64,000 bases of DNA from Alphaproteobacteria bacterium 46_93_T64 (GTDB taxonomy: Bacteria; Pseudomonadota; Alphaproteobacteria; Sneathiellales; Sneathiellaceae): assembly GCA_002163135.1 (NCBI GenBank), contig MAAN01000035.1, positions 124,001 to 188,000 on the forward strand. The letters are read 5' to 3'. Below, one piece after another: positions 1 to 64,000 of this stretch. The translations under genes were made by a program, and so were the position numbers. The notes beneath the pieces were generated by a model. The model was given only the letters and a program-made list of their open reading frames with translations. It was not told the DNA's origin and ran no database searches. Numbering within the stretch: position 1 is the first letter of the stretch; the number at the start of each line of letters is the position of its first letter.

Positions 1-60
1 GTTGAAGAGCATCTGGGCGCTCTGACAACCGATTCTGATTTGTCAAAATTCATCTTGTAA
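1..60 (+). CDS. hslU: HslU C-terminus (partial), ATPase subunit of the HslUV protease
   Basis: The window opens inside a gene read in frame 1 that ends in TAA at 58-60. The last 19 residues finish with the sequence DLSKFIL. HslU proteins end in a conserved (D/E)DLS(R/K)(F/Y)IL tail, which inserts between HslV subunits to activate the peptidase. The preceding HLGAL also fits the HslU C-terminal helix. Only the tail is present, so the AAA+ domain cannot be checked. The hslV gene would be expected upstream, outside the window. Confidence 0.8.
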   Translation, partial: VEEHLGALTTDSDLSKFIL

Positions 61-67
61 CAGTGAG

Positions 68-99
68 CGGCAAAGCGGGCTAAATAGCCTGTTTTGCCG
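68..99 (+). terminator. Hairpin after hslU, putative terminator
   Basis: A 14-bp stem (68-81 with 86-99, some G-T pairs) closes a 4-nt AAAT loop eight bases after the hslU stop. The downstream T-tract is weak (ACTTTAAGGC then ATTATTTT), so termination may be only partly Rho-independent. Confidence 0.55.
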
Positions 100-219
100 A
101 CTTTAAGGCTATTATTTTCTTAAATTGTCACGTTTCCGCAGCCAATTTCACGTCTTTAGAATTGTTTAACCTGAAAACTTTAATCTTTCCCGCTCAATTA
201 TAAAAACGGGGAACTTGTT

Positions 220-996
220 GTGTCCATGAAGGTACTTACAGAAGCAGAGCTAGAAGCTCAATATGAAGGCGAAGCTTTGGACGAGGCACGGGATGTTGTT
301 GCCAGCTTGGAGTTGCGTATGCAGCAAATTCGTGGCGGCACTTTGTCTCCAGAAGATGCAGCAATGCAATTGGCACAAGATGCCTCTAATTTACGCATAA
401 AAGCAAAAGCTGTTAATCTGCCGGGCCTGACCCCTTTAAGCCATCGGCTTGATGAATATCTTGCACAGGCAACTCAAATCACCACCCAAAACCTGAAAGA
501 TCTGCAACTCTTTAGCGATCGCATCAGCTCTATCCTCGATGGCGAAGTAATCCCAGAGGAGAACATTGCAGAGGTTATCAGAAGCCTGCCCCATAAAAGT
601 ACGTTTGATGTTGCCGACGTCACCATAACTGATACTGAGGTCACGTTGGTATTACCGCAAAGAACGGCTGCACGAGTTGTGGAGCGGGAACTTGCAGCAT
701 GCGGATATCGTGTATCCACCGTGCTTGACCCAATCGAGGCCTTTCAAATTGTTCTGGAAACCAAGCCGGATCTGGTCATAACAACAGCCGTTATGCCCCG
801 ACTTTCAGGAATTGATTTCGCTTGCGCACTCGCCGCAATGCCGGCAACAAAACAAATTCCAGTTGCCGTCCTAACAAGCCTTGAGCCCAATCACCCAGAC
901 TTGAAAGCGCTCCCGATGAATGTCGGTATTATTCGGCGGGGTCCACAGTTTGGATCTGATCTTGCGGACACTTTGCAGCGTTTCAATATTACCTGA
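220..996 (+). CDS. Degenerate Hpt-like / receiver-like (pseudo-receiver) protein
   Basis: A 258-residue soluble protein starting at GTG 220 (alternative ATG 226). Residues about 20-107 form a helical region resembling a histidine phosphotransfer domain: K61 and N66 of the xHxxKGxxxxNLG motif are kept, but the position of the phospho-accepting His is L58. Residues about 138-255 look like a CheY-type receiver (DLV...MP...SG...PVAVLTS). The acidic pair is absent, the phospho-acceptor Asp is T189 and the switch Lys falls at R239/R240. It therefore probably acts by protein contact rather than phosphotransfer. The fold assignment is inferred from motif spacing, and the partner is unknown. It converges on the next gene with no gap. 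Confidence 0.6.
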   Translation: MSMKVLTEAELEAQYEGEALDEARDVVASLELRMQQIRGGTLSPEDAAMQLAQDASNLRIKAKAVNLPGLTPLSHRLDEYLAQATQITTQNLKDLQLFSDRISSILDGEVIPEENIAEVIRSLPHKSTFDVADVTITDTEVTLVLPQRTAARVVERELAACGYRVSTVLDPIEAFQIVLETKPDLVITTAVMPRLSGIDFACALAAMPATKQIPVAVLTSLEPNHPDLKALPMNVGIIRRGPQFGSDLADTLQRFNIT

Positions 997-1752
997 TTAG
1001 GATCCTTTAAAGACGGGCGGGCGCTTTTCGGCAAGCGCCGCTCGGCCTTCCTTGAAATCATCAGAATTCAAACAAAGCTGCTGTGCCGCACGCGCAGCAT
1101 TCATATCGATGGCTCCCCGAGCGATAGAATTAAACGTCGCCTTCATTCCGGAAAGGCTTAACGGTGCCAAACCAGCCATTGAAACAGCCAGCCCCTGCAC
1201 TTTATCGTCCAATTCATCTGCACCCACAATATAATCCAGAAAACCAATTGCTTTCAATTCGGTGCCATCCATAGTTTCAAGCGCAAGAAAAAGACGCTTC
1301 GCTGGGCCCAGACCCAATCTGGACACCGCACGCTCCATCCCAACGGCATGATAGTGAATTCCCAAACGCGCCGGCGGAATAAAACACTTCATATCAGGTG
1401 TACCGATCCTGAAGTCGCAAGCAAGAGCCAAATCTGTCCCGCCACCGTAAACACCGCCATTCAGTTTGCAAATGACTGGATAGGGCATTCCTTCAATTTG
1501 ATCGGTAAGTTGTTCCAGAGGATTTTTGGAAAAATCATAATCATCCAGTTCTCCAAGGTTGGCTCCGGCACAAAAACTCCGTCCCTCTCCCGTTAAGACG
1601 CCAACGCGAATACTACTATTCTGCGCTTTTTCTGCTAAACAGGCACGTAATTCATCCATTTCTTCGGGATTTAGGACATTATGTTGTTTTGGCTTATTTA
1701 ACGTGATGGTCAATACAGCATCATCAATATTGGCAGTAAAGAAAGAGCCCAT
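997..1752 (-). CDS. Enoyl-CoA hydratase/isomerase family protein
   Basis: A 251-residue crotonase-fold protein. The two oxyanion-hole segments are present (SFCAGANL near residue 60 and GGVYGGGTDLALACDF near residue 100). The two glutamates used by classical hydratases are not: the first aligned position is Asp (GGGTDL) and the second region reads PPARLG instead of PExxLG. It is therefore likely a crotonase paralogue with another reaction (isomerase, thioesterase or decarboxylase type), not a beta-oxidation hydratase. Its stop abuts the stop of the gene at 220-996. The substrate cannot be read from sequence. Confidence 0.8.
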   Translation of the reverse strand: MGSFFTANIDDAVLTITLNKPKQHNVLNPEEMDELRACLAEKAQNSSIRVGVLTGEGRSFCAGANLGELDDYDFSKNPLEQLTDQIEGMPYPVICKLNGGVYGGGTDLALACDFRIGTPDMKCFIPPARLGIHYHAVGMERAVSRLGLGPAKRLFLALETMDGTELKAIGFLDYIVGADELDDKVQGLAVSMAGLAPLSLSGMKATFNSIARGAIDMNAARAAQQLCLNSDDFKEGRAALAEKRPPVFKGS

Positions 1753-1869
1753 GGAATATACACCTGTTATTTCGTTTTATTTGACTTGTAGCATATCAGT
1801 AGGCAGCTTGACAAAAAGAGTATCAGTTTCTACCAAAGCCAAGCAACTTTATTGGAAGGCGAAAGCTAA

Positions 1870-2703
1870 ATGAATATGCGGCGTTTGCGGATGGGACTGA
1901 ACACCCTGCTGAACATTAAAAAACAGGGCTTTTTTATCCCTTATCGATACGCCGACACTTTTCCTGCTCCGGAAACGAGAGAGCTTTATCCCGCCGTTTT
2001 CGATGTTTTCAAAAGCTGTGAACCTGCCTTCGAAAAATTTCTGGGCGAGACGGATGACTACGCAAAAACCTTCAGTGAGTTTGGCAAGGATCACCCGCCC
2101 GCACCCCGCTGGGAGCAAGACTGGTTTCCAAGGCTAGACGGCGCGGCCGCATACAAAATGGTTCGCGATTGTAAGCCCGCAAACATTATCGAAGTTGGAT
2201 CAGGGCATTCTACCCGTTTTATGGTTCAAGCTATTAAGGATGGAAATCTAGATACTCGATTTACAGCTATTGATCCTGCGCCGCGCGCTGACATCAGTAA
2301 ACTGCCCATAACAATTCACAATGACATTGTTCAAAATAGCCGAGTGGAAATTTTTGATCAGCTTGGATCCGGTGACATTCTATTTATCGATTCCAGTCAT
2401 ATTGCCATGCCCGGCTCAGATGTGGATTTTCTATTTCTGAATATCCTTCCAAGGCTTCCGTCAGGTGTCATTGTTCATATACATGATATCTTCCTACCGC
2501 ATGACTATCCACAAAGTTGGGAATGGCGCGGGTATAACGAACAACAAGTCGTCGCTCCGCTTTTATTTTCCGGATATGAGGTCCTTTTCTCTAGTCAGTA
2601 CGCGGCCCGTCAAATGAGTGAGAAAGTGGATGCTTTGGACATCGGCAAAATACGTCTTCCAAACGGTGCTTTTGAAACCAGCTTGTGGTTACAGAAGAAG
2701 TAA
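1870..2703 (+). CDS. Class I SAM-dependent methyltransferase family protein
   Basis: A 277-residue protein with a Rossmann-type SAM-binding motif at residues 108-117 (EVGSGHSTRF), followed by an acidic strand end (AIDPAPR) and a DILFIDSSH segment typical of the Methyltransf_24 group. AAGG lies nine bases before the ATG at 1870. There is no signal peptide or membrane segment. The cyclase gene follows after 20 nt, so the two may be co-transcribed. The acceptor substrate is unknown; relatives often sit in polysaccharide or natural-product loci. Confidence 0.72.
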   Translation: MNMRRLRMGLNTLLNIKKQGFFIPYRYADTFPAPETRELYPAVFDVFKSCEPAFEKFLGETDDYAKTFSEFGKDHPPAPRWEQDWFPRLDGAAAYKMVRDCKPANIIEVGSGHSTRFMVQAIKDGNLDTRFTAIDPAPRADISKLPITIHNDIVQNSRVEIFDQLGSGDILFIDSSHIAMPGSDVDFLFLNILPRLPSGVIVHIHDIFLPHDYPQSWEWRGYNEQQVVAPLLFSGYEVLFSSQYAARQMSEKVDALDIGKIRLPNGAFETSLWLQKK

Positions 2704-2723
2704 TAACAATTAAATGAGAATAA

Positions 2724-4118
2724 GTGACTCCAAATTCACAGCGAATAGGTCATATTTCAATCATGCTTAAAACAATTCAGCGAACAATTTTGGGAGAACC
2801 TATCGCCGGCACCCTACCAGCTCGCGTTCAGTCTGCGATCCAGCGTCAGCAGGATCAGTCTGAGGTTCTCATCGCTTGCGTTCAACTGTTCCTTGTAATT
2901 ACATTTTCCATTCTCTACGCACTTTCTCCAAAAACATTTTCTGCAAACACTATGTTTGCGCCTGTCCCCTATGCCCTGGTGGGTTATTTAATTTTTACCC
3001 TCACACGACTATTTTTGGCAGTGAAGTGGCGTCTGCCGGGCTGGTTTCTGTCCCTTTCCGTAATTGCAGACATGTTTTTGCTCATGTTTTTGATATGGAG
3101 TTTTCATATCCAATATCAGCAAAGTCCCGCCTTCTACTTGAAAGCACCGACACTTCTGTACGTCTTCATTTTTATCGCTCTGCGGGCTTTAAGATTTGAT
3201 ATGCGTTACATTTTGCTCGCAGGGGTAACTGCCGCGTCCGGGTGGTTGGTTTTACTTGGATATGCCGTTCATTACGGTGACGGAATGTCTTCAATAACTA
3301 GAGATTACGTGCTGTATACAATGTCCCACAAAATTCTGCTCGGGGCAGAATTTGATAAAGTTATCAGTATTATAGTGGTTACGTTTCTTCTCGCACTTGT
3401 GATTTTCAGGGCAAGACGGCTTCTCGTAAATTCGGTCTCTCAAGCGACGGCTGCAGAAGATTTATCCCGTTTCTTTTCCCCTGAAATCGCAGAACGAATT
3501 ACCCGAGCGGAAGGCTGGATCGAACCCGGAACCGGCCAGACTCGCGAAGCCGCAATTCTTCATTGTGACCTTCAGGGATTTACCAAACTCTCCATGGCAA
3601 AACCGGCGAATGAAGTGATTGCACTGCTTGCTGAATATCAGGCGCGATTGGTCCCGATCATTCAAAAAAATGGGGGCACCATCGACAAGTTTCTTGGGGA
3701 TGGCATATTGGCCACTTTTGGCGCGGCTGTAGAGACTGACCAATATTCAGCAGAATGTTTGAACGCCCTTGAACAGTTGATTGACGAGACACATGTTTGG
3801 GCGGAAGAGCGTAGAGCAATGGGTCTGGACCCTCAGGTTATCCGCTTTACGGCTGCATCCGGCACCATACTGTTTGGCGCGGTCGGAGATAAGAGCCGGC
3901 TTGAATACACGGTTATTGGCGAGCCCGTAAATCTGGCGGCTAAATTGGATAAACATGCAAAAATCGAGAGAGCTCAAGCTCTCGTCACACTCCATTGTTT
4001 TGAAGAGGCTCTATCCCAAGGATACAAACCCACCAAGGGAAGTGATATCAGGGCTGCACGAGATGTTGGCGGTGTAACCGGCCTTGTTGATCTGGTAGTG
4101 CTAAGTAACGCAGAATAA
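2724..4118 (+). CDS. Membrane-bound class III adenylate/guanylate cyclase
   Basis: A 464-residue protein with about six hydrophobic segments (residues about 50-235) followed by a class III cyclase catalytic domain (about 270-440). The metal-binding aspartates are present in HCDLQGFT (D282) and KFLGDG (D326), and the conserved Asn is in VNLAA (N403). The position that normally holds the transition-state Arg four residues later is Lys (K407). The product is presumably cAMP or cGMP from the cytosolic face. The start is uncertain: GTG at 2724, or in-frame ATG at 2763, which removes 13 residues. A cNMP-binding protein is encoded at 18488, but a functional link is only inference. Confidence 0.85.
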   Translation: MTPNSQRIGHISIMLKTIQRTILGEPIAGTLPARVQSAIQRQQDQSEVLIACVQLFLVITFSILYALSPKTFSANTMFAPVPYALVGYLIFTLTRLFLAVKWRLPGWFLSLSVIADMFLLMFLIWSFHIQYQQSPAFYLKAPTLLYVFIFIALRALRFDMRYILLAGVTAASGWLVLLGYAVHYGDGMSSITRDYVLYTMSHKILLGAEFDKVISIIVVTFLLALVIFRARRLLVNSVSQATAAEDLSRFFSPEIAERITRAEGWIEPGTGQTREAAILHCDLQGFTKLSMAKPANEVIALLAEYQARLVPIIQKNGGTIDKFLGDGILATFGAAVETDQYSAECLNALEQLIDETHVWAEERRAMGLDPQVIRFTAASGTILFGAVGDKSRLEYTVIGEPVNLAAKLDKHAKIERAQALVTLHCFEEALSQGYKPTKGSDIRAARDVGGVTGLVDLVVLSNAE

Positions 4119-4142
4119 AAAAGAAAGGCTGCCGAAGCAGCC
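4117..4142 (-). terminator. Intrinsic terminator of the minus-strand transporter operon
   Basis: The stem GGCTGC/GCAGCC (4127-4132 with 4137-4142) has a 4-nt loop. On the minus strand it is followed by a T-rich run (complement of 4117-4126). It lies seven bases after the stop of the last permease gene and may also serve the converging cyclase gene. Confidence 0.75.
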
Positions 4143-4148
4143 GTTCAT

Positions 4149-5333
4149 TTACTTATACGGATCAGCGGCATCCCGCAGACCATCCCCAAGGAAGTTAAAA
4201 GCCAATACGACGATGATCACCGGCACAACCGGATACATCAACCACGGTGTTGTCGCTACGGCGTTGATATTCGTAGTCTCGTTCAATAATACGCCCCAAG
4301 ATGTAATAGGTGGTCGCAACCCAAGCCCTAAGAAAGACAGCGCGGTTTCTCCCAATATCATACTGGGAACCGCGAGGCTGGCACTGGCAATCAAATGAGA
4401 GGCGAACGAAGGCATCAAATGCCGTCCAATTATTCTAGCAGGGCTAGCTCCTGTAAGCTGGGCAGCAGTTGTAAAATCTTCTTCTCGAAGCGATAAGAAT
4501 TTCGATCGCACGGCACGGGCCAGGCCCGGCCAATCCAGGAGACCCAAAATAACTGTCAGGCCAAAAAATACCCATATTGGAGACCATGTTACTGGTAGGG
4601 CGGCTGACAGAGCAAGCCAAAGCGGGAGTTGCGGTAGCGATTTAAGGAGCTCAATGGTTCGCTGAATAACGTTATCAATCCAGCCACCGTAATACCCAGA
4701 TATCCCTCCAAGAATAATACCAAGGGTAAAACTGATAATGATACCAATTAGGCCAATAGTGAGCGAAATTCGTGTTCCATAAATGATGCGAGAAAAGATA
4801 TCTCGACCGAGCCGATCTGTCCCCAACCAAAAAAAGCTGGCACGCCGATCATCAGCTGCGCAGACAAGGTGCTTATCAGTCTCAAACAGGTTCCACATAC
4901 TATAGGTGTCACCACTACAGAGGAACCGAAGTGGATATATACGATTGGTGTCAACGCGATATTCACGCTGCAAAGTTTCAAGGTTTAGCCGCTGCCGATA
5001 TCCATAGATAAACGGTGCTCTTAACTCCCCTTCATGAAAGACATGAATTGATTGCGGAGGTGCAAAAATGAACCTCGTATTGCGACTATGAAGTTCATAC
5101 GGCGCCAGAAATTCTGCGAAAATAATCGAGATATAAAAGAAAAGCAGTATAAGGCCACTGATCACTGCAACACGGTGGCGGCAGAACTTCCACCACATCA
5201 TCCGCCATTGCGAGGCCATATAATATTTTTCTTGTTCTGCTGTCAGTTTTACGACTGACTGCGGATCAAAGGGCTCAGTTGAATGCCAATGTTCAAGCTT
5301 CGTATCTTTGCCGCCGCCAAAGGATTCACTCAT
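4149..5333 (-). CDS. Peptide-type ABC transporter permease (DppC/OppC/YejE family)
   Basis: A 394-residue inner-membrane permease. An N-terminal cytoplasmic segment and first membrane helix (about residues 55-75) are followed by an enlarged periplasmic insertion (about 80-185) holding two cysteines. The BPD_transp_1 domain then has five helices. The EAA loop that contacts the ATPase is readable as AAQLTGASPARIIGRH. It overlaps the partner permease by 4 nt (ATGA), indicating translational coupling. It is the last gene of the importer set. The YejABEF-like assignment rests on organisation, so the substrate (peptide or other) is inferred. Confidence 0.88.
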   Translation of the reverse strand: MSESFGGGKDTKLEHWHSTEPFDPQSVVKLTAEQEKYYMASQWRMMWWKFCRHRVAVISGLILLFFYISIIFAEFLAPYELHSRNTRFIFAPPQSIHVFHEGELRAPFIYGYRQRLNLETLQREYRVDTNRIYPLRFLCSGDTYSMWNLFETDKHLVCAADDRRASFFWLGTDRLGRDIFSRIIYGTRISLTIGLIGIIISFTLGIILGGISGYYGGWIDNVIQRTIELLKSLPQLPLWLALSAALPVTWSPIWVFFGLTVILGLLDWPGLARAVRSKFLSLREEDFTTAAQLTGASPARIIGRHLMPSFASHLIASASLAVPSMILGETALSFLGLGLRPPITSWGVLLNETTNINAVATTPWLMYPVVPVIIVVLAFNFLGDGLRDAADPYK

Positions 5334-6358
5334 TTCGTCGCCCCCCCGGTCAAACGTATTCTGGGATCAAGCATAGCCAACAATATATCAGAAACGAACA
5401 CTCCAATAACAGTTAGTAAGGCCAAGAACATTAGGAACGATCCAGCAAGATACTGATCTTGACTTCTCAATGCCTCAAGAAGCATTGGTCCCGCAGTGGG
5501 CAAACTCAGCACAGTACTCACAATAACCGATCCCGAAATCACATCCGGCAGCAAATTTCCGATATCTGCAATAAATGGATTTAAAGACATGCGGATTGGA
5601 TACTTTACGAGTGTTTTAAGACGCGGCACCCCTTTAGCCCGTGCTGTAGTTACATATTGTTTTTGTAATTCGTCCAGCAAGTTCGCACGAAGGCGTCGGA
5701 TCATAGCAGCGGTACCGCTCGTCCCTATCACAATAACCGGGATGATCATGTGATTCAAAATAGAAATTACTTTATCAAAACTCCATGGCTGATCAAGATA
5801 CTTCTCATCCATGAGGCCACCAATAGAAAGACCAAAATAGAAATTCGCATAATAAAGCAATACCATCGCCAGCAAGAAATTCGGGGTCGCAAGCCCCAAA
5901 TATCCGACAAGTGTAAAGCCGTAATCTCCAATAGAGTATTGACGGGTTGCAGAATACACTCCGATGGGGAAGGCAACGATATATATGAAAATTACCGTCG
6001 AGAAATTGATCACGAACGTCAGCAACATTCGGTCCCCAAGGACTTCTTTTACTGGCAGATCGTAGGCGAACGAATGTCCCCAATCCCCTTGTAATAATCC
6101 AGAAAATCCATTGGGCCCGGGCCAAAAGCCCATCCAGATCGCATATTGTTCGATCATGGGCTTATCCAGTGAGAATTGTTCCCGATAGAATGCAATCTTG
6201 GCCGCGGCAGAAGCGCTTTCCCCTTGTGATTTCAATTCCTGTAATTGGTTGGACAGATAATCACCCGGAGGCAACTGGATAATCACAAATGTCAGGATAC
6301 TGACGACCAGAAGTGTTGGGATCATTACCAGCAGTCTATGTACGAAATAGCTGAACAT
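5330..6358 (-). CDS. Peptide-type ABC transporter permease (DppB/OppB/YejB family)
   Basis: A 342-residue permease with an N-terminal membrane helix, a periplasmic loop and a BPD_transp_1 core. The EAA segment reads YVTTARAKGVPRLK, as in DppB/OppB proteins. It starts six bases after the stop of the solute-binding protein gene and overlaps the next permease gene by 4 nt. It pairs with the 4149-5333 permease to form the membrane channel of the importer. Confidence 0.9.
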   Translation of the reverse strand: MFSYFVHRLLVMIPTLLVVSILTFVIIQLPPGDYLSNQLQELKSQGESASAAAKIAFYREQFSLDKPMIEQYAIWMGFWPGPNGFSGLLQGDWGHSFAYDLPVKEVLGDRMLLTFVINFSTVIFIYIVAFPIGVYSATRQYSIGDYGFTLVGYLGLATPNFLLAMVLLYYANFYFGLSIGGLMDEKYLDQPWSFDKVISILNHMIIPVIVIGTSGTAAMIRRLRANLLDELQKQYVTTARAKGVPRLKTLVKYPIRMSLNPFIADIGNLLPDVISGSVIVSTVLSLPTAGPMLLEALRSQDQYLAGSFLMFLALLTVIGVFVSDILLAMLDPRIRLTGGATK

Positions 6359-6364
6359 ATCTCT

Positions 6365-8284
6365 CTATTCCCCTCCCTGCTTGTCATCAAACCAGAAAAG
6401 ATCAGGGTGATAGATGCCAAAATGTGCGCCAGGATTCCAGTTGAATATGGCAGATTTCGGTACATTTTGAAGAGTGTTGGTCACAACAACAGGTTGCAAA
6501 ATGCCACTTACAACACCGATTGTGTATTGTTGGTCAACGTGGATATTCAGCATTTCTTTCCAAATAACGGTGCGATCTTCATCGTTGTCCGATTTTTGCC
6601 ATTTGCTATAGAGCACATTAAGTCTGGCAACGTTCGGCATATCAACAGGTTCACCCGATTGGCCTTTGGTTTCGAAATATTGTCCCCATTTTGGCCATTG
6701 ATAACTCAATTGACTGGTTGTCGCCAACGCTGCGGGGGTAGAGGAAGGTGAGGGAACACCGTTTTCAAGCCCAGACCATACAGATATCAGTGTCTCGCCG
6801 GCAAATATTCGGTTTCTGAACACGGCCCGCTGGGAAGGTTTTGTGTAAAGAGCAATCCCAATTTCGCGCCAGGAATCTCGAACAAGTTCGAGGACATCAG
6901 CCCTCTCGGAACTCTCACCCGCTGTTTCAACAATAATGGATAAAGATCGGCCATCCGGCATAAGGCGAAGGCCTTCTTCATTCCTCTCAGTCAGACCAAT
7001 TTCATCAAGAAGTGCATTGGCTTTATCAATGTCGAGTGTTGCCCATTTTGTCTTCAGTGCTTCCTGATAAAGGCTACTTTGTTCCTGAACCGTATTATTT
7101 CCCTCTTTCGCCAGACCGAAAAACAAAACATCATTTACTTCTTCCCGGTCGATGGCCAATGACAATGCTCGCCTAAAGCGCACGTCACGCAATAACTTGC
7201 GCCATATGGGATCGTTCGCATTTAGGTTCGGAAAAAGAGCAAAGTGAGATCCACGCACGGTGGGCCATAGAAGTGTCCGATATTTCGACCGCTTTTCATT
7301 GGCTTTAAGGAAGGTTGCGTCCTGCAGTTTAATCGCGCGAACCTGCAGGTCCACATCCCCTGAGGCTGCCTTTGCAGAAATAAGTTTTGGCTCAGATACT
7401 GAAAGAATAAAGCGGTCAATATAGGGGAGTTGACGTCCGTCACTATCCACCCGATGGAAATACGGATTGCGCTCCCCGATAAATCGGATCGCAGGAGCAG
7501 ACGTCGTATTTCGCCAAGGCTGTAACGTTGGTAACTGTGGATTATCGAATTTGTAGAGATTATCCAGTCGGTTGTGTTTGGATGCCCAGGATTTCAGTTT
7601 GATTTTCTGGATTTTGTTCATTTTTGATTTGTCGATGTACCTGTCGTGAAACGGTTTCAGATACTCTGAGGGTCGATAAATCAATAACGGTGAAGCTGAG
7701 GCTATAAGCCCAAGGAAATCTGGATTAGGCTTAGACCATTCATAGCGAACCGTCAGCTTGTCAGGAAATGTGACTTTGGGGTACTCACCCTCCACTAGCA
7801 GTGAGGCTGGCGGTCCAGTGGGAGAGAGTTTTTTGTTATTGGCGACATCTTCCCACCAATACCTAAAATCTTCTGAAGTAAAAGGCTTTCCGGTCGACCA
7901 ACGATGGCCATCCCTTAGGCGGAATGTAAATACTCTGTTGTCCGTAACCTCATAGCTCTCGGCAATATCTGCAGCCAATTTCAGGTCAGATGTGTATCCC
8001 ACAAGGCGGGCGTATCCATATACAAACATCAGCTTCACATCTGAAGCATTGCCGATCAGGCTGTTCAAGTCTCCGCCGTATTGGCCAAGACGCTGTTCCT
8101 CCATAAGAGGAACACGCAATGGATTTTTCGGAAGACGATCCGCCATGGGCGGCAAGCCGCCACTTTCCACCGCATGCTTCAGCATTGGTATTTCTAAATT
8201 TTGGGCCTGAGCAGAATTGATCGCAACAAAAGAAATCGCGGCAGATGTCAGGACAAGCGAGAGTTTTTTCAAGACCCAAATCAT
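6365..8284 (-). CDS. Periplasmic solute-binding protein of a peptide-type ABC importer (SBP family 5)
   Basis: A 639-residue protein with a clear signal peptide (hydrophobic stretch to residue about 27, cleavage likely after AQA). An SBP_bac_5 domain follows, including the ESYEVTDNRVFTFRLRDGHRW region and RFRRALSLAIDREE motif. The length exceeds classical DppA/OppA (about 530-540) and is closer to the YejA type. It overlaps the ATPase gene by 4 nt and precedes both permeases. Transported ligands could be oligopeptides, including cell-wall peptides; this is inferred from family only. Confidence 0.88.
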   Translation of the reverse strand: MIWVLKKLSLVLTSAAISFVAINSAQAQNLEIPMLKHAVESGGLPPMADRLPKNPLRVPLMEEQRLGQYGGDLNSLIGNASDVKLMFVYGYARLVGYTSDLKLAADIAESYEVTDNRVFTFRLRDGHRWSTGKPFTSEDFRYWWEDVANNKKLSPTGPPASLLVEGEYPKVTFPDKLTVRYEWSKPNPDFLGLIASASPLLIYRPSEYLKPFHDRYIDKSKMNKIQKIKLKSWASKHNRLDNLYKFDNPQLPTLQPWRNTTSAPAIRFIGERNPYFHRVDSDGRQLPYIDRFILSVSEPKLISAKAASGDVDLQVRAIKLQDATFLKANEKRSKYRTLLWPTVRGSHFALFPNLNANDPIWRKLLRDVRFRRALSLAIDREEVNDVLFFGLAKEGNNTVQEQSSLYQEALKTKWATLDIDKANALLDEIGLTERNEEGLRLMPDGRSLSIIVETAGESSERADVLELVRDSWREIGIALYTKPSQRAVFRNRIFAGETLISVWSGLENGVPSPSSTPAALATTSQLSYQWPKWGQYFETKGQSGEPVDMPNVARLNVLYSKWQKSDNDEDRTVIWKEMLNIHVDQQYTIGVVSGILQPVVVTNTLQNVPKSAIFNWNPGAHFGIYHPDLFWFDDKQGGE

Positions 8285-10173
8285 TGTTTCAACTCCTCGC
8301 GTGTTGTTCCTTCATGCACCCGAACAAAATGTCCCTCCCCAAGATCCATCATCATAGGTCGCGTGCTGTCATTGATCGTAAATGGCGCACGCCAAGCAGA
8401 GGGATCAGATGCTTTTTCGGACACAAGATGACTAAAATCCAGTTTTCGATCGGGACTTGGTTCTGGGACAGCGGCCAACAATCTTTTTGTATAAGGGTGT
8501 ATTGGATCTTTAAACAAAATCTCTTTTGGCGCAGTTTCCACGAGACGTCCTTGGCACATCACAGCAATTCTATCCGCAATATAATCCACAACCGCCAAGT
8601 TATGGGAAATGAACAAATATGTAAGTCCCAGTTCTTTTTGAAGATCTTTTAACAAATTCAGAATTTGCGCCTGAATTGAAACATCTAATGCTGAAACAGG
8701 CTCATCACATATAAGCAGATCAGGCTTTAGGGCCAATGCCCTAGCGATACCTATGCGCTGACGCTGTCCACCAGAGAATGAATGGGGGTATCTTCGCAAA
8801 AAGCGTGCATCAAGACCCACAAGGTTCATCAGCTCCATTACCGTTTCTTCGCGTTCCTTCTGAGTTCCAATCTTATGGATAATCAGTGGCTCAGAAATAA
8901 TATCAAACACGGTCATTCTAGGGTTCAGTGACGAAAACGGATCCTGAAAAATAAATTGAACTTTACTGCGATAATCAAACAGTTCTGAGTTATTGAGGGA
9001 TAAGACATCCAGATCTTTGCCCCGATCATTATAGGTCACTGTCCCGTTAGATGCAGTTACAGCCCGCAAAATCAATTTAGACAACGTCGTTTTGCCGCAA
9101 CCGGATTCCCCCACAAGTCCCAAACATTCTCCGGGCTTTATGAAAAAACTGACCTGATCAACCGCTTTGACATTACCTGCTGGTTTACTCCCGATAATAG
9201 TCGTTTTCCGGGTAGAAAATTCTTTAGTTAAGTCTGTAACCTCAAGAATTGGTTTTTCATCTTTATCATTGAACTGCCGAGGGTTCGCTTGCGCTAAAAA
9301 TCGACTGTCATGATCGCGTATTATTTCGCGAATAGGGGTCAGTCGCTCCCCATCTTTCATATCAAATCTTGGAACCGCTTTTAAAAGTGCTCTCAAATAA
9401 GGATGGCGTGGATCATCAAAGATCTCTTCTAGAGTTCCCTGCTCCATGACCTTACCGTGATACATCACAACAACTTCATCGGCCATACTTGCGACAACAC
9501 CCAAATCATGAGTGATAAGCAAAATCGCCATCTTCAGTTTTTTCTGCAAAGATTGCATCAAGTCGAGGATCTGCGCTTGAATAGTAACATCCAGAGCTGT
9601 TGTCGGCTCATCAGCGATTAAGAGAGCAGGATTGCAGATCATCGCCATGGCGATCATAGCGCGCTGACGCAAGCCACCAGAGAGTTCAAACGGATAAGTG
9701 TCTACAGCAGCTTCTGGGTTAGGAAATCCAACCAGCCGTAGCATTTCCTGGGTAATTTCAAGACCTTCTTTTTTGCTTTTTTTATGATGCAGATGCAACG
9801 CTTCTGAAATTTGGTTACCAATAGTGTGAAGCGGCGATAACGACGTCATGGGTTCTTGGAAGATAATGGTAATTCGGCCGCCTCGAATTTCCCGCATTTC
9901 ACGGCTTTCTGGCTTCAATTTGGCGATATCATAAAAATTACCAGGCTTCTCTGGATCAAAGAACAGGATCTCACCTTTGGTGATATGAGCGGCCTTTGGC
10001 AGGATCGACATAATCGCCTGACTAATAACGGATTTACCAGAGCCGGACTCGCCGACAAGCGCGACTGTCTTACCTTCCGGAACCCGGAAGCTAACCCCTT
10101 CAACCGCCTTTACAACGCCTTCTGAGACCCTGAACTCAATCTTCAGATCACGCACCAACAACACATTGGACAT
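8281..10173 (-). CDS. Fused dual-ATPase of a peptide-type ABC importer (YejF-like)
   Basis: A 630-residue protein with two complete ABC domains in one chain, equivalent to DppD plus DppF. The first domain has Walker A GESGSGKS, signature LSGGLRQ and Walker B LLIADEP. The second has GESGCGKT, FSGGQRQ and LLICDEP. Each domain ends with an oligopeptide-transporter C-terminal extension (HPYLRALL and HPYTKRLL). All catalytic residues are intact. The ATG overlaps the stop of the small membrane protein gene by one base (TAATG), and the stop overlaps the solute-binding protein gene by 4 nt. Confidence 0.92.
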   Translation of the reverse strand: MSNVLLVRDLKIEFRVSEGVVKAVEGVSFRVPEGKTVALVGESGSGKSVISQAIMSILPKAAHITKGEILFFDPEKPGNFYDIAKLKPESREMREIRGGRITIIFQEPMTSLSPLHTIGNQISEALHLHHKKSKKEGLEITQEMLRLVGFPNPEAAVDTYPFELSGGLRQRAMIAMAMICNPALLIADEPTTALDVTIQAQILDLMQSLQKKLKMAILLITHDLGVVASMADEVVVMYHGKVMEQGTLEEIFDDPRHPYLRALLKAVPRFDMKDGERLTPIREIIRDHDSRFLAQANPRQFNDKDEKPILEVTDLTKEFSTRKTTIIGSKPAGNVKAVDQVSFFIKPGECLGLVGESGCGKTTLSKLILRAVTASNGTVTYNDRGKDLDVLSLNNSELFDYRSKVQFIFQDPFSSLNPRMTVFDIISEPLIIHKIGTQKEREETVMELMNLVGLDARFLRRYPHSFSGGQRQRIGIARALALKPDLLICDEPVSALDVSIQAQILNLLKDLQKELGLTYLFISHNLAVVDYIADRIAVMCQGRLVETAPKEILFKDPIHPYTKRLLAAVPEPSPDRKLDFSHLVSEKASDPSAWRAPFTINDSTRPMMMDLGEGHFVRVHEGTTREELKQ

Positions 10174-10700
10174 TAGTTGCTCTTTTCCGAGTTGTTTGCA
10201 TCGGTATGATCATTGAAAGTTGTATCAAGGCCAAGAGCTTGCATATTGCGGACCGTTGCCGGATCCAACGCCAAGCCCTTCTCTCGTGCCTTTTCCGCAC
10301 AAATACTCACCAATTCCCAAAAATCGGAGATGGTAGACTCTACCCTCAATCGATCACCCCTGCTTTTCAGCCTAAGTTGCATCCACCCCATTTCCCCGTC
10401 ACGACGTGTCGAGAAATACGCGAGTTTCAACTCCTCAAGCTCTTCCCATTGTATTAATTTCTCCCTCAGGCCAGTCACTTGTATCGCCCGATCCCCTAGG
10501 ATTATTGACATCCTTTTTCGACCATATGCCCGCACTCCGTAAAACGCGAACAGACACAAGAAACTTCCCAATATATAAACAATGACAGATGATGGGCGGA
10601 ACAACAAGAGGGGAAGAACTGATAAAGTTACTCCCGTTCCTGAACGCCAATACTCTTTGGTGATTTCTTTAGCGGAATATGAGTATGTCTTTACCATCAT
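10173..10700 (-). CDS. Small membrane protein with a PH-like C-terminal region, function unknown
   Basis: A 175-residue protein not recognised as a named family. Two hydrophobic segments (about residues 25-40 and 42-57) precede a basic stretch (GRKRM) and a beta-rich cytoplasmic region that resembles bacterial PH-like domains: alternating strands and a WEELEELKL element. The tail is acidic and Asn-rich. It sits between the deacetylase-like gene (16-nt gap) and the ATPase gene (1-nt overlap), so it is probably co-translated with the importer. The PH-like call is weak. Confidence 0.65.
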   Translation of the reverse strand: MMVKTYSYSAKEITKEYWRSGTGVTLSVLPLLLFRPSSVIVYILGSFLCLFAFYGVRAYGRKRMSIILGDRAIQVTGLREKLIQWEELEELKLAYFSTRRDGEMGWMQLRLKSRGDRLRVESTISDFWELVSICAEKAREKGLALDPATVRNMQALGLDTTFNDHTDANNSEKSN

Positions 10701-10716
10701 TTGTAAATTGCTTCCG

Positions 10717-11499
10717 TTAAGGGAAATCTTTTAAATCGAATTCTTCGATCACAGACAGGGCACCGGGAAGCGTCAGAAAACGCACAGCCTTATGTGAATT
10801 TACAAATGAAAAAAACTTGTAGGTAATCTCCCATAAAGGCTCATCATACATTATGTGGTGGGATAAAAACCCGGTCGGCTCGCGCGTATCAACACGGCCC
10901 AGTCGCCTGTCACACAAATGATCACATGCCATTTTAAGAATGTCAGCTTCTGCCAGCGTACTTCGACCATTTTTCCAATCAACAGGATCGATATGCGTAT
11001 TAACTTCTGCTAGTCCCTGCACTGGGACGGCAGATGCTCTAGGTTTGTATCTTGATATTCCGTGAAACCCCAACTTGGCGATATCTGGCAGTAAAGCCTC
11101 TCCCACCCGGTTCCATGGCGGCACTAGAAAAGGATAAAAATCGCCCTCAAATAGCGTTTCCATCCGAGCCTTTCCAAGCGTCAGTTCCGCCACCATCTCT
11201 GTTATCGATCTAGAAGCTGGAAATTCTGATTTTTTTTCGCCTTCTTTTGCATGGGATGTATGGGTGACCCCATGTTGCACGAGATGGCAACCGTCCAGAT
11301 CATCCGCAATGTGGGGATCTACATTGTCCGGGATCACAGCCAAAGTCAGCGGGATATCCAGCCGATGTCGCATTTCAAGAAGCCTATCAAAAGCATTGGT
11401 TGGCTCGTTCAAATCATCATCACGCCACCAGAAAGTAGCTGTGATACCAGCCTCTTGCCAAAGATCGAGTTCGTCTTTCAAAGCATCCCAAGACGCCAT
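10717..11499 (-). CDS. Polysaccharide-deacetylase-like protein
   Basis: A 260-residue protein with a WWRDDD segment near residue 22 that matches the metal-binding Asp motif of NodB-type deacetylases. HGVTHTSH near residue 75 fits the His motif and LVPPWNR the third motif. There is no signal peptide, so it is probably cytosolic and acts on a nucleotide- or lipid-linked sugar. The ATG at 11499 is chosen because it follows GGAGA and overlaps the upstream stop as TAATG; a GTG at 11517 would add six residues. Its neighbours are glycosyltransferases. Confidence 0.75.
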   Translation of the reverse strand: MASWDALKDELDLWQEAGITATFWWRDDDLNEPTNAFDRLLEMRHRLDIPLTLAVIPDNVDPHIADDLDGCHLVQHGVTHTSHAKEGEKKSEFPASRSITEMVAELTLGKARMETLFEGDFYPFLVPPWNRVGEALLPDIAKLGFHGISRYKPRASAVPVQGLAEVNTHIDPVDWKNGRSTLAEADILKMACDHLCDRRLGRVDTREPTGFLSHHIMYDEPLWEITYKFFSFVNSHKAVRFLTLPGALSVIEEFDLKDFP

Positions 11500-12656
11500 T
11501 ATCTCTCCGCCAACCAAGATTTCAGCATAGTTACAGTTCTGTCTGCCCCGTCCACATCGATGGTAGCAGATGAGGGCGGCCCTGCAAGGGCAGCATTTAC
11601 TTTAACCGCGAGCTCTTTGGCATCCAATCCATCTTCTTCAGCAATTTGTAAAACCCCTTTTTGCGCGAGTAACTCTGCACGTATGGTTTGCTCAGTCTCA
11701 ACACCCCCAGCATAGGGAACAATTACGGCACGGCATTTCGCATGCAGTATTTCCATTACCGTGTTATAGCCGCCCTGACTAATGGACAAGGCGCAGTTCA
11801 TCAGCAAAGTTGTAAAATCTTTTCGGGCACGTTCGACAATGACACCCTTGGGCGCTAACTCCAGTAAGTCCTGATAGATACTATCCTCAACCGTTGCGCC
11901 AACCATCAAACGCCAAGTCAGATGGCTGGCATTTGACTGCGCCCGAGCTAACATTGCGATTTTAAGTAAATCCGTGCCCACGGCACCACCGCCGCTTGAG
12001 ACAATTACTTCATTGCTTCCAGGTGCCAGCCTGTCGCCCTTCACACCTGTCCGGTCGACCACATACCCCGTATACACGATCTTATCCGAGATCCGTTTTG
12101 TATGTGGAAAGGTTTTATCAAGTGAAATCAGTTCCGGATCGCCATGCACAACAACTTTATCGAAGTACTTTTCTACCAGTGCCAACATCTCATCGTTACG
12201 GCCGGGTTTCATTTGCCCCACCAGAATATCACGAACTGAAGATATGATCAGTGGGGGCGTGTCAGAGGCTTTTGCTGCCTCTAACAGCGGCAGTAATTCG
12301 AACCGCATTTGCCGGCGACCAAAAGGAAACAACTCAGTGATCAAAATATCAGGCGCTACATCGTGGTAGATCTGCAGCAGTTTTTCACTGCGCATTTGGC
12401 GCCAACTGTCATCAATATCGTTGCCATTTTCATCTACCAATTGCTTGAAAAACAAATCCGTCGCGCGCGTCGCTGGCAGTTGCTCAATTTTCGCGTCGCC
12501 AAAATCCATATCAATTTTGTGGCCCCCAGAGACAATTGTCACATCAAAACCGCCTCTCGCCAGATTCCGGCACAATGTCGCTGTCCGGCGCAGATGGCCT
12601 ATCCCCAGCAAATGCTGCACATAAAACAATATTCTAGGGGCAGATTTTTGATCCAT
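11499..12656 (-). CDS. Glycosyltransferase of the GT28/MurG-like type
   Basis: A 385-residue protein with an N-terminal GIGHLRR motif typical of the predicted glycosyltransferases of COG4671. A C-terminal GT-B half carries VIVSSGGGAVG and the donor-binding SQGGYNTVMEIL region. There are no membrane segments. The start overlaps the stop of the phosphatase gene by one base, and its own stop overlaps the deacetylase-like start by one base. It probably transfers a nucleotide sugar to an envelope or exopolysaccharide acceptor; donor and acceptor are unknown. Confidence 0.82.
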   Translation of the reverse strand: MDQKSAPRILFYVQHLLGIGHLRRTATLCRNLARGGFDVTIVSGGHKIDMDFGDAKIEQLPATRATDLFFKQLVDENGNDIDDSWRQMRSEKLLQIYHDVAPDILITELFPFGRRQMRFELLPLLEAAKASDTPPLIISSVRDILVGQMKPGRNDEMLALVEKYFDKVVVHGDPELISLDKTFPHTKRISDKIVYTGYVVDRTGVKGDRLAPGSNEVIVSSGGGAVGTDLLKIAMLARAQSNASHLTWRLMVGATVEDSIYQDLLELAPKGVIVERARKDFTTLLMNCALSISQGGYNTVMEILHAKCRAVIVPYAGGVETEQTIRAELLAQKGVLQIAEEDGLDAKELAVKVNAALAGPPSSATIDVDGADRTVTMLKSWLAER

Positions 12657-13237
12657 TACGCCACATCCAGTTCGATATTTACAGCTTCAGCATGGGGCCG
12701 GCCCAACTCGTCAATCATGAAAAGATGTCCCGCATTCCAATTAAAAGGAACAGGAGATTTGTCTGTCATATCCCAGTTATACGCAAGGGATTTAATAGCT
12801 CTAATCACCCCTTTATGTGTCACAGCGATGGTCGGTGTTTTTAGCTCTTGCAGAAAAGGTAGCAATCTATTTTGAACATCCGCAGGGCTCTCGCCTCCTT
12901 CGGGGCACATCTGAAGTCCTTTGGCTTCGTTATCCTTCATGGCGCTCCCATATTGGGCACGAAGCTCACGGATCGTGTATCCCTCCCATTTTCCCCAATC
13001 CATCTCAATCAATCTGTCATCAAGCACCAGATCAGTTGCACCCAAAATTTGAGCAGTTTGCTCAGCGCGTTTAAGGGGGCTCGATCGCCAATGAAAATGA
13101 GAAAACTGTTCAGGAATTTCACAAGTTTCCAGAATTTCCCGGCCTTCGCTACTTAGTGGAATGTCACGGCGTCCTTGCAGTTTTTTTTGGGCGTTCCACT
13201 CGGTTCTTCCGTGGCGGATAAGGAGTAAAGGGATCAC
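12656..13237 (-). CDS. Histidine phosphatase family protein (phosphoglycerate mutase-like)
   Basis: A 193-residue protein beginning at GTG 13237. The phosphohistidine motif RHGRTEWN is at residues 8-15, SSPLKRAEQTA gives the second Arg, the acid/base Glu lies in EMDWGKWEG, and the second His is in VTHKGVIRA. All catalytic positions are present. It lies between two glycosyltransferase genes with a 4-nt overlap upstream and a 1-nt overlap downstream. It may dephosphorylate a sugar phosphate in the glycan pathway rather than act in glycolysis. Confidence 0.82.
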   Translation of the reverse strand: MIPLLLIRHGRTEWNAQKKLQGRRDIPLSSEGREILETCEIPEQFSHFHWRSSPLKRAEQTAQILGATDLVLDDRLIEMDWGKWEGYTIRELRAQYGSAMKDNEAKGLQMCPEGGESPADVQNRLLPFLQELKTPTIAVTHKGVIRAIKSLAYNWDMTDKSPVPFNWNAGHLFMIDELGRPHAEAVNIELDVA

Positions 13238-14334
13238 AATATTACCTTTTCAACATGAGATTTCAGAGCAGAGCTTGTGGCTTTAAGGCTGCGCTCTTCG
13301 CGTACAAAACGTTGACCTTCATCTCCCATTTTCAATCTGAGAGCCGGATCATCAATCAACGTTCGAACATGATCCGCGAATATCTTCATATCCCCCACAG
13401 GAGACAGCAGGCCTGTTCGGCTATCCATCACGACATCAGGAACACCGCGTAGATTGCCGGCGACAACAGGCAACCCTGCGCGCGCGGCCTCCAAAAATGC
13501 CATCCCGAACGCTTCACCATGAGCAGGCCAGACATATATATCAGAGCGCTCGTAAGTTTTAATCAACTCCGCCTCCTCCAACCTACCCAAATAGGTTATC
13601 CGATCCCCAAATCGCGCAAATAACTTTTCAACATCGGCTCTTTTCTCGCCATCCCCCGCGATTAGCAACTGCCAATCCTCTCCCTCCAGATACTCCAGCA
13701 CCTCTGCCAATTGACAGAAAGATTGAAATTTATCGCCGTCCCGCATCATGGCAACAGACAACAAATTTACTTTTGATCTGGAGCCTCTCTCGATAACGCG
13801 TTCAGTTGTTAAGTTTTCAATGAAAGGGGGCAGGTAAACGAGCGTCTCGGAAGATTTCGCCAACGGCTCAAGACACGCACCATCCAGCCGAGTCATATGA
13901 AATATTCGGTCTGCATTCGAGATGGTCGTAGCTGCTGCGCTATATCCGCTAGCCCAAGGTCCGCCGTCTTGTTTTGGCGCATGGCTCGCCTCAGCCACAA
14001 AATAAGGAATATCCAGTGCATCAGATACAATCGGACCTATCCAATCCGGCGCTTTATGATAAAGGTGATATGAAAACCAGAGGGCTGGTCTTTCATCGGG
14101 CCCTGCCCCCTCGTATTTTGCGATGAGCTTTTGAGCTTCTTGATGAGCAGATAAACGCACCTTTTCCTGAAACTCTGCATCTCCGTTTTTGTCAAAGCTC
14201 CTGAAGGAGGAGGCAAGCTCCACCTCGTAACCCGCGTTTGAGAGCGCCTGCATGAATAAGCGTGCCATCCTCCGATCCCCGGAAGGGGTCGGATGATCTG
14301 GCGATTTCATCGGCGCATAGAACGCGATCTTCAT
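13234..14334 (-). CDS. GT4-family glycosyltransferase
   Basis: A 366-residue GT-B protein. The N-terminal PSGDRRMARLF region is the acceptor-side loop typical of GT4. The donor-site helix includes AHGEAFGMAFLEAARAGLP, with the conserved EX7E pattern, followed by a GLLSPVGD segment. No membrane helices are seen. It is coupled by 4-nt overlaps to the upstream GT4 gene and to the downstream histidine phosphatase gene. The sugar donor cannot be deduced. Confidence 0.87.
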   Translation of the reverse strand: MKIAFYAPMKSPDHPTPSGDRRMARLFMQALSNAGYEVELASSFRSFDKNGDAEFQEKVRLSAHQEAQKLIAKYEGAGPDERPALWFSYHLYHKAPDWIGPIVSDALDIPYFVAEASHAPKQDGGPWASGYSAAATTISNADRIFHMTRLDGACLEPLAKSSETLVYLPPFIENLTTERVIERGSRSKVNLLSVAMMRDGDKFQSFCQLAEVLEYLEGEDWQLLIAGDGEKRADVEKLFARFGDRITYLGRLEEAELIKTYERSDIYVWPAHGEAFGMAFLEAARAGLPVVAGNLRGVPDVVMDSRTGLLSPVGDMKIFADHVRTLIDDPALRLKMGDEGQRFVREERSLKATSSALKSHVEKVIL

Positions 14335-15584
14335 CCAACGTTTCCTTTAGGAAGCTTCACGGACAAACGCTCAATCCAGTTTTGGGCGTCAAATTTACGT
14401 CGCAGCTTCTCATCTCCTTTTAACGAAAACTGAGCTCTTTTTTGAGGATCCCTAATTAACTCTTCCAAAGCCACTCCAAGAGCTTCCGGGCTTCGTTCTG
14501 GTACCAATATCCCTGTTTCTCCGCAATCGATCAATTCTGGAATGGCTGAAACCCTTGTTGAGGCAACCGCTGCCCGCTGACTTTGGGCTTCCATCAGGAC
14601 ATTCGGTAATCCATCACGATCGCCATCCTCCGCAATCCGGCTTGCCAGCACAAAAATATCTGCCTCGCGCAAAGCCTCAAGCACCATTTTTTGGGGTTGT
14701 GCGCCTTTCCAATGGATTTTGTCTGAAATCCCGAGATCATCGGCCTGCTTCTTGAGATCCTTCAACAAGGGACCACCGCCGATATGTGTGAAATGCCACG
14801 CCAGATCGACAGGCAGACTAGCCAGCGCCTTCAAAAGATCGTCATAACCCTTTTTCTTAACCGCCCGGCCCACAGACAATATGCAAACTGAATTTTCTAA
14901 ACTCGAGCCATCCGAAGTATGTTTCTTGTCTAACGGGGCGGTAAAACGGGATAAATCAAGTCCGTGATATAAAAGTTCTACCTTGGTCGGCTCTTCTGCC
15001 AGATCCCGCAGATGCGATACATTAAAGGATGTGCAGGTTACAAGCCACGCCACGTCCTGCAGCTTTTCTGCAAGTTCCCAATCCGGGGAAGTATAGATAT
15101 CCTTCGCATGAGCAGAACAGCTCCACGGCAAGCCCGTAATCATTGCAGCATATCGCGCGACTGACGCCGGCGTATGAAGAAAATGTGCATAAATATGCGT
15201 GGTGTCCGCAGGAAGTTCTGCCGCAAGAACCAAGGCCTGTCCAAACCGACGGACACGGTTTCTGGACTTGTCTCTCGAAAAATCACGCATCCATGTTGAG
15301 AATGCAAGATCATACCCCGGCAGATTTCGAACCCGACGCCAAGCTTTTAATACGCGGACGGGTTCATCGTGCAAATACTCGGGTAAATAGGTAACTGGAG
15401 CCTTGATTTCGTCATGGATAGGGTGACGAGACGTATCGGTTGGATGCCGAAGGGAAATCAAATGGAGGCGATGCCCGCGTTTTTCCAGCGCCAACAATTC
15501 TTGCGCAATAAAAGTTTCCGACAACCGCGGATAACCTTTCAAGACAACAGTGATGACTTCCGGCTGGGTATTTTCTTGCGACAT
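14331..15584 (-). CDS. GT4-family glycosyltransferase, colanic-acid-type
   Basis: A 417-residue GT-B enzyme. The N-terminus has GYPRLSETFIAQEL, a hallmark of colanic-acid WcaL/exopolysaccharide GT4 proteins. The donor region contains SVGRAVKKKGYDDLL and SRIAEDGDRDGLPNVLMEAQ. The ATG at 15584 is preferred over the in-frame TTG at 15590. It heads the ten-gene minus-strand run, and its promoter should lie in the 15585-15811 interval shared with the divergent ABC-type gene. Confidence 0.87.
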   Translation of the reverse strand: MSQENTQPEVITVVLKGYPRLSETFIAQELLALEKRGHRLHLISLRHPTDTSRHPIHDEIKAPVTYLPEYLHDEPVRVLKAWRRVRNLPGYDLAFSTWMRDFSRDKSRNRVRRFGQALVLAAELPADTTHIYAHFLHTPASVARYAAMITGLPWSCSAHAKDIYTSPDWELAEKLQDVAWLVTCTSFNVSHLRDLAEEPTKVELLYHGLDLSRFTAPLDKKHTSDGSSLENSVCILSVGRAVKKKGYDDLLKALASLPVDLAWHFTHIGGGPLLKDLKKQADDLGISDKIHWKGAQPQKMVLEALREADIFVLASRIAEDGDRDGLPNVLMEAQSQRAAVASTRVSAIPELIDCGETGILVPERSPEALGVALEELIRDPQKRAQFSLKGDEKLRRKFDAQNWIERLSVKLPKGNVG

Positions 15585-15811
15585 AAACAATTAAACTCGG
15601 CAATTCAAAATTAATTTAGTAAGCGCTCAGGCCGCTAAATTCAACCTGCAATCTTTATAATTTACCTCTCAGGTTTGCCCACCAAACAAGATTTGTATAA
15701 AGCCCTACAAATTTGTTTCTTGCTAGGAGCGCAACAACTATGGGAGAGTATAAAAATAACTATGCGCTAAATATTAAACAAAAATCCTAGAAACAGGGCG
15801 GGCAATACTGC
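15585..15811. other. Divergent intergenic region between glycosyltransferase and ABC-type operons
   Basis: About 227 AT-rich bases with no supportable gene. It must hold the promoters for both divergent operons. A TATAAA-like element occurs near 15749, but no well-spaced -35 box could be paired with it by eye. Confidence 0.45.
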
Positions 15812-18463
15812 ATGGAAAACAGTATCTACAAATATATTTTGGCTCACAGCAAGAAGCAGCAAATTATACTTACCCTGCTGTCCTGCGCATCCTTTCCGTT
15901 TCTTTATTATTATTTAGAACTTCCCAAAATCATTATCGATCAGGCAATTCAGGCCAAGGATATCGTTTTTCCCGTTGAATATATGGGATTTTCCATAGAT
16001 CAGCAGGCTTTTCTATATGTTGCCGTTTGTATATTTTTAGTTCTTGTCGTTATAAACCAAGGCTTTAAGTACGTCATCAACGTCTATCAGGGCATTACCG
16101 GAGAGCGCATGCTGAGGCGCCTTCGATTTCAACTTTATAGTCACATTTTACGTTTCCCATTGCCCATTTTTCGCAAGAAAAGCTCAGGCGAATTGATCCC
16201 AATGATCACGGCGGAAGTAGAACCCCTTGGAGGGTTTATTGGTGAAGCCTTTGCGCTGCCCGTTTTTCAAGGTGGGTATCTGGTTGTTATTATGGCGTTT
16301 TTGTTGATCCAGAACGTCTATATGGCAATGGCTGCCATTGCACTTTATCCACTGCAAGCCTATTTCATTCCGAAAATGCAGAAAAAGGTAAACTTGCTTG
16401 GAAAAGAACGTGTCCAACGCGTTCGGGCGCTTTCTGAAAAAATTGGTGAAACCGTTGCTGGCGTCCAGGAAATTCATATCCACGATACTTCCAATTACTT
16501 GCGGGCCAATTTTTCACAGCAACTTGGACGTATCTATAAGGTTCGCTACAGCATTTACCTGCTAAAATTTGTTATCAAATTCCTCAACAACTTCATTCAA
16601 CAATTAGGCCCCTTTTTCTTCTACGGCCTTGGCGGCACCATGGTAATTGAAGGAAATCTTGAAATTGGTACTTTGGTCGCAGCTATTTCCGCCCATAAAG
16701 AGATGGCGGCCCCGTGGAAAGCACTTCTGTCCTATTACCAGCGGCGTGAAGATGCCCGCATCAAGTATGAGCAAGTTGTTGAACAATTTGAACCCGCGGG
16801 CCTACGTACTGAGGCTCATCAAAGCACGGAACCTGATCCTTTGCCGTTGCTTTCCGGTGAAATGATTGGATCGAACATCATCCTTTCAGATGATACTGGG
16901 TCAGCTCAGCTAGAAGGTTTAAATATTAGATTTGGGCTGGATAAGAAAATAGCCATCGTTGGTGCAGCGGGTTCTGGCCGCGAAGCTTTGACACAAGTGC
17001 TTGCCCGCCTGATTGACCCTGACAAAGGGCGTATTTCCGCCGGTGACTTAGATATGTTGCAAGCCCCTGAAGCCATAACCGGTCGCCGGATTTCTTATAT
17101 CGGACAGTCCGGATACATTTTTAACGACACTATTGGCGAAAATCTGTTTTTTGGTCTGAAACATCGCCCTCTGCAAGACATTGAAATCCACGACGAGGAA
17201 ATGCAAGAATTTCTGAACAATGACAAAGCTGAGATAAAATTGACCGGCAATAGCCCTCATAATTTCACTGCCGACTGGATTGATTACGCAAGTGCTGGCG
17301 TAACGAACCCTGAACAATTGGATGTGCGCGCCATCGATGTATTGCAAATGGTGGAACTTGGGGATGACGTGTATCAGTTTGGACTTAGAAGCACTCTAAA
17401 TCCACAAGAGGATGTTGAAGAAGCCAGTCTTATACTTGCAGCTCGACGGCGTTTCTTTGAAAAACTAGAGGCAGATCCTGCACTTGCAAATCTGGTAGAG
17501 GCCTTTGAGCAGGATAAATATAATACCAATGCAACTCTGGGTGAAAACCTGTTATTTGGGACCCCGGTTGGCAACAAATTTGATATGGAGCGCCTCGCTG
17601 AAAACAGTTACGTCCAAAAAGTAATTGAAGAAGCCGACCTTACAAGAGCCTTCCTTGAGATGGGATATCATGTCGCCACGTTGATGATTGAGCTGTTTGC
17701 TGACCTGCCACCAGATCACGAATTTTTCCAGCTATATGGCTTCATCAGCTCAGAAGAGCTACCTGAATATCAAGCCATAATTAGCCGTGTCTCTATGGAA
17801 AATGTCGATCAGCTTCGTGAAGAAGATCGGTTGCGCTTTATGTCGCTGCCTTTCAAAGTAATCCCATCACGGCACCGACTCGGTGTGATTACGGATGATA
17901 TTCAGGAAAAAATCGTCCAGGCACGAAAACAATTCGTAGATCATTTACCACATGACTTAGAGGGCAGTATCGCATTTTTCGATGCCGACGCTTATAATGC
18001 TGCTGCGAATATTCAGGACAATATCTTGTTTGGCAAGATCGCCTATGGATATGCGCAAGCCAACGAAAAAATCGGCGCACTTTTGGCGTCTGTTGTTGAA
18101 GAGATGGAACTTAAACGGGCGATTATAAAAGTCGGGTTGAATTTCAACACTGGAGCTGGCGGTGCGCGACTTAGTGAAAACCAGCGGCAAAAGCTCTGTA
18201 TTGCTCGTTCAATTATCAAAAAACCACAATTGCTTGTTATTAATCAAGCCATTGCCTCTTTTGATCACAGAACACAACAACGGTTACTTGAAAATATTTT
18301 AGAAGAATTTGAAGAACGTAGTGTTATCTGGTCCCTAGAGAAACCAGAAATGGCCTATTTGTTCGATCAAATTGTCCTTATTAATGGTGGTGTAGTCGCG
18401 GAGACAGGTGACTATGACCAATTGCAAAAAAGTAGCGAGCAATTTCGAATGCTAACCGCATAA
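15812..18463 (+). CDS. ABC transporter-like membrane protein with a catalytically degenerate, expanded ATPase domain
   Basis: An 883-residue protein with an exporter-type membrane domain (residues about 1-330, six helices) and a C-terminal ABC domain. Every catalytic position is altered. Walker A is GAAGSGRE (384-391, Lys to Arg at 390). The signature is LSENQ (787-791). Walker B ends VINQ (Asp to Asn 811, catalytic Glu to Gln 812). The H-loop His is Glu 843. About 400 residues separate Walker A from the signature, against roughly 100-120 usually. This stretch repeats an ENLLFG-type element three times (438-448, 577-583, 733-741). The frame is intact. It probably binds nucleotide poorly or not at all and may act as a regulated scaffold or channel. 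The cNMP-binding gene follows by 24 nt. Confidence 0.85.
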   Translation: MENSIYKYILAHSKKQQIILTLLSCASFPFLYYYLELPKIIIDQAIQAKDIVFPVEYMGFSIDQQAFLYVAVCIFLVLVVINQGFKYVINVYQGITGERMLRRLRFQLYSHILRFPLPIFRKKSSGELIPMITAEVEPLGGFIGEAFALPVFQGGYLVVIMAFLLIQNVYMAMAAIALYPLQAYFIPKMQKKVNLLGKERVQRVRALSEKIGETVAGVQEIHIHDTSNYLRANFSQQLGRIYKVRYSIYLLKFVIKFLNNFIQQLGPFFFYGLGGTMVIEGNLEIGTLVAAISAHKEMAAPWKALLSYYQRREDARIKYEQVVEQFEPAGLRTEAHQSTEPDPLPLLSGEMIGSNIILSDDTGSAQLEGLNIRFGLDKKIAIVGAAGSGREALTQVLARLIDPDKGRISAGDLDMLQAPEAITGRRISYIGQSGYIFNDTIGENLFFGLKHRPLQDIEIHDEEMQEFLNNDKAEIKLTGNSPHNFTADWIDYASAGVTNPEQLDVRAIDVLQMVELGDDVYQFGLRSTLNPQEDVEEASLILAARRRFFEKLEADPALANLVEAFEQDKYNTNATLGENLLFGTPVGNKFDMERLAENSYVQKVIEEADLTRAFLEMGYHVATLMIELFADLPPDHEFFQLYGFISSEELPEYQAIISRVSMENVDQLREEDRLRFMSLPFKVIPSRHRLGVITDDIQEKIVQARKQFVDHLPHDLEGSIAFFDADAYNAAANIQDNILFGKIAYGYAQANEKIGALLASVVEEMELKRAIIKVGLNFNTGAGGARLSENQRQKLCIARSIIKKPQLLVINQAIASFDHRTQQRLLENILEEFEERSVIWSLEKPEMAYLFDQIVLINGGVVAETGDYDQLQKSSEQFRMLTA

Positions 18464-18487
18464 TTGCCGTGAAAAGGAGTGTGTAAA

Positions 18488-18958
18488 TTGAGCTTGAGAG
18501 AAGAAGTAGAAACCCTTCGGCAAATCCCGCTATTTGCCAAAGTCGATCCATCAAAAATAAAGCTACTCGCTTTCACGTCTGAACGGGTAACGTTTCAACC
18601 AGGCGAATTACTTTGTAAACAGGGTGATATGGGTGATGCGGCTTATGTCATTATTAGCGGACAAGCCGATGTGTTAATCGACACACCTAACGGCTCAATT
18701 CGTGTTGCTACATTCAAGAAAAATGATGTGGTTGGCGAAATTGCGATCCTTATCAACATCCCAAGAACGGCGACAATCAAAGCTTCGTCCGAGCTCACGG
18801 CACTCCGCATAACAAAAGATTTGTTCTTGCGCATGATTTCCGAATTTCCAGAAATGGCTGTTGAAATGATGCGCGTTCTGGCGGAACGTTTGGTACGAAC
18901 AACAGCAGAGCTCCAAAAAGCTCAAGAGAGCCTTCAAAAAGCGGAAAATGACGACTGA
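18488..18958 (+). CDS. Cyclic-nucleotide-binding domain protein
   Basis: A 156-residue single-domain protein with a CAP-family cNMP fold. The phosphate-binding cassette VVGEIAILINIPRTAT retains the Glu and Arg that contact the cyclic phosphate. A C-terminal helix ends in a short coiled stretch. There is no DNA-binding domain, so it is not a Crp-type regulator. TTG at 18488 is chosen because AAGGAG (18473-18478) sits nine bases ahead; a GTG at 18479 would be too close to that site. The location directly behind the degenerate ABC-type gene suggests it is a ligand-sensing partner of that protein; this is inference. Confidence 0.83.
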   Translation: MSLREEVETLRQIPLFAKVDPSKIKLLAFTSERVTFQPGELLCKQGDMGDAAYVIISGQADVLIDTPNGSIRVATFKKNDVVGEIAILINIPRTATIKASSELTALRITKDLFLRMISEFPEMAVEMMRVLAERLVRTTAELQKAQESLQKAENDD

Positions 18959-19047
18959 TTGAGTAAACCAACTCTGGGCTTTTCTTATCATTCATGCTGT
19001 AAGTAAGGTCTTTAGTTTTTGTCAATATATATTTTGAAACAAACTTG

Positions 19048-20376
19048 ATGACTTCGTACATTAACCGTTGGATAAGTTCAGCCGCAATTTACCGTGACCC
19101 AAGAGTTATGGTTATTCTTTTTCTGGGTTTCTCTTCAGGGTTACCATTGGCATTGACGGGAACTACTCTTTCCCTGTGGCTGAGGGAAGAAGGGCTCACC
19201 CTTACCTCCATCGGTTTATTTGCAAATGTAGCAACACCCTATGCCCTTAAATTTTTGTGGGCGCCGCTCGTTGATAAAATGCCAATCCCAATTCTCAGCC
19301 GCTTACTTGGCCGCCGTCGTGGCTGGCTAGTTCTCACACAAGTTTGCCTGATCCTTTCCATTTTTGGGCTGAGTACAACTAATCCTGTAGATAACATTGG
19401 TTTGACCGCGTTTTTCGCCTTTCTGGTAGCTTTCTCGTCTGCCAGTCAAGACATTGTCATTGATGCTTACCGCGTTGAAATTAGTGACGAAAAAAGTCTT
19501 GCTGCCGGCGCGGCCGCAATTGTTTTCGGATATCGAATTGGTATGCTGGTCTCTGGTGCTGGTGCCCTTTATTTGGCATCGACGGTTAGCTGGCAACTCA
19601 CTTATGCCATCATGGCGGCTATGGTTTTGATCGGCGTAATAACGACTTTCATATGCAGGGAACCTGAAAATTATGCCCCCTCTAGGTCAGCAGGGTTCAA
19701 TGCAGAGACACCACGCTTTGATGCTTATCTAACATGGATTAAAGAAGCCGTTATTGATCCGCTGGCAGACTTTGCTAAACGACCAGGCTGGGTAGCTATC
19801 CTGTTATTCGTCATGTTGTATAAGTTTGGAGACAGCTTGGCGGGCGTTATGAGTACGCCCTTCTTCTATGATCTCGGCTTCACAAAAATAGAAATTGCAA
19901 ATGTAAGTAAAGTCTATGGGACTGCAGCGACATTTTTAGGACTTGCGCTTGGGGGCTGGCTTATGGCGGCAACAGGCCTATACCGAACCTTATGGATTTG
20001 CGGTTTCTTACAATTGGGGTCAAACCTGATGTTTGCTGTGCAGGCTATGGCTGGAAACGATGTCACAGTCCTCGCAGCAACTGTTGGTATTGAGAATTTG
20101 GCTGGAGGCATGGGGACTGCGGCCTTTGTCGCGTACCTTTCCAGCCTTTGCAATGTTTCCTATACCGCCACGCAATACGCGCTGCTCTCATCATTCATGG
20201 CGACAGCGCGCATCTGGTTCTCCTCTCCGGGAGGCCTACTCGCTGAAAGCGTCGGCTGGGTCGAATTTTTTCTTCTAACAACTGTGGCAGCCATCCCCGG
20301 TCTAATGCTACTATGGTGGCTAACAAGGCCGGGAACTAGAACCCGGACCGGAGAGACTGAAACCAATACTGTGTAA
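19048..20376 (+). CDS. MFS transporter of the AmpG (muropeptide permease) family
   Basis: A 442-residue protein with about twelve membrane helices. The N-terminal FLGFSSGLPLALTGTTLSLW and the following KFLWAPLVDK and GRRRGW are AmpG hallmarks. AmpG imports anhydromuropeptides from the periplasm for cell-wall recycling. The ATG at 19048 is preferred over the TTG immediately before it. It could follow the cNMP gene in the same transcript (89-nt gap). Alphaproteobacteria often carry several AmpG paralogues, so the exact substrate is not assured. Confidence 0.83.
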   Translation: MTSYINRWISSAAIYRDPRVMVILFLGFSSGLPLALTGTTLSLWLREEGLTLTSIGLFANVATPYALKFLWAPLVDKMPIPILSRLLGRRRGWLVLTQVCLILSIFGLSTTNPVDNIGLTAFFAFLVAFSSASQDIVIDAYRVEISDEKSLAAGAAAIVFGYRIGMLVSGAGALYLASTVSWQLTYAIMAAMVLIGVITTFICREPENYAPSRSAGFNAETPRFDAYLTWIKEAVIDPLADFAKRPGWVAILLFVMLYKFGDSLAGVMSTPFFYDLGFTKIEIANVSKVYGTAATFLGLALGGWLMAATGLYRTLWICGFLQLGSNLMFAVQAMAGNDVTVLAATVGIENLAGGMGTAAFVAYLSSLCNVSYTATQYALLSSFMATARIWFSSPGGLLAESVGWVEFFLLTTVAAIPGLMLLWWLTRPGTRTRTGETETNTV

Positions 20377-20408
20377 CCAAGAGATCCAAAAAGGATCCGG
20401 AGACGACA

Positions 20409-21926
20409 ATGAACATAGCAAATTTACTCGCACGAACTGCGCGGACTTATCCCGATCATGCAGCCCTCGCATACGGGACGGAAGTAACCGCGGACTATAA
20501 ACAGTTTGATGCGCAATCAGCGGCCCTCGCAGGCGCTCTGCTTCAGGAGTACAAACTTGAAAAAGGGGATCGGGTTGCATTGATCATGAAAAACCATCCG
20601 GAATATTGGGTGGCACTATTTGCTGTCTGGCGGGCGGGCCTCGTGGCTGTTCCAGTAAATGCAAAACTGCATATCACCGAGTTTCAATATATTTTGGAAA
20701 ATTCCGAAAGCAAACTGTGCTTCGCGACACCCGAACTCGCGGATGCACTTAAAGACTTGAACGGCCTAGCCGAGGTTATTGACATCACCAGCGCAGAATA
20801 TGCAGCGCATAAATCCCATCCCCCCGTTCACATGATTGATATGGCGCCGAACGATCTTGCGTGGCTATTCTATACGTCGGGAACAACAGGCAAACCAAAA
20901 GGAGCTATGCTCAGTCACCGCAATATTCTTTGTAGTATTTTGAGCTATTTCGCAGATGTGACAGATCTGGAGCCCGGCGATGCCGTTATCCATGCAGCGC
21001 CTCAAACTCATGGATCCGGCCTTTATGGCTTACCGCTTATTGCTAAAGGCGGTATTCAGGTGACGCCGCTAAGTGGTGGTTTTGATCCTGCAGAAACTCT
21101 TGAACTTATAAATCACTACCCAAACTCCTGCTTCTTCTTTGCCCCTACCATGATCCACCGACTTATTGGATCCTCCGCCTTCGAGGGTGCCGATACCAGC
21201 AACATTAAGCTGATCGTTTATGGGGGCGGCCCCATGTATGAGGCCGACATTCGAAAGGCCCTCATCGCGATTGGTCCTAAATTCTGCCAAATTTATGGTC
21301 AAGGCGAAGCCCCAATGACCATCACCGTTCTCACACAATGGGAACTTGCCAATAATGCCGGGCATCCGAAACGGTCTGAACGTCTGGCCTCCGTTGGTGT
21401 GGAGCGGACAGATGTGGAAGTTCGCATTGTGGATGAAGAAGGCAGGCAATGCGCGACCGATGAAGTTGGCGAGATTACGGCGCGCGGCGATGTTGTGATG
21501 TTAGGATACTGGAAAAACGAAGTGGCAACCCAAAATACCATCCGTGATGGCTGGCTATATACGGGTGATTTGGGATGCATGGACGATGAAGGGTTTCTTA
21601 CCCTCAAAGATCGTTCTAAAGATCTGATAATTTCTGGTGGCACCAACATCTATCCCCGAGAAATTGAAGAAGTTCTTCTAAAACATCCTTCTGTAGATGA
21701 AGTCTCAATTGTTGGTCGACATCACGCAGATTGGGGCGAAGAAGTTGTCGCATTTGTTGTTGCAAAAGAGGGGCATTCACTGGATACGGAAACACTGGAT
21801 GCGTTTTGTATCGAGCATATGGCCCGCTTCAAACGTCCTAAAGAGTATTTCTATCCAGCTACTTTACCAAAGAACAACTACGGCAAAGTTCTTAAAACTG
21901 AACTCCGCGCGCAGCTGAAGGCTTAA
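20409..21926 (+). CDS. Acyl-CoA synthetase / AMP-dependent ligase
   Basis: A 505-residue ANL-superfamily enzyme. The P-loop FYTSGTTGKPKGAMLSH is near residue 155, YGQGEAPM is the A5-type motif, YTGDLG carries the ribose-binding Asp, and NNYGKVLK near the C-terminus has the catalytic Lys. It activates a carboxylate as acyl-AMP and then acyl-CoA. GGAG lies six bases before the ATG. It starts 32 nt after the AmpG-like gene and converges with the GNAT gene, overlapping it by 4 nt. The chain length of the substrate is unknown. Confidence 0.88.
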   Translation: MNIANLLARTARTYPDHAALAYGTEVTADYKQFDAQSAALAGALLQEYKLEKGDRVALIMKNHPEYWVALFAVWRAGLVAVPVNAKLHITEFQYILENSESKLCFATPELADALKDLNGLAEVIDITSAEYAAHKSHPPVHMIDMAPNDLAWLFYTSGTTGKPKGAMLSHRNILCSILSYFADVTDLEPGDAVIHAAPQTHGSGLYGLPLIAKGGIQVTPLSGGFDPAETLELINHYPNSCFFFAPTMIHRLIGSSAFEGADTSNIKLIVYGGGPMYEADIRKALIAIGPKFCQIYGQGEAPMTITVLTQWELANNAGHPKRSERLASVGVERTDVEVRIVDEEGRQCATDEVGEITARGDVVMLGYWKNEVATQNTIRDGWLYTGDLGCMDDEGFLTLKDRSKDLIISGGTNIYPREIEEVLLKHPSVDEVSIVGRHHADWGEEVVAFVVAKEGHSLDTETLDAFCIEHMARFKRPKEYFYPATLPKNNYGKVLKTELRAQLKA

Positions 21927-22522
21927 GACCTTTGAAATCGGCTCACCTGATATGTCAGATGGTTTTTGACGGTGGGCCATTCACTTTGAATAATGCTGAA
22001 AACACAGGTATCTCGGAGCGAGCCATCGGGCAATAATCGGTGGTTCCTCAAGATACCATCTAGTTTTGCTCCAAGACCCTCAATTGCTGTTCTGCTTTGG
22101 CGATTTAAAAAGTGCGTACAGAATTCAACGGCAATACACTCCAATTCTTCAAAAGCATGTTTGAGCAACAACAACTTACATCGCCTATTAAGTCCGCTCC
22201 CGTGAACAGATTTTCTATTCCACGTGTGGCCGATTTCCAATCGTTTGTTCGCAGCATCAATATTCATAAAAGTCGTCATACCAACAACTTTACCCGATGC
22301 TTTTTCAATGACGGAAAATGCAATCATACTGCCCGATCCTTGCAAGCTTAACCTGCGTTCAATCTCGGAGCGCATTTCTTCTGGTTTTGGAACCATGGTG
22401 TACCACAAGTTCCAAAGTTCGCCATCTTTCGCAGCCTCCACGAGATCCTTTTCGTGGGAAAGCTCAAGTGGCACCAGCTTAACAATTTCATCCGATAACG
22501 TTATGGGAGATAACCAAGACAT
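21923..22522 (-). CDS. GNAT-family N-acetyltransferase (RimJ/RimL-like)
   Basis: A 199-residue protein with an Acetyltransf_3-type fold: VKLVPLELSHEKDLVEAA at the N-terminus, GMTTFMNIDAANKRLEIGHTW in the middle, and an Asn-containing FLNRQSRTAIEGLGAK motif as in RimJ/RimL relatives. The canonical acetyl-CoA loop is modified (KSVHGSGLNRRCKL). The ATG at 22522 has AGGTG just ahead of it; a GTG at 22528 is an alternative. Its target could be a ribosomal protein or a small amine. Confidence 0.78.
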   Translation of the reverse strand: MSWLSPITLSDEIVKLVPLELSHEKDLVEAAKDGELWNLWYTMVPKPEEMRSEIERRLSLQGSGSMIAFSVIEKASGKVVGMTTFMNIDAANKRLEIGHTWNRKSVHGSGLNRRCKLLLLKHAFEELECIAVEFCTHFLNRQSRTAIEGLGAKLDGILRNHRLLPDGSLRDTCVFSIIQSEWPTVKNHLTYQVSRFQRS

Positions 22523-22621
22523 ATTCACACCTGTTCAAATATTGAATAGATGATTTAGAATTCAATTGGCTCTTTCAAAAGATCCAATAATACTTAATTG
22601 ATGGAACCATTCGATTTGGGC

Positions 22622-22653
22622 AAAAAAAACAGCCGCCCATTTCAAGGCGGCTG
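22622..22653 (-). terminator. Intrinsic terminator of maeB
   Basis: A perfect 8-bp stem (22630-22637 with 22646-22653) encloses an 8-nt loop. On the minus strand it is followed by eight T residues (complement of 22622-22629). It lies 23 bases after the malic enzyme stop. Confidence 0.9.
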
Positions 22654-22676
22654 AATTATTTTTGATTTATAAAAAC

Positions 22677-24941
22677 TTATTGACCAGCTTCATGAGCCGC
22701 CAGCGCTGCCATGTTCACAAGATCAGAAACTGTTGCCCCAATCGGCACAATCTGAACCGGTTTACTCAAGCCAACCATCAACGGGCCGATAACTTTTGTC
22801 TCCCCCATTACAGATATTAACTTTGACGTAATATGCGCAGAATGCAGACCCGGCATCACCAACACGTTGGCTGGACCTGATAATCGGCAGAAAGGATAAA
22901 GCGCCATAATTTCAGGATTGAGCGCCACATCAGCCGACATTTCACCGTCGTATTCGAAGTCAAGTTCCTGCTGATCAAGCAGTTTAACAGCCTCTCGCAT
23001 GGACTCGGTCGTTGCATGTGCTGGATTGCCAAAGTTTGAGTATGACAACAAGGCGACCCGGGGTTCATGTCCCATACGCCGCGCAACTTCTGCGGCTTCT
23101 TTGGTGATGTTGACCAGCTCCTGAGCAGAGGGAAGCGTTGTTACGGCAGTATCAGCAATAAACACAGTACGGTCGCGGCCAACGGCGATGGAAACACCAA
23201 TAACCTTCTGGTTTTCTTTGGGGTCGATGACCTTGACAATTTCTTTAAAAGAAACAGAGAAACGCCGTGTTACACCCGTTACCATGGCGTCCGCGTCACC
23301 GCTTGCCACCATACAGGCCCCAAAAATATTACGATCCCGATTTACCAGACGAACACAATCACGGTACAAATAGCCTTTGCGTTGCAAGCGTTCATAGAGA
23401 AAATCGTGATACTTTTCGCGATCGTCCATTTCCAGCGCATTGTAAATCTCAATGTCTTCATCAAGTGCAATACCGACACTGGCCATGGTCTCTTTGATCA
23501 CGGCATCCCGGCCGATCAAAACTGGAACGCCATAACCCGCTTTCTTGAATTCGATCGCAGCACGGATAACTTTTTCTTCTTCACCTTCGGCAAAGACCAC
23601 GCGGCGTGGATTGGCGCGAACTTCATCCATGATCATTTGCAGGGAACCTGCCGTTGGATCAAGGCGAGCACGCAGTTCATTTCGATACGCAGCCTCATCA
23701 ATGATCGGTTTACGGGCCACACCAGTTTCCATCGCAGCTTTTGCAACAGCCATGGGAACGTGTGTGATCAAGCGCGGATCAAATGGCACAGGAATAATGT
23801 AGCCTGGGCCATAAACGGGGCGATTGCCTTTATAAGCCGCGGCCACTTCATCAGGGACATCTTCACGAGCAAGTTCTGCCAAAGCTTCCGCAGCGGCAAT
23901 TTTCATTTCTTCGTTAATAGTCGTCGCGCGAACATCCAGCGCACCCCGGAAAATATAGGGAAAACCGAGGACGTTGTTGACCTGATTTGGGAAATCTGAA
24001 CGCCCGGTTGCCACAATGGCATCCCCGCGCACTTCAGCAATTTCTTCAGGACGAATTTCAGGATCTGGGTTTGCCATGGCAAAAATAATTGGCTTAGCTG
24101 CCATTTCTTTTACCATAGATTTAGTGACAGCATCTTTTACAGAAAGCCCGAGGAAGATATCAGCACCAACCATAGCTTCCGCAAGTGTGCGATGATCTGT
24201 TTCCACCGCATGAGCAGATTTCCATTGGTTCATGCCTTCTTCACGGCCTTTGTAAATCACACCTTTTGTGTCACACAAGATGGCATTGCTATGCGGCAAT
24301 CCCATTGCCTTGATCAACTCAAGGCAGGCAATTGCCGCCGCGCCAGCGCCGTTTACGACAATTTTAACGTCTTCAATTTTACGCCCCGTCAGGTCCAGCG
24401 CGTTAATCACGCCTGCGGCGCAAATGATCGCTGTGCCGTGTTGATCGTCATGGAAAACCGGAATGTCCATAAGCTCACGAAGGCGTTGCTCAATAATAAA
24501 GCATTCTGGTGCTTTAATATCTTCAAGATTGATGCCGCCAAAGCTCGGTCCCATCAAACGGACAGAATTTACAAATTCGTCCACATCTTCAGTATCCAGT
24601 TCAAGATCGAAACAATCCAGATCGGCGAAGCGTTTAAATAAAACCGCCTTACCTTCCATAACCGGCTTCGATCCCAGTGCACCCAGATTACCGAGGCCCA
24701 GAACAGCTGTACCGTTTGTGATCACCGCAACGCGGTTGCCTTTGGTCGTGTAATCATAAACCGTATCTGGATCTTCAACGATCGCTAAGCAGGGAGCGGC
24801 AACACCTGGTGAATACGCTAGAGAGAGGTCCTGTTGTGTGGCAACCGATTTAGTCGCAACAATCTCCATCTTACCGGGTTTGCCTTGTGCATGGTAGCGC
24901 AATGCTTCGTCATATTGACTGGAATCCCGTGTATCACTCAT
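22677..24941 (-). CDS. maeB: NADP-dependent malic enzyme with C-terminal phosphotransacetylase-like domain
   Basis: A 754-residue MaeB-type enzyme that decarboxylates malate to pyruvate. The malic domain (about 1-425) includes VFHDDQHGTA with the catalytic Asp pair and a Rossmann segment VVNGAGAAAIACLEL. The C-terminal part (about 430-754) is a phosphate acetyltransferase-like module that usually acts as an acetyl-CoA-responsive regulatory domain. The length matches the MaeB family. The gene diverges from mutS and ends at a strong terminator. Confidence 0.95.
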   Translation of the reverse strand: MSDTRDSSQYDEALRYHAQGKPGKMEIVATKSVATQQDLSLAYSPGVAAPCLAIVEDPDTVYDYTTKGNRVAVITNGTAVLGLGNLGALGSKPVMEGKAVLFKRFADLDCFDLELDTEDVDEFVNSVRLMGPSFGGINLEDIKAPECFIIEQRLRELMDIPVFHDDQHGTAIICAAGVINALDLTGRKIEDVKIVVNGAGAAAIACLELIKAMGLPHSNAILCDTKGVIYKGREEGMNQWKSAHAVETDHRTLAEAMVGADIFLGLSVKDAVTKSMVKEMAAKPIIFAMANPDPEIRPEEIAEVRGDAIVATGRSDFPNQVNNVLGFPYIFRGALDVRATTINEEMKIAAAEALAELAREDVPDEVAAAYKGNRPVYGPGYIIPVPFDPRLITHVPMAVAKAAMETGVARKPIIDEAAYRNELRARLDPTAGSLQMIMDEVRANPRRVVFAEGEEEKVIRAAIEFKKAGYGVPVLIGRDAVIKETMASVGIALDEDIEIYNALEMDDREKYHDFLYERLQRKGYLYRDCVRLVNRDRNIFGACMVASGDADAMVTGVTRRFSVSFKEIVKVIDPKENQKVIGVSIAVGRDRTVFIADTAVTTLPSAQELVNITKEAAEVARRMGHEPRVALLSYSNFGNPAHATTESMREAVKLLDQQELDFEYDGEMSADVALNPEIMALYPFCRLSGPANVLVMPGLHSAHITSKLISVMGETKVIGPLMVGLSKPVQIVPIGATVSDLVNMAALAAHEAGQ

Positions 24942-25048
24942 CTTGCTTTTTCCCCAATTTGAACATCAAATTTTGACCTTGCAAACCTCTTGGCAAAATA
25001 AGTTGACAAAGGTGTTGGCAAAACCAGCGTCTATGGTAGTTTTCCATC

Positions 25049-27718
25049 ATGCCTACAGTAGTAAAAACAAAGTCGCAACAGAATAAGTCAGTAACCCCAA
25101 TGATGGCGCAGTACCTAGCCATTAAGGCGGATCATACAGACAGTCTTCTCTTCTATCGTATGGGTGATTTCTACGAGCTCTTTTTTAAAGATGCCGAGAT
25201 CGCTTCCCGATCGCTCGACATCGCTTTGACCAAGCGCGGAAAGCACGAGGGTGAAGACATTCCCATGTGCGGTGTCCCTGTTCATTCCGCTGATGGATAC
25301 CTGCAACGCTTGATCCGTAAAGGTCACCGTGTGGCTGTCGCCGAACAAACGGAAAGCCCGGCAGAAGCCAGAAAACGGGGAAATAAATCGGTCGTGGCAC
25401 GAGATGTGGTCCGTCTGGTGACACCCGGAACGATCACCGAAGACAGTCTTCTGGACGCGCGCTCTCATAATTTTCTGGCAGCAGTTGCAAAATCTGGCCG
25501 AGATTACGCCCTCGCGTGGTTGGATATGTCCACGGGTGAGTTTCATTCCTGTGCCGCAACACTAGAGGAAGTTCCGACACATTTATCAAGACTTCATCCG
25601 GGCGAAATATTACTTTCCGACAAGTGGCTAGACGATGAAACTATGTCTCCCATTTTGGAAGATTGGGACGCAGCATTAACCCCTCTTCCCTCTGTACGAT
25701 TTGACAGTCAGAACGGAGAGCGACGCCTTAAGGATCTTTTCAATGTCTCCGCCCTTGATGCTTTCGGTCAGTTTAAACGAGCAGAACTTGCCGCGTGCGG
25801 GGCGCTTGTCGATTATGTGGCCCTTACCCAAAAGGGGAAATTCCCGCTTATAAAGCCACCGCTTCAGCAATCCAGCGGTGATGTTATGGCCATTGATGCG
25901 GCGACACGGCGCAATCTTGAGCTAACGCGCACGATGTCTGGCGACCGGCAAGGAAGTTTACTGGCCATAATTGACAGAACCATTACCGGTGCGGGTGCTC
26001 GAAAGCTGGCGGCAAATATTGCAAGTCCACTTACCAATGTGGAAAGTATTCTGTACCGCCTCGATATGACTGACTATTTCACTGCTGATAATATTCGCCG
26101 CGAAGCTTTGCGTGATATTCTCAGACGCTGTCCAGATATGGAACGCGCGCTCACGCGATTGACATTGGGACGCGGCGGCCCTCGAGATATGGTCTCTATC
26201 AGAGATGGCCTTGCAGAAACTGCGAATTTGCGATCCGTTCTAACAACGGAACCACTTGGCGGTGATGTCGCTGGTATTAAAGCGGCATCTGATCTTTTAG
26301 GGTTTCACGCAGATCTTGTAGATGAATTGACCCGTGCGCTTTCAGCAGATTTGCCCTTGCTTGCAAGAGATGGTGGCTTCATTGCACAAGGGTATCGTCC
26401 CGATCTCGACGAAATGAAGGCACTCCGCGACGAAAGTCGGCGCCATATTGCTAACCTACAGGCAAGATACGCAGATGACGTAAAAGTGCCCTCACTCAAA
26501 ATCAAGCACAATAATGTTCTGGGTTATTTCATCGAAGTAACACCGCGCTTTGCTGACAATATTACTGAAGGCTACATTCACCGTCAAACAATGGCCAATG
26601 CCGTTCGGTACACGACAGTGGAGCTTGGAGAGCTGGAAGATAAAATCTCTCGCGCGGCAGACCGGGCCCTTGCACTAGAGCTGGAGCTTTTCGATCAATT
26701 GCTCACAAAGATAACTGATTGGGGTAGCAAGATCCTTGAGGCTGCTGAAGCAATGGCAACCCTTGATGTCGCAGCAGGCCATGCTGACCTTGCACAGGAC
26801 AAAAATTACACCCGACCTGAAGTAGATGACAGTCTTGCTTTTGATATTGAAGGCGGGCGTCATCCTGTTGTGGAAGAGGCACTTTTGGGGAGTGACACAG
26901 GGAGTTTCGTCTCAAATAATTGCAGCTTAAGTGATAACAATCGGCTTTGGTTACTAACGGGCCCCAATATGGCTGGTAAAAGTACCTTCCTTCGACAAAA
27001 TGCGCTGATCACTGTGCTTGCCCAGATTGGGGCATACGTGCCAGCAAAAAAGGCCCACATCGGCATTGTTGACCGCTTGTTTAGCCGCGTTGGAGCCGCT
27101 GACGATCTTGCGCGCGGTCGATCCACCTTTATGGTTGAAATGGTGGAGACCGCTTCCATCCTTAATCAGGCGGGCTCTCGTGCACTTGTTATATTGGATG
27201 AAATTGGTCGCGGCACAGCGACGTTTGACGGTCTTTCCATCGCGTGGGCAACCGTTGAGCATTTGCACGACATCAATAATTGCCGTGGATTATTTGCAAC
27301 CCACTATCATGAACTCACTGCGCTTTCAGAAAAACTAACTGCAATTTCCAACCACAGCATGAAGGTGCGTGAATGGAAGGGGGATGTTATTTTCCTGCAT
27401 GAAGTGGGAAGTGGATCTGCTGATAGGTCGTATGGCATTCAAGTCGCGAAACTCGCAGGCCTGCCAAAAGCGGTAATTAAGCGCGCGGAGACTGTCCTCA
27501 CTCGTTTGGAGGAAAAGGATCAGAAAAGCTCATCGTCCAAAATCATTGATGATCTGCCACTCTTTGCGGCCTTCGCAGAAGAAATGGACAAACCTGATCC
27601 ATCGGACGAACCGTCAATTATTGAGGCGCGCCTGCAGGAAAGTAACTTGGATGACCTCTCGCCACGTGAAGCACAGTCGTTGCTTTACGAACTCAAAGAT
27701 CTGCTGACAGAAGCATAA
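25049..27718 (+). CDS. mutS: DNA mismatch repair protein MutS
   Basis: An 889-residue mismatch-recognition ATPase. The N-terminal mismatch-binding domain has [15 protein letters not shown], including the Phe-x-Glu motif that probes the mismatch. The ATPase domain carries Walker A GPNMAGKS (638-645) and the ILDEIGRGT Walker B/signature. The C-terminus has the dimerisation helices. The length fits alphaproteobacterial MutS. It starts 107 nt from the divergent maeB start. Confidence 0.97.
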
Positions 27719-27801
27719 TATTATGAACAGGTGACAAGGTGCGCACTCCTCGGTAATCTATTTGGAACGATCAATCATATAATAAAAAAGGAAGGCGACT
27801 A

Positions 27802-28572
27802 ATGTTCGACCTATCGGGAAAAAACGTCCTAATCACAGGTTCCAGTAAAGGTATTGGTAAAGCCATTGCACAACAAATGGCTCTTGCCGGGGCGAAAGTA
27901 ACTATTTCAAGCCGTAAAGAAGATGTTTGCAACGAAGTCGCCAAAGAAATTAATGACAGCATTCCAGAAGGATGCACAGGCGGTGCCGTGGTTATTCCAT
28001 GTAACATCAATTCTAAGGAAAACCTGCAAAATCTTGTCGACCAAACCCACGAAAAACTCGGCCAGATCGACGTATTGGTTTGTAACGCAGCGCTGAACCC
28101 TTACTTTGGCCCGTCAAGTGATATCCCCGATGATGCCTTCGATAAAATCATGTCGGCCAATATCAAATCCAATCATTGGCTCTGCAATATGGTCTTACCT
28201 GAAATGAAGGAACGTAAAGACGGCGCCATTATTATTGTCTCTTCTATCGGTGGATTACGTGGCTCTCCAGTTCTGGGTGCATACAGCATTTCAAAAGCAG
28301 CAGACATGCAGCTTGTTCGCAACTTGGCGGTCGAACATGGGGCAGACAATATTCGTGTTAATGCCATTGCACCGGGCCTGATCAAAACTGACTTTGCCCG
28401 TGCACTTTGGGAAAATCCAGAAATACTGAAACGCGCCACTTCCCGCTCGCCGCTTCAGCGTATTGGACTGCCGGATGAAATTGCGGGTGCTGCAATTTTG
28501 ATGGCGTCTAAGGCAGGAACCTTCCTCACCGGACAAACAATCACCATTGATGGTGGTCAGACAATTACCTGA
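27802..28572 (+). CDS. SDR-family NAD(P)-dependent oxidoreductase
   Basis: A 256-residue classical short-chain dehydrogenase. The cofactor motif TGSSKGIGKAIA is at residues 12-23, NAALNP is the NAG-type segment, the catalytic Ser is in SSIGG and the YSISK motif gives Tyr and Lys. AAGGAAGG stands just ahead of the ATG. It lies alone between mutS and a hairpin terminator. The substrate is unknown; close relatives are annotated as oxidoreductases acting on hydroxyacyl or sugar groups. Confidence 0.87.
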   Translation: MFDLSGKNVLITGSSKGIGKAIAQQMALAGAKVTISSRKEDVCNEVAKEINDSIPEGCTGGAVVIPCNINSKENLQNLVDQTHEKLGQIDVLVCNAALNPYFGPSSDIPDDAFDKIMSANIKSNHWLCNMVLPEMKERKDGAIIIVSSIGGLRGSPVLGAYSISKAADMQLVRNLAVEHGADNIRVNAIAPGLIKTDFARALWENPEILKRATSRSPLQRIGLPDEIAGAAILMASKAGTFLTGQTITIDGGQTIT

Positions 28573-28584
28573 TTTTGAAAACAA

Positions 28585-28605
28585 GGGCTCGGTAAAGCCG
28601 GGCCC
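28585..28605 (+). terminator. Hairpin terminator after the SDR gene
   Basis: An 8-bp GC-rich stem (28585-28592 with 28598-28605, one G-T pair) begins 13 bases after the SDR stop. A pyrimidine-rich tract (CTACTTCTTC is close behind) follows, with few consecutive T residues. Confidence 0.6.
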
Positions 28606-28663
28606 TACTTCTTCAACTAAATGTTACTTCCATTTTAGAGCGACAAAGCGCTAAATCGCTTCC

Positions 28664-28870
28664 ATGGCAAAAAAAAATCTTCTTAAAATTGGTGTCATTG
28701 GCACTGCAATTTCAGCCCTCTGTTGCTTCACACCTATATTGGTAATTGTTTTTGCGACGATGGGTATCTCCGCATTTGTTGGCATGCTTGATTATATATT
28801 ACTCCCCAGCCTTGCAACGTTTGCCGCCATCACATTATATGCATTTTTGAAAAGGCGGCGAAATGACTGA
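28664..28870 (+). CDS. merF: MerF-like mercury transport protein
   Basis: A 68-residue membrane protein with two helices. The first helix carries the vicinal ALCCFTP motif near residue 20 that binds Hg(II) in MerF, and a basic C-terminus (KRRRND) fits the cytosolic side. Typical MerF proteins have a second cysteine pair in the loop; here that loop (MLDYILLPS) has none, so transfer chemistry may differ. It overlaps the next small gene by 8 nt. No merR, merA or merT is nearby. Confidence 0.78.
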   Translation: MAKKNLLKIGVIGTAISALCCFTPILVIVFATMGISAFVGMLDYILLPSLATFAAITLYAFLKRRRND

Positions 28871-29075
28871 ATTACAATCCGTTCTCACCTGTCCAGCTTG
28901 CGGTCATCAGGAAGAGGAAACCATGCCAACGGATGCTTGCCAGTGGTTTTACGAATGCAAGTCTTGTAAAAAGCTCTTGAAGCCTAATGCGGGTGATTGT
29001 TGTGTGTATTGTAGCTTTGGCTCGGTCCCCTGCCCCCCTATCCAAGAAGGCGATGATTGCTGCGCCACCAATTAA
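28863..29075 (+). CDS. GDCCVxC-domain small cysteine-rich protein
   Basis: A 70-residue protein with a CPACG pair near the N-terminus, a CKSCKK pair, the signature GDCCVYCSFGSVPCPPIQ and a terminal DDCC. This matches the GDCCVxC family, in which the first Cys of the signature is selenocysteine in some members; here all positions are ordinary Cys codons. It overlaps the MerF-like gene by 8 nt, so the two are translationally coupled. A role in metal or thiol handling is inferred. Its end overlaps the converging LysE-type gene by 4 nt. Confidence 0.8.
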   Translation: MTELQSVLTCPACGHQEEETMPTDACQWFYECKSCKKLLKPNAGDCCVYCSFGSVPCPPIQEGDDCCATN

Positions 29076-29698
29076 ACGTCAGCCAATAAATCCTTTATGA
29101 GCCCAGCCGCCACCAAATACATCATCATAGCTACTAAGAAGTCTAACGCTCTCGCACCGAATGGATGACGCATGAGCGGACTTATGGCGCGCGCGCCATA
29201 GGCCAGCGCAAAGAACCATACAAATGAAGCTGTAACGGCTCCGCTCACAAAATATATGCGCGCATCGAAAGCATATGGCGCAGCAATCCCCCCTAAAAGG
29301 ATGACTGTATCCAGATATACATGCGGATTTAGCAGACCAAAGGCCAACGTCATCATCACAGCTTTTTTGAAACTGGATGTAACCGGGTCTCCTTGAATTA
29401 TCACGGTAACGCGGGCCCGAAATGCCTTATACAGTGAGAGAGAGCCAAAAATCAGAAGAAATGCAGCGCCGCCGACGCTGGCAACGGTAATGGCCAATGG
29501 AAAAGCAGAGATCAGACTGCCAAGGCCCATCGCTCCAAAAATAATTAACACGGCATCAATCACTGCACTTAACAAGGCGACAGCAAACACCTGATCCTTG
29601 GCCATGCCTTGCCTCAGGACAAACATGTTTTGCGCCCCGATCGCAATAATCAGGGCCCCACCCAGCAGGGCGCCGTTCGTAAATGCTGATAAATACAT
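29072..29698 (-). CDS. LysE/ArgO-family amino acid exporter
   Basis: A 208-residue protein with about six membrane helices. The N-terminal GGALIIAIGAQNMFVLRQG is the LysE/ArgO motif, and FGLLNPHVYLDTVILLGG carries the conserved NPHxYLD element. ArgO/LysE exporters pump out arginine or lysine. No LysG-type regulator is adjacent; glnD diverges from it. Confidence 0.87.
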   Translation of the reverse strand: MYLSAFTNGALLGGALIIAIGAQNMFVLRQGMAKDQVFAVALLSAVIDAVLIIFGAMGLGSLISAFPLAITVASVGGAAFLLIFGSLSLYKAFRARVTVIIQGDPVTSSFKKAVMMTLAFGLLNPHVYLDTVILLGGIAAPYAFDARIYFVSGAVTASFVWFFALAYGARAISPLMRHPFGARALDFLVAMMMYLVAAGLIKDLLADV

Positions 29699-29817
29699 GA
29701 TTGGAAGGATCTCGTTTTGGAAGGAAGTCGTTGCTGTTCTTTAACAAACCTGTGTTATACAAAGACTATTGGGCATTAACCTGCCACGCAAGAAATTAAG
29801 AACCGGACATGTGATTT

Positions 29818-32613
29818 ATGGAAAAAGTACCCAACCGGCGGGAAATAATTGATCGCAAAAAGCTGATCGCAAAAATTACTGAACTGGCTGAGGGATATTC
29901 GCCAGACAGCATGGATTTTCGAAACGCCATTTTATCACTCCTTAAAGAAGTTATGAAAAGTGGTAATGACGTTGTGATGCACCGCTTTATGCAAAGCAAT
30001 AAAGGCCGGCCATCCATGTATGCCTCGGCTTTTTTGATCGATCAGATTATCCGTACAATTTATGATGTTGCTGTTGCGTATGTGTATCCTCTCAACAATC
30101 CAACTCCGGGGGAGAAACTCTCCCTCGTCGCAGTTGGAGGATATGGACGCGGTGAACTGGCGCCACACTCCGATGTAGATCTGCTGTTTCTGTTTCCCTA
30201 CAAGCAAACGCCTTGGTCCGAACAGGTTATCGAATTTTGCCTGTATATGCTTTGGGATCTAGGACTTAAGGTTGGCCATGCTACGCGTACTCCTGACGAA
30301 TGCATCCGGCTTGCAAAGAATGATATCACGATCCAAACAGCGCTTTTGGAATCCCGTTATCTATGGGGAGATCAAGATCTCTTCACTGAAATGCGAACAA
30401 AATTCCTTAAAAACATTGTCGCTGGAAATAGCAAAGCGTTCATTGAAGCAAAATTACAAGAACGCAGCGACCGTCATGCACGTTATGGCAATTCACGGTA
30501 CGTGGTTGAGCCAAACATGAAAGAAGGTAAAGGAGGCTTACGCGATTTACATACTCTGTTCTGGATCGCAAAGTTTGTCTACAGCACCACAGATGTCTCT
30601 GAATTACAGGCACGAGGTGTATTTACCGACGCAGAACGTCGCCGATTTACAAAGTCGTCCAATTTCCTGCGGACTGTACGGTGTCATTTACATTATCTGA
30701 CGAACCGTCCGGAAGAACGCCTGACTTTTGACGTGCAGACGGAACTTGCAAAACGGTTGGGCTATAAAGATCACGCGGGCACACTTGGTGTTGAGCGTTT
30801 CATGAAACACTATTATTTGATCGCCAAGAATGTTGGGGATCTCACCCGTATTTTCTGCGCTAATCTGGAAGCAGAACAACAAAAGAAGAGCCGCATACCT
30901 ATCCCTACATTTGGGCTTCTTAGGCGAAAACTAAACGGTTTTCTTGTGGAAGGTGGGCGCCTTAATGTGCAGTCGGATGACGACTTCAAGCAGGACCCCA
31001 TAAAGATGCTGGGGCTATTCCATTTGGCGCAAAAGAAAGATCTGGATGTACATCCAAACGCCCTTCGCCTTATCCGCCAAAATCTAAAACTGATCAACCG
31101 AAAGCTCCGCAGTAACAAAGAAGCTAACAAGCTTTTTCTAGAAATGCTCACAAGCCGAAAAAATCCTGAAACCACATTACGCCGATTGAACGAAGCAGGC
31201 GTCCTTGGCCGGTTTATCCCAGACTTTGGCCGCGTTGTCGCACAGATGCAACATGACATGTATCATGTCTATACGGTGGACGAACACACCATTCGCGCCA
31301 TCGGTATCTTGGCTCAAATCGAAGATGGCATACTCGCCGATGAACACCCCCTCAGTCACAAGATCATGCCTAAAATCTTGTCGCGCGAAATACTATATGT
31401 TGCTGTTCTCTTGCATGATATTGCCAAAGGGCGGGGCGGAGATCATTCCGAGCTTGGCGCAGATATTGCTGAAAAATTATGTCCACGCCTCGGCCTCTCG
31501 CCTTCAGAAACCGAAACCGTAGCGTGGTTGGTAAGATATCACTTGCTGCTTAGTAATGTCGCGTTCAAGCGAGATATTTCTGATCCGAAAACCGTCGAAG
31601 ATTTCGTGAAATTGGTACAAAGCCCGGAGCGCATGAAGCTTCTGCTCATTTTGACGGTTGTCGATATTCGAGCTGTCGGCCCAAATGTATGGAACGGTTG
31701 GAAAGGGCAACTGCTTCGCGAGCTTTATTACGCAAGCGAAACAGCTTTGACCGGCGGACATGTTACAGAAGGCCGGGCGGCACGGGCTCGGCATCAAAAA
31801 GAAGAGCTGAAAGCTGCTCTTTCTGGATGGACCCCGCAGGAAATTGAAGAACATCTTGATCGTTTTTACGAGTCATATTGGATCGCGAATAATCTGGAAA
31901 CCCAATTAATTCATTCAGATCTAATCCGAAAAGCAAACCAAGAAGGCCTGCCCCTTACAATTCACGCAAATAGTGATGAATTTCAGGCAATCACAGAAGT
32001 GACTGTATATACCGCAGATCATCCTGGTCTATTTGCCCGTATAGCCGCGGCGATGTCTATTTCTGGCGCTAATATTGTGGATGCAAAAATCCATACAACA
32101 ACCGATGGCATGGCGCTTGACACCTTCTTTATTCAAAACGCTGAAGATGATGTTTATGATCAGGGCGGTCGTATGAAGAAGCTTCGAAATATCATCGAAG
32201 AAACACTAAAAGGGGAGCGCAAAGCCCATCAGGAACTGATAAAGCGCCGCAAATCTGCGCTACCAAGCCGCACCCGCGTATTTAAGGCAGCATCATCTGT
32301 TTTGGTCAATAATGTCGCTTCAAACATTCATACGGTGATTGAAGTTCGTGGGCGTGACAGATCAGGCTTGCTAGCGGAACTAACCCGCGCATTATTTGAA
32401 CTGTCCCTCACTATTTCATCCGCCCATATCTCCACTTTTGGCGAACGAGCAGTGGATGTTTTTTATGTAAAAGATATGTTTGGCCTTAAAATCACCAACA
32501 AAGTGAAGATAAAAAATATTGATAAGAAATTAGTTGAAGTTTTGACCGGGCCTGAGAAAAAGCCGAAAAAATCAGTCAAAACAATTACCGAGAAAGCAAG
32601 CAGCGGATCATAA
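29818..32613 (+). CDS. glnD: Bifunctional PII uridylyltransferase / uridylyl-removing enzyme
   Basis: A 931-residue nitrogen sensor that modifies PII proteins. The nucleotidyltransferase motif GGYGRGELAPHSDVDLL is near residue 107. A GlnD-type helical region follows, then an HD domain (LLHDIAKGRGGDHSELG near residue 530) for deuridylylation. Two C-terminal ACT domains (about 720-800 and 835-910) bind glutamine. All key residues are visible. The gene is followed after 61 nt by murJ, an arrangement common in alphaproteobacteria. Confidence 0.96.
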   Translation: MEKVPNRREIIDRKKLIAKITELAEGYSPDSMDFRNAILSLLKEVMKSGNDVVMHRFMQSNKGRPSMYASAFLIDQIIRTIYDVAVAYVYPLNNPTPGEKLSLVAVGGYGRGELAPHSDVDLLFLFPYKQTPWSEQVIEFCLYMLWDLGLKVGHATRTPDECIRLAKNDITIQTALLESRYLWGDQDLFTEMRTKFLKNIVAGNSKAFIEAKLQERSDRHARYGNSRYVVEPNMKEGKGGLRDLHTLFWIAKFVYSTTDVSELQARGVFTDAERRRFTKSSNFLRTVRCHLHYLTNRPEERLTFDVQTELAKRLGYKDHAGTLGVERFMKHYYLIAKNVGDLTRIFCANLEAEQQKKSRIPIPTFGLLRRKLNGFLVEGGRLNVQSDDDFKQDPIKMLGLFHLAQKKDLDVHPNALRLIRQNLKLINRKLRSNKEANKLFLEMLTSRKNPETTLRRLNEAGVLGRFIPDFGRVVAQMQHDMYHVYTVDEHTIRAIGILAQIEDGILADEHPLSHKIMPKILSREILYVAVLLHDIAKGRGGDHSELGADIAEKLCPRLGLSPSETETVAWLVRYHLLLSNVAFKRDISDPKTVEDFVKLVQSPERMKLLLILTVVDIRAVGPNVWNGWKGQLLRELYYASETALTGGHVTEGRAARARHQKEELKAALSGWTPQEIEEHLDRFYESYWIANNLETQLIHSDLIRKANQEGLPLTIHANSDEFQAITEVTVYTADHPGLFARIAAAMSISGANIVDAKIHTTTDGMALDTFFIQNAEDDVYDQGGRMKKLRNIIEETLKGERKAHQELIKRRKSALPSRTRVFKAASSVLVNNVASNIHTVIEVRGRDRSGLLAELTRALFELSLTISSAHISTFGERAVDVFYVKDMFGLKITNKVKIKNIDKKLVEVLTGPEKKPKKSVKTITEKASSGS

Positions 32614-32674
32614 TGCTGGAATTATCAAGGGGCGGGGCAGCCACTTTCACATCTAAGTTGCAGAGGAGGCTGAA

Positions 32675-34234
32675 GTGAGCCTTATCAAGTCCGTTGTGAC
32701 CGTTGGTGGCTTTACGATGGTCAGTCGCATTTTGGGGTTTATCCGGGATATTCTGATTGCTACTGTTTTAGGCGCGGGGCCAATTTCAGACGCCTTTTTT
32801 GTGGCATTTCGCATTCCCAACATGTTCCGACGTCTCGTGGCCGAAGGTGCATTTTCCGCGGCATTTGTCCCCCTATTCGCCCGGGAGCTTGAAGAGGGAA
32901 GTAAAGAAACAGCACTCGAATTTGCGGCCCACGCCCTTGGATTTCTAACGGGTTTTCTATTTGTGTTCTCCGCGCTCTTTATGATCTTCATGCCCTTTTT
33001 GATGCAGTATCTAGCGCCCGGCTTCGAAGCTGGTGGCGCGCGTTTTGAACTGGCGGTTACCTTCACCCGGATCACATTTCCCTACCTGATCGCAATGGCG
33101 GTCGTGGCATTGCTTGGTGGCATCCTAAATGCGTTTTATAAATTCGCAGCCATGTCTGCGGCTCCCATTTTGCTCAACATCATTTTAATTAGCTGTTTGA
33201 TTTTCCCTCTTTTGAACAATTCTTTTGACGCTGGAATTCTTCTAGCATGGGGTGTTGCCGCCGCAGGTGCCGCGCAAGCCATCTACCTAATTATTGCCTG
33301 CAAACGTGAGGGTGTATGGCCGGGGGTACGTGTTCCGCGTTTTACGCCAAAGATTAGAAGACTATTTCGGTTGATGTTACCGGGCCTTGTAGGGGCAGGT
33401 GTTCTACAAATTAATATTCTTGTGGGAACGATTATCGCTTCCTTACTGGCGACGGGATCCATCTCCTATTTGTATTATGCAGATCGCGTCTATCAACTGC
33501 CGCTCGGCGTTATCGGTATTGCGGTGGGGACTGCCTTATTGCCTATGCTCTCGCGCCAACTTCGCTCCGGTGAAAAGGACCTTGCCAATGAGACGATGAA
33601 CCGAGCTGTAGAGCTTTCAATGTTGTTCACTCTTCCGGCGGCTGTTGCCCTGATGATAATCGCACAACCGGTCATATCGGTATTGTTTGAACATGGTCAG
33701 TTTGACGCAAGCGCCAGCGAGACAACAGCCAAAGCTTTAGTTGCCTTCGCCAGTGGCCTCCCCGCATATGTTCTCACGAAAATCTACGCCCCGGGTTTCT
33801 TTGCCCGTGAAGATACGACAACACCTGTCATTATTGGCATTATTGCCATGCTGATCAACATCGTCCTCAGCTTGTTATTACTGGATTTGTTGGCCCATGC
33901 AGGCATTGCGCTGGCCACCTCATTAGCTGCATGGATGAATGCGCTCACATTGATGGCCCTGCTTCTTATGCGGGGTCACTACAAAACAGATCGGCGTCTA
34001 GTACGTCGCCTAATCGGTGGATTAGCGGCATCTGCGGTTATGGGCGGAGCGCTCTGGGCAAGCCTTCCCTATACACACATACTCACTGGAACGGACGATC
34101 TGCTTTTGCGTATCTTGGGCCTCACCTTGCTGGTCGGCGGCGGCGGTCTTGTTTTCGGAATATCAGCTCTTGTTTTCGGGGCTGCCAATTTAGCGGATTT
34201 GAAAAATATGTTAAGACGGCGAAAGTCAGCATAA
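32675..34234 (+). CDS. murJ: Lipid II flippase MurJ (MviN)
   Basis: A 519-residue integral membrane protein of the MOP superfamily, with about fourteen helices. The N-terminus VGGFTMVSRILGFIRD and the DAFFVAFRIPNMFRRL segment are characteristic of MurJ. It moves lipid II across the inner membrane for peptidoglycan synthesis. The GTG start at 32675 is supported by AGGAGG six bases ahead. It is downstream of glnD and upstream of trpS. Confidence 0.95.
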   Translation: MSLIKSVVTVGGFTMVSRILGFIRDILIATVLGAGPISDAFFVAFRIPNMFRRLVAEGAFSAAFVPLFARELEEGSKETALEFAAHALGFLTGFLFVFSALFMIFMPFLMQYLAPGFEAGGARFELAVTFTRITFPYLIAMAVVALLGGILNAFYKFAAMSAAPILLNIILISCLIFPLLNNSFDAGILLAWGVAAAGAAQAIYLIIACKREGVWPGVRVPRFTPKIRRLFRLMLPGLVGAGVLQINILVGTIIASLLATGSISYLYYADRVYQLPLGVIGIAVGTALLPMLSRQLRSGEKDLANETMNRAVELSMLFTLPAAVALMIIAQPVISVLFEHGQFDASASETTAKALVAFASGLPAYVLTKIYAPGFFAREDTTTPVIIGIIAMLINIVLSLLLLDLLAHAGIALATSLAAWMNALTLMALLLMRGHYKTDRRLVRRLIGGLAASAVMGGALWASLPYTHILTGTDDLLLRILGLTLLVGGGGLVFGISALVFGAANLADLKNMLRRRKSA

Positions 34235-34238
34235 AAAG

Positions 34239-34267
34239 TTGACGCTCTCTGCTCGCCCTGCAATAAC
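34239..34267 (+). promoter_or_regulatory. Candidate promoter for trpS
   Basis: TTGACG (34239-34244) and AATAAC (34262-34267) are separated by 17 nt, just after the murJ stop. A 12-nt perfect palindrome, TCGCCCGGGCGA, follows at 34286-34297 in the leader. Confidence 0.4.
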
Positions 34268-34348
34268 CGCTATTCCTTTTTTCTCTCGCCCGGGCGACCC
34301 ACGGGGTTGATGTGCCGGGCTCGTGTCCAAAGCGTGAGGAGCGTTTTA

Positions 34349-35347
34349 ATGTCTCGTATTTTTTCTGGCGTACAGCCAACTGGTAACCTTCATCTTGGCA
34401 ACTATCTTGGCGCCATTCGTAATTTTGTCCGTCTTCAAGAAGATTACGAGTGCATTTACTGCGCTGTTGATATGCACGCCATTACTGTCTGGCAAGACCC
34501 TGAAGAACTACGCGGCAATATCCGTGAAGTAGCCGCCGCCTATTTGGCCTCCGGAGTTGATCCTAAGAAATCCATCATTTTTGCTCAAAGCAATGTGTCC
34601 GCTCACGCAGAGTTAGCCTGGATTTTCAATTGTGTTGCCCGTCTTGGCTGGTTGAACCGCATGACACAATTCAAGGAAAAAGCCGGCAAAAACCGTGAAA
34701 ATGCCTCCCTTGGTCTTTATGCATATCCATCGCTGATGGCGGCTGACATTCTTGCGTATAAAGCAACACATGTCCCTGTTGGCGAAGACCAGAAACAACA
34801 TCTGGAACTGACACGCGATATTGCACAGAAATTCAATAATGATTACGGAACGGAAACGTTCCCTTTGGTTGAACCCCTGATCTTTGGAGAAGCAACCCGT
34901 GTTATGTCTCTTCGTGATGGTTCCAAAAAGATGTCGAAATCCGATCCAAGCGATTATTCACGGATTACCCTAACTGACGGGCCCGATGAAATTTCCAAGA
35001 AACTTAAAAAAGCGCGGACCGATGCTGAACCGATCCCTGAAAAGGTTGAGGATTTGGCAGAACGCCCTGAAGCTTCCAACCTTGTTGGGATATATGCGGC
35101 TCTTGCGGATATGACTAAGGCGGATGTACTTGCGGAATATGCTGGATCGCAATTCTCAAGTTTCAAGCCAGCCCTCACGGAACTAGCCGTTGAAAAATTT
35201 GGTCCAATTGGTGCTGAAATGAAACGATTGATGGCCGACCCGGGATATGTAGATAGTGTTTTGAAAGACGGCGCTGAACGGGCTCGTGTAATCGCAGATC
35301 CTGTCATTCGCGAAGTAAAAGAAACAGTTGGATTTTTGGTAAGCTAA
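34349..35347 (+). CDS. trpS: Tryptophanyl-tRNA synthetase
   Basis: A 332-residue class I aminoacyl-tRNA synthetase. [13 protein letters not shown] is the HIGH-type motif near residue 10 and KMSKS is at 194-198. The open frame extends upstream to 34307, but the conserved N-terminus [12 protein letters not shown] begins at the ATG at 34349, which has GAGGAG just ahead, so the upstream 14 codons are not used. The length matches the family. Confidence 0.96.
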
Positions 35348-35357
35348 AAACGAGATA

Positions 35358-35386
35358 GAGGCGACAAACTTGTATCCTGTCGCCTC
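35358..35386 (+). terminator. Hairpin terminator after trpS
   Basis: A perfect 9-bp stem, GAGGCGACA with TGTCGCCTC (35358-35366, 35378-35386), has an 11-nt loop and lies ten bases after the trpS stop. The downstream T-run is poor (GCTCTTACATTT). Confidence 0.65.
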
Positions 35387-35437
35387 GCTCTTACATTTAG
35401 GTGTACACTTGCCTAAACAAATGAGGATTTAGAGACC

Positions 35438-36406
35438 ATGAGCGAAATCGGAACGGGCGGAAATACACCGCGAGGCCGTAGCATTACACTACGCGGCCAT
35501 ACCCGAAACCTTTCGCTGATCCTTATTGCCCTCGTCGCTATCTATTACATCGGCGGCATGATGTGGATCCATACAATTGACGACGATGTAAAATTCATTC
35601 CCGCCAAATCCAATCAAATGCCAGGCGGTAGCCGTGCCATAGAAATAATGGCGGGCCTCATTGACCGTGAAGTCATCCAGAATGTCTGGACAACAAACGA
35701 TCCGTTTTTTATGCCGGGATCCCTGCTCGATAACATGCCAAATTATCAGCAAGGCATCGTTTCTGCGTTAGCCCGCTTCGGGTTCGAGCTAACTGATCAA
35801 ATTGGCCGAACGCGTGGATCCAGCCAAACGGACCCCGATCTTCAAATAACTGCGGGTCTTCTGCAATACCCAGCAGATGTCTTTGAATGGGACCCTTCTG
35901 TCTCATTCCTTCCGACGGCCTCCTCGGAAACACAATATAAAAAAGCCCGCAATTCCTTGATCAACTACAACAAACGCCTTGCAGAGGGGCGCGCCGTCTT
36001 TGAAAAACGTGGCGACAACCTGCTTGCAACACTGGACCGCATTGCACTTGATCTTGGCTCTTCCACGGCTGTTATTGATAAACATATTGCCGAACATTCC
36101 GGCGCCTACGTAGATTTCTTGGCAGATGATCTTTTCTATGGCTTCAAAGGGCAATCTTATGCCTATTACATGATCTTGAAAGCCTTGTCAGAAGATTTTG
36201 AAGACTTGATCCAAGAACGAGAACTTGGAAATGCATGGGAACAACTCCTGTCCAGTTTTCAATCGATCGTCGAGCTGGACCCCTATATCATTTCAAACGC
36301 CAAAACAGATGGTCAGCTTTTCCCTAATCATCTCGCTGTACAAGGGTTTTATATCTTACGTGCCCGCACACAACTTCGGGAAATAAGTAACATTCTCTTG
36401 AAATAA
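35438..36406 (+). CDS. DUF2333 family protein
   Basis: A 322-residue protein with one N-terminal membrane helix (about residues 27-45) and a long periplasmic region. Conserved segments are NDPFFMPGSLLDNMPN, FELTDQIGRTRGSSQ and RGDNLLATLDRIALDLGSS, matching the uncharacterised proteobacterial family DUF2333. No catalytic motif is evident. It may be an envelope-associated factor. It is followed after 53 nt by a universal stress protein gene. Confidence 0.8.
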   Translation: MSEIGTGGNTPRGRSITLRGHTRNLSLILIALVAIYYIGGMMWIHTIDDDVKFIPAKSNQMPGGSRAIEIMAGLIDREVIQNVWTTNDPFFMPGSLLDNMPNYQQGIVSALARFGFELTDQIGRTRGSSQTDPDLQITAGLLQYPADVFEWDPSVSFLPTASSETQYKKARNSLINYNKRLAEGRAVFEKRGDNLLATLDRIALDLGSSTAVIDKHIAEHSGAYVDFLADDLFYGFKGQSYAYYMILKALSEDFEDLIQERELGNAWEQLLSSFQSIVELDPYIISNAKTDGQLFPNHLAVQGFYILRARTQLREISNILLK

Positions 36407-36459
36407 CCCTTAATCTGATGGCAGGATAGAGGCTGGTATTAACAACATTCGGAAACTTC

Positions 36460-36948
36460 ATGAGTGGTGACACCCAAACTTCTAAACGCCGAAACAAATT
36501 TCTAGTTGTTGTCGATGACACGCCCGAATGCAAATCGGCTATCCGGTTTGCTTGCCGGCGTGCTTGGCATGTTGGCGGTGGTGTTATTTTGCTTAAAGTG
36601 ATCGAACCGCCTGATTTCCAGCATTGGATGGGGGTTGAGCAGGTCATGCGTGAAGAAGCCCGCCAAGCAGCAGAGGAGCTGCTACAGGAACTGGCTGCTG
36701 AAATTCAGAATGACACCAATCTAATACCGGAATTTGTTATTCGTGATGGGTATATAAAGGATGAACTTCTGGCCTTGATTGAAGAAGATCCAGATATCCG
36801 CATTTTGGTGCTGGCAGCTTCACCCGACACAGGTGGCCCTGGTCCACTGGTGAAAAGCCTTGTTGGGGAAATGTCAGGTACGTTTGCCATCCCCATCACA
36901 GTTGTTCCGGGCAACATGAGTAGCAGTCAACTGGACGCTGTTACATAA
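36460..36948 (+). CDS. Universal stress protein (UspA family)
   Basis: A 162-residue single-domain Usp protein. It starts with the strand FLVVVDDTPECKSAI, and ends with LVLAASPDTGGPGPLV...GTFAIPITVVPG, which resembles the GxxGx(n)G nucleotide-binding loop. Function is stress-related by family only. It is followed by 288 bases without a gene. Confidence 0.85.
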   Translation: MSGDTQTSKRRNKFLVVVDDTPECKSAIRFACRRAWHVGGGVILLKVIEPPDFQHWMGVEQVMREEARQAAEELLQELAAEIQNDTNLIPEFVIRDGYIKDELLALIEEDPDIRILVLAASPDTGGPGPLVKSLVGEMSGTFAIPITVVPGNMSSSQLDAVT

Positions 36949-37236
36949 TCTTTCCCATACTCGATTCGAGATTTTTATTCGAGTATCGATTTTCCCCCGA
37001 ATCTTGAAAAAATTCGTGAGTTGTAACTCCTTGAGTCTCCACAAGATTCCGTTCGGCTGACTCAAGGCTTGCAATTAACACTTTCTTAATACATATTCCG
37101 TTTCCGCCGACATGTCATCGTCGTATTTTGACTTGAAGGCACAGTATTTAGTGTATTGGTGGTGTTACACGCACCAAATATAGTGTTCTAATACGCCTGC
37201 GTTAGCAGGTTAACTATGGTACGGCGATAAACTGAA
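36949..37236. other. Intergenic region with inverted repeats before the Bax-like gene
   Basis: No gene is seen in these 288 bases. They hold a 9-bp perfect inverted repeat (CCTTGAGTC at 37029-37037, GACTCAAGG at 37059-37067, 21-nt spacer) and a small CCTGC-GTTA-GCAGG hairpin near 37195. A weak promoter candidate is TTGACT at 37128-37133 with TGTATT at 37152-37157. Confidence 0.5.
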
Positions 37237-38280
37237 ATGCGTCAGATAACATCTGCTCTTAAATCAAGTAAGGTTGCCACCTTGCTCGCTTTGTCGCTCG
37301 TTGTGGTATATGCCGCGACAGAGTTTGGCGATCACCCATCTCAGATGGCGTATGCGAGCTTGCCTGTAAAACCAGCCCCTGTGGCCGTACCAGGTGCTGC
37401 TGACAGCTACAAGACAGCATTGCTTAACATCCCGACGCCGCAACTGCGCCCGGCAGATCTACCTGCTGTGGAGCAACCTTTTCAGATTACAGTGGTCTCG
37501 CTGACTAACAGCTGGAACAACGTTGCCTTTAATCTGCCTCAGATCAGATCCGGCCAGGATGTGCCGCGGTATTTCGTGCAAAACATGCCAACGGATATCC
37601 TCGATATCGAAAATGTACAGGACCGTAAGAACCTGTTTTTGTCAGTTGCCCTGCCCCTCATTCTCAAAGTGAACGAAAACATTGAGAAACAGCGCAAGAA
37701 GCTTCAAGAACTAATGGCAAGCAGCCAAAATGGAACGTCCCTTACCATCAAGCAAGCCACTTGGCTTAACTGGCTCGCCAAACATTACAGTGGAAACGCC
37801 AATGACATGCCGGGCTTGTTATTACGTGTAGATACCGTTCCAGTCTCCCTTGCTCTTGCTCAGGGCATCGAAGAATCAGGTTGGGGAACCTCCAGATTTG
37901 CAAGAGAAGGCAATGCTCTGTTCGGTCAACGCGTCTGGTCGCCGGGCGAAGGACTTGTTCCCCACGAGCGTGCAGAGGGAGAGCAGTATGAGGTTAAAGC
38001 ATTTGATGAGTTGCTTCAGTCTATTGAGAATTATGCAACGAACTTGAACAGCTTTAGCGCTTACGAAGAATTCCGCCTGGAACGTGCCCGCCAACGCAGT
38101 GAATATGGCATCGCAAGTGGATACGAACTTAGTCGTACGCTTACATCGTATTCAGAACGCGCTGACGATTATATTGAAGCCCTGCAATCCCTCATGAGGG
38201 TGAACAACCTAGGCCAATTTGAAGATTCCAAATTGGCCCCAGAGCGGTTTGCTCAGATAGTCAATTCATCTAGCAACTGA
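37237..38280 (+). CDS. Bax-like glucosaminidase-domain protein
   Basis: A 347-residue protein with an N-terminal hydrophobic segment (about residues 12-28), consistent with export or anchoring. The C-terminal half is a Bax/FlgJ-type glucosaminidase domain: QGIEESGWGTSRFAREGNALFGQ (the catalytic Glu is E212 or E213) and YRxx-type ends including NSFSAYEEFR and LTSYSERADDYIEAL. Such enzymes cut peptidoglycan between GlcNAc and MurNAc. Its last 28 bases overlap the end of the converging aldolase gene. Confidence 0.82.
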   Translation: MRQITSALKSSKVATLLALSLVVVYAATEFGDHPSQMAYASLPVKPAPVAVPGAADSYKTALLNIPTPQLRPADLPAVEQPFQITVVSLTNSWNNVAFNLPQIRSGQDVPRYFVQNMPTDILDIENVQDRKNLFLSVALPLILKVNENIEKQRKKLQELMASSQNGTSLTIKQATWLNWLAKHYSGNANDMPGLLLRVDTVPVSLALAQGIEESGWGTSRFAREGNALFGQRVWSPGEGLVPHERAEGEQYEVKAFDELLQSIENYATNLNSFSAYEEFRLERARQRSEYGIASGYELSRTLTSYSERADDYIEALQSLMRVNNLGQFEDSKLAPERFAQIVNSSSN

Positions 38281-39023
38281 TCTGCTGCAGCCGCCAGTAA
38301 AGATGTTTCTGCTGCACATAATAGAAAATCAAAACCTTCGGCAAACATCTCATTTGTACGAGCGGATCCTGTAGAAATACAGCCCAGCCATTTGCCACTT
38401 TTCTTGATTTTATCTCGCGCCAGTTCAAACTGTGCTTTGACGTCAGGATCGGCGAACTCGCCAAGTTTACCGATACTTCCTGATAAATCATAGGGACCAA
38501 TAAACAACATATCGACGCCATCTACGGCCGCGATTTCCTCAATATTGGCAACAGCTTCTGCCGTTTCTATTTGGCAAATAATCATCACATTATCTTCAAA
38601 ATCACGACGATATTCTTCTGCATGACGTCCATATAATGCTGCCCTAGCGGCTCCAAATCCCGCACCACGGGTTCCGTTAGGTGGATATCGACATGCGTCC
38701 ACAGCCATTTGGGCTTCGGCTGCCGTATTCACAGAAGGGAACATGATCCCTTCCATACCGATGTCCAGCGCACGTTTTACCTCAATAGGATCATTTACTG
38801 GGATCCGCATAAAAACACTTGTATCACCAACAGAGCGAATAGCACGGTGCTGATCCATAGAAGTTCGAAGATCTCCTCCGCCATGCTCATGGTCAATCAT
38901 AATTGCATCAAATCCGCAGCCACCCATCACTTCCGCCATTTCCGACGAGCCCGTAAATAGCCAAGCACCCGCGGTTTTTTGACCCGCTTTTAGTTTGTTC
39001 TTAAGTCGTCCAATACCATTCAT
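38253..39023 (-). CDS. HpcH/HpaI-family class II aldolase
   Basis: A 256-residue protein with the family's catalytic features: IMIDHEHG (base His), VFMRIPVNDP (Arg), CQIETAEAVANIEEI (metal-binding Glu) and IGPYDLSGSIG (metal-binding Asp). Members are metal-dependent pyruvate aldolases such as 4-hydroxy-2-oxoheptanedioate aldolase. The substrate is uncertain because no aromatic catabolic genes are nearby. It is the third gene of a minus-strand operon, nine bases after the deacetylase gene. Confidence 0.85.
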   Translation of the reverse strand: MNGIGRLKNKLKAGQKTAGAWLFTGSSEMAEVMGGCGFDAIMIDHEHGGGDLRTSMDQHRAIRSVGDTSVFMRIPVNDPIEVKRALDIGMEGIMFPSVNTAAEAQMAVDACRYPPNGTRGAGFGAARAALYGRHAEEYRRDFEDNVMIICQIETAEAVANIEEIAAVDGVDMLFIGPYDLSGSIGKLGEFADPDVKAQFELARDKIKKSGKWLGCISTGSARTNEMFAEGFDFLLCAAETSLLAAAADQLLDELTI

Positions 39024-39032
39024 TATCTGTCC

Positions 39033-40094
39033 TTAATTTCGCGGAATATAAAAGAGATTACCAAACCAGCGAAAACGCCCGTTTGCACCTGGCAACGTAC
39101 AATTTATTCGCCCACGCCCCGGCTGGTAAGCCCTGCTTAATCGGATTTCGAACCGGTTCTCTCCGATGCGCTGAATTGGAACGGTCCCTCCCGACTGATT
39201 TGAAGAATAGCAAGTAAGCTGTTTCAAATTGTCGTATTTCTCATCCAAAGAAAAACCGAATGCAGGAGGATTTATTTTCAGGACATTGTCCGTAGGGGTC
39301 ACATTCTTAACCCGAAGCGGCAACGCATTTGCGGCCAAACGTAACCGTCCGATACTCCCGTAATTCTCGTTCATTGCAAAACGAGGGTACGAAAATTTGT
39401 CATGTCCTGCATAAGCAACACCTGATTGCTGTCCAAAAGCAGCCTTGAAACCGGCATCTGCAATTATATTTTTTATATCCAAACCGTACTCACCGTATGG
39501 ATAGGCAAAAAGAGCCGGAACAAATCCCAAATTTTTCTGAAAGGCTTCATTTGCGCCCGTGATCTCGTTGCGAATTTGATCAAGAGACAATTTTGGAAGA
39601 TGCGCGTGGCTTGCCGAGTGATGGCCAATATAGACGTTCCCGTCACTCATCTCTTTCAATTGCGCCCAATTCATATAGTCCGGATTATTTTTTCCCAGGT
39701 AATTCGTTGAAGCAAATACAGTAAATGGCAGATCAGCTTTCTTCAAAATCGGCCAAGCTTTTTCGTAAACAGACCGATAAGCATCATCAATGGTAATGGC
39801 CACAGTGCGATCCGGAAGAGTTTTATTATTTTCCAGATGTTCAACGATTTGTCCAAGGGGTAGAACCGTATATCCACCATTTTTAAGCTCATTCACGTGG
39901 GCCTGAAATTGCTCAAGTGAAATATTAGTTGTCGGATACTTACTCTCGTCAAAACGATGATACATGATCACGCTGGCCCAGTCGTCAGCCTGTGCGGGGA
40001 TTGCAGTTAAAAGAGTTGCACCAAACAATATTGCGGCACAGTTCATCCAAAATGCTGCTCTCAGAAACCCTTTATACTTACCATATCCCGTCAT
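39033..40094 (-). CDS. Exported polysaccharide deacetylase (NodB-type)
   Basis: A 353-residue protein with a signal peptide (hydrophobic residues about 14-33, cleavage likely after AQA). A NodB domain follows: VIMYHRF, ITIDDAYRS (catalytic Asp and metal-binding Asp), HHSASHAHL (metal-binding His pair) and FAYPYGEYG. The C-terminal 90 residues form an extra beta-rich region with cysteines at CYSSN and RINCTLPG. The likely substrate is an N-acetylated glycan in the periplasm or outside. It lies between VanX-like and aldolase genes with 9-nt gaps. Confidence 0.86.
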   Translation of the reverse strand: MTGYGKYKGFLRAAFWMNCAAILFGATLLTAIPAQADDWASVIMYHRFDESKYPTTNISLEQFQAHVNELKNGGYTVLPLGQIVEHLENNKTLPDRTVAITIDDAYRSVYEKAWPILKKADLPFTVFASTNYLGKNNPDYMNWAQLKEMSDGNVYIGHHSASHAHLPKLSLDQIRNEITGANEAFQKNLGFVPALFAYPYGEYGLDIKNIIADAGFKAAFGQQSGVAYAGHDKFSYPRFAMNENYGSIGRLRLAANALPLRVKNVTPTDNVLKINPPAFGFSLDEKYDNLKQLTCYSSNQSGGTVPIQRIGENRFEIRLSRAYQPGRGRINCTLPGANGRFRWFGNLFYIPRN

Positions 40095-40103
40095 TATTAC
40101 CTC

Positions 40104-40682
40104 TTAATCCAATTCCATCATTTGTGTCGCCGCTGCCTCATCAGATAAAGTTGGATATCTACGCGGTTTGAACAATTGGTAGTGCCACCATTCATTCCGA
40201 TAAAAATCCCAACCAGACGCCGTCATGAGCCCCAGCAATATTGCTCTATTTTTCTGTGCTTCACTCGAGATGTCCAGCGCTCCGTGATGAGACAATTCTG
40301 TCATCGCATCAAACTCTGTGCCCATTTCAAGTTCCGCGCCCTGCTTATCAAGAAGAGTCAAATCAATCGCAGCCCCCCTTGCATGCGGCGATCCACTGGA
40401 GGGCGGAGCCAGATACGCCGGGTTTGGGGTATGATCCCAGAGCGCCTGAACTGCCTCTGTCGGTCTAAATCCGTCAAACACCTTAAAGCGATATCCAACT
40501 TGTTTTGCAAGTGCCGTTGCTATTTTCAGATTTTCGGCGGCCTCTTCATTCAAAAAACATGCAGATCGTTTGTAAATCGGAGCTTCGGTGAAATTGTTAA
40601 CACTGGCATAGCGTATCTCCAACTCTACATCGAACGCTTCTTTGGTAATCTCTACGAGCTTCATTTGTGACCCATCACCCAT
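40104..40682 (-). CDS. D-alanyl-D-alanine dipeptidase (VanX/DdpX family)
   Basis: A 192-residue zinc peptidase. The SPHARGAAIDL motif supplies zinc-binding His and Asp, and EWWHYQLF supplies the catalytic Glu and the third zinc His. The conserved Arg is in DGFRP. It hydrolyses D-Ala-D-Ala released from peptidoglycan. No signal peptide is seen, so it probably acts in the cytosol on recycled or imported dipeptide. In-frame ATG at 40664 is an alternative start. No vanHA genes are nearby, so this is cell-wall turnover rather than glycopeptide resistance. Confidence 0.87.
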   Translation of the reverse strand: MGDGSQMKLVEITKEAFDVELEIRYASVNNFTEAPIYKRSACFLNEEAAENLKIATALAKQVGYRFKVFDGFRPTEAVQALWDHTPNPAYLAPPSSGSPHARGAAIDLTLLDKQGAELEMGTEFDAMTELSHHGALDISSEAQKNRAILLGLMTASGWDFYRNEWWHYQLFKPRRYPTLSDEAAATQMMELD

Positions 40683-40774
40683 ACGAAACTGGCGTCTGTC
40701 ATACTTTTACACCAGACAAGAAAAAAACTATATGCTAAGGCCTAGCCTCGCTGAGAAAGGGAGCCTACTAGGAC

Positions 40775-41500
40775 ATGACGCAGAAGGCAATGAGGATACT
40801 TGCATTGGACACCGCCTTAAACGCGTGTTCTGTTGCCCTTAGTGAAGATGAAACCATTTTGGCGTTTCACCATGAAGAACGCGCTCGCGGACACGCTGAA
40901 ACCTTGTTGCCGATTATTAAATCCCTGATGACCGAAGCCCACACCCGCTTTGAAGATCTGGATATGATCGCTGTCTCGGTTGGTCCCGGTACCTTTACGG
41001 GCTTGCGCATTGGTCTTGCCGCCGCGCGTGGAATTGCCATTGCTGCCAATAAACCCTGCCTCGGAATTACAACTTTAAACACCTTGGCAGCTTCAGTACC
41101 GGCAGAGCTTGCCGACGGTCGCATAATAATTCCCGCCATCGATGCCCGGCGAAAAGAAATCTATGTTCAATCTTATCGATATGAAGATAATTCAGCCCGG
41201 CCAACGTCTATCGATGCGCCACAAGCCGTTGAGATAAGCGCCGCCCACACTTTCTTACCAGACACTCCTTTTCTAATTCTTGGAAGTGGCGGTCCACTTT
41301 TAAAAGAAGCTGGGCAGCTTGAAGGTCTTTCTTTTGAACTAGCGGACTTGGAGCCTAATCCTGACGCAAGGGTTATTGCGGCACTTGCAAGAGAGCGAGG
41401 TGTTCCAGTGGAAGGATCACCGCCACCAGCTCCCTTATATCTGCGGGGGCCGGATGCAAAATTACCGGGCGGTATAGACCCTACGCCAGCAAAAAAATGA
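40775..41500 (+). CDS. tsaB: tRNA threonylcarbamoyladenosine biosynthesis protein TsaB
   Basis: A 241-residue ASKHA-fold protein: ILALDTALNACSVAL at the N-terminus, then VSVGPGTFTGLRIGLAAARG, the TsaB signature. It partners TsaD and TsaE to make t6A37 on ANN-decoding tRNAs. Its end overlaps rimI by 4 nt. The start at 40775 is taken; in-frame ATG at 40790 is possible. Confidence 0.94.
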   Translation: MTQKAMRILALDTALNACSVALSEDETILAFHHEERARGHAETLLPIIKSLMTEAHTRFEDLDMIAVSVGPGTFTGLRIGLAAARGIAIAANKPCLGITTLNTLAASVPAELADGRIIIPAIDARRKEIYVQSYRYEDNSARPTSIDAPQAVEISAAHTFLPDTPFLILGSGGPLLKEAGQLEGLSFELADLEPNPDARVIAALARERGVPVEGSPPPAPLYLRGPDAKLPGGIDPTPAKK

Positions 41501-41955
41501 CGTTCACTCACGAGTTCTTACATTCTGAGACAGTCGCTCCGCTACTTGCTGCCCTGCATAAAGAATGCTTTGCCCCTGCGTGGAATGAAAAAACATTTTC
41601 CGATCTGTTAGCCCTCCCGACGACAACAACGCAACTTCTTTGCCGGGATGTTACTCCCATTGGATTTTGCCTATATCAAATTACTCATGACGAAGCCGAA
41701 ATTCTAACTCTCGGAATTCTACCCGAGACAAGAGGAAGTTCATGTGGAGCTCTTTTACTTGAGCGCGGGCAAGAGTATCTCTCAAACCGAAATGTTCGGC
41801 GCCTACTGCTGGAAGTTTCCGAAAAGAACATCCCGGCCAGACGCCTCTATGAAAAGGTAGGGTTTTCTGAAATTGCGCGGCGAAAGGGCTATTACCGCGA
41901 CGAAACTGGACGTGTCGACGCACTGATTTTCGAGATGACCCTCCACGCGCGTTAG
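41497..41955 (+). CDS. rimI: Ribosomal-protein-alanine N-acetyltransferase RimI-like
   Basis: A 152-residue GNAT protein. The acetyl-CoA loop region reads LGILPETRGSSCGALLL, and the C-terminal catalytic region includes NIPARRLYEKVGFSEIARRKGYY. The 4-nt overlap with tsaB is a typical bacterial arrangement, which supports RimI over other GNATs. The expected target is the N-terminal Ala of ribosomal protein S18. Confidence 0.9.
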   Translation: MTFTHEFLHSETVAPLLAALHKECFAPAWNEKTFSDLLALPTTTTQLLCRDVTPIGFCLYQITHDEAEILTLGILPETRGSSCGALLLERGQEYLSNRNVRRLLLEVSEKNIPARRLYEKVGFSEIARRKGYYRDETGRVDALIFEMTLHAR

Positions 41956-42010
41956 CCATCGTTGTTTTCCAAAAAACGAAAGTCTCTATTCAAGTTCAGC
42001 AATCTTGCAT

Positions 42011-42056
42011 TACTACTTAAATAGTTAATCGCAACTGTTTAAGTACTTATACAGTT
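42011..42056. promoter_or_regulatory. Palindromic operator cluster upstream of mucR
   Basis: A 24-bp palindrome at 42033-42056 (AACTGT ... ACAGTT ends, AAGTACTT centre) matches its own complement at 22 of 24 positions. A related inverted copy of its left half, AACTATTTAAGTAGTA on the minus strand, occupies 42011-42026. The region is AT-rich and 120 bases ahead of mucR. It could bind MucR itself or the downstream Fur. Confidence 0.6.
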
Positions 42057-42177
42057 GTCCAATGAACTGGGTTAATAAATTTTTTTATCACAACCCCTTT
42101 TTTCTTGCGCTAGTATTGCACATATAAACTGCATACATTATAAGGCAGCAACCTTTTTTATTGGAGGACTAGTAAAA

Positions 42178-42594
42178 GTGTCTGACAAAGTAGAGAAAAT
42201 GGAGCTACTTGCTCTAACAACAGACATCGTCACGTCGCATCTTTCTCGCAATGCGGTGGAAGTTGGTGATATTTCCAGCCTGATCCGGGAAGTATATTCT
42301 ACTTTGGCGACTGTTGGCACTTCCGAGCCAGTAAATGACAGACCACAACCAGCGATCTCAATTCGCAAGTCTGTTCAACCAGACTTCATTGTCTGTCTTG
42401 AAGATGGCAAAAAACTGAAGATGCTAAAGCGTCACTTAAAAACAGCCTATAACATGACGCCTGATGAATATCGGCAACGCTGGGGCTTGCCTTCTGATTA
42501 TCCAATGGTTGCCCCTAACTACGCAAATCAGCGCAGAAACCTTGCAAAAAAAATCGGCCTTGGCACACGCCGCAAGAAAACAGTGGCCACGTAA
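42178..42594 (+). CDS. mucR: MucR/Ros-family transcriptional regulator
   Basis: A 138-residue protein beginning at GTG 42178, with GGAGG about ten bases ahead. The C-terminal part has FIVCLEDGKKLKMLKRHLKTAYNMTPDEYRQRW, split here as CLEDGKK and HLKTAYNMTPDEYRQRWGL, the MucR signature. The zinc-finger region keeps one Cys and His residues, but CxxC is reduced to a single Cys, as in several alphaproteobacterial MucR proteins. MucR is an H-NS-like global regulator binding AT-rich sites; autoregulation through the upstream palindromes is plausible. Confidence 0.9.
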   Translation: MSDKVEKMELLALTTDIVTSHLSRNAVEVGDISSLIREVYSTLATVGTSEPVNDRPQPAISIRKSVQPDFIVCLEDGKKLKMLKRHLKTAYNMTPDEYRQRWGLPSDYPMVAPNYANQRRNLAKKIGLGTRRKKTVAT

Positions 42595-42678
42595 CATTTC
42601 TTTTGTGGCCCCGGGATTTGTATTTGTATAAAGTGGCTGTACTAGAATTCATCAGCAAATATTAGTATTGAGGTCCGG

Positions 42679-43164
42679 ATGTCATCTCGAGTGGAACTAC
42701 TATGCATCGACAAAGGATTGCGCATGACAGAACAGCGCCGCGTAATCGCGCGTGTCCTGTCGGAATCTCATGATCACCCTGATGTGGAGCTAGTTTACAA
42801 ACGCGCAGCAGATGTTGACGAAACCATCAGTATTTCTACCGTTTACAGAACTGTTCGCATGTTTGAAGAGAACGGCATTCTTGAGCGTCATGACTTTGGT
42901 GACGGACGCGCACGTTATGAAGAAGTGTCGGAAAAACATCACGATCATCTGATTAACATTGAATCCGGACAAGTAATCGAATTTACAAGTGAGAAAATTG
43001 AAGCTTTGCAAACTTTAATCGCCAAAGAACTTGGCTTCGAACTGGTCGATCATCGGTTAGAGCTATACGGAAAGCCAATTGTGGGCAAAAGTGGTGCGGA
43101 ACTAAAACCTGAAGAGTCAGTTGTGAATATCAAGCACACATCTCTTCATAAAAAAGACAGATAG
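42679..43164 (+). CDS. fur: Fur/Mur-family metalloregulator
   Basis: A 161-residue Fur-fold protein. The winged-helix part includes LRMTEQRRVIARVL and ISISTVYRTVRMFEENGIL; the metal-sensing part has EKHHDHLINIESGQVIEF. The CxxC zinc site of enterobacterial Fur is absent, as in the alphaproteobacterial Fur/Mur group, which often responds to manganese rather than iron. Which metal applies here cannot be read. It is followed by plsC after 27 nt. Confidence 0.87.
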   Translation: MSSRVELLCIDKGLRMTEQRRVIARVLSESHDHPDVELVYKRAADVDETISISTVYRTVRMFEENGILERHDFGDGRARYEEVSEKHHDHLINIESGQVIEFTSEKIEALQTLIAKELGFELVDHRLELYGKPIVGKSGAELKPEESVVNIKHTSLHKKDR

Positions 43165-43191
43165 TATTTCTTTCAAGCCCGGTTTTTCCCG

Positions 43192-43989
43192 ATGAACAGT
43201 ATCAGATCCATATGTGTTATTTTGCTCGCTCTGCTTTGGGCGGCGCTGCTTATTCCTGTTCACATGATAAGCAGGATTGTTTTTCCAAACACTCGATATC
43301 TATTGCCTCAAATTTTTCACAAGGGATTGTGCAAACTACTGCGTGTTAAGCTCATTTGCCATGGCACACCTTCTAAAACCCAACCCACGCTATTCGTGAT
43401 CAACCATATTTCCTGGCTCGATATTCCCGTGGTTGGTAAAGCTCTTCAGGGGAGTTTCGTTGCCAAAGAAGAGGTTTCAAAATACCCGCTTTTCGGCCTT
43501 TTCGCGAAACTTCAAGAAACAATTTTCATTGCCCGCACCCGCCATTCTATAAAAGTTCACAAAACCGACATGCAAGAGCATTTGGAAAAGGGAGACAATA
43601 TGTTTTTGTTTCCCGAAGGAACTTCTTCAAATGGGTTGGTCATTCATAACTTCAAAAGCGCCTATTTTGCCCTTGCCGAAAACCATGCAGGCGATAAAGC
43701 CCTTTGTGTTCAGCCTGTGACACTTGCATACAGCAAAATGGATAATATGTATGTAACACGGAACATTATGAAATCTATCGCATGGGTTGGCGACGAGCAG
43801 TTACTGGGTCACATTTGGGAATTTTTGAAGTCTGGGCACGTGACTGCGGAGCTCAGGTTTCATCCTCCAGTAACAATTGAAGACTATGATTCTCGAAAAG
43901 AGATGGCTGCAGATTGCCAACTCCTCATCGCAGAAGGCCTATCAAGGGCAATGACCAACCGAGCAGAGCCAATAGTCGCCGATAATTGA
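43192..43989 (+). CDS. plsC: 1-acyl-sn-glycerol-3-phosphate acyltransferase
   Basis: A 265-residue acyltransferase with an N-terminal membrane helix (about residues 5-27). The catalytic NHISWLD (HX4D) and the FPEGTSSNG substrate-binding motif are present. It makes phosphatidate from lysophosphatidate. The proposed ATG has no clear Shine-Dalgarno sequence. It sits between fur and miaB as in related genomes. Confidence 0.88.
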   Translation: MNSIRSICVILLALLWAALLIPVHMISRIVFPNTRYLLPQIFHKGLCKLLRVKLICHGTPSKTQPTLFVINHISWLDIPVVGKALQGSFVAKEEVSKYPLFGLFAKLQETIFIARTRHSIKVHKTDMQEHLEKGDNMFLFPEGTSSNGLVIHNFKSAYFALAENHAGDKALCVQPVTLAYSKMDNMYVTRNIMKSIAWVGDEQLLGHIWEFLKSGHVTAELRFHPPVTIEDYDSRKEMAADCQLLIAEGLSRAMTNRAEPIVADN

Positions 43990-44053
43990 TTGATTTTTGA
44001 CTTTTTTCATCAAGTTCTTCATTTTTGAGGAAATTGCTGTTAAAAATCGCCGT

Positions 44054-44075
44054 TTACAAGCAATTGTAAGTACTT
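44054..44075. promoter_or_regulatory. Inverted repeat upstream of miaB
   Basis: TTACAA and TTGTAA (44054-44059, 44064-44069) flank a 4-nt spacer. The right arm runs into AAGTACTT (44068-44075), the same 8-nt core found in the mucR upstream palindrome. No regulator is identified. Confidence 0.35.
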
Positions 44076-44119
44076 TTGCCAAATCTCGATTCCACGTAAT
44101 ATGTGGTCAGTGAGGACGA

Positions 44120-45481
44120 GTGACCAAGAAACTGTATATTTCCACGTATGGCTGCCAGATGAATGTATATGATTCTGCCCGTATGGCCGACATTCTATCC
44201 CCTTTGGGATATTCTCTGACTCCTACCCCAGACCATGCAGATATGGCAATTTTGAATACTTGCCATATCCGGGAAAAAGCTTCTGAAAAAACTTTTTCAG
44301 AGCTTGGTCGCCTGCGTAATAAACGCCGGGTAAAAATGGAAGCCGGCGGCGGAGAAATGACGATTGCTGTCGCAGGCTGTGTTGCACAGGCTGAAGGCGC
44401 AGAGATTATGAAACGTGCGCCCTATGTGAATATGGTTTTTGGGCCTCAGTCCTATCATAAACTCCCAGAAATGCTGGCCGAAGCGGCACGCGGGTCCGGT
44501 CAGATACTCGAAACTGATTTCCCAGTTGAGCCAAAATTTGACCACCTGCCCGATGAAGCCATTGATACCAATCTAAGCGCGTTTCTCACCGTGCAAGAAG
44601 GCTGCGACAAATTCTGTGCATTTTGCGTTGTGCCTTATACACGCGGCGCTGAGTTTTCTCGTTCCACCACTGAAATCATTAACGAAGCAAAACGGATGAT
44701 CGCTGGGGGCACCCGCGAAATCACGCTGCTGGGACAAAATGTAAACGCCTATCACGGACTTGGAACTGATGATCAGTCACATTCATTGGCAGAATTGATC
44801 AGTCAATTGTCTGAATTGGACGGTCTTGAACGTCTTCGCTACACGACATCCCATCCATTGGAGATGACGGAAGAACTTTGTCAGGCCCACAGAGATATCG
44901 ACATTCTGATGCCCTACCTGCATCTTCCCGTACAAGCAGGCTCTGATAAAATCCTGGAGGCCATGAACCGTCGCCACACAGGGGATGAGTACCGCCGGAT
45001 TATTGAAAAACTTCGAACATACCGCCCGGATTTAGCATTGTCTGGTGATTTCATTGTCGGTTTCCCCGGGGAAACTGAGCAGGATTTCGAAGATACCATG
45101 CAGTTGATCCGCGACGTGAATTACGCACAAGCCTACAGCTTCAAATATAGTCCTCGTCCCGGAACACCCGCCGCGGCACAGGAAGCTCAAATGATCCCTG
45201 AAGAGGTGAAATCTGAGCGATTAGCACGCTTACAAGCTCTGCTAAACGAACAACAACTTGCTTATAATCGCTCGTTCGAAGGAAAGACAGTTCCTGTCTT
45301 ACTTGAACGCGAGGGCAAGCGCGAAGGGCAACTCATTGGACGCAGCCCGTATATGCAGTCGGTTTATGTTCAGTCACCGACACATCGTATTGGCCGTGTT
45401 GCAGACGTTATCATTGATGAGGGGAACGCAAATTCGTTGCGCGGAACCTTGAAATCCAGCAGCTCGGAGAATGCTGCTTAA
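44120..45481 (+). CDS. miaB: tRNA-2-methylthio-N6-dimethylallyladenosine synthase MiaB
   Basis: A 453-residue radical-SAM methylthiotransferase. The N-terminal MTTase domain has the three cluster cysteines in YGCQMN, NTCHIRE and AGCVAQ. The radical-SAM motif CDKFCAFC follows near residue 155, and a C-terminal TRAM domain ends the protein. It modifies A37 in tRNAs reading UNN codons. The GTG start at 44120 follows GAGGA. It opens the miaB-phoH-ybeY-corC-lnt series. Confidence 0.96.
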
Positions 45482-45495
45482 GCCAAGGAGAAATT

Positions 45496-46554
45496 GTGTC
45501 GAACTCAGTAACTGATTCAAAAACGCCAAAAGAACAAAAAGAAAAAGTAACTCTTGTTGAGTTTGACGACAATCATTTGCTGGCACAGCTGGTCGGTGAA
45601 CATGACCGGTATCTAGCCAGAATTGAACAAGGGCTCGGGATTTCAGTTACCCCGCGCGGAAATAAAATGGCCATAACTGGCCCAGCCGACACTCGCCTGC
45701 TCGCAAAACAAGTTATGGAAGACCTTTATCAGCGACTTGAAAACGGTCTAGATGTTACAGAAGGCGAAGTAGACGCAGCCATTCGCATGGCAAAAGACCT
45801 TCCCGCGGCAGATGGAACACGCAGTTCAGTGGCAGCTACGGGTTCCATGATTGTGACGAAACGGCGCAGGATTACGCCTCGCTCTACCAACCAGTCCTAC
45901 TACGTAAAATCCCTCCACACGCACGAACTGGTCTTCGGGCTAGGTCCTGCAGGAACCGGCAAAACGTATCTTGCTGTGGCAAACGCAGTTTCGATGTTGA
46001 TCGAAAACAAAGTGGATCGGATCATTCTTGCTCGTCCAGCAGTTGAAGCCGGAGAAAAATTAGGTTTTTTACCGGGCGACATGCAAGACAAAATTGATCC
46101 GTATTTACGCCCGTTATACGACGCTCTGTACGATATGCTTCCAGCCGAAGAGGTGGTAACACGCCTTGAAAACGGTGAAATCGAAGTGGCTGCTCTGGCC
46201 TTTATGCGCGGCAGAACCTTATCAAACGCAGCCATTATTCTGGATGAAGCACAGAACACCACACCCGTTCAAATGAAAATGCTCCTGACCCGTATGGGCG
46301 AAAATTCGTCCATGGCGGTAACCGGCGATTTATCACAAATTGACTTGCCTATCGGCGTACCATCAGGTCTTAAAGAAGCTGTCAAAATTCTCAGGGGTGT
46401 TAAAGGCGTCGATATTATTGACTTTGGTGAATCTGACGTGGTTCGCCACCCGTTGGTTACTCGAATTGTTCGCGCCTATGGCGAACTTGACCGCGAGAAA
46501 CAACTCAGTCTGGAAATTCAGGCCAAAGTGAAGGGCTTGAAGAATAACACCTGA
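45496..46554 (+). CDS. PhoH-family ATPase (PhoH-like/YbeZ)
   Basis: A 352-residue protein with an N-terminal KH-like region and a PhoH domain: Walker A GPAGTGKT near residue 155 and Walker B IILDEAQN near residue 250. PhoL/YbeZ proteins work with YbeY in rRNA processing, and ybeY follows directly. GTG 45496 is preceded by AAGGAG. Membership of the YbeZ branch is inferred from context. Confidence 0.92.
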   Translation: MSNSVTDSKTPKEQKEKVTLVEFDDNHLLAQLVGEHDRYLARIEQGLGISVTPRGNKMAITGPADTRLLAKQVMEDLYQRLENGLDVTEGEVDAAIRMAKDLPAADGTRSSVAATGSMIVTKRRRITPRSTNQSYYVKSLHTHELVFGLGPAGTGKTYLAVANAVSMLIENKVDRIILARPAVEAGEKLGFLPGDMQDKIDPYLRPLYDALYDMLPAEEVVTRLENGEIEVAALAFMRGRTLSNAAIILDEAQNTTPVQMKMLLTRMGENSSMAVTGDLSQIDLPIGVPSGLKEAVKILRGVKGVDIIDFGESDVVRHPLVTRIVRAYGELDREKQLSLEIQAKVKGLKNNT

Positions 46555-46598
46555 CTATCTCTGCCGCAGCCTTTTCTCCTATTTTCAGGAAAACAATA

Positions 46599-47174
46599 GT
46601 GACATCAGAAGACCCCTTTTTGGCTGACCTATACCCACTCCCATTGGAATGTTTGGCAAGCATCTCCATAGATGAAGCACATTGGCAGCTGCATAGCGAG
46701 ACGCTGCATGTCAGAACTCAAGCGATTTTGGCTGCTACTTTGCTTCATGTTTTGCCGCTGCTCGAGGTAACATCTGCACCAGAGACTTCAGAAGTAGAAG
46801 TGAGCTTCCTGTTTACAGGGGATGCGGAAGTTCAGGTTTTAAACAGAGAATACCGCGGAAAGGATAAACCGACGAATGTCCTTTCCTTTCCAGATACAGA
46901 ATTAACCCAGGAAAATTTAGCAGAAGCGCTCACGTTTAATGAGCCCTTGGTTCTTGGTGATATTGCTTTTGCAGAAGAGACAATAAAAACTGAGGCCACC
47001 GAACAGAATAAGTCGTTTCTAGATCATGCAACCCATCTAACCATTCATGGGGTTCTACATTTGCTCGGCTATGACCATATAGAAGAGGCCGATGCGGAGG
47101 AAATGGAACAACTTGAAGTTCAGATCCTTACAAAGTTGAATATCGACAATCCATATTATTTAAGCGATAGTTAG
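46599..47174 (+). CDS. ybeY: Endoribonuclease YbeY
   Basis: A 191-residue metalloprotein with the zinc motif HGVLHLLGYDH (H-x3-H-x5-H) near residue 150. The central NREYRGKDKPTNVLSFP is the second YbeY signature. It acts in 16S rRNA 3'-end maturation and ribosome quality control. The start is GTG at 46599. It is positioned between phoH and the CBS-domain gene. Confidence 0.95.
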   Translation: MTSEDPFLADLYPLPLECLASISIDEAHWQLHSETLHVRTQAILAATLLHVLPLLEVTSAPETSEVEVSFLFTGDAEVQVLNREYRGKDKPTNVLSFPDTELTQENLAEALTFNEPLVLGDIAFAEETIKTEATEQNKSFLDHATHLTIHGVLHLLGYDHIEEADAEEMEQLEVQILTKLNIDNPYYLSDS

Positions 47175-47197
47175 AGGATCAAATAACCTAGCAGATC

Positions 47198-48118
47198 ATG
47201 ACTGACAATATACCGACACATAACTCATCCTCCAAAGCTCATACGGACGATACAACATCTGAGCAACCCGGACTGTTTCGCCGAATGTTCCGCGCGTTAG
47301 GTCTTACCCAACAAACTGACAGCAGTGTTCGTTCCACCCTAGAGGAACTGATTGAAGAGCATGATGACCCAGAACAGGAAATAAATCCTGCAGAAAAGGC
47401 GATGCTGACAAACATTTTGGGAATTGGCGACATCAATATTAGCGATGTCATGATCCCGCGCGCAGATATAGAAGCGATTGAAAACAGCTTAACTCTGGAT
47501 CAAGTTGTTGCACGTTTTGCAGAGACTAGTCATTCACGCCTTCCTGTGTATGAAGAAACCCTCGACAACGTCCTTGGCATGTTCCATATCAAGGATCTGA
47601 TTAATTTCTGGGACACAAATAACGATACAAACTGGCAAAACTTCCGCCGAGAAGTCCTTTTTGTGCCGCCCTCCATGTCTTTGCAGGACCTCCTTCTAAA
47701 AATGCGAGCAACCCACATTCACATGGCAACAGTTGTGGATGAATACGGGGGCATAGACGGACTTGTTACGATTGAGGATCTGGTCGAGGAAATTGTAGGC
47801 GATATTGAAGACGAACATGACGAACAGGAAGGCCCGCTGATTATCGTTGCAGGTAATGGCAACATTGAAGCGGACGCACGCGCCTCAATTACAGAACTTG
47901 AACAGCTTCTCGAGGTCGACCTTTTGCCAGAAGATGAAGATGATGAAGTTGATACTGTAGGAGGTCTGGTGTTTCAGTTAGCAGGCCATATCCCAGTACG
48001 CGGCGAGATCATACCCCATATAAGTGGTCTGGATTTCGAAATCACTGATGCAGATCCTCGCAAGGTAAAACGTGTCCGTATATGCCGCAGACCTGAACTC
48101 TTAGCAGAGGCTGAATGA
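47198..48118 (+). CDS. CBS-domain protein of the CorC/HlyC (YbeX) family
   Basis: A 306-residue soluble protein. Two CBS domains (about residues 75-195; [12 protein letters not shown] and [20 protein letters not shown]) are followed by a CorC_HlyC domain (about 210-290, ending VKRVRICRR). YbeX/CorC is linked to magnesium homeostasis and ribosome metabolism. It overlaps lnt by 4 nt. There is no N-terminal membrane domain, which distinguishes it from the longer CNNM-type proteins. Confidence 0.92.
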
Positions 48119-49677
48119 ACATAAGGATGCCTAAACTAGACCAACTACCATTTTGGAAGCTGGGAGGGATAGCTTTTGTCCTCGGACTTCTTTTGGCGAC
48201 AACATTTGCACCTCTTCATCTGATATTTTTTCTCCCTGTCTGTTTCTCCGGCCTGCTAATCCTTCTTGGGAAATGCCAAAGCAAATGGCAAGCATATTTC
48301 ATCGGTTGGTGGTTTGGCTGGGGCCAATTCATCGCGGGCCTCTACTGGATTGGGTTTTCCTTTACTATTGACGCCAACGCCCATGCGGCCCTTATTCCCA
48401 TTCCAACACTCATACTACCAGCATTTCTCGCCATTTTTTGTGGGCTTGCAACATTATCTCTGCATATTCTAAAGGCGCGAGGCTTGATAAGAGTGTTGGC
48501 ATTCGCCGGTATCTGGACGTTGTTTGAGTATATTCGCGGCGTAATTTTTACAGGCTTTCCCTGGAACCTTGCTGGATATAGTTGGGGCAATACACTACCA
48601 CTAATGCAGTGGACTGCCTTTTTCGGCATTTACGGGCTTACTCTTTTGACAGTATTTGTAAGTAGCGTTCCTAGTATTTTAGCAGATCCAACGTTAAGCC
48701 AGCGCACTAAGAACAGATATATTCTTGCAGATTGCGCTATGCTTGCCTGTCTTTTTGCCGTCGGTTTTACTCGTCTTCAAGCACCTCCATTGGATCTGAT
48801 CGAAGGCACCGACCTCCGCATCGTTCAACCAAACAACGATCAACAAGGCAAATGGAAACCAAAAACACGATTTGAACATGTGCGCCGGTTAACTGAACTC
48901 AGCCGAGAAGGCGAAACCTCAGCCAAATATCTTATTTGGCCAGAAACAGCTGTCCCGTTTTTTTTAACAACTGACGAACGACTCAAACCTTATCTGCAAC
49001 AATTTGTTCCTCCCGGCGGCGCTATAATCACCGGAGCGCCTCGCAAAGATCCAGAGAGAAGGCTGTATTGGAACAGTGTTCAGGCCCTCAGTTCCGAAGG
49101 CAAGATCCTTGGAAAATATGATAAGCGTCATCTCCTCCCATATGGAGAATATTTGCCATTGAGATGGTTCCTTAAAACATCCGGAATTTCCAGCCTCATT
49201 CCCGTTCTCGACAAAATGTCCGATTTTTCATTCCCTGAAGAAAATGCTTCAGACATTTTAAGCGTTGGGAATTTGCCTCCTGCACGCGTTCTCATCTGTT
49301 ATGAAGTCGCCTTCCCATGGGAAATAAAGGGCCAAGCCCCTTTTGAATGGATCTTGAACGTTACAAATGATGCATGGTTTGGACATACGTCCGGCCCCTA
49401 TCAGCATTTTGTCACAAGCCAAACACGTGCCATTGAACAGGGTGTGTCATTGATCAGGTCTGCAAACAAAGGAGTTTCCGCAATTGTTGATGGATACGGC
49501 CGTGTTCTGCAAAAGCGCGCACCTATAGATGCGGGTGTCATTGATGGAAAAATCCCGTCTCCCATAGAGGGCAGAACGTTCTATAGCAAAGTTGGGGAGT
49601 TCTTACCCTTTGGCCTTACGATTGCGTTTATTCTCCCAGCGTTATATTTGCGTCGCCGTAGCCTCAAAAGTTCATAA
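48115..49677 (+). CDS. lnt: Apolipoprotein N-acyltransferase
   Basis: A 520-residue enzyme with about seven N-terminal membrane helices and a periplasmic nitrilase domain (about 220-490), then a final helix. The catalytic triad is visible as Glu in IWPETAVPF, Lys in GKYDKRHLLPYGEY and Cys in LICYEVAFPW. It adds the third acyl chain to lipoproteins. It begins inside the end of the CorC-like gene (ATGA overlap). Confidence 0.96.
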   Translation: MNIRMPKLDQLPFWKLGGIAFVLGLLLATTFAPLHLIFFLPVCFSGLLILLGKCQSKWQAYFIGWWFGWGQFIAGLYWIGFSFTIDANAHAALIPIPTLILPAFLAIFCGLATLSLHILKARGLIRVLAFAGIWTLFEYIRGVIFTGFPWNLAGYSWGNTLPLMQWTAFFGIYGLTLLTVFVSSVPSILADPTLSQRTKNRYILADCAMLACLFAVGFTRLQAPPLDLIEGTDLRIVQPNNDQQGKWKPKTRFEHVRRLTELSREGETSAKYLIWPETAVPFFLTTDERLKPYLQQFVPPGGAIITGAPRKDPERRLYWNSVQALSSEGKILGKYDKRHLLPYGEYLPLRWFLKTSGISSLIPVLDKMSDFSFPEENASDILSVGNLPPARVLICYEVAFPWEIKGQAPFEWILNVTNDAWFGHTSGPYQHFVTSQTRAIEQGVSLIRSANKGVSAIVDGYGRVLQKRAPIDAGVIDGKIPSPIEGRTFYSKVGEFLPFGLTIAFILPALYLRRRSLKSS

Positions 49678-49825
49678 TCTACTGTGCGGCAGAGAAAAAG
49701 CAGAAATTTATCGTATCACGAGGCTCAAAATTGACTTATTCTGATGGCGCTTCTGGCATACAACCGTTAATGTTTTTTTAAATCAACCACAGTATGAATT
49801 TCTAACCGGAAGAGAGGGTAAATAC

Positions 49826-50239
49826 ATGTCACATCATCCTGTGGACGTTCATGTGGGCAACAAATTGAGAGAGCGAAGAAATTTTCTACGCATTAGCCAG
49901 GAAAGACTTGGAAAAGATCTGGGGCTTACTTTTCAGCAAATTCAAAAATACGAAAAAGGCGCAAATCGCGTCGGTGCAAGTAGACTTTATCAGATCAGTC
50001 AACTTCTAAAAGTCCCGCCAGCTTTCTTCTTTGATGAAATTCCAGATAGCTTAACCCTGAACGGCAGCCAAGTTTCAGACGACGCGAATACGTTTGAACA
50101 GCAACCCGTAACAACGAGAGAAACTCAACAGCTTGCACGTGCCTTTTACAGCATTTCCGATGTAGAAACCCGAAAACGAGTGCTGGAACTCATCAAAGCA
50201 ATCGGAGAACAAGAACAAGCGACGAGCACAGAAACATAA
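49826..50239 (+). CDS. XRE-family helix-turn-helix regulator
   Basis: A 137-residue protein with an N-terminal HTH_3 domain (residues about 10-66; LGLTFQQIQKYEKGANRV is the recognition area). A Ser/Thr/Gln-rich linker and a C-terminal helix (YSISDVETRKRVLELIKAI) follow. This short regulator lies directly upstream of metK in many alphaproteobacteria. Its targets here are unknown. Confidence 0.88.
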   Translation: MSHHPVDVHVGNKLRERRNFLRISQERLGKDLGLTFQQIQKYEKGANRVGASRLYQISQLLKVPPAFFFDEIPDSLTLNGSQVSDDANTFEQQPVTTRETQQLARAFYSISDVETRKRVLELIKAIGEQEQATSTET

Positions 50240-50258
50240 TGTGTAGCATAATCTGTGC

Positions 50259-50286
50259 TTGACCTGAGCAAGTATGACGCTAAATT
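50259..50286 (+). promoter_or_regulatory. Candidate metK promoter and leader
   Basis: TTGACC (50259-50264) and TAAATT (50281-50286) are 16 nt apart. In the leader, TTGCGGAAC and GTTCGCAGCAA (about 50307-50332) can pair with a small internal loop. No known SAM riboswitch could be matched. Confidence 0.35.
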
Positions 50287-50358
50287 GCCGAAACGATTAA
50301 TCAATTTGCGGAACCGTTGAGTTCGCAGCAATCACTGATAAGAAAGCCGAGGCTTAGC

Positions 50359-51525
50359 GTGAAAAACTCCAACTATCTCTTTACTAGCGAATCCGTATCT
50401 GAAGGTCATCCTGATAAAGTTTGTGACCGAATATCAGACGCTATTGTGGATTTGTATTTATCTCACGACCCTGTTTCAAGAGTAGCCTGCGAAACACTGA
50501 CAACAACTAATCGCATCGTTTTGGCAGGTGAGGTTCGTGGCCCTGGCGTCATTACCAAAGCCATGATCGAAGAAACTGCACGTCAAGCTGTTAGAGACAT
50601 CGGGTACGAGCAAGAAGGTTTTCACTGGCAGAATGCCGCGGTTGATATTTTCCTTCACGAACAATCCGCAGACATCGCTCAAGGCGTTGACGCAGCAGGC
50701 AACAAAGATGAAGGCGCTGGCGACCAAGGTATTATGTTTGGCTACGCGGTTAATGAAACCGATGTGTTAATGCCTGCCCCTATTTATTATTCACATAATA
50801 TTTTAAAATCACTTGCTGATGCACGGCATTCAGATGCGAAAAGCATTCTAGGACCGGATTCCAAAAGCCAGATCACTCTGGCCTACGAAAATGGTAAACC
50901 AGTTCGCGCAACTTCCGTCGTTGTATCCACGCAGCATGCAGAAGGTGTTGAGACCGAAGAAGTCAGGGAAGTCGTTCGCAAATATGTTACGGATGTTCTT
51001 CCTTCAGGTTGGATGTGTCCAGAAGAAGAATTTTACGTAAACCCCACAGGCAAATTTGTCATTGGGGGACCGGACGGCGACGCAGGTCTCACCGGCCGTA
51101 AAATTATCGTAGATACATATGGCGGTGCCGCGCCGCACGGCGGCGGTGCATTTTCCGGTAAAGATCCAACCAAAGTAGACCGTTCAGCGGCATATGCATC
51201 ACGCTATCTTGCTAAAAATGTCGTGGCAGCTGGCCTCTCGGACAAATGTTGTATTCAAGTCTCCTATGCCATTGGCGTCTCCAAACCTTTGTCTCTATAT
51301 GTAGACCTATACGGAACAGGAAAAGTTGAAGAAGGCCGTCTTGCAGAAATTCTGATGGAAGTAATGGATTTAAGTCCTCGCGGCATTCGTGAACACCTGA
51401 ATTTGAACCGTCCAATATACACAAGAACCTCCGCGTATGGTCATTTTGGCCGTGCACCAGATGAAGACGGCGGTTTCTCGTGGGAAAAACTGGATTTGGT
51501 TCAAGAGCTACAATCCGCATTCTAA
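50359..51525 (+). CDS. metK: S-adenosylmethionine synthase
   Basis: A 388-residue enzyme making SAM from ATP and methionine. [16 protein letters not shown] is at the N-terminus, and the central [12 protein letters not shown] and [16 protein letters not shown] motifs are intact. The open frame begins at 50317, but the conserved N-terminus starts at the GTG at 50359, which has GAGG six bases ahead. The upstream 14 codons are therefore leader. trmB follows after 13 nt. Confidence 0.96.
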
Positions 51526-51538
51526 TTTAAGTAAAGCA

Positions 51539-52249
51539 ATGTCTCCAACTGAAGAAAATCGTAAACGCATTCTCTACGGCCGTCGTCGGGGTAAAGCACT
51601 TCGCAAAAACCAACAACATGCCGTAGAGGAAATCTTGCCTGCTTTGCGTGTGCCAGAAGATGAAAATCCGGTAGATCTCGCGTCCCTGTTTAAAGACAAG
51701 GCAGAGGAATATTGGCTAGAAATCGGATTTGGCGCAGGCGAGCACCTCGCGTGGCAAGCGAAAAACCATCCGAATGTCGGGATCATTGGCTGCGAGCCCT
51801 TTCTTAACGGAGTTGCCGTGCTTCTCGGAAAACTCCAGAAAGATGGGTCCGACAATGTTCGGCTTCACAACGAAGCGGCGGAACTTTTAATGGAACGCTT
51901 GCCTGAAGCTTCGCTAAAAAAAGGGTTTCTACTATTTGCCGATCCTTGGCCAAAAAGCGGACATCAAAAGCGCCGATTCGTCACTGATGAGAATATAGCT
52001 GCACTTGCACGTATTCTGGAGGATGATGCTGTCTTGAGAGTAGGGACAGATCACACAGATTACGGCGCCTGGATTTTACATTATTTTTTGCGATCAGAAG
52101 ACTTCGTTTGGGAGGCTGAACATCCCGCAGATTGGCTGAATCGCAGCGATGATTGGCCTCAGACTAGATACGAAGCCAAAGCATTAAAAGAGGGACGTAA
52201 ATCGGTCTACTATCGATTCCGGCGTACCGCGCGTAAATCTAACGCCTAA
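51539..52249 (+). CDS. trmB: tRNA (guanine-N7)-methyltransferase TrmB
   Basis: A 236-residue SAM methyltransferase that makes m7G46. LEIGFGAGEHLA is the SAM motif and FADPWPKSGHQKRR the TrmB signature. The frame is open upstream into metK, but those residues do not belong: the family N-terminus with LYGRRRGKALR starts at ATG 51539. It probably shares the metK transcript and ends at the terminator at 52341. Confidence 0.94.
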   Translation: MSPTEENRKRILYGRRRGKALRKNQQHAVEEILPALRVPEDENPVDLASLFKDKAEEYWLEIGFGAGEHLAWQAKNHPNVGIIGCEPFLNGVAVLLGKLQKDGSDNVRLHNEAAELLMERLPEASLKKGFLLFADPWPKSGHQKRRFVTDENIAALARILEDDAVLRVGTDHTDYGAWILHYFLRSEDFVWEAEHPADWLNRSDDWPQTRYEAKALKEGRKSVYYRFRRTARKSNA

Positions 52250-52340
52250 AGTCCAAGAAATAGCTTGGCTTTACCCGCACTTGAGCTATTATATGACTAA
52301 TAAGATACTGTTCGCTTACCGTAAGGATAAGCTGTTTGAA

Positions 52341-52366
52341 CGGTGGGCCTCTGGTCCACTGTTTTT
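52341..52366 (+). terminator. Intrinsic terminator after trmB
   Basis: A 9-bp stem with two G-T pairs (52341-52349 with 52353-52361) and a 3-nt loop is followed by TTTTT. It separates the metK-trmB unit from rimP. Confidence 0.8.
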
Positions 52367-52414
52367 GTTTATGGGGCATAGACTTCTTGTCTTGCCATAG
52401 TAAAGAGACATTCA

Positions 52415-52906
52415 TTGGATCCGACAACTAAGATAGCTGAGTTAATTGCGCCAACCATTGAAAGCCTAGGCTATGAACTGGTGCGCGTAAGTTTTACCGG
52501 CGGAGAATATCCGATTCTTCAGGTAATGGCGGAAAAAGAAGACGGCACTATGACCGTTGAAGGCTGCGCGGAAATTAGTCGCGCCGTTTCTGCCCTAATG
52601 GATGTTGAAGACCCTATTACAGAAGCCTATGACCTGGAAGTATCTTCTCCTGGGATCGATCGACCACTGACACGATTAAAAGATTTTGATCGCTGGTCTG
52701 GCTTTGAGGCAAAAGTGGAGTTACAAGAAGCGGTAAATGGCCAGCGCCGGTACCGTGGTAAATTGTTAGGTTTAGAAGGGGAAAATATTCTTCTTCTGGA
52801 TGGTGCTGGAGAAAAATGGGAACTGCCTTTCGCGGATTTAAGAAAAGCGAAGCTGGTATTAACAGATGAGTTGATTGCTGCAAGTCAGAGCAGCAACAAG
52901 TCCTGA
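52415..52906 (+). CDS. rimP: Ribosome maturation factor RimP
   Basis: A 163-residue protein needed for 30S assembly. The first domain ends in YDLEVSSPGIDRPLT, the RimP signature, and the second is an Sm-like barrel. The start is TTG at 52415; no ATG or GTG is suitably placed. It heads the rimP-nusA-ylxR-infB transcript. Confidence 0.93.
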   Translation: MDPTTKIAELIAPTIESLGYELVRVSFTGGEYPILQVMAEKEDGTMTVEGCAEISRAVSALMDVEDPITEAYDLEVSSPGIDRPLTRLKDFDRWSGFEAKVELQEAVNGQRRYRGKLLGLEGENILLLDGAGEKWELPFADLRKAKLVLTDELIAASQSSNKS

Positions 52907-52933
52907 TCAAAATTATTGGACGGAATTGAAGTC

Positions 52934-54517
52934 ATGGAATCGGCTGCAAGTTTAAATCGCCTGGAACTGCTGCAAGTTGCAGATGCGGTTGCCAGAGAAA
53001 AATTAATTGACCGGGATATCGTTCTGGAAGCCATGGAAGAGGCAATCCAGAAAGCTGCGCGGGCTAAATACGGTCACGAAAATGATATTCGTGCCAATAT
53101 CAACCGTGGAACTGGCGAAATTCGCCTCGCACGTGTTCGCGAAGTTGTTGAGGAAGTGGAAAATGAAGCCACACAACTCACTGTGGAAGAAGCAGAACTG
53201 GAAGTCCCTGGAAGTCAGGTTGGCGACCTTTTAACTGATGATCTTCCGCCCATTGATTTTGGACGAATTGCAGCTCAAACTGCGAAACAGGTTATTGTTC
53301 AAAAGGTGCGTGAAGCAGAACGTGAACGCCAGTTTGAAGAATATAAAGATCGCATTGGTGATGTTATTAACGGCATCGTTAAGCGTGTCGAATATGGCAA
53401 CGTAACTGTTGATCTGGGTAAAGCTGATGCGGTTGTTCGCCGCGATGAGCTTTTACCACGCGAAAGTTTCCGTCAGGGCGATCGTATCCGTGCCTACATC
53501 TTTGATGTTCGCCGTGAACAACGCGGCCCACAAATTTTCCTTTCTCGCAGTCATCCGCAATTTATGGCGAAACTGTTTAGTCAGGAAGTGCCGGAAATCT
53601 ACGATGGTATCATCGAGATCAAATCAGTTGCCCGTGACCCTGGAAGTCGCGCAAAATTCGCAGTGTCCTCCAACGATCCAAGTATTGATCCTGTTGGTGC
53701 TTGCGTTGGTATGCGAGGCTCTCGCGTGCAGGCCGTTGTGAATGAATTACAAGGTGAGAAAATTGATATCATTCAATGGTCTCCCGATCAGGCAAGTTTC
53801 ATTGTAAACGCCTTGGCGCCTGCTGAAGTTGCCAAAGTGGTTCTCGACGAAGAAGCTAACCGTATTGAAGTTGTTGTTCCGGATGATCAATTGTCTCTTG
53901 CTATTGGTCGCCGCGGACAAAATGTACGATTGGCCACACAACTTTCTGGCTGGGATATCGATATCCTGACGGAAGATGAAGAATCTAATCGTCGTCAGGC
54001 AGAATTTACTGAACGCACCAACACCTTCATGGCAGCCCTTGATGTTGACGAGACAATTGCTCAGCTTTTGACAACTGAAGGTTTCTCATCGATTGAAGAT
54101 TTGATCTTCACAGATGTCGCTGAAATCGCTGAAATCGAAGGTTTCGACGAGGAAGTCGCTGAAGAGTTGGTTCGCCGCGCACAGGAATTCATAGAAGCGT
54201 TTAATGCTGAAATGGAAGAGAAGCGACAGGCACTGGGTGTCAGCGATGATCTTGTAAATGTTGAAGCTTTAAGCCCTGCAATGGTAGTTGTTTTGGGTGA
54301 AGCAGGCGTTAAAACACTTGATGATCTAGCCGATCTTTCTGGGGATGAGCTGGTGAGTGCCGAAGACGGCATCTTGCGCGAGTTCGGGTTGAACATAGAT
54401 CTTGCAAACGAGATTGTAATGGCGGCTCGGGCACACTGGTTTGACGACGAAGAAACTGCTGAAGAAGAAGCTGTTGAAGAGGAAGAAACCGCGAGTGACG
54501 AGGAAAGCGACGCCTAA
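52934..54517 (+). CDS. nusA: Transcription termination/antitermination factor NusA
   Basis: A 527-residue protein: N-terminal RNA-polymerase-binding domain, S1 (GIVKRVEYGNVTVDLG), two KH domains (VGACVGMRGSRVQAV and LAIGRRGQNVRLA), two C-terminal helix-hairpin-helix repeats and an acidic tail. The frame opens at TTG 52916, but the family N-terminus is better matched from ATG 52934. The end overlaps the ylxR gene. Confidence 0.95.
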   Translation: MESAASLNRLELLQVADAVAREKLIDRDIVLEAMEEAIQKAARAKYGHENDIRANINRGTGEIRLARVREVVEEVENEATQLTVEEAELEVPGSQVGDLLTDDLPPIDFGRIAAQTAKQVIVQKVREAERERQFEEYKDRIGDVINGIVKRVEYGNVTVDLGKADAVVRRDELLPRESFRQGDRIRAYIFDVRREQRGPQIFLSRSHPQFMAKLFSQEVPEIYDGIIEIKSVARDPGSRAKFAVSSNDPSIDPVGACVGMRGSRVQAVVNELQGEKIDIIQWSPDQASFIVNALAPAEVAKVVLDEEANRIEVVVPDDQLSLAIGRRGQNVRLATQLSGWDIDILTEDEESNRRQAEFTERTNTFMAALDVDETIAQLLTTEGFSSIEDLIFTDVAEIAEIEGFDEEVAEELVRRAQEFIEAFNAEMEEKRQALGVSDDLVNVEALSPAMVVVLGEAGVKTLDDLADLSGDELVSAEDGILREFGLNIDLANEIVMAARAHWFDDEETAEEEAVEEEETASDEESDA

Positions 54518-55142
54518 GGCAAATCTTACGCGTCAACATCGAGACTTGAGTGATCCGGTTCGCCGGTGTATAGCCACTGGGCAGACACGAAAAAAAGAAG
54601 AACTTCTTCGTTTTGTTGTGTCGCCTGATGGTTTACTGGTCCTCGATATTCGTGGAAAACTTCCGGGGCGCGGAATTTGGATTAGTTGCAGTAGAACGGA
54701 TATAGAGCTTGCCTGTAAAAAAGGGCTGTTTTCCCGATCTGCTAAGCAAAAAATTACTGTACCAGAGAGTTTGGCAGAGTCTGTCGAAAACGCTCTGGCA
54801 GCAAGATGTTTAAACACACTCGGCCTTGGTCGGAGAAGCGGTTTGGTAAAAACTGGCTTCGCCAAGGTAGAAGCCTCTTTAAAAGCCGGAAAAGCTGCTG
54901 TATTACTTGCGGCAAATGACGGCTCAGAAGATGGGCGAAAAAAACTGCGATGGCTGGCGGCTTCTTTGCCAATAGTCGAGCTGTTTAGCAGTGCAGAATT
55001 AAGTCAGGCGCTTGGCCAGGGAAACTCGGTCCATGCGTCGTTAGTCCGTGGAGGACTAACAGATAAGTTTTTGGTCGAGGTTTCCAAGCTGGCTGGCTTT
55101 CGAAACCAAGACGATGAAGGTGAAAGAACCGGGTCGGAGTAA
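54495..55142 (+). CDS. YlxR (DUF448) and L7Ae-like RNA-binding protein
   Basis: A 216-residue basic protein. The N-terminal YlxR domain has [19 protein letters not shown] and [11 protein letters not shown]. The C-terminal half (about 110-200) resembles the L7Ae/L30e RNA-binding fold, as usual in alphaproteobacteria, where the two are fused. The start is uncertain: GTG 54495 (23-nt overlap with nusA) or TTG 54549. Its place between nusA and infB is the conserved one. Confidence 0.88.
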
Positions 55143-55144
55143 GA

Positions 55145-57841
55145 ATGACTGAAACAAACGACAAGGGTGGGCGCAAATCGCTTAGCCTGAACAAACCGCT
55201 GGAAATGAAAAAAGGCGCCGGTGACAGCGGTCAGGTTCGCCAAAGCATTAGCCATGGTCGCTCCAAAACTGTGCAGGTAGAGGTTCGCAAGAAACGCGGC
55301 GGCGCACCTGCGCCAGCAAAACCTGTGGCTTCACCAGTTGCACCCGCAGCACCCGTTCAGAAGAAACCACTGGGCGCGCAAAAACCTGCTGGCAAATCAG
55401 GCCAAAAACGGCGCGACAACAATCGTAGAGATCCGAACCTTCTGACCCAAGGTGAGAAAAGCGCGCGTGCTGCTGCTCTCCAGCTTGCTCAAGAGCAAAA
55501 CGTAAGACAAGCGCAGGAAGCTGCGATACGTGCTGTTGAAGATCAGAAACGGGCCGAAGAGCAGGCAATCCTTGATAAAGCCGCAGAGAAAGAGCGTAAA
55601 GGCCAGGAACGTGTTTCCAATCGCCGCTCTCCGGAAGAGCGTCGCCGTGCTGAAGAAGACGAAGCACGCCGCTTGACTGATGAGGCGACAGCGACCAAAG
55701 AAGCTGAAGCTGCAAAACATCGTGCAAAGAATAAGGCAGCTGCCCCTGCTGCGGAGCCAAAACGAGCTGCGCCGCAAAAACCAGCAGCAAGAACAGCTGC
55801 TAAACCAGCTGGCAGACCTGCACCGCGTACAACAGAAAGTACAACTGACAGCAAAGACAAGCCTGCTGTTGGCGCTCGCAGGAAACTTACAAAACCTCGC
55901 GGTGCCGCAGACGACAAAGCAGCAACACCTGCTCGCAAAACTACTGATCAACGCCGTCGTTCTGGTCGCATGACCCTTGGGGATGCACTTAATGATCGCG
56001 GGCCGAAGCAACGCTCTCTAGCGGCAGTTAAACGTGCCCGTAGAAGACAGCAGATGCAGCCAGAAGATTTGCCGCAAAAGGTTTATCGGGAAGTCACCAT
56101 TCCAGAGGTTATTTCCGTACAGGAACTTGCTAACCGGATGACTGAACGGGTTGTCGATGTTGTTAAAACATTGATGAAACTCGGTATCATGGCAACACCA
56201 ACGCAAACCATTGATGCAGATACTGCTGAACTAGTTGTGGCAGAGCTTGGACATACTATAAGGCGTGTCGCAGCTTCCGATGTTGAAATCGGTCTTGGCG
56301 GCGAAATTGCTGATACTGCAGATAGCCTCATTCCTCGCGCACCAATTGTCGCTATTATGGGCCATGTGGACCACGGCAAAACATCTTTGCTGGACGCCAT
56401 GCGCAAAACTGACGTTGTATCTGGCGAAGCCGGTGGCATCACGCAGCATATCGGCGCCTATCAGGTAACGATCGCATCTGGCGACACCATTACGTTCCTG
56501 GATACACCAGGCCATGAGGCATTTACTGCCATGCGTATGCGCGGTGCGAGTATCACTGACATCGTTATTTTGGTTGTTGCTGCAGATGATAGTGTCATGC
56601 CGCAAACAATCGAAGCCATTAAACATGCTAAAGCGGCGGAAGTGCCTGTGATTATCGCAATCAACAAATGCGATAAACCGGGCGCTGATCCGGCCAAAGT
56701 TCGTCAGGAACTATTGCAGCATGAAATCTTCGTGGAAGATATGGGCGGCGACGTTCTGGATGTTGAAGTATCAGCGCTGAAAGGCACTGGTTTGGACAAG
56801 CTGCAAGAAGCCATCTTGTTGCAAGCTGAAATCCTTGAACTTAAAGCTAATCCAGAGCGCAATGCACAAGGCTCCATCGTCGAAGCCAAAATCGAAACTG
56901 GCCGCGGTATGGTTGCGACTGTTTTGATTAATCGCGGAACACTTGAAGTCGGCAATTATTTCGTCGCTGGTACGTCTCACGGTAAAGTTCGTGCCCTTCT
57001 TGATTTCCGGGGGAACCCTGTTACCTCCGCTGGACCATCTGTCCCTGTTGAGGTTCTGGGTGTCCAAGGAAACCCTGTTGCCGGTGATGACTTCATCGTG
57101 ACTGAAACAGAGGCGAAGGCAAAAGAAATTGCTGAATACCGCTCGCAGGTTGAAAAAGACAAGAAAGTCACAGCGACTGCACGCGGCACGATCGAGCAAA
57201 TGTTCACCGCAATTCAGGAAGGTACTGCTGACGAACTTCCAGTTGTGATTAAGACTGATGTTCAAGGTTCTGCCGAAGCGATTGCGGCCTCTCTTGAGAA
57301 ACTTGCAACTGATGAAGTGAAGGTAAACATCCTACTTTCCGGTGTCGGTGGTATTACAGAATCTGATATTGCTCTGGCGGCAGCCTCTGGCGCCATGGTA
57401 ATCGGATTTAATACACGTGCCAACAAACTGGCCCGTGAAGAAGCCACAAACCAAGGTGTTGATATCCAGTATTATTCTGTGATCTACAACGTAATTGATG
57501 ATATCAGAGCAATGCTATCTGGCATGCTTGCGCCAACATTACGCGAAGATTTCCTTGGATATGCGGAAATTCGAGAAGTCTTCAACATCACCAAAGTTGG
57601 TAAAATCGGTGGCTGTATGATTACTGAAGGTGTCGTTAAGCGCGGTGCGAAAGTTCGCTTGCTGCGGGATGATATTGTTATCCACGAAGGTACTTTGGGC
57701 ACACTGAAACGCTTCAAAGATGAAGTTAAAGAAGTTAAGTCCGGTATGGAATGTGGTATGGCCTTTGAAAACTACCATGACATCCAAAATGGTGATTTCA
57801 TTGAATGTTTCGAAGTTGTGGAAGTTGCTCGCGAGCTCTAA
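55145..57841 (+). CDS. infB: Translation initiation factor IF-2
   Basis: An 898-residue GTPase. A long low-complexity N-terminus (about 1-270), rich in Ala, Lys, Arg and Glu, is followed by the IF2_N domain and the G domain with G1 GHVDHGKT, the G2 loop [13 protein letters not shown]3 DTPGHEAF and G4 NKCD. Domains II-IV end at [12 protein letters not shown]. It begins two bases after the ylxR stop. Confidence 0.97.
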
Positions 57842-57875
57842 TCCTTCTTCGAAAACACCGTATCAATATAAAAAT

Positions 57876-57904
57876 GCAGGGACGTCTCGTCCCTGCGTTT
57901 TTTT
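57876..57904 (+). terminator. Intrinsic terminator between infB and rbfA
   Basis: A perfect 9-bp stem GCAGGGACG/CGTCCCTGC (57876-57884, 57888-57896) has a TCT loop and is followed by G and seven T residues. It ends 17 nt before the rbfA start codon. Confidence 0.88.
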
Positions 57905-57921
57905 GATGAATGAGGCATCTC

Positions 57922-58338
57922 ATGGCTACAAAAAAACGCTCTGGTAGACCCGCAAGCAAACGCCAACTGCGTGTTGGTGAACAGCTTCGTCATATTATTT
58001 CCAGTATTCTGACGGAAGATAATATGCACGATCCGGATGTCACCAGCGTCTCCATTACTGTTACAGAAGTTCAGCCCAGTCAGGACATGCGGAACGCGAC
58101 TGTATATGTCCTTCCCCTAGGCGGTGAGAATGAAAAGGCTGTTATCGACGGCCTAAATCGATCCAGCGGGTTTATTCAGGCTGAATTAGGCAAACAACTT
58201 ACTATGAAGTTCACACCTCGATTAGTTTTCAAGAAAGACAATTCTTTTGAATATGGCGATCACATCGATGCCCTTATTCGGCGCAACCAAACCGACGTGG
58301 ATGACTTGGACGGTGACGACACCGACAATAGTGAATAA
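57922..58338 (+). CDS. rbfA: Ribosome-binding factor A
   Basis: A 138-residue KH-fold 30S maturation factor. The N-terminus has RQLRVGEQLRHIISSIL and the middle VTEVQPSQDMRNATVYV, both RbfA features. The ATG at 57922 is preferred over 57910 because GAGG lies six bases ahead. The terminator just upstream leaves no room for a separate promoter. Confidence 0.94.
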   Translation: MATKKRSGRPASKRQLRVGEQLRHIISSILTEDNMHDPDVTSVSITVTEVQPSQDMRNATVYVLPLGGENEKAVIDGLNRSSGFIQAELGKQLTMKFTPRLVFKKDNSFEYGDHIDALIRRNQTDVDDLDGDDTDNSE

Positions 58339-58344
58339 CTGAAC

Positions 58345-59241
58345 ATGGCTAGAAAAAAACGCGGCGAACCCATTCACGGTTGGCTGAATATCGACAAGCC
58401 TGCAGGCATGAGTTCTGCCGCAGTTGTCGGTGCAGTTAAGCGAATCACCAATGCTCAAAAAGCGGGTCATGCGGGAACGCTTGATCCTTTTGCAACAGGC
58501 GTGCTTCCTATCGCACTGGGGGAGGCAACAAAAACTGTCTCCTATATCGTTGACGATTTAAAAGAATACAGCTTTACAACAAGATGGGGTGAAGCCCGTA
58601 ATACTGACGATATTGAAGGTGAAGTTACCAAAACCTCTGAAACACGCCCGAATGAAGCACAGATTATTTCAGCGCTCCCGAAATTCACAGGTCTCGTTCG
58701 CCAAATACCTCCTGTTTATTCCGCCATCAAAATTGACGGTAAACGGGCCTATAAACTCGCGCGCGAAGGTGCAGACATAGTCATGCCAGAGCGGGAGATT
58801 ACTATCCATAAATTCTCCTTTGAAAACATCCTGGATATTGACCATGCGAGCTTTCACGTTAAATGCTCAAAAGGCACGTATATCAGAGCCTTAGCTCGTG
58901 ATTTTGCACTGGAGCTCGGCACCTATGCGCATCTGTCACAACTCCGCCGCACCAAAGTCGGGCCTTTTTTAGAAAAAAGTGCGATTTCACTGGATATGTT
59001 AGAAAAGCTGTGGCAGTGTCCGGCGGAATTTGAGGACCTGCTTCCTTTGACGACCGCGCTGGACGACATCCCGGCGGTGGCCATAACGGAAACTCAAGCA
59101 GATCGCGTGAGGCACGGCAATGACGTGGCGGTTCCAAATACAGTGGACGGAATTGTCTGCGCCATGAACGAGGATATCCCCGTGTCGATCGCCAGAGTGG
59201 AGAACGGCATTTTATATCCGGTTCGTGTTTTTAATATTTGA
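58345..59241 (+). CDS. truB: tRNA pseudouridine-55 synthase TruB
   Basis: A 298-residue enzyme. GHAGTLDPFATGVLP has the catalytic Asp, KCSKGTYIRALARD is the second TruB motif, and a C-terminal PUA-like segment follows. It lies seven bases after the rbfA stop and 15 bases before rpsO. Confidence 0.96.
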   Translation: MARKKRGEPIHGWLNIDKPAGMSSAAVVGAVKRITNAQKAGHAGTLDPFATGVLPIALGEATKTVSYIVDDLKEYSFTTRWGEARNTDDIEGEVTKTSETRPNEAQIISALPKFTGLVRQIPPVYSAIKIDGKRAYKLAREGADIVMPEREITIHKFSFENILDIDHASFHVKCSKGTYIRALARDFALELGTYAHLSQLRRTKVGPFLEKSAISLDMLEKLWQCPAEFEDLLPLTTALDDIPAVAITETQADRVRHGNDVAVPNTVDGIVCAMNEDIPVSIARVENGILYPVRVFNI

Positions 59242-59256
59242 TAATGGAGTCTATCG

Positions 59257-59526
59257 ATGTCGATTAGTGCTGAAAAAAAAGCAGAATTGATCAAGGAATT
59301 TGCAACAACTGAAGGAGATACAGGTTCTCCAGAAGTACAAATTGCCATTCTTACTACACGTATCACCAACTTGACTGAACATTTTAAAGACCACAAAAAA
59401 GACGTGCATTCACGTCGTGGCCTTCTCAGCCTTGTTAGCCGTCGCCGTCGTTTGCTCGACTACGTGAAGAAAAACAGCGACGAGCGTTACCAGACAGTTA
59501 TTAAACGTCTTGGCATTCGTAAGTAA
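59257..59526 (+). CDS. rpsO: 30S ribosomal protein S15
   Basis: An 89-residue protein of standard length with the S15 signature [19 protein letters not shown]. It binds the central domain of 16S rRNA. The truB-rpsO-pnp order is conserved. Confidence 0.97.
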
Positions 59527-59540
59527 GAATACCCTTGCCA

Positions 59541-59636
59541 GGTCTTTCAAAGACCATGGAAGTTTCCAACGCCGGTTCTGCCTCGGGCTCTTTGCCCGAA
59601 GCCTCCGGCGTTCGGTGATTCTGGAGTTTGCTCCAG
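59541..59636 (+). promoter_or_regulatory. Hairpin-rich rpsO-pnp intergenic leader
   Basis: Three stems in 204 bases: GGTCTT/AAGACC (59541-59555); a large stem AACGCCGG/CCGGCGTT (59568-59575, 59605-59612) with an inner TCGGGC/GCCCGA; and CTGGAG/CTCCAG (59621-59636). The layout resembles the structured pnp leader that RNase III and PNPase process for autoregulation in other bacteria. Confidence 0.65.
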
Positions 59637-59730
59637 CACCAAGTTGTTAAGATAAGATATTTCACCAGTGCATAGGGCATTGGTTACACGCGGTGAGGCA
59701 TAGGGCCAACCCGCTTCGGAAGGAAGAAAA

Positions 59731-61839
59731 ATGTTTGAAGTACATCGCAAGGAAGTGATGTGGGGTGGACGTCCACTCGTACTAGAAACAGGTAAAGTCG
59801 CACGTCAAGCAGACGGCGCAGTAATGATCACATACGGTGGCACACAAGTTCTTTGTACAGCAGTCGCCGCAAAGTCGGAAAAAGTCGGTATCGATTTTTT
59901 CCCTCTCACAGTAAATTACCAAGAAAAAGCATATGCAGCCGGTAAAATTCCGGGCGGCTTTTTCAAACGTGAGGCCCGCCCATCAGAAAAAGAAACACTG
60001 GTTTCTCGTCTGATCGACCGCCCACTCCGCCCTTCATTTGTAAGTGGCTTTAAAAACGAAACACAAATCATCTGTACAGTTGTTGCGCATGATCTTGAAA
60101 ATGATCCAGACATCATTGCTTTGATCGGTGCATCTGCTGCTTTGACTATTTCTGGCATCCCATTCATGGGTCCAGTTGGCGCAGCACGTGTGGGCTTCAT
60201 CAATGGTGAATATGTTCTGAACCCAACATCCGAGCAAATGCCTGAATCCGATCTGGACCTTATTATTGCAGGTACAGACGAAGCCGTTCTGATGATTGAA
60301 TCAGAAGCATCTGAGCTTTCTGAAGAGCAAATGCTTGGTGCTGTGATGTTTGGTCACAAAGAAACACAAGCTGTCATCGATGCGATCATTGATCTTGCCG
60401 AAGATTGTGCAAAAGAGCCTTGGGATTATCAGCCAGCTGAAGTTGACGCTGATTTGATGGCTAAGGTTAAAGCCTCTGCAGAAGCGGCCTTAACAGACGC
60501 TTATAAAGAGCAAGTAAAACAGTCACGTTCTGAAAAAATCTCAGTTGCCAAAAAAGCAGCCCTTGAGACTTTGGATGATAGTGAAGTTGAAGCAGCTGCA
60601 GGTATCTTGAAGAAAATCGAGAAATCTATTGTTCGCGGCAACATCATTTCAACAGGTACACGTATTGACGGTCGCGACACATCTACTGTCCGTCCAATTG
60701 CAGTTGAAGTCGGCGTTTTGCCACGAGCTCATGGTTCTGCCCTGTTTACACGCGGTGAAACTCAGGCACTTGTTGTGACAACGCTGGGTACTGGCCAAGA
60801 TGAGCAAATCGTGGATGCGCTCGACGGCGAATACCGTGAAAACTTCATGCTTCATTACAACTTCCCTCCATATTCTGTAGGGGAAGCTGGCCGCGTTGGC
60901 TTTACAAGTCGCCGCGAAGTAGGCCATGGCAAGCTCGCATGGCGCGCTGTTCACCCATTGCTTCCAGGTAAAGATAAATTCCCTTACACTTTGCGGGTTG
61001 TTTCTGAAGTGACCGAATCTAACGGATCGTCTTCTATGGCAACCGTTTGCGGTGCATCTCTGGCATTGATGGATGCAGGTGTTCCTCTGACACGGCCAGT
61101 TGCTGGTATCGCGATGGGCTTAATCCTTGAAGACGATGGTAAGTTTGCTGTTCTGTCAGACATCCTTGGCGATGAAGATCACCTTGGTGACATGGACTTT
61201 AAAGTTGCAGGTACAGAAAAAGGTATTACATCTCTACAGATGGATATCAAAATCTCCGGTATCACAGAAGAAATCATGAAGATTGCCTTGGCACAAGCCA
61301 CTGAAGGTCGTCTGCATATTCTGGATGAAATGGGTAAAGCTATTGACGCCGCCCGTGACGGCGTTCGTGATGGTGCTCCGCGCATCACTCAGCTGAGTGT
61401 TGCTAAGGACAAAATCCGCGACATTATCGGTACTGGTGGTAAAGTTATTCGCGAAATTTGCGAAACAACTGGCGCCAAAATCGATATCGATGATGACGGA
61501 ACTGTTAAAGTTGCAGCGACTTCAACAGAAGCTGCTGAAGCGGCTGTAAACTGGATCAAATCCATTGTAGATGACCCTGAAGTTGGCGTTATCTACACAG
61601 GTAAAGTTGTAAAAGTTGTTGATTTTGGTGCGTTCGTAAACTTCTTCGGTAACCGCGATGGTCTGGTTCATATTTCTGAACTTGCCCCAAAACGCGTTGC
61701 CAAAGTAACCGACATTGTAAATGAAGGTGACGAAGTTCGCGTGAAGGTTCTTGAAATTGATGGCCGCGGAAAAGTCCGTCTATCAATCAAAGCAGTAGAA
61801 GCTGAAGAGGCCTCTACTGAAGAGCAAAACGACGACTAA
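59731..61839 (+). CDS. pnp: Polyribonucleotide nucleotidyltransferase
   Basis: A 702-residue exoribonuclease with two RNase PH domains, a KH domain ([16 protein letters not shown]) and an S1 domain ([17 protein letters not shown]). It degrades mRNA phosphorolytically, and it has the expected length. A good AAGGAAG site precedes the ATG at 59731. A hairpin follows the stop. Confidence 0.98.
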
Positions 61840-61852
61840 TAAATAGTGATTT

Positions 61853-61880
61853 GAGGCGGCTGTTTATTAGCGGCCGCCTC
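61853..61880 (+). terminator. Hairpin terminator after pnp
   Basis: An 8-bp GC-rich stem, GAGGCGGC/GCCGCCTC (61853-61860, 61873-61880), has a 12-nt loop and is followed by TGTCTTTGTT. It lies 13 bases after the pnp stop. Confidence 0.75.
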
Positions 61881-61961
61881 TGTCTTTGTTCACCGCTTGA
61901 TGCTAAGATCAAATTGCTCTAAGTGGTAACTACTACGTAACTCAGTATTAGGGATTGTCTC

Positions 61962-63362
61962 GTGAAGTCACTGAATGCAATTGTCATGTCGGGAAAAGAA
62001 GTTCTTCCCCTTGTTGAAGGCGGTAAAGGCATCGCTGTTTCATCTGGCCAAAGCTCAGGCGCTTGGGCGGCTGCAGGAGGTGTTGCCACTTTCTCAGGTG
62101 TGAACGCAGACAGTTACGACGACAATGGAAATGTTATTCCGCAAATCTATCACGGCCGCACCCGTCGGGAACGCCATGATGAATTAGTTGCATACGGTAT
62201 AAGTGGCGGCATTACGCAGGCTCAAATTGCCCATGAACTCTCAGGGGGCCAAGGGGCCATCCATATGAATGTTCTTTGGGAAATGGGCGGCGCAGAACGT
62301 ATTTTGCATGGTGTTCTCGAAGGTGCCAAAGGTCTCATTAACGGCATCACATGCGGTGCTGGCATGCCTTACCGGGTCGCTCAGATCGCATCAGACTACA
62401 AAGTTCATTACTATCCAATTATCTCCTCTGCCCGTGCGTTCCGTGCACTGTGGAAGAGGGCCTATCACAAATTCTCCGACTGGCTTGGCGGAGTTGTCTA
62501 TGAAGACCCATGGCTTGCTGGTGGCCACAATGGCCTCAGTAACTCCGAAGATCCGATGATACCGGAAGATCCATACCCACGTGTGGCTTTGCTTCGTAAA
62601 ATGATGAATGAAATGGGTTTGCACAACACACCCATCATTATGGCCGGTGGTGTTTGGCACATTGAAGACTGGTCTCATTGGCTGGACAATCCGGAAATTG
62701 GACCGATTTCGTTTCAATTTGGAACACGTCCGCTTCTAACCAAGGAAAGTCCGATTTCCGATGCCTGGAAGCAAAAACTAGGTACTCTCAAAAAAGGCGA
62801 TGTCTTTCTAAACAAGTTTAGCCCCACAGGCTTCTGGTCTTCAGCGGTTAGAAACGACTTTCTTGGTGAGCTTAAAGCCCGTTCAGATCGACAAGTTGCC
62901 TTCTCTAATGAGCCCGTCGGTGAGCATACAGCCGCCTTTAGTATGGGTCCGCGAAAACGTGAAATTTTCCTAACCCCTACCGATAAATCTCACGCAGAAC
63001 AATGGGTTACAGGTGGTTTTGACCAAACCATGAAAACACCAGATTCAACCTTGATTTTTGTTGATTCTGAAAAGATGAAAGAAATCCGTAAAGATCAAGT
63101 GGATTGCATGGGTTGCCTGTCACAATGTAGTTTCTCAAACTGGGCGGAAAATGAAAAAGGTAACACAGGCCGTAAAGCAGACCCTCGCAGCTTCTGTATC
63201 CAGAAAACTCTTCAGGATGTGATCCATTCCGACGCAAACATTAATAATAATCTGATGTTTGCAGGACACGCTGCATATCGCTTCGCAGATGATCCGTTTT
63301 ATGCGGATGGTTTTATACCTACTGTTAAACAGCTTGTTGATCAAATCATGACAGGTAAATAA
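61962..63362 (+). CDS. Nitronate monooxygenase-like flavoprotein with C-terminal Cys cluster
   Basis: A 466-residue TIM-barrel flavoprotein related to nitronate monooxygenase. The glycine-rich IIMAGGVWHIEDW and ISFQFGTRPLL segments fit the FMN phosphate site. The C-terminus carries C382-x2-C385-x3-C389 and C412, an arrangement that could hold an iron-sulfur cluster. The GTG start at 61962 is used. The substrate is unknown. It is separated from pnp by a terminator. Confidence 0.78.
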   Translation: MKSLNAIVMSGKEVLPLVEGGKGIAVSSGQSSGAWAAAGGVATFSGVNADSYDDNGNVIPQIYHGRTRRERHDELVAYGISGGITQAQIAHELSGGQGAIHMNVLWEMGGAERILHGVLEGAKGLINGITCGAGMPYRVAQIASDYKVHYYPIISSARAFRALWKRAYHKFSDWLGGVVYEDPWLAGGHNGLSNSEDPMIPEDPYPRVALLRKMMNEMGLHNTPIIMAGGVWHIEDWSHWLDNPEIGPISFQFGTRPLLTKESPISDAWKQKLGTLKKGDVFLNKFSPTGFWSSAVRNDFLGELKARSDRQVAFSNEPVGEHTAAFSMGPRKREIFLTPTDKSHAEQWVTGGFDQTMKTPDSTLIFVDSEKMKEIRKDQVDCMGCLSQCSFSNWAENEKGNTGRKADPRSFCIQKTLQDVIHSDANINNNLMFAGHAAYRFADDPFYADGFIPTVKQLVDQIMTGK

Positions 63363-63388
63363 TCAATTCCTGCAATTCAATTTGCATA

Positions 63389-63418
63389 TTTGAATTATTC
63401 CAAAAAAGATCCTATATA
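63389..63418 (+). promoter_or_regulatory. irr promoter with an Irr-box-like site
   Basis: TTGAAT (63390-63395) and TATATA (63413-63418) are 17 nt apart. The imperfect palindrome TTTGAATTATTCCAAA (63389-63404), which overlaps the -35 box, resembles the ICE box bound by Irr (TTTxGAA...TTCxAAA) with one base missing. Confidence 0.45.
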
Positions 63419-63480
63419 GAGATTAGGTTGTTTTTATAAGCTGCGATTATCGCGGATTTATATAGCCTGAGAGGACTGTC

Positions 63481-63897
63481 ATGACCGCTATCAAATGCGA
63501 TCTGGAAACAAAAATCAGGAAGGCCAATTTACGCCCTACCCGACAGCGTATTGCACTGGCTAATTTGTTATTCTCAGGTGGAAATCGGCATATTACGGCT
63601 GAAACCCTCCACTCCGAAGCACTTGAAAAAGGTGTTAAGGTATCACTGGCAACAATTTACAATAACTTGCATCACTTCACCGAAGCTGGATTACTGCGTG
63701 AAGTTGTCGTTGATGCTTCTAAATCTTATTTCGATACCAATACATCCGATCATCATCATTTCTTTTTTGAAGAAGACGGTTATCTAGAAGATATTTCCGC
63801 TGGCCATATCAACGTAAAAGATATTCCAGATATTCCCGTGGGTACAACAATCTCCAGCGTCGACGTCATCATTCGGGTCAGAAAAAATACTGAATAA
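63481..63897 (+). CDS. irr: Iron response regulator Irr (Fur family)
   Basis: A 138-residue Fur-superfamily regulator. LRPTRQRIALANLLFSGGNRHITAE, read here as LRPTRQRIALANLLF followed by GGNRHITAE, and VSLATIYNNLHHFTEAGLL are typical of Irr; the SDHHHFFFE stretch is the conserved His cluster. The N-terminal heme regulatory motif of Bradyrhizobium Irr is absent. Irr represses iron-consuming genes under low iron. The last 103 bases after it show no gene. Confidence 0.9.
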   Translation: MTAIKCDLETKIRKANLRPTRQRIALANLLFSGGNRHITAETLHSEALEKGVKVSLATIYNNLHHFTEAGLLREVVVDASKSYFDTNTSDHHHFFFEEDGYLEDISAGHINVKDIPDIPVGTTISSVDVIIRVRKNTE

Positions 63898-64000
63898 CGA
63901 TCAAAGCTTACCGCGATGATACCCGCGATATGAGCTCAGCCTGCTTCGAAATTCAAAAAACTGCAACCGATCCCCTCGATAACATTAGATAAATTCCGTA

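Follow-up and report, generated by a model that had tools for sequence, protein, structure and literature searches.

An ABC exporter fold with family-wide loss of its ATPase motifs, paired with a cNMP-binding protein in Alphaproteobacteria

ABC exporters carry a Walker A motif of the form GxxGxGK[ST] and the signature LSGGQ, with Lys, Asp, Glu and His at the Walker A, Walker B, catalytic and H-loop positions, respectively. A single dead site is a common finding among ABC proteins. Within the exporter fold, natural loss of catalytic residues is known from TM287/288, TAP, CFTR and SUR, and heterodimeric or full-length exporters with a degenerate site have the other in working order (PMC7756269). 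Control of an ABC exporter by a cNMP-binding domain has a precedent as well: the domain attached to HetC binds ppGpp and is required for function, and an ATPase residue of this exporter is essential (PMC10986499).

The window analysed here, a stretch of 64,000 nucleotides from a Sneathiella alphaproteobacterium, encodes a half-transporter of what we call the pseudo-ABC family. Like the type IV exporters MsbA, PglK and TmrAB, its best PDB matches by sequence and fold, the protein consists of a 6-TM domain with a cassette on its C-terminal side, but it differs from them in the joint loss of all ATPase motifs and in an insert of about 300 aa in the helical subdomain; against the MsbA model TIGR02203 it reaches 151 bits, far below the cut-off of 602. 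Unlike in TM287/288, TAP, CFTR and SUR, the Walker A, Walker B and signature motifs are all lost in one chain, with no canonical partner linked to it. HetC and related cyanobacterial exporters have an N-terminal cNMP domain, a C39 peptidase and an essential ATPase, whereas in the pseudo-ABC family the cNMP domain is separate or C-terminal, the peptidase is missing and the ATPase is apparently dead; accordingly, a Pfam search of the window protein found neither an N-terminal cNMP domain nor a C39 peptidase.

No description of this family was found in the open-licence literature, which likewise yielded no ABC transporter family whose half-transporter apparently pairs with itself and has both sites dead in every member. 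SMb20813, called an msbA homologue in S. meliloti (PMC10945364), is only a candidate for the same gene. The fold itself is that of an ABC protein; new is the combination of two lost sites, a triplicated subdomain and the pairing with a cNMP-binding protein.

Degenerate ATPase motifs in the window and across the family

The gene, its transmembrane domain and the altered motifs lie on the plus strand of the window:
15812 to 18463, plus strand: pseudo-ABC half-transporter gene, an intact ORF of 883 codons (883 aa)
15812 to 16801, plus strand: transmembrane domain, aa 1-330, 6-TM type IV exporter fold (PF00664, AlphaFold2 helices)
16961 to 16984, plus strand: degenerate Walker A, aa 384-391 GAAGSGRE, with Lys to Arg (R390) and Ser/Thr to Glu (E391)
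18170 to 18184, plus strand: degenerate signature, aa 787-791 LSENQ
18230 to 18247, plus strand: degenerate Walker B, aa 807-812 LLVINQ, with Asp to Asn (N811) and Glu to Gln (Q812)
18338 to 18340, plus strand: H-loop position, aa 843, His to Glu in SLE(843)

The initial annotation had described an intact frame of 883 codons, which the ORF at 15812-18463 on the plus strand bears out; its interval of 16961-18463 begins exactly at the P-loop glycine G384, but spans only the ATPase half of the protein, from G384 to the stop. According to Pfam, PF00664 matches aa 68-293 (E 9e-22, 78 bits against a cut-off of 28) and PF00005 matches the cassette (E 3e-13, 51 bits against a cut-off of 25) in two stretches, as the insert interrupts it. 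The AlphaFold2 model of the full protein (mean pLDDT 85, pTM 0.79) matches ABC exporters, the nearest by fold being P-gp, TmrAB and TM287/288.

All five substitutions named in the initial annotation (R390, LSENQ at 787-791, N811, Q812 and E843) are found where it placed them. Two further losses add to these, namely the Mg2+-coordinating Ser/Thr of Walker A, replaced by E391, and the aromatic residue of the A-loop, for which the family alignment shows no equivalent at the corresponding column (about residue 359). The protein thus has none of Walker A GxxGxGK[ST], the Walker B Asp and catalytic Glu, the LSGGQ signature, the H-loop His and the A-loop aromatic. Its description as having lost every catalytic residue is still slightly overstated because the Q-loop Gln (Q432) and the D-loop Asp (D818) persist, along with S788 and Q791 of the signature and the P-loop glycines.

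The same losses run through the family. Throughout the genus, Walker A reads GSGR, Walker B ends in N/S-Q and the H-loop carries E/D. A complete motif set occurs in 0 of 92 full-length members, and the combination of K, S/T, D, E and SG in 0 of 159 members, a set made up of the 92 plus distant members picked for low scores and including a few near-duplicates. Taken singly across these 159, and with motif columns whose alignment is unreliable in the group that diverges most (L151, L177-L180), the canonical residue is present at K390 in 78, at S/T391 in 20, at D811 in 26, at E812 in 67, at H843 in 35 and at Q432 in 42 members (26%); the S-G of the signature is found in seven, and 27 members lack all seven motif features scored. 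Better kept are the D-loop Asp (89% family-wide) and the P-loop glycines G384/G389 (91%), with K or R common at position 390, but the P-loop is missing altogether from the most distant members. The same procedure, applied to five canonical ABC exporters, returns GxxGxGK[ST], LSGGQ and DEA in full. As the substitutions recur in identical or similar form genus-wide, no intact set exists among the 159 and canonical exporters read normally, chance or alignment error does not account for them.

The ratio dN/dS is low in every region with measurable dS (e.g. 0.012-0.075 for the pair L054/L094), dS being saturated in many of the pairs compared. Together with the 0 of 159 intact sets and the normal controls, this indicates at the sequence level that the motif loss dates far back, is common to the members and has been tolerated under selection. 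Close homologues of the same architecture with intact Walker A and B, the finding that by its own account would have refuted the initial annotation, were looked for in samples of the genus, the class and the phylum as well as in GTDB contigs and plasmids, and none was found (best 80 of at least 392 relatives); the losses extend family-wide through Alpha- and Gammaproteobacteria. The proposal of a repurposed exporter fold, as opposed to random decay, therefore gains from the family-wide loss, the intact frame and purifying selection alike. A decaying pseudogene, which the disappearance of the catalytic residues might bring to mind, can be ruled out for practical purposes: the frame is intact in all full-length members fetched save one strain record, dN/dS is low and the family occurs in many orders. 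In S. meliloti 1021, one base of the pSymB record (L167, 9001-11713) differs from strain 2011 (L168, 6001-8712) and causes an early frameshift of the pseudo-ABC gene, which is intact in 2011 and other strains; this may be a sequencing error or a laboratory mutation.

Does the cassette still bind nucleotide? Because the Walker A Lys is kept in 78 of 159 members and the catalytic Glu in 67 of 159, weak nucleotide binding is possible in those. One could hence picture an ATP-sensing switch in which the cassette binds nucleotide without hydrolysis and in which this binding, rather than the cNMP protein, determines which conformation is adopted. The conserved P-loop glycines, the common K/R at 390 and the conserved D-loop Asp would fit, and degenerate sites of heterodimeric exporters can hold MgATP unhydrolysed (PMC7756269). 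Such a switch nevertheless appears rather unlikely given that the signature has gone together with the A-loop aromatic and the Mg2+ ligands (S/T391, D811), and that the P-loop is absent from the most distant members.

ATP sites in ABC proteins are composite, and since this chain has lost Walker A, Walker B and the signature alike, both sites of a heterodimer would be short of half their residues, which makes rescue by such pairing improbable. A canonical half-transporter encoded elsewhere, giving one working site as in TM287/288 or TmrAB, would be in keeping with the frequency of single degenerate sites among ABC exporters (PMC7756269) and with the fold matches of the AlphaFold2 model to P-gp, TmrAB and TM287/288, but the locus has no conserved canonical half-transporter, and we consider this arrangement very unlikely.

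A triplicated segment in the helical subdomain

Between the Q-loop and the signature, the cassette is enlarged by some 300 extra residues that are conserved family-wide and went unnoticed in the initial annotation:
17270 to 18106, plus strand: conserved insert, aa 487-765, between Q-loop and signature (family profile A3)
17090 to 17473, plus strand: module M1, aa 427-554 (wider bounds 418-556), with the Q-loop strand, 'TIGENLFFG', helices and a long helix '..AR..'
17495 to 17941, plus strand: module M2, aa 562-710 (wider bounds 553-712), second copy of the Q-loop/helical-subdomain segment ('YNTNATLGENLLFG')
17969 to 18217, plus strand: module M3, aa 720-802 (wider bounds 712-806), third copy, ending in the degenerate signature helix

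Profile-profile comparison with hhalign relates the three modules to one another (E 3.4e-11 for M2-M3, 1.7e-5 for M1-M3 and 1.4e-4 for M1-M2), and none of these scores was reached by any of 100 column-shuffled controls each or by a transmembrane segment. Modelled alone by AlphaFold2, the insert reaches a pLDDT of 93.8 and a pTM of 0.86, and the predicted modules share the order of a strand, an 'NLLFG' helix, short helices and a long helix that carries a conserved AR. Searches of the PDB and of the viral BFVD returned no match to the insert fold (best E 0.78 and 0.39). Our reading, drawn from profiles and models, is that the insert represents a triplication of the Q-loop/helical subdomain, with the relation of M1 the weaker one.

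The insert also serves as a marker, since profile A3 was built from it alone. It matches 131 of 385 sampled alphaproteobacterial genomes, mostly once per genome, and 31 of 398 genomes in a phylum-wide draw, all of them Alphaproteobacteria. About a third of the sampled Alphaproteobacteria, rhizobia included, therefore carry the family under the annotation 'ABC transporter ATP-binding protein', the label also borne by 262 records of plasmid-borne rhizobial homologues. Of 25 genomes of the genus, 22 encode orthologues of the same architecture, which also occur in three of the further families sampled within the class. Among the best 80 of at least 392 relatives, named ones come from Alphaproteobacteria and from gammaproteobacterial MAGs, and gammaproteobacterial members are known solely from MAGs among the relatives listed. 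Two near-complete genus genomes, G009 and G017, are without the gene, which suggests from the genome sequences that it can be lost. One member (L064) stems from a MAG labelled Anaerolineae and groups inside the alphaproteobacterial ones; it is probably a mis-binned contig.

The cNMP-binding partner, the glycosyltransferase operon and a possible working

Directly downstream of the pseudo-ABC gene lies a small gene whose product has PF00027 (E 9e-20) as its sole Pfam domain:
18479 to 18958, plus strand: cNMP-binding partner, 159 aa, 15-base gap downstream of the pseudo-ABC gene
18734 to 18766, plus strand: phosphate-binding cassette of the partner, GEIAILINIPR, residues G86/E87/R96

Pfam found no HTH DNA-binding domain in the 159 aa, which sets the protein apart from Crp/Fnr transcription factors. 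Its match to TIGR03896, the bacteriocin-type transport-associated cNMP proteins, is weak (E 5e-11, 42 bits against a cut-off of 161), and no bacteriocin genes were seen at the locus. In the profile search, the partner adjoins 95 of 131 loci and is fused to the C-terminus of the pseudo-ABC protein in another 14 of the 131; at nine further loci it overlaps the ORF end and was missed by the gap rule, and three loci stop at a contig edge. This gives about 118 of 128 scorable loci, some of them duplicates from one genome, at which the partner is directly downstream or C-terminally fused, and the fusions were confirmed by Pfam. Some gammaproteobacterial members and the f70 and f87 lineages have no cNMP partner nearby. 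Within the partner domains, the cassette retains its Gly in 118 of 118, its Glu in 111 of 118 and its Arg in 118 of 118 cases. The link to the neighbouring cNMP-binding protein, a guess in the initial annotation, thus receives strong support, and the main argument for ligand control is that the sensor retains its ligand site while the ATPase decays.

A second conserved neighbourhood, overlooked in the initial annotation, is an operon on the opposite strand at 10717-15590, conserved in Alpha- and Gammaproteobacteria. Counts refer to 60 loci with enough flank, where the genes are mostly divergently transcribed and upstream of the pseudo-ABC gene, and those for the two GT4 genes are approximate because these may cross-match as paralogues:
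14331 to 15590, minus strand: GT4-type glycosyltransferase, first operon gene (PF00534, E 3e-30; 51 of 60 loci)
13234 to 14334, minus strand: second GT4-type glycosyltransferase (PF00534, E 1e-26; 50 of 60 loci)
12656 to 13237, minus strand: histidine phosphatase (PF00300, E 4e-37; 42 of 60 loci)
11499 to 12656, minus strand: GT28-like glycosyltransferase (PF04101, E 2e-7; 50 of 60 loci)
10717 to 11517, minus strand: polysaccharide-deacetylase-like protein, a weak assignment (PF10096 DUF2334 below its cut-off; 32 of 60 loci)

In R. johnstonii 3841 and S. meliloti, the glycosyltransferases, the pseudo-ABC gene and the cNMP protein are kept together in the same order. The glycan link is not universal, as fused members such as L106 (Thalassospira) and L158 lie apart from glycosyltransferases, which are likewise absent beside the fused roseobacter-type L141-L146 and L166. 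AmpG and an acyl-CoA ligase were discarded as functional partners, being found downstream in just 7-8 of 60 loci.

Taken together, the loss of the ATPase residues and the pairing or fusion with an apparently intact cNMP sensor suggest that the protein is probably signal-switched rather than ATP-powered. Our best reading, in which we place a little more belief than doubt, is that an ABC fold with a dead ATPase is switched by a cyclic nucleotide and serves a surface-glycan pathway. The common ancestor of every member seen would already have lost the ATPase, and the cassette would have been retained as a structural and regulatory module enlarged by the triplicated Q-loop/helical-subdomain segment. 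The cNMP protein, separate or fused, would bind a cyclic nucleotide or similar ligand and act on this enlarged cassette; through the helical subdomain it might hold or move the two cassettes of a presumably homodimeric fold that makes no use of ATP. In ordinary exporters, the helical subdomain contacts the coupling helices, and movement of the cassette could be passed to the transmembrane domain via normal coupling helices of this kind. The transmembrane unit would then serve the operon's glycan, its putative substrate; it could be a gated flippase or channel for a lipid-glycan, or else switch the glycosyltransferases. More specifically, and tentatively, it may be an ABC-fold channel or lipid-glycan scramblase that is gated by a cyclic nucleotide, works independently of ATP and has the triplicated subdomain as the receiver for the cNMP subunit, a version we see as possible rather than probable.

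The protein might also be a pure scaffold or regulator of a glycosyltransferase complex, with nothing crossing the membrane, comparable to SUR on Kir6. The dead ATPase, the conserved linkage to the operon and the large conserved surface insert would all suit such a role, which we nonetheless hold to be improbable as the transmembrane domain is the best-conserved region of the family. This is a weak argument, since a canonical control exporter trends the same way within the genus (0.789 for its TMD and 0.724 for its NBD, against the stronger contrast of 0.811 to 0.704 and 0.594 in the pseudo-ABC protein). The same control weakens the idea that higher conservation of the TMD than of the cassette marks a lost ATPase.

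If cNMP gating of the pseudo-ABC fold holds true, the family would offer a prokaryotic parallel to CFTR and SUR, where a protein with the fold of a pump has become gated or regulatory, as well as a cyclic-nucleotide target outside transcription. It constitutes a natural test of the role of the ABC cassette once ATP is removed, and the question is testable in model rhizobia because the pairing with the glycosyltransferase operon is conserved there.

As for the cNMP fusion, a tree of the transmembrane domain asks for just three changes between the fused and the separate state, two of them forced by well-supported branches; many independent fusions, considered as an alternative, are not called for when at least two to three changes suffice, and judging by this tree the fusion is one that was gained or lost a few times. 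Three divergent fused copies (L143, L145 and L146) come from one genome (G177), none with a recognisable Walker A. A very divergent group (L151, L177, L179 and L180; branch length >4, odd composition) is possibly a further-derived relative, and no cNMP gene was found near L151. In L075 and L085, Pfam places a GGDEF domain after the fused cNMP domain, and L099 carries similar sequence, a link to a second nucleotide signal.

Follow-up and report, generated by a model that had tools for sequence, protein, structure and literature searches.

A locus conserved in many Alphaproteobacteria, in which the gene for a degenerate protein of the ABC-exporter fold and the gene for a cyclic-nucleotide-binding (CNB) protein stand together, often close to a class III cyclase and surface-sugar genes, suggests an undescribed second-messenger switch of a membrane protein. 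The locus lies in a window of 64,000 nucleotides (the whole stretch of DNA analyzed) from Alphaproteobacteria bacterium 46_93_T64, and its features are collected in Table 1.

Table 1. Features of the ABC-CNB locus and its neighborhood (positions within the window).
Feature	Position	Strand	Remarks
Class III nucleotide cyclase (predicted), 464 aa	2724..4118	+	Hydrophobic N-terminal part; PF00211, E 1.5e-8
Oligopeptide-type ABC importer permease	4149..5333	-	Same set in R. etli, R. johnstonii
Oligopeptide-type ABC importer permease	5330..6358	-	Same set in R. etli, R. johnstonii
Family 5 substrate-binding protein, 639 aa	6365..8284	-	Ortholog at most 35 kb from ABC gene in 47 genomes
Double-NBD ATPase of importer, intact, 630 aa	8281..10173	-	Same set in R. 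etli, R. johnstonii
Protein without Pfam match, 175 aa	10173..10700	-	
DUF2334-like protein (weak, below cut-off)	10717..11517	-	Kept in cluster
GT28/MurG-like glycosyltransferase	11499..12656	-	Same place in 54/95 loci
Histidine phosphatase family protein	12656..13237	-	57/95 loci
GT4-type glycosyltransferase	13234..14334	-	61/95 loci
GT4-type glycosyltransferase (EpsE/WcaL-like, below cut-offs)	14331..15590	-	65/95 loci
Degenerate ABC exporter-fold protein, 883 aa	15812..18463	+	Membrane domain ~1-330; pseudo-NBD ~345-445 and ~770-883
Degenerate Walker A, IVGAAGSGREAL	16955..16990	+	Residues 382-393; K to R, S/T to E
Insert region between Q-loop and signature	17132..18127	+	Residues 441-772, ~300 aa
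Degenerate signature, ARLSENQRQ (canonical LSGGQ)	18164..18190	+	Residues 785-793
Degenerate Walker B and D-loop, LLVINQAIASFDHR	18230..18271	+	Residues 807-820; D to N, catalytic E to Q
Stand-alone CNB protein, 156 aa	18488..18958	+	TTG start; C-terminal helix after domain
Phosphate-binding cassette, intact, GEIAILINIPRTATI	18734..18778	+	CNB residues 83-97

The physical pairing of the ABC and CNB genes is well supported. The initial annotation, which described the two as a module, had proposed gene-neighborhood conservation as a test, with rare adjacency as a refutation. The opposite was found: in 77 of 94 alphaproteobacterial loci the CNB gene lies directly downstream of the ABC gene, and in 9 others CNB is fused to the C-terminus of the ABC protein. 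Since this genome encodes only five PF00027 proteins, adjacency or fusion in 86 of 94 loci is more than chance would give. A second, overlapping draw gave the same arrangement for nearly all full-length ABC homologs whose fetched locus extended past the ABC gene. Six genomes have a full-length ABC gene without a linked CNB gene; four of these encode a CNB protein elsewhere (56-64% identical), where its gene diverges from the GT28-like gene at the head of the cluster, a neighbor of the ABC gene in other genomes. The CNB and ABC proteins very likely work together.

The coordinates first given for the pair also proved right. The CNB open reading frame was listed as 18479-18958 with a GTG start, but orthologs align from the TTG at 18488 (MSLREEV...), and it is from this start that the gap behind the ABC gene, following AAAAGGAG, amounts to 24 nt.

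The ABC protein and its ATPase site

The ABC protein has the membrane domain of an exporter (PF00664 at residues 68-293, E 9.2e-22; fold matches to SAV1866 and TM287/288), and its Pfam match to PF00005 is broken into two stretches. The motifs that mark an ATP-driven exporter (Walker A GxxGxGK[ST], LSGGQ, Walker B DE, and the H-switch) are missing from it and from most of 111 homologs. In an alignment with six canonical ABC proteins from this genome as controls, whose catalytic motifs are all intact, this protein has GSGRE for GxGK[ST], LSENQ for LSGGQ, VINQ for LLDE, and E for the H-switch His. The nucleotide-binding domain (NBD) had been called dead from this one sequence, and its degeneracy at almost all catalytic positions is shared by the 111 relatives. 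Among them the Walker A Lys position holds K in 57 and R in 50, but the S/T position next to it holds S/T in only 7 and E/D in 89. The Walker B Asp is kept in 16 and the catalytic Glu in 53, the two signature glycines in 12 and 7, and the H-switch His in 31. To judge from these motifs, the ABC protein probably does not hydrolyze ATP.

The homologs, at ~30-80% identity, have full-length open frames in nearly all genomes with matches; TMD-only relatives without any NBD also exist. (The family tree was built with FastTree.) The span from Q-loop to signature is 355 residues in the ABC protein versus 56-57 in the canonical controls. The insert responsible contains two blocks, VELFADLPPDHEFF and HRLG, that are near-invariant among the homologs, and a duplicated segment, YN..A...(E/D)N(L/I)LFG, at residues ~565-620 and ~723-777. 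Submitted alone to Foldseek, the insert (a mediocre model, mean pLDDT 72) found no match below E 0.6. As both the degenerate NBD and the insert are common to the 111 relatives, both must be old and retained.

Perhaps the ABC protein belongs to a heterodimeric exporter as its weak half, with an intact exporter encoded elsewhere supplying the ATPase site and the CNB protein regulating the pump. There are many heterodimeric exporters in which one site is degenerate (TM287/288, BmrCD, and MsRv1273c/72c; PMC12038006), and these are among the closest folds. Canonical exporters are encoded in this genome, and at three loci (L172, L180, and L181) a second ABC-like ORF adjoins the ABC gene. However, no intact exporter gene with a consensus NBD is found among the conserved neighbors at 95 loci, and both half-sites are broken here, in the Mg-coordinating S/T of Walker A as well as in the signature glycines. 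Degenerate partners in the known heterodimers usually retain Walker A. The ~300-aa insert sits in the helical subdomain, beside the site where a partner NBD would pack, and this too argues against such a pump, which we regard as unlikely.

Alternatively, the pseudo-NBD may bind ATP or ADP without hydrolysis, the complex sensing adenine nucleotides as well as a cyclic nucleotide, like SUR in K-ATP channels. The family keeps the P-loop shape GSG[KR], with Lys or Arg in 107 of 111, and the survival of the Walker A Lys and the catalytic Glu in about half its members makes SUR-like binding possible. The best structural matches of the whole AlphaFold model, mediocre in its membrane part, are ABCC1, SUR2, and the ComA NBD, but their Z scores are nearly tied with those of many exporters and so indicate only the ABC fold. 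Against ordinary Mg-ATP binding speak the E/D at the Mg position and the Walker B Asp that most homologs lack, and nucleotide sensing by the pseudo-NBD appears improbable.

The CNB protein, its probable ligand, and the nearby cyclases

Pfam finds just one domain, PF00027 (E 9e-20, 70.9 bits vs a cut-off of 27.5), in the CNB protein, which is hence, as first described, single-domain and without a DNA-binding domain. Its 156 aa do not include the C-terminal helix-turn-helix of CRP/FNR transcription factors. Nor is there an excess of CRP-type sites (TGTGAN6TCACA) in the window, where 15 were found and 30 expected from shuffles. The phosphate-binding cassette, also reported intact, is conserved throughout the CNB family: Arg93 in 106 of 106, Glu84 and Thr/Ser94 each in 101, and Ala95 in 102. 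Among solved structures, the CNB protein best matches cGMP- and cAMP-dependent kinases, and the CNB domain of SthK is another sequence match. From the cassette and these matches, the ligand is probably cAMP or cGMP.

A class III cyclase some 12 kb from the pair, at 2724-4118, had been noted and is present. In its alignment both metal-binding Asp residues, the substrate Lys, and the transition-state Asn find their counterparts, with Lys in the position of the Arg (VNLAAKLDK). An ortholog lies near the ABC gene in 19 of the 23 genomes that carry both on one contig, which supports the cyclase as part of the circuit, as does a second, unrelated cyclase subfamily that directly adjoins the pair in three other genomes (loci L100, L105, and L113) and is found 10-13 kb from it in rhizobia. 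A class III cyclase is part of the ABC-CNB neighborhood in many lineages. Chance proximity of the orthologous cyclase is ruled out by its nearness in 19 of 23 same-contig genomes, though not for this genome taken singly, with 14 class III cyclases in 4.0 Mb.

The CNB protein might instead be merely structural, or bind another ligand such as ppGpp, the nearby cyclase being coincidental. The CNB domain of HetC does bind ppGpp rather than cAMP (PMC10986499). With 14 class III cyclases in the genome, one close by is not very rare, and an ortholog of the window's cyclase is absent from 42 of 83 genomes, i.e., from half. This reading is nonetheless quite doubtful, given the essentially invariant Arg and Glu of the cassette, the cyclic-nucleotide-dependent kinases as best solved matches, and the clustering of two unrelated cyclase subfamilies with the module. 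Decay of the ABC gene to a relic that carries its neighbor along would fit the loss of catalytic motifs, but it is scarcely credible: dozens of families keep a full-length open frame under constraint and share both the losses and the insert.

Proposed mechanism and its meaning

The reading we prefer, with moderate confidence, is that the pair forms a cyclic-nucleotide-controlled, ATP-independent membrane protein of the ABC fold, a single signaling complex serving surface-glycan assembly. The ABC and CNB proteins would make up this complex, located in the inner membrane. Of the two, the ABC protein would retain the exporter fold, probably as a homodimer, and its pseudo-NBD would no longer run an ATPase cycle, to judge from the loss of catalytic residues throughout the family. 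The CNB protein would dock on the pseudo-NBD from the cytoplasmic side; as it is covalently joined to the ABC C-terminus in some lineages, the stand-alone form is very likely a detachable regulatory subunit. The cyclic nucleotide would be made by the class III cyclase of the neighborhood. By analogy with CNB-gated channels and SUR/CFTR, ligand bound to CNB may alter the pseudo-NBD dimer and the ~300-aa insert, and the membrane domain would then shift its state. As output, the complex would control one step in the synthesis or export of the surface glycan that the divergent glycosyltransferases make.

It is the conserved glycosyltransferase neighborhood that leads to this proposed output. The module was said to diverge from glycan genes, and the glycosyltransferase genes are indeed on the opposite strand. 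The linkage is absent in some lineages, e.g., Ruegeria, and from the gene neighborhood a glycan-related output may be put at slightly better than even. The oligopeptide-type importer, like the cyclase, shares the conserved neighborhood of the pair; together with the insert and the natural ABC-CNB fusions, this goes beyond the initial annotation.

To our knowledge, cAMP and cGMP have few known direct targets in bacteria other than transcription factors. In Alphaproteobacteria, class III cyclases often number a dozen or more. The ABC-CNB module, present in rhizobia, is a candidate for a widespread non-transcriptional effector of cyclic nucleotides, and also a natural experiment in what remains possible for an ABC fold once ATP hydrolysis is gone. 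No published description of it was found, by a search whose locus tags (S. meliloti, R. leguminosarum) were guessed and whose silence is therefore weak. Public genomes label the ABC protein as a normal ABC transporter ATP-binding protein and, in some cases, the CNB protein as a Crp/Fnr regulator, and such labels hide the module from current annotation. Tentatively, the module may represent a new class of membrane proteins gated by a second messenger, in which an ATP-free ABC-exporter fold with its own cyclase is switched by a CNB subunit for surface-glycan assembly in Alphaproteobacteria.

Comparison with known systems

HetC of Nostoc PCC 7120 likewise couples a CNB domain, required for its function, to an ABC protein of the exporter fold. 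However, HetC has a C39 peptidase, carries its CNB domain at the N-terminus, and depends on a working ATPase site (PMC10986499), a combination that the ABC-CNB module does not have: there is no peptidase, the ATPase site is broken, and CNB is C-terminal or separate. The heterodimers TM287/288, BmrCD, and MsRv1273c/72c share an exporter fold with degenerate NBD motifs but have the consensus half encoded next door, no ~300-aa insert, and no CNB protein. TIGR03896, the bacteriocin-type transport-associated CNB family of NHLM clusters, is also encoded with an ABC transporter; it spans ~317 positions in another type of cluster, and the CNB protein scores 42.5 bits against it, below the cut-off of 161.05.

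SUR1/SUR2 and CFTR (ABCC) are ABC folds that have become regulators or gates rather than pumps, and SUR2 ranks near the top of the structural matches. They differ in keeping at least one nucleotide site, in having two NBDs per chain and no CNB partner, and in being eukaryotic; the resemblance is an analogy by structure, not membership in ABCC. Channels of the SthK and MloK1 type, whose membrane part forms a K+ channel rather than an ABC exporter fold, resemble the proposed complex in that a CNB domain directly switches a membrane protein.

Inheritance of the pair

Of 289 alphaproteobacterial genomes, 97 have a match to the ABC protein (E up to 1e-60), and a draw across the phylum shows it nearly confined to that class. 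The initial annotation saw a two-gene module in this degenerate, exporter-fold protein and the cyclic-nucleotide-binding (CNB) protein encoded behind it, and gene order across the class agrees: the CNB gene lies directly downstream on the same strand in 77 of 94 loci, and in 9 others the ABC protein carries CNB as a C-terminal fusion. A contig end truncates one locus, and seven (one a membrane-domain-only paralogue) have no nearby CNB. Four of the six genomes whose full-length ABC locus lacks a neighbouring CNB carry it unlinked (56-64% identity), divergent to the GT28-like gene (assigned by eye from a shared N-terminal motif) that opens the glycan cluster. The phylum draw overlaps the class sample; counted only where the fetched stretch reaches past the ABC gene, CNB is adjacent or fused in nearly all full-length homologues. 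The exceptions (L numbers denote homologous loci from other genomes) are truncated stretches of a fused lineage (L175, L176), distant paralogues (L183, L184), and a membrane-domain-only form (L182). Fused forms gather on one side of a FastTree tree, which is compatible with one fusion or fission event. Natural fusion and co-inheritance strongly indicate that the ABC and CNB proteins act together.

Features of the window and conservation of their placement
Feature	Position	Strand	Remarks
Class III cyclase	2724-4118		orthologue in 41/83 genomes
Two GT4-type glycosyltransferases	upstream of ABC gene	divergent	matching places in 65 and 61/95 loci
Histidine phosphatase	upstream of ABC gene	divergent	matching place in 57/95 loci
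GT28-like glycosyltransferase	upstream of ABC gene	divergent	matching place in 54/95 loci
ABC gene	15812-18463	+	883-aa ORF
CNB gene	18488-18958	+	156 aa, TTG start; orthologues align from there
AmpG-type muropeptide transporter	19045-20376	+	after pair, same strand
Acyl-CoA ligase	20409-21926	+	after pair, same strand

The degenerate ABC gene has another ABC-like ORF beside it in three genomes (L172:1-1480, L180:4085-5636, L181:5065-5392). Possibly this ORF is a canonical exporter, and it may be the partner of the degenerate protein there, though not generally.

Nucleotide-binding domain, insert, and cyclic-nucleotide cassette

In the ABC protein, Pfam recognizes a membrane region of exporter type at residues 68-293 and an ABC_tran domain that is split; the nearest NCBIfam models are MsbA/HepA-type exporters, with all cut-offs missed by far. 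The degeneracy that the initial annotation remarked on extends through the family. Of 111 aligned homologues, 7 retain the Walker A Ser/Thr that coordinates Mg and 89 have Glu/Asp there; one residue earlier, 57 have Lys and 50 have Arg. The Gln of the Q-loop survives in 34, and the two glycines of the signature in 12 and 7. In Walker B, 16 retain the Asp and 53 the catalytic Glu; 31 still have the His of the H-switch. Six canonical ABC proteins from the window's own genome, aligned alongside as controls, keep the motifs intact or nearly so. The losses are thus ancestral and no local accident. In the class sample, the gene has nonetheless stayed full length with an open frame, at about 30-80% identity.

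The distance from Q-loop to signature is 342-359 residues in most family members tested and 425 in one (56-57 in the controls). Near-invariant blocks of this insert include VELFADLPPDHEFF and HRLG, and profile comparison uncovered a partial duplication (residues ~565-620 versus ~723-777, E 1.6e-11, 31% identity) that repeats the start of the helical subdomain of the nucleotide-binding domain (NBD). The AlphaFold model of the whole protein (mean pLDDT 72; NBD good, part of the membrane region poor) superposes on exporter-type ABC structures, its NBD core on that of ComA at 1.9 A over 239 residues; a structure search with the insert model found no confident match for the insert alone. Two distant paralogues without an adjacent CNB gene (L183:54-2643, L184:0-2628) align chiefly over the insert (residues ~500-815) and might point to an older role for it.

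A relative on Roseobacter plasmids consists solely of the membrane domain and has no NBD (36% identity across residues 1-340); relatives of this form are L188:7764-9068 (Phaeobacter inhibens pP70_a, 434 aa), L150, L182, and plasmid hits H61-H69. The P. inhibens gene stands in a copper cluster, flanked on one side by a plastocyanin/azurin-like gene and on the other by genes for cytochrome c. NBD-less relatives lend support to the idea of an ATP-independent protein, though in a copper-protein neighbourhood.

The listed CNB ORF begins earlier, at GTG 18479; the TTG start, preceded by a AAAAGGAG motif, leaves the 24-nt gap first reported. Also as first described, the protein is a single domain (PF00027 is its sole Pfam domain) with no DNA-binding domain, and its phosphate-binding cassette is intact. 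Gly83 and Arg93 are invariant among 106 family members, Glu84 and Thr/Ser94 are each retained in 101, and Ala95 in 102, with drift in those fused members that have diverged furthest. Among solved structures, the closest relatives are CNB domains from cGMP- and cAMP-dependent kinases; CRP-family regulators and the SthK channel come next. The ligand site looks functional. Its RTA motif is akin to cGMP-selective kinase sites. Bacterial CNB proteins with Ser or Thr at that position bind cAMP as well. Clr of S. meliloti is reported to bind both cAMP and cGMP (PMC10127613). For these reasons, we make no choice between the two.

Glycan, importer, and cyclase neighbours

The divergence of the pair from glycan biosynthesis genes, already noticed in the window, recurs in many of the 95 loci (see table). 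Also, a further GT28/MJ1255-like gene (~420 aa) adjoins the ABC gene divergently in 60 of 95 loci (e.g., L094:8856-10118) and is missing at that place in the window. Neither the AmpG-type transporter nor the acyl-CoA ligase is among the conserved neighbours of the pair. In 47 genomes, an orthologue of the window's oligopeptide-type substrate-binding protein is encoded no more than 35 kb from the ABC gene. On Rhizobium etli p42e and R. johnstonii pRL11, one strand carries a cluster of cyclase, importer ATPase, substrate-binding protein, two permeases, three glycosyltransferases, and the ABC and CNB genes; the CNB protein there shares 57% identity, and the substrate-binding protein 47%, with its counterpart in the window. 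Beside the rhizobial cluster, both Sinorhizobium meliloti (L190:1766-2968) and R. johnstonii (L235:21257-22483) have a DUF3095 gene.

Among the genomes with an orthologue of the window cyclase, 19 have it at most 25 kb from the ABC gene, 4 have it far off on the same contig, and 18 have it on a different contig. A second subfamily of cyclases, whose catalytic part shares only 27% identity with the first, directly adjoins the pair in L100, L105, and L113; in 17 rhizobial plasmid records (those common to both listings), it is 10-13 kb away from the ABC gene (distances read off coordinates). That two unrelated cyclases have been recruited to one pair speaks for a real signalling link. The initial association of cyclase with pair is thus upheld by clustering and by the two subfamilies, but a nearby cyclase is not obligatory; since the genome encodes 14 cyclases, the cyclic nucleotide could also come from elsewhere in it. 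One point of caution is that the window's predicted cyclase has Lys at the transition-state Arg position (VNLAAKLDK); its N-terminal part looks membrane-embedded.

Proposed mechanism and known systems

We read the pair as a cyclic-nucleotide-controlled, ATP-independent ABC-fold membrane protein linked to surface-glycan assembly. Pairing and fusion, family-wide catalytic loss, an intact CNB cassette, and conserved glycan and cyclase neighbours are its observed basis. The separate ABC and CNB proteins would form a complex, the CNB ligand would be a cyclic nucleotide (an identity that we infer), the ABC protein would not hydrolyze ATP, and the membrane domain would be switched, with surface glycan as the putative output.

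No published description of this ABC-CNB module was found in open-access text. In SUR and CFTR, the ABC fold has come to serve as a regulator or a gate. Where a heterodimeric exporter has a degenerate site, its partner is a consensus one, whereas no gene for such a partner is a conserved neighbour of the ABC gene among 95 loci. The likeness to HetC of Nostoc lies in a CNB domain tied to an ABC exporter fold: there, the CNB domain is essential to the exporter, but the exporter equally requires its ATPase, which is intact, and the ligand identified is ppGpp (PMC10986499), whereas the ATPase residues of the window's protein are lost. By these comparisons, the module is therefore a new variation on known kinds, and there is a fair chance that it constitutes a new class.
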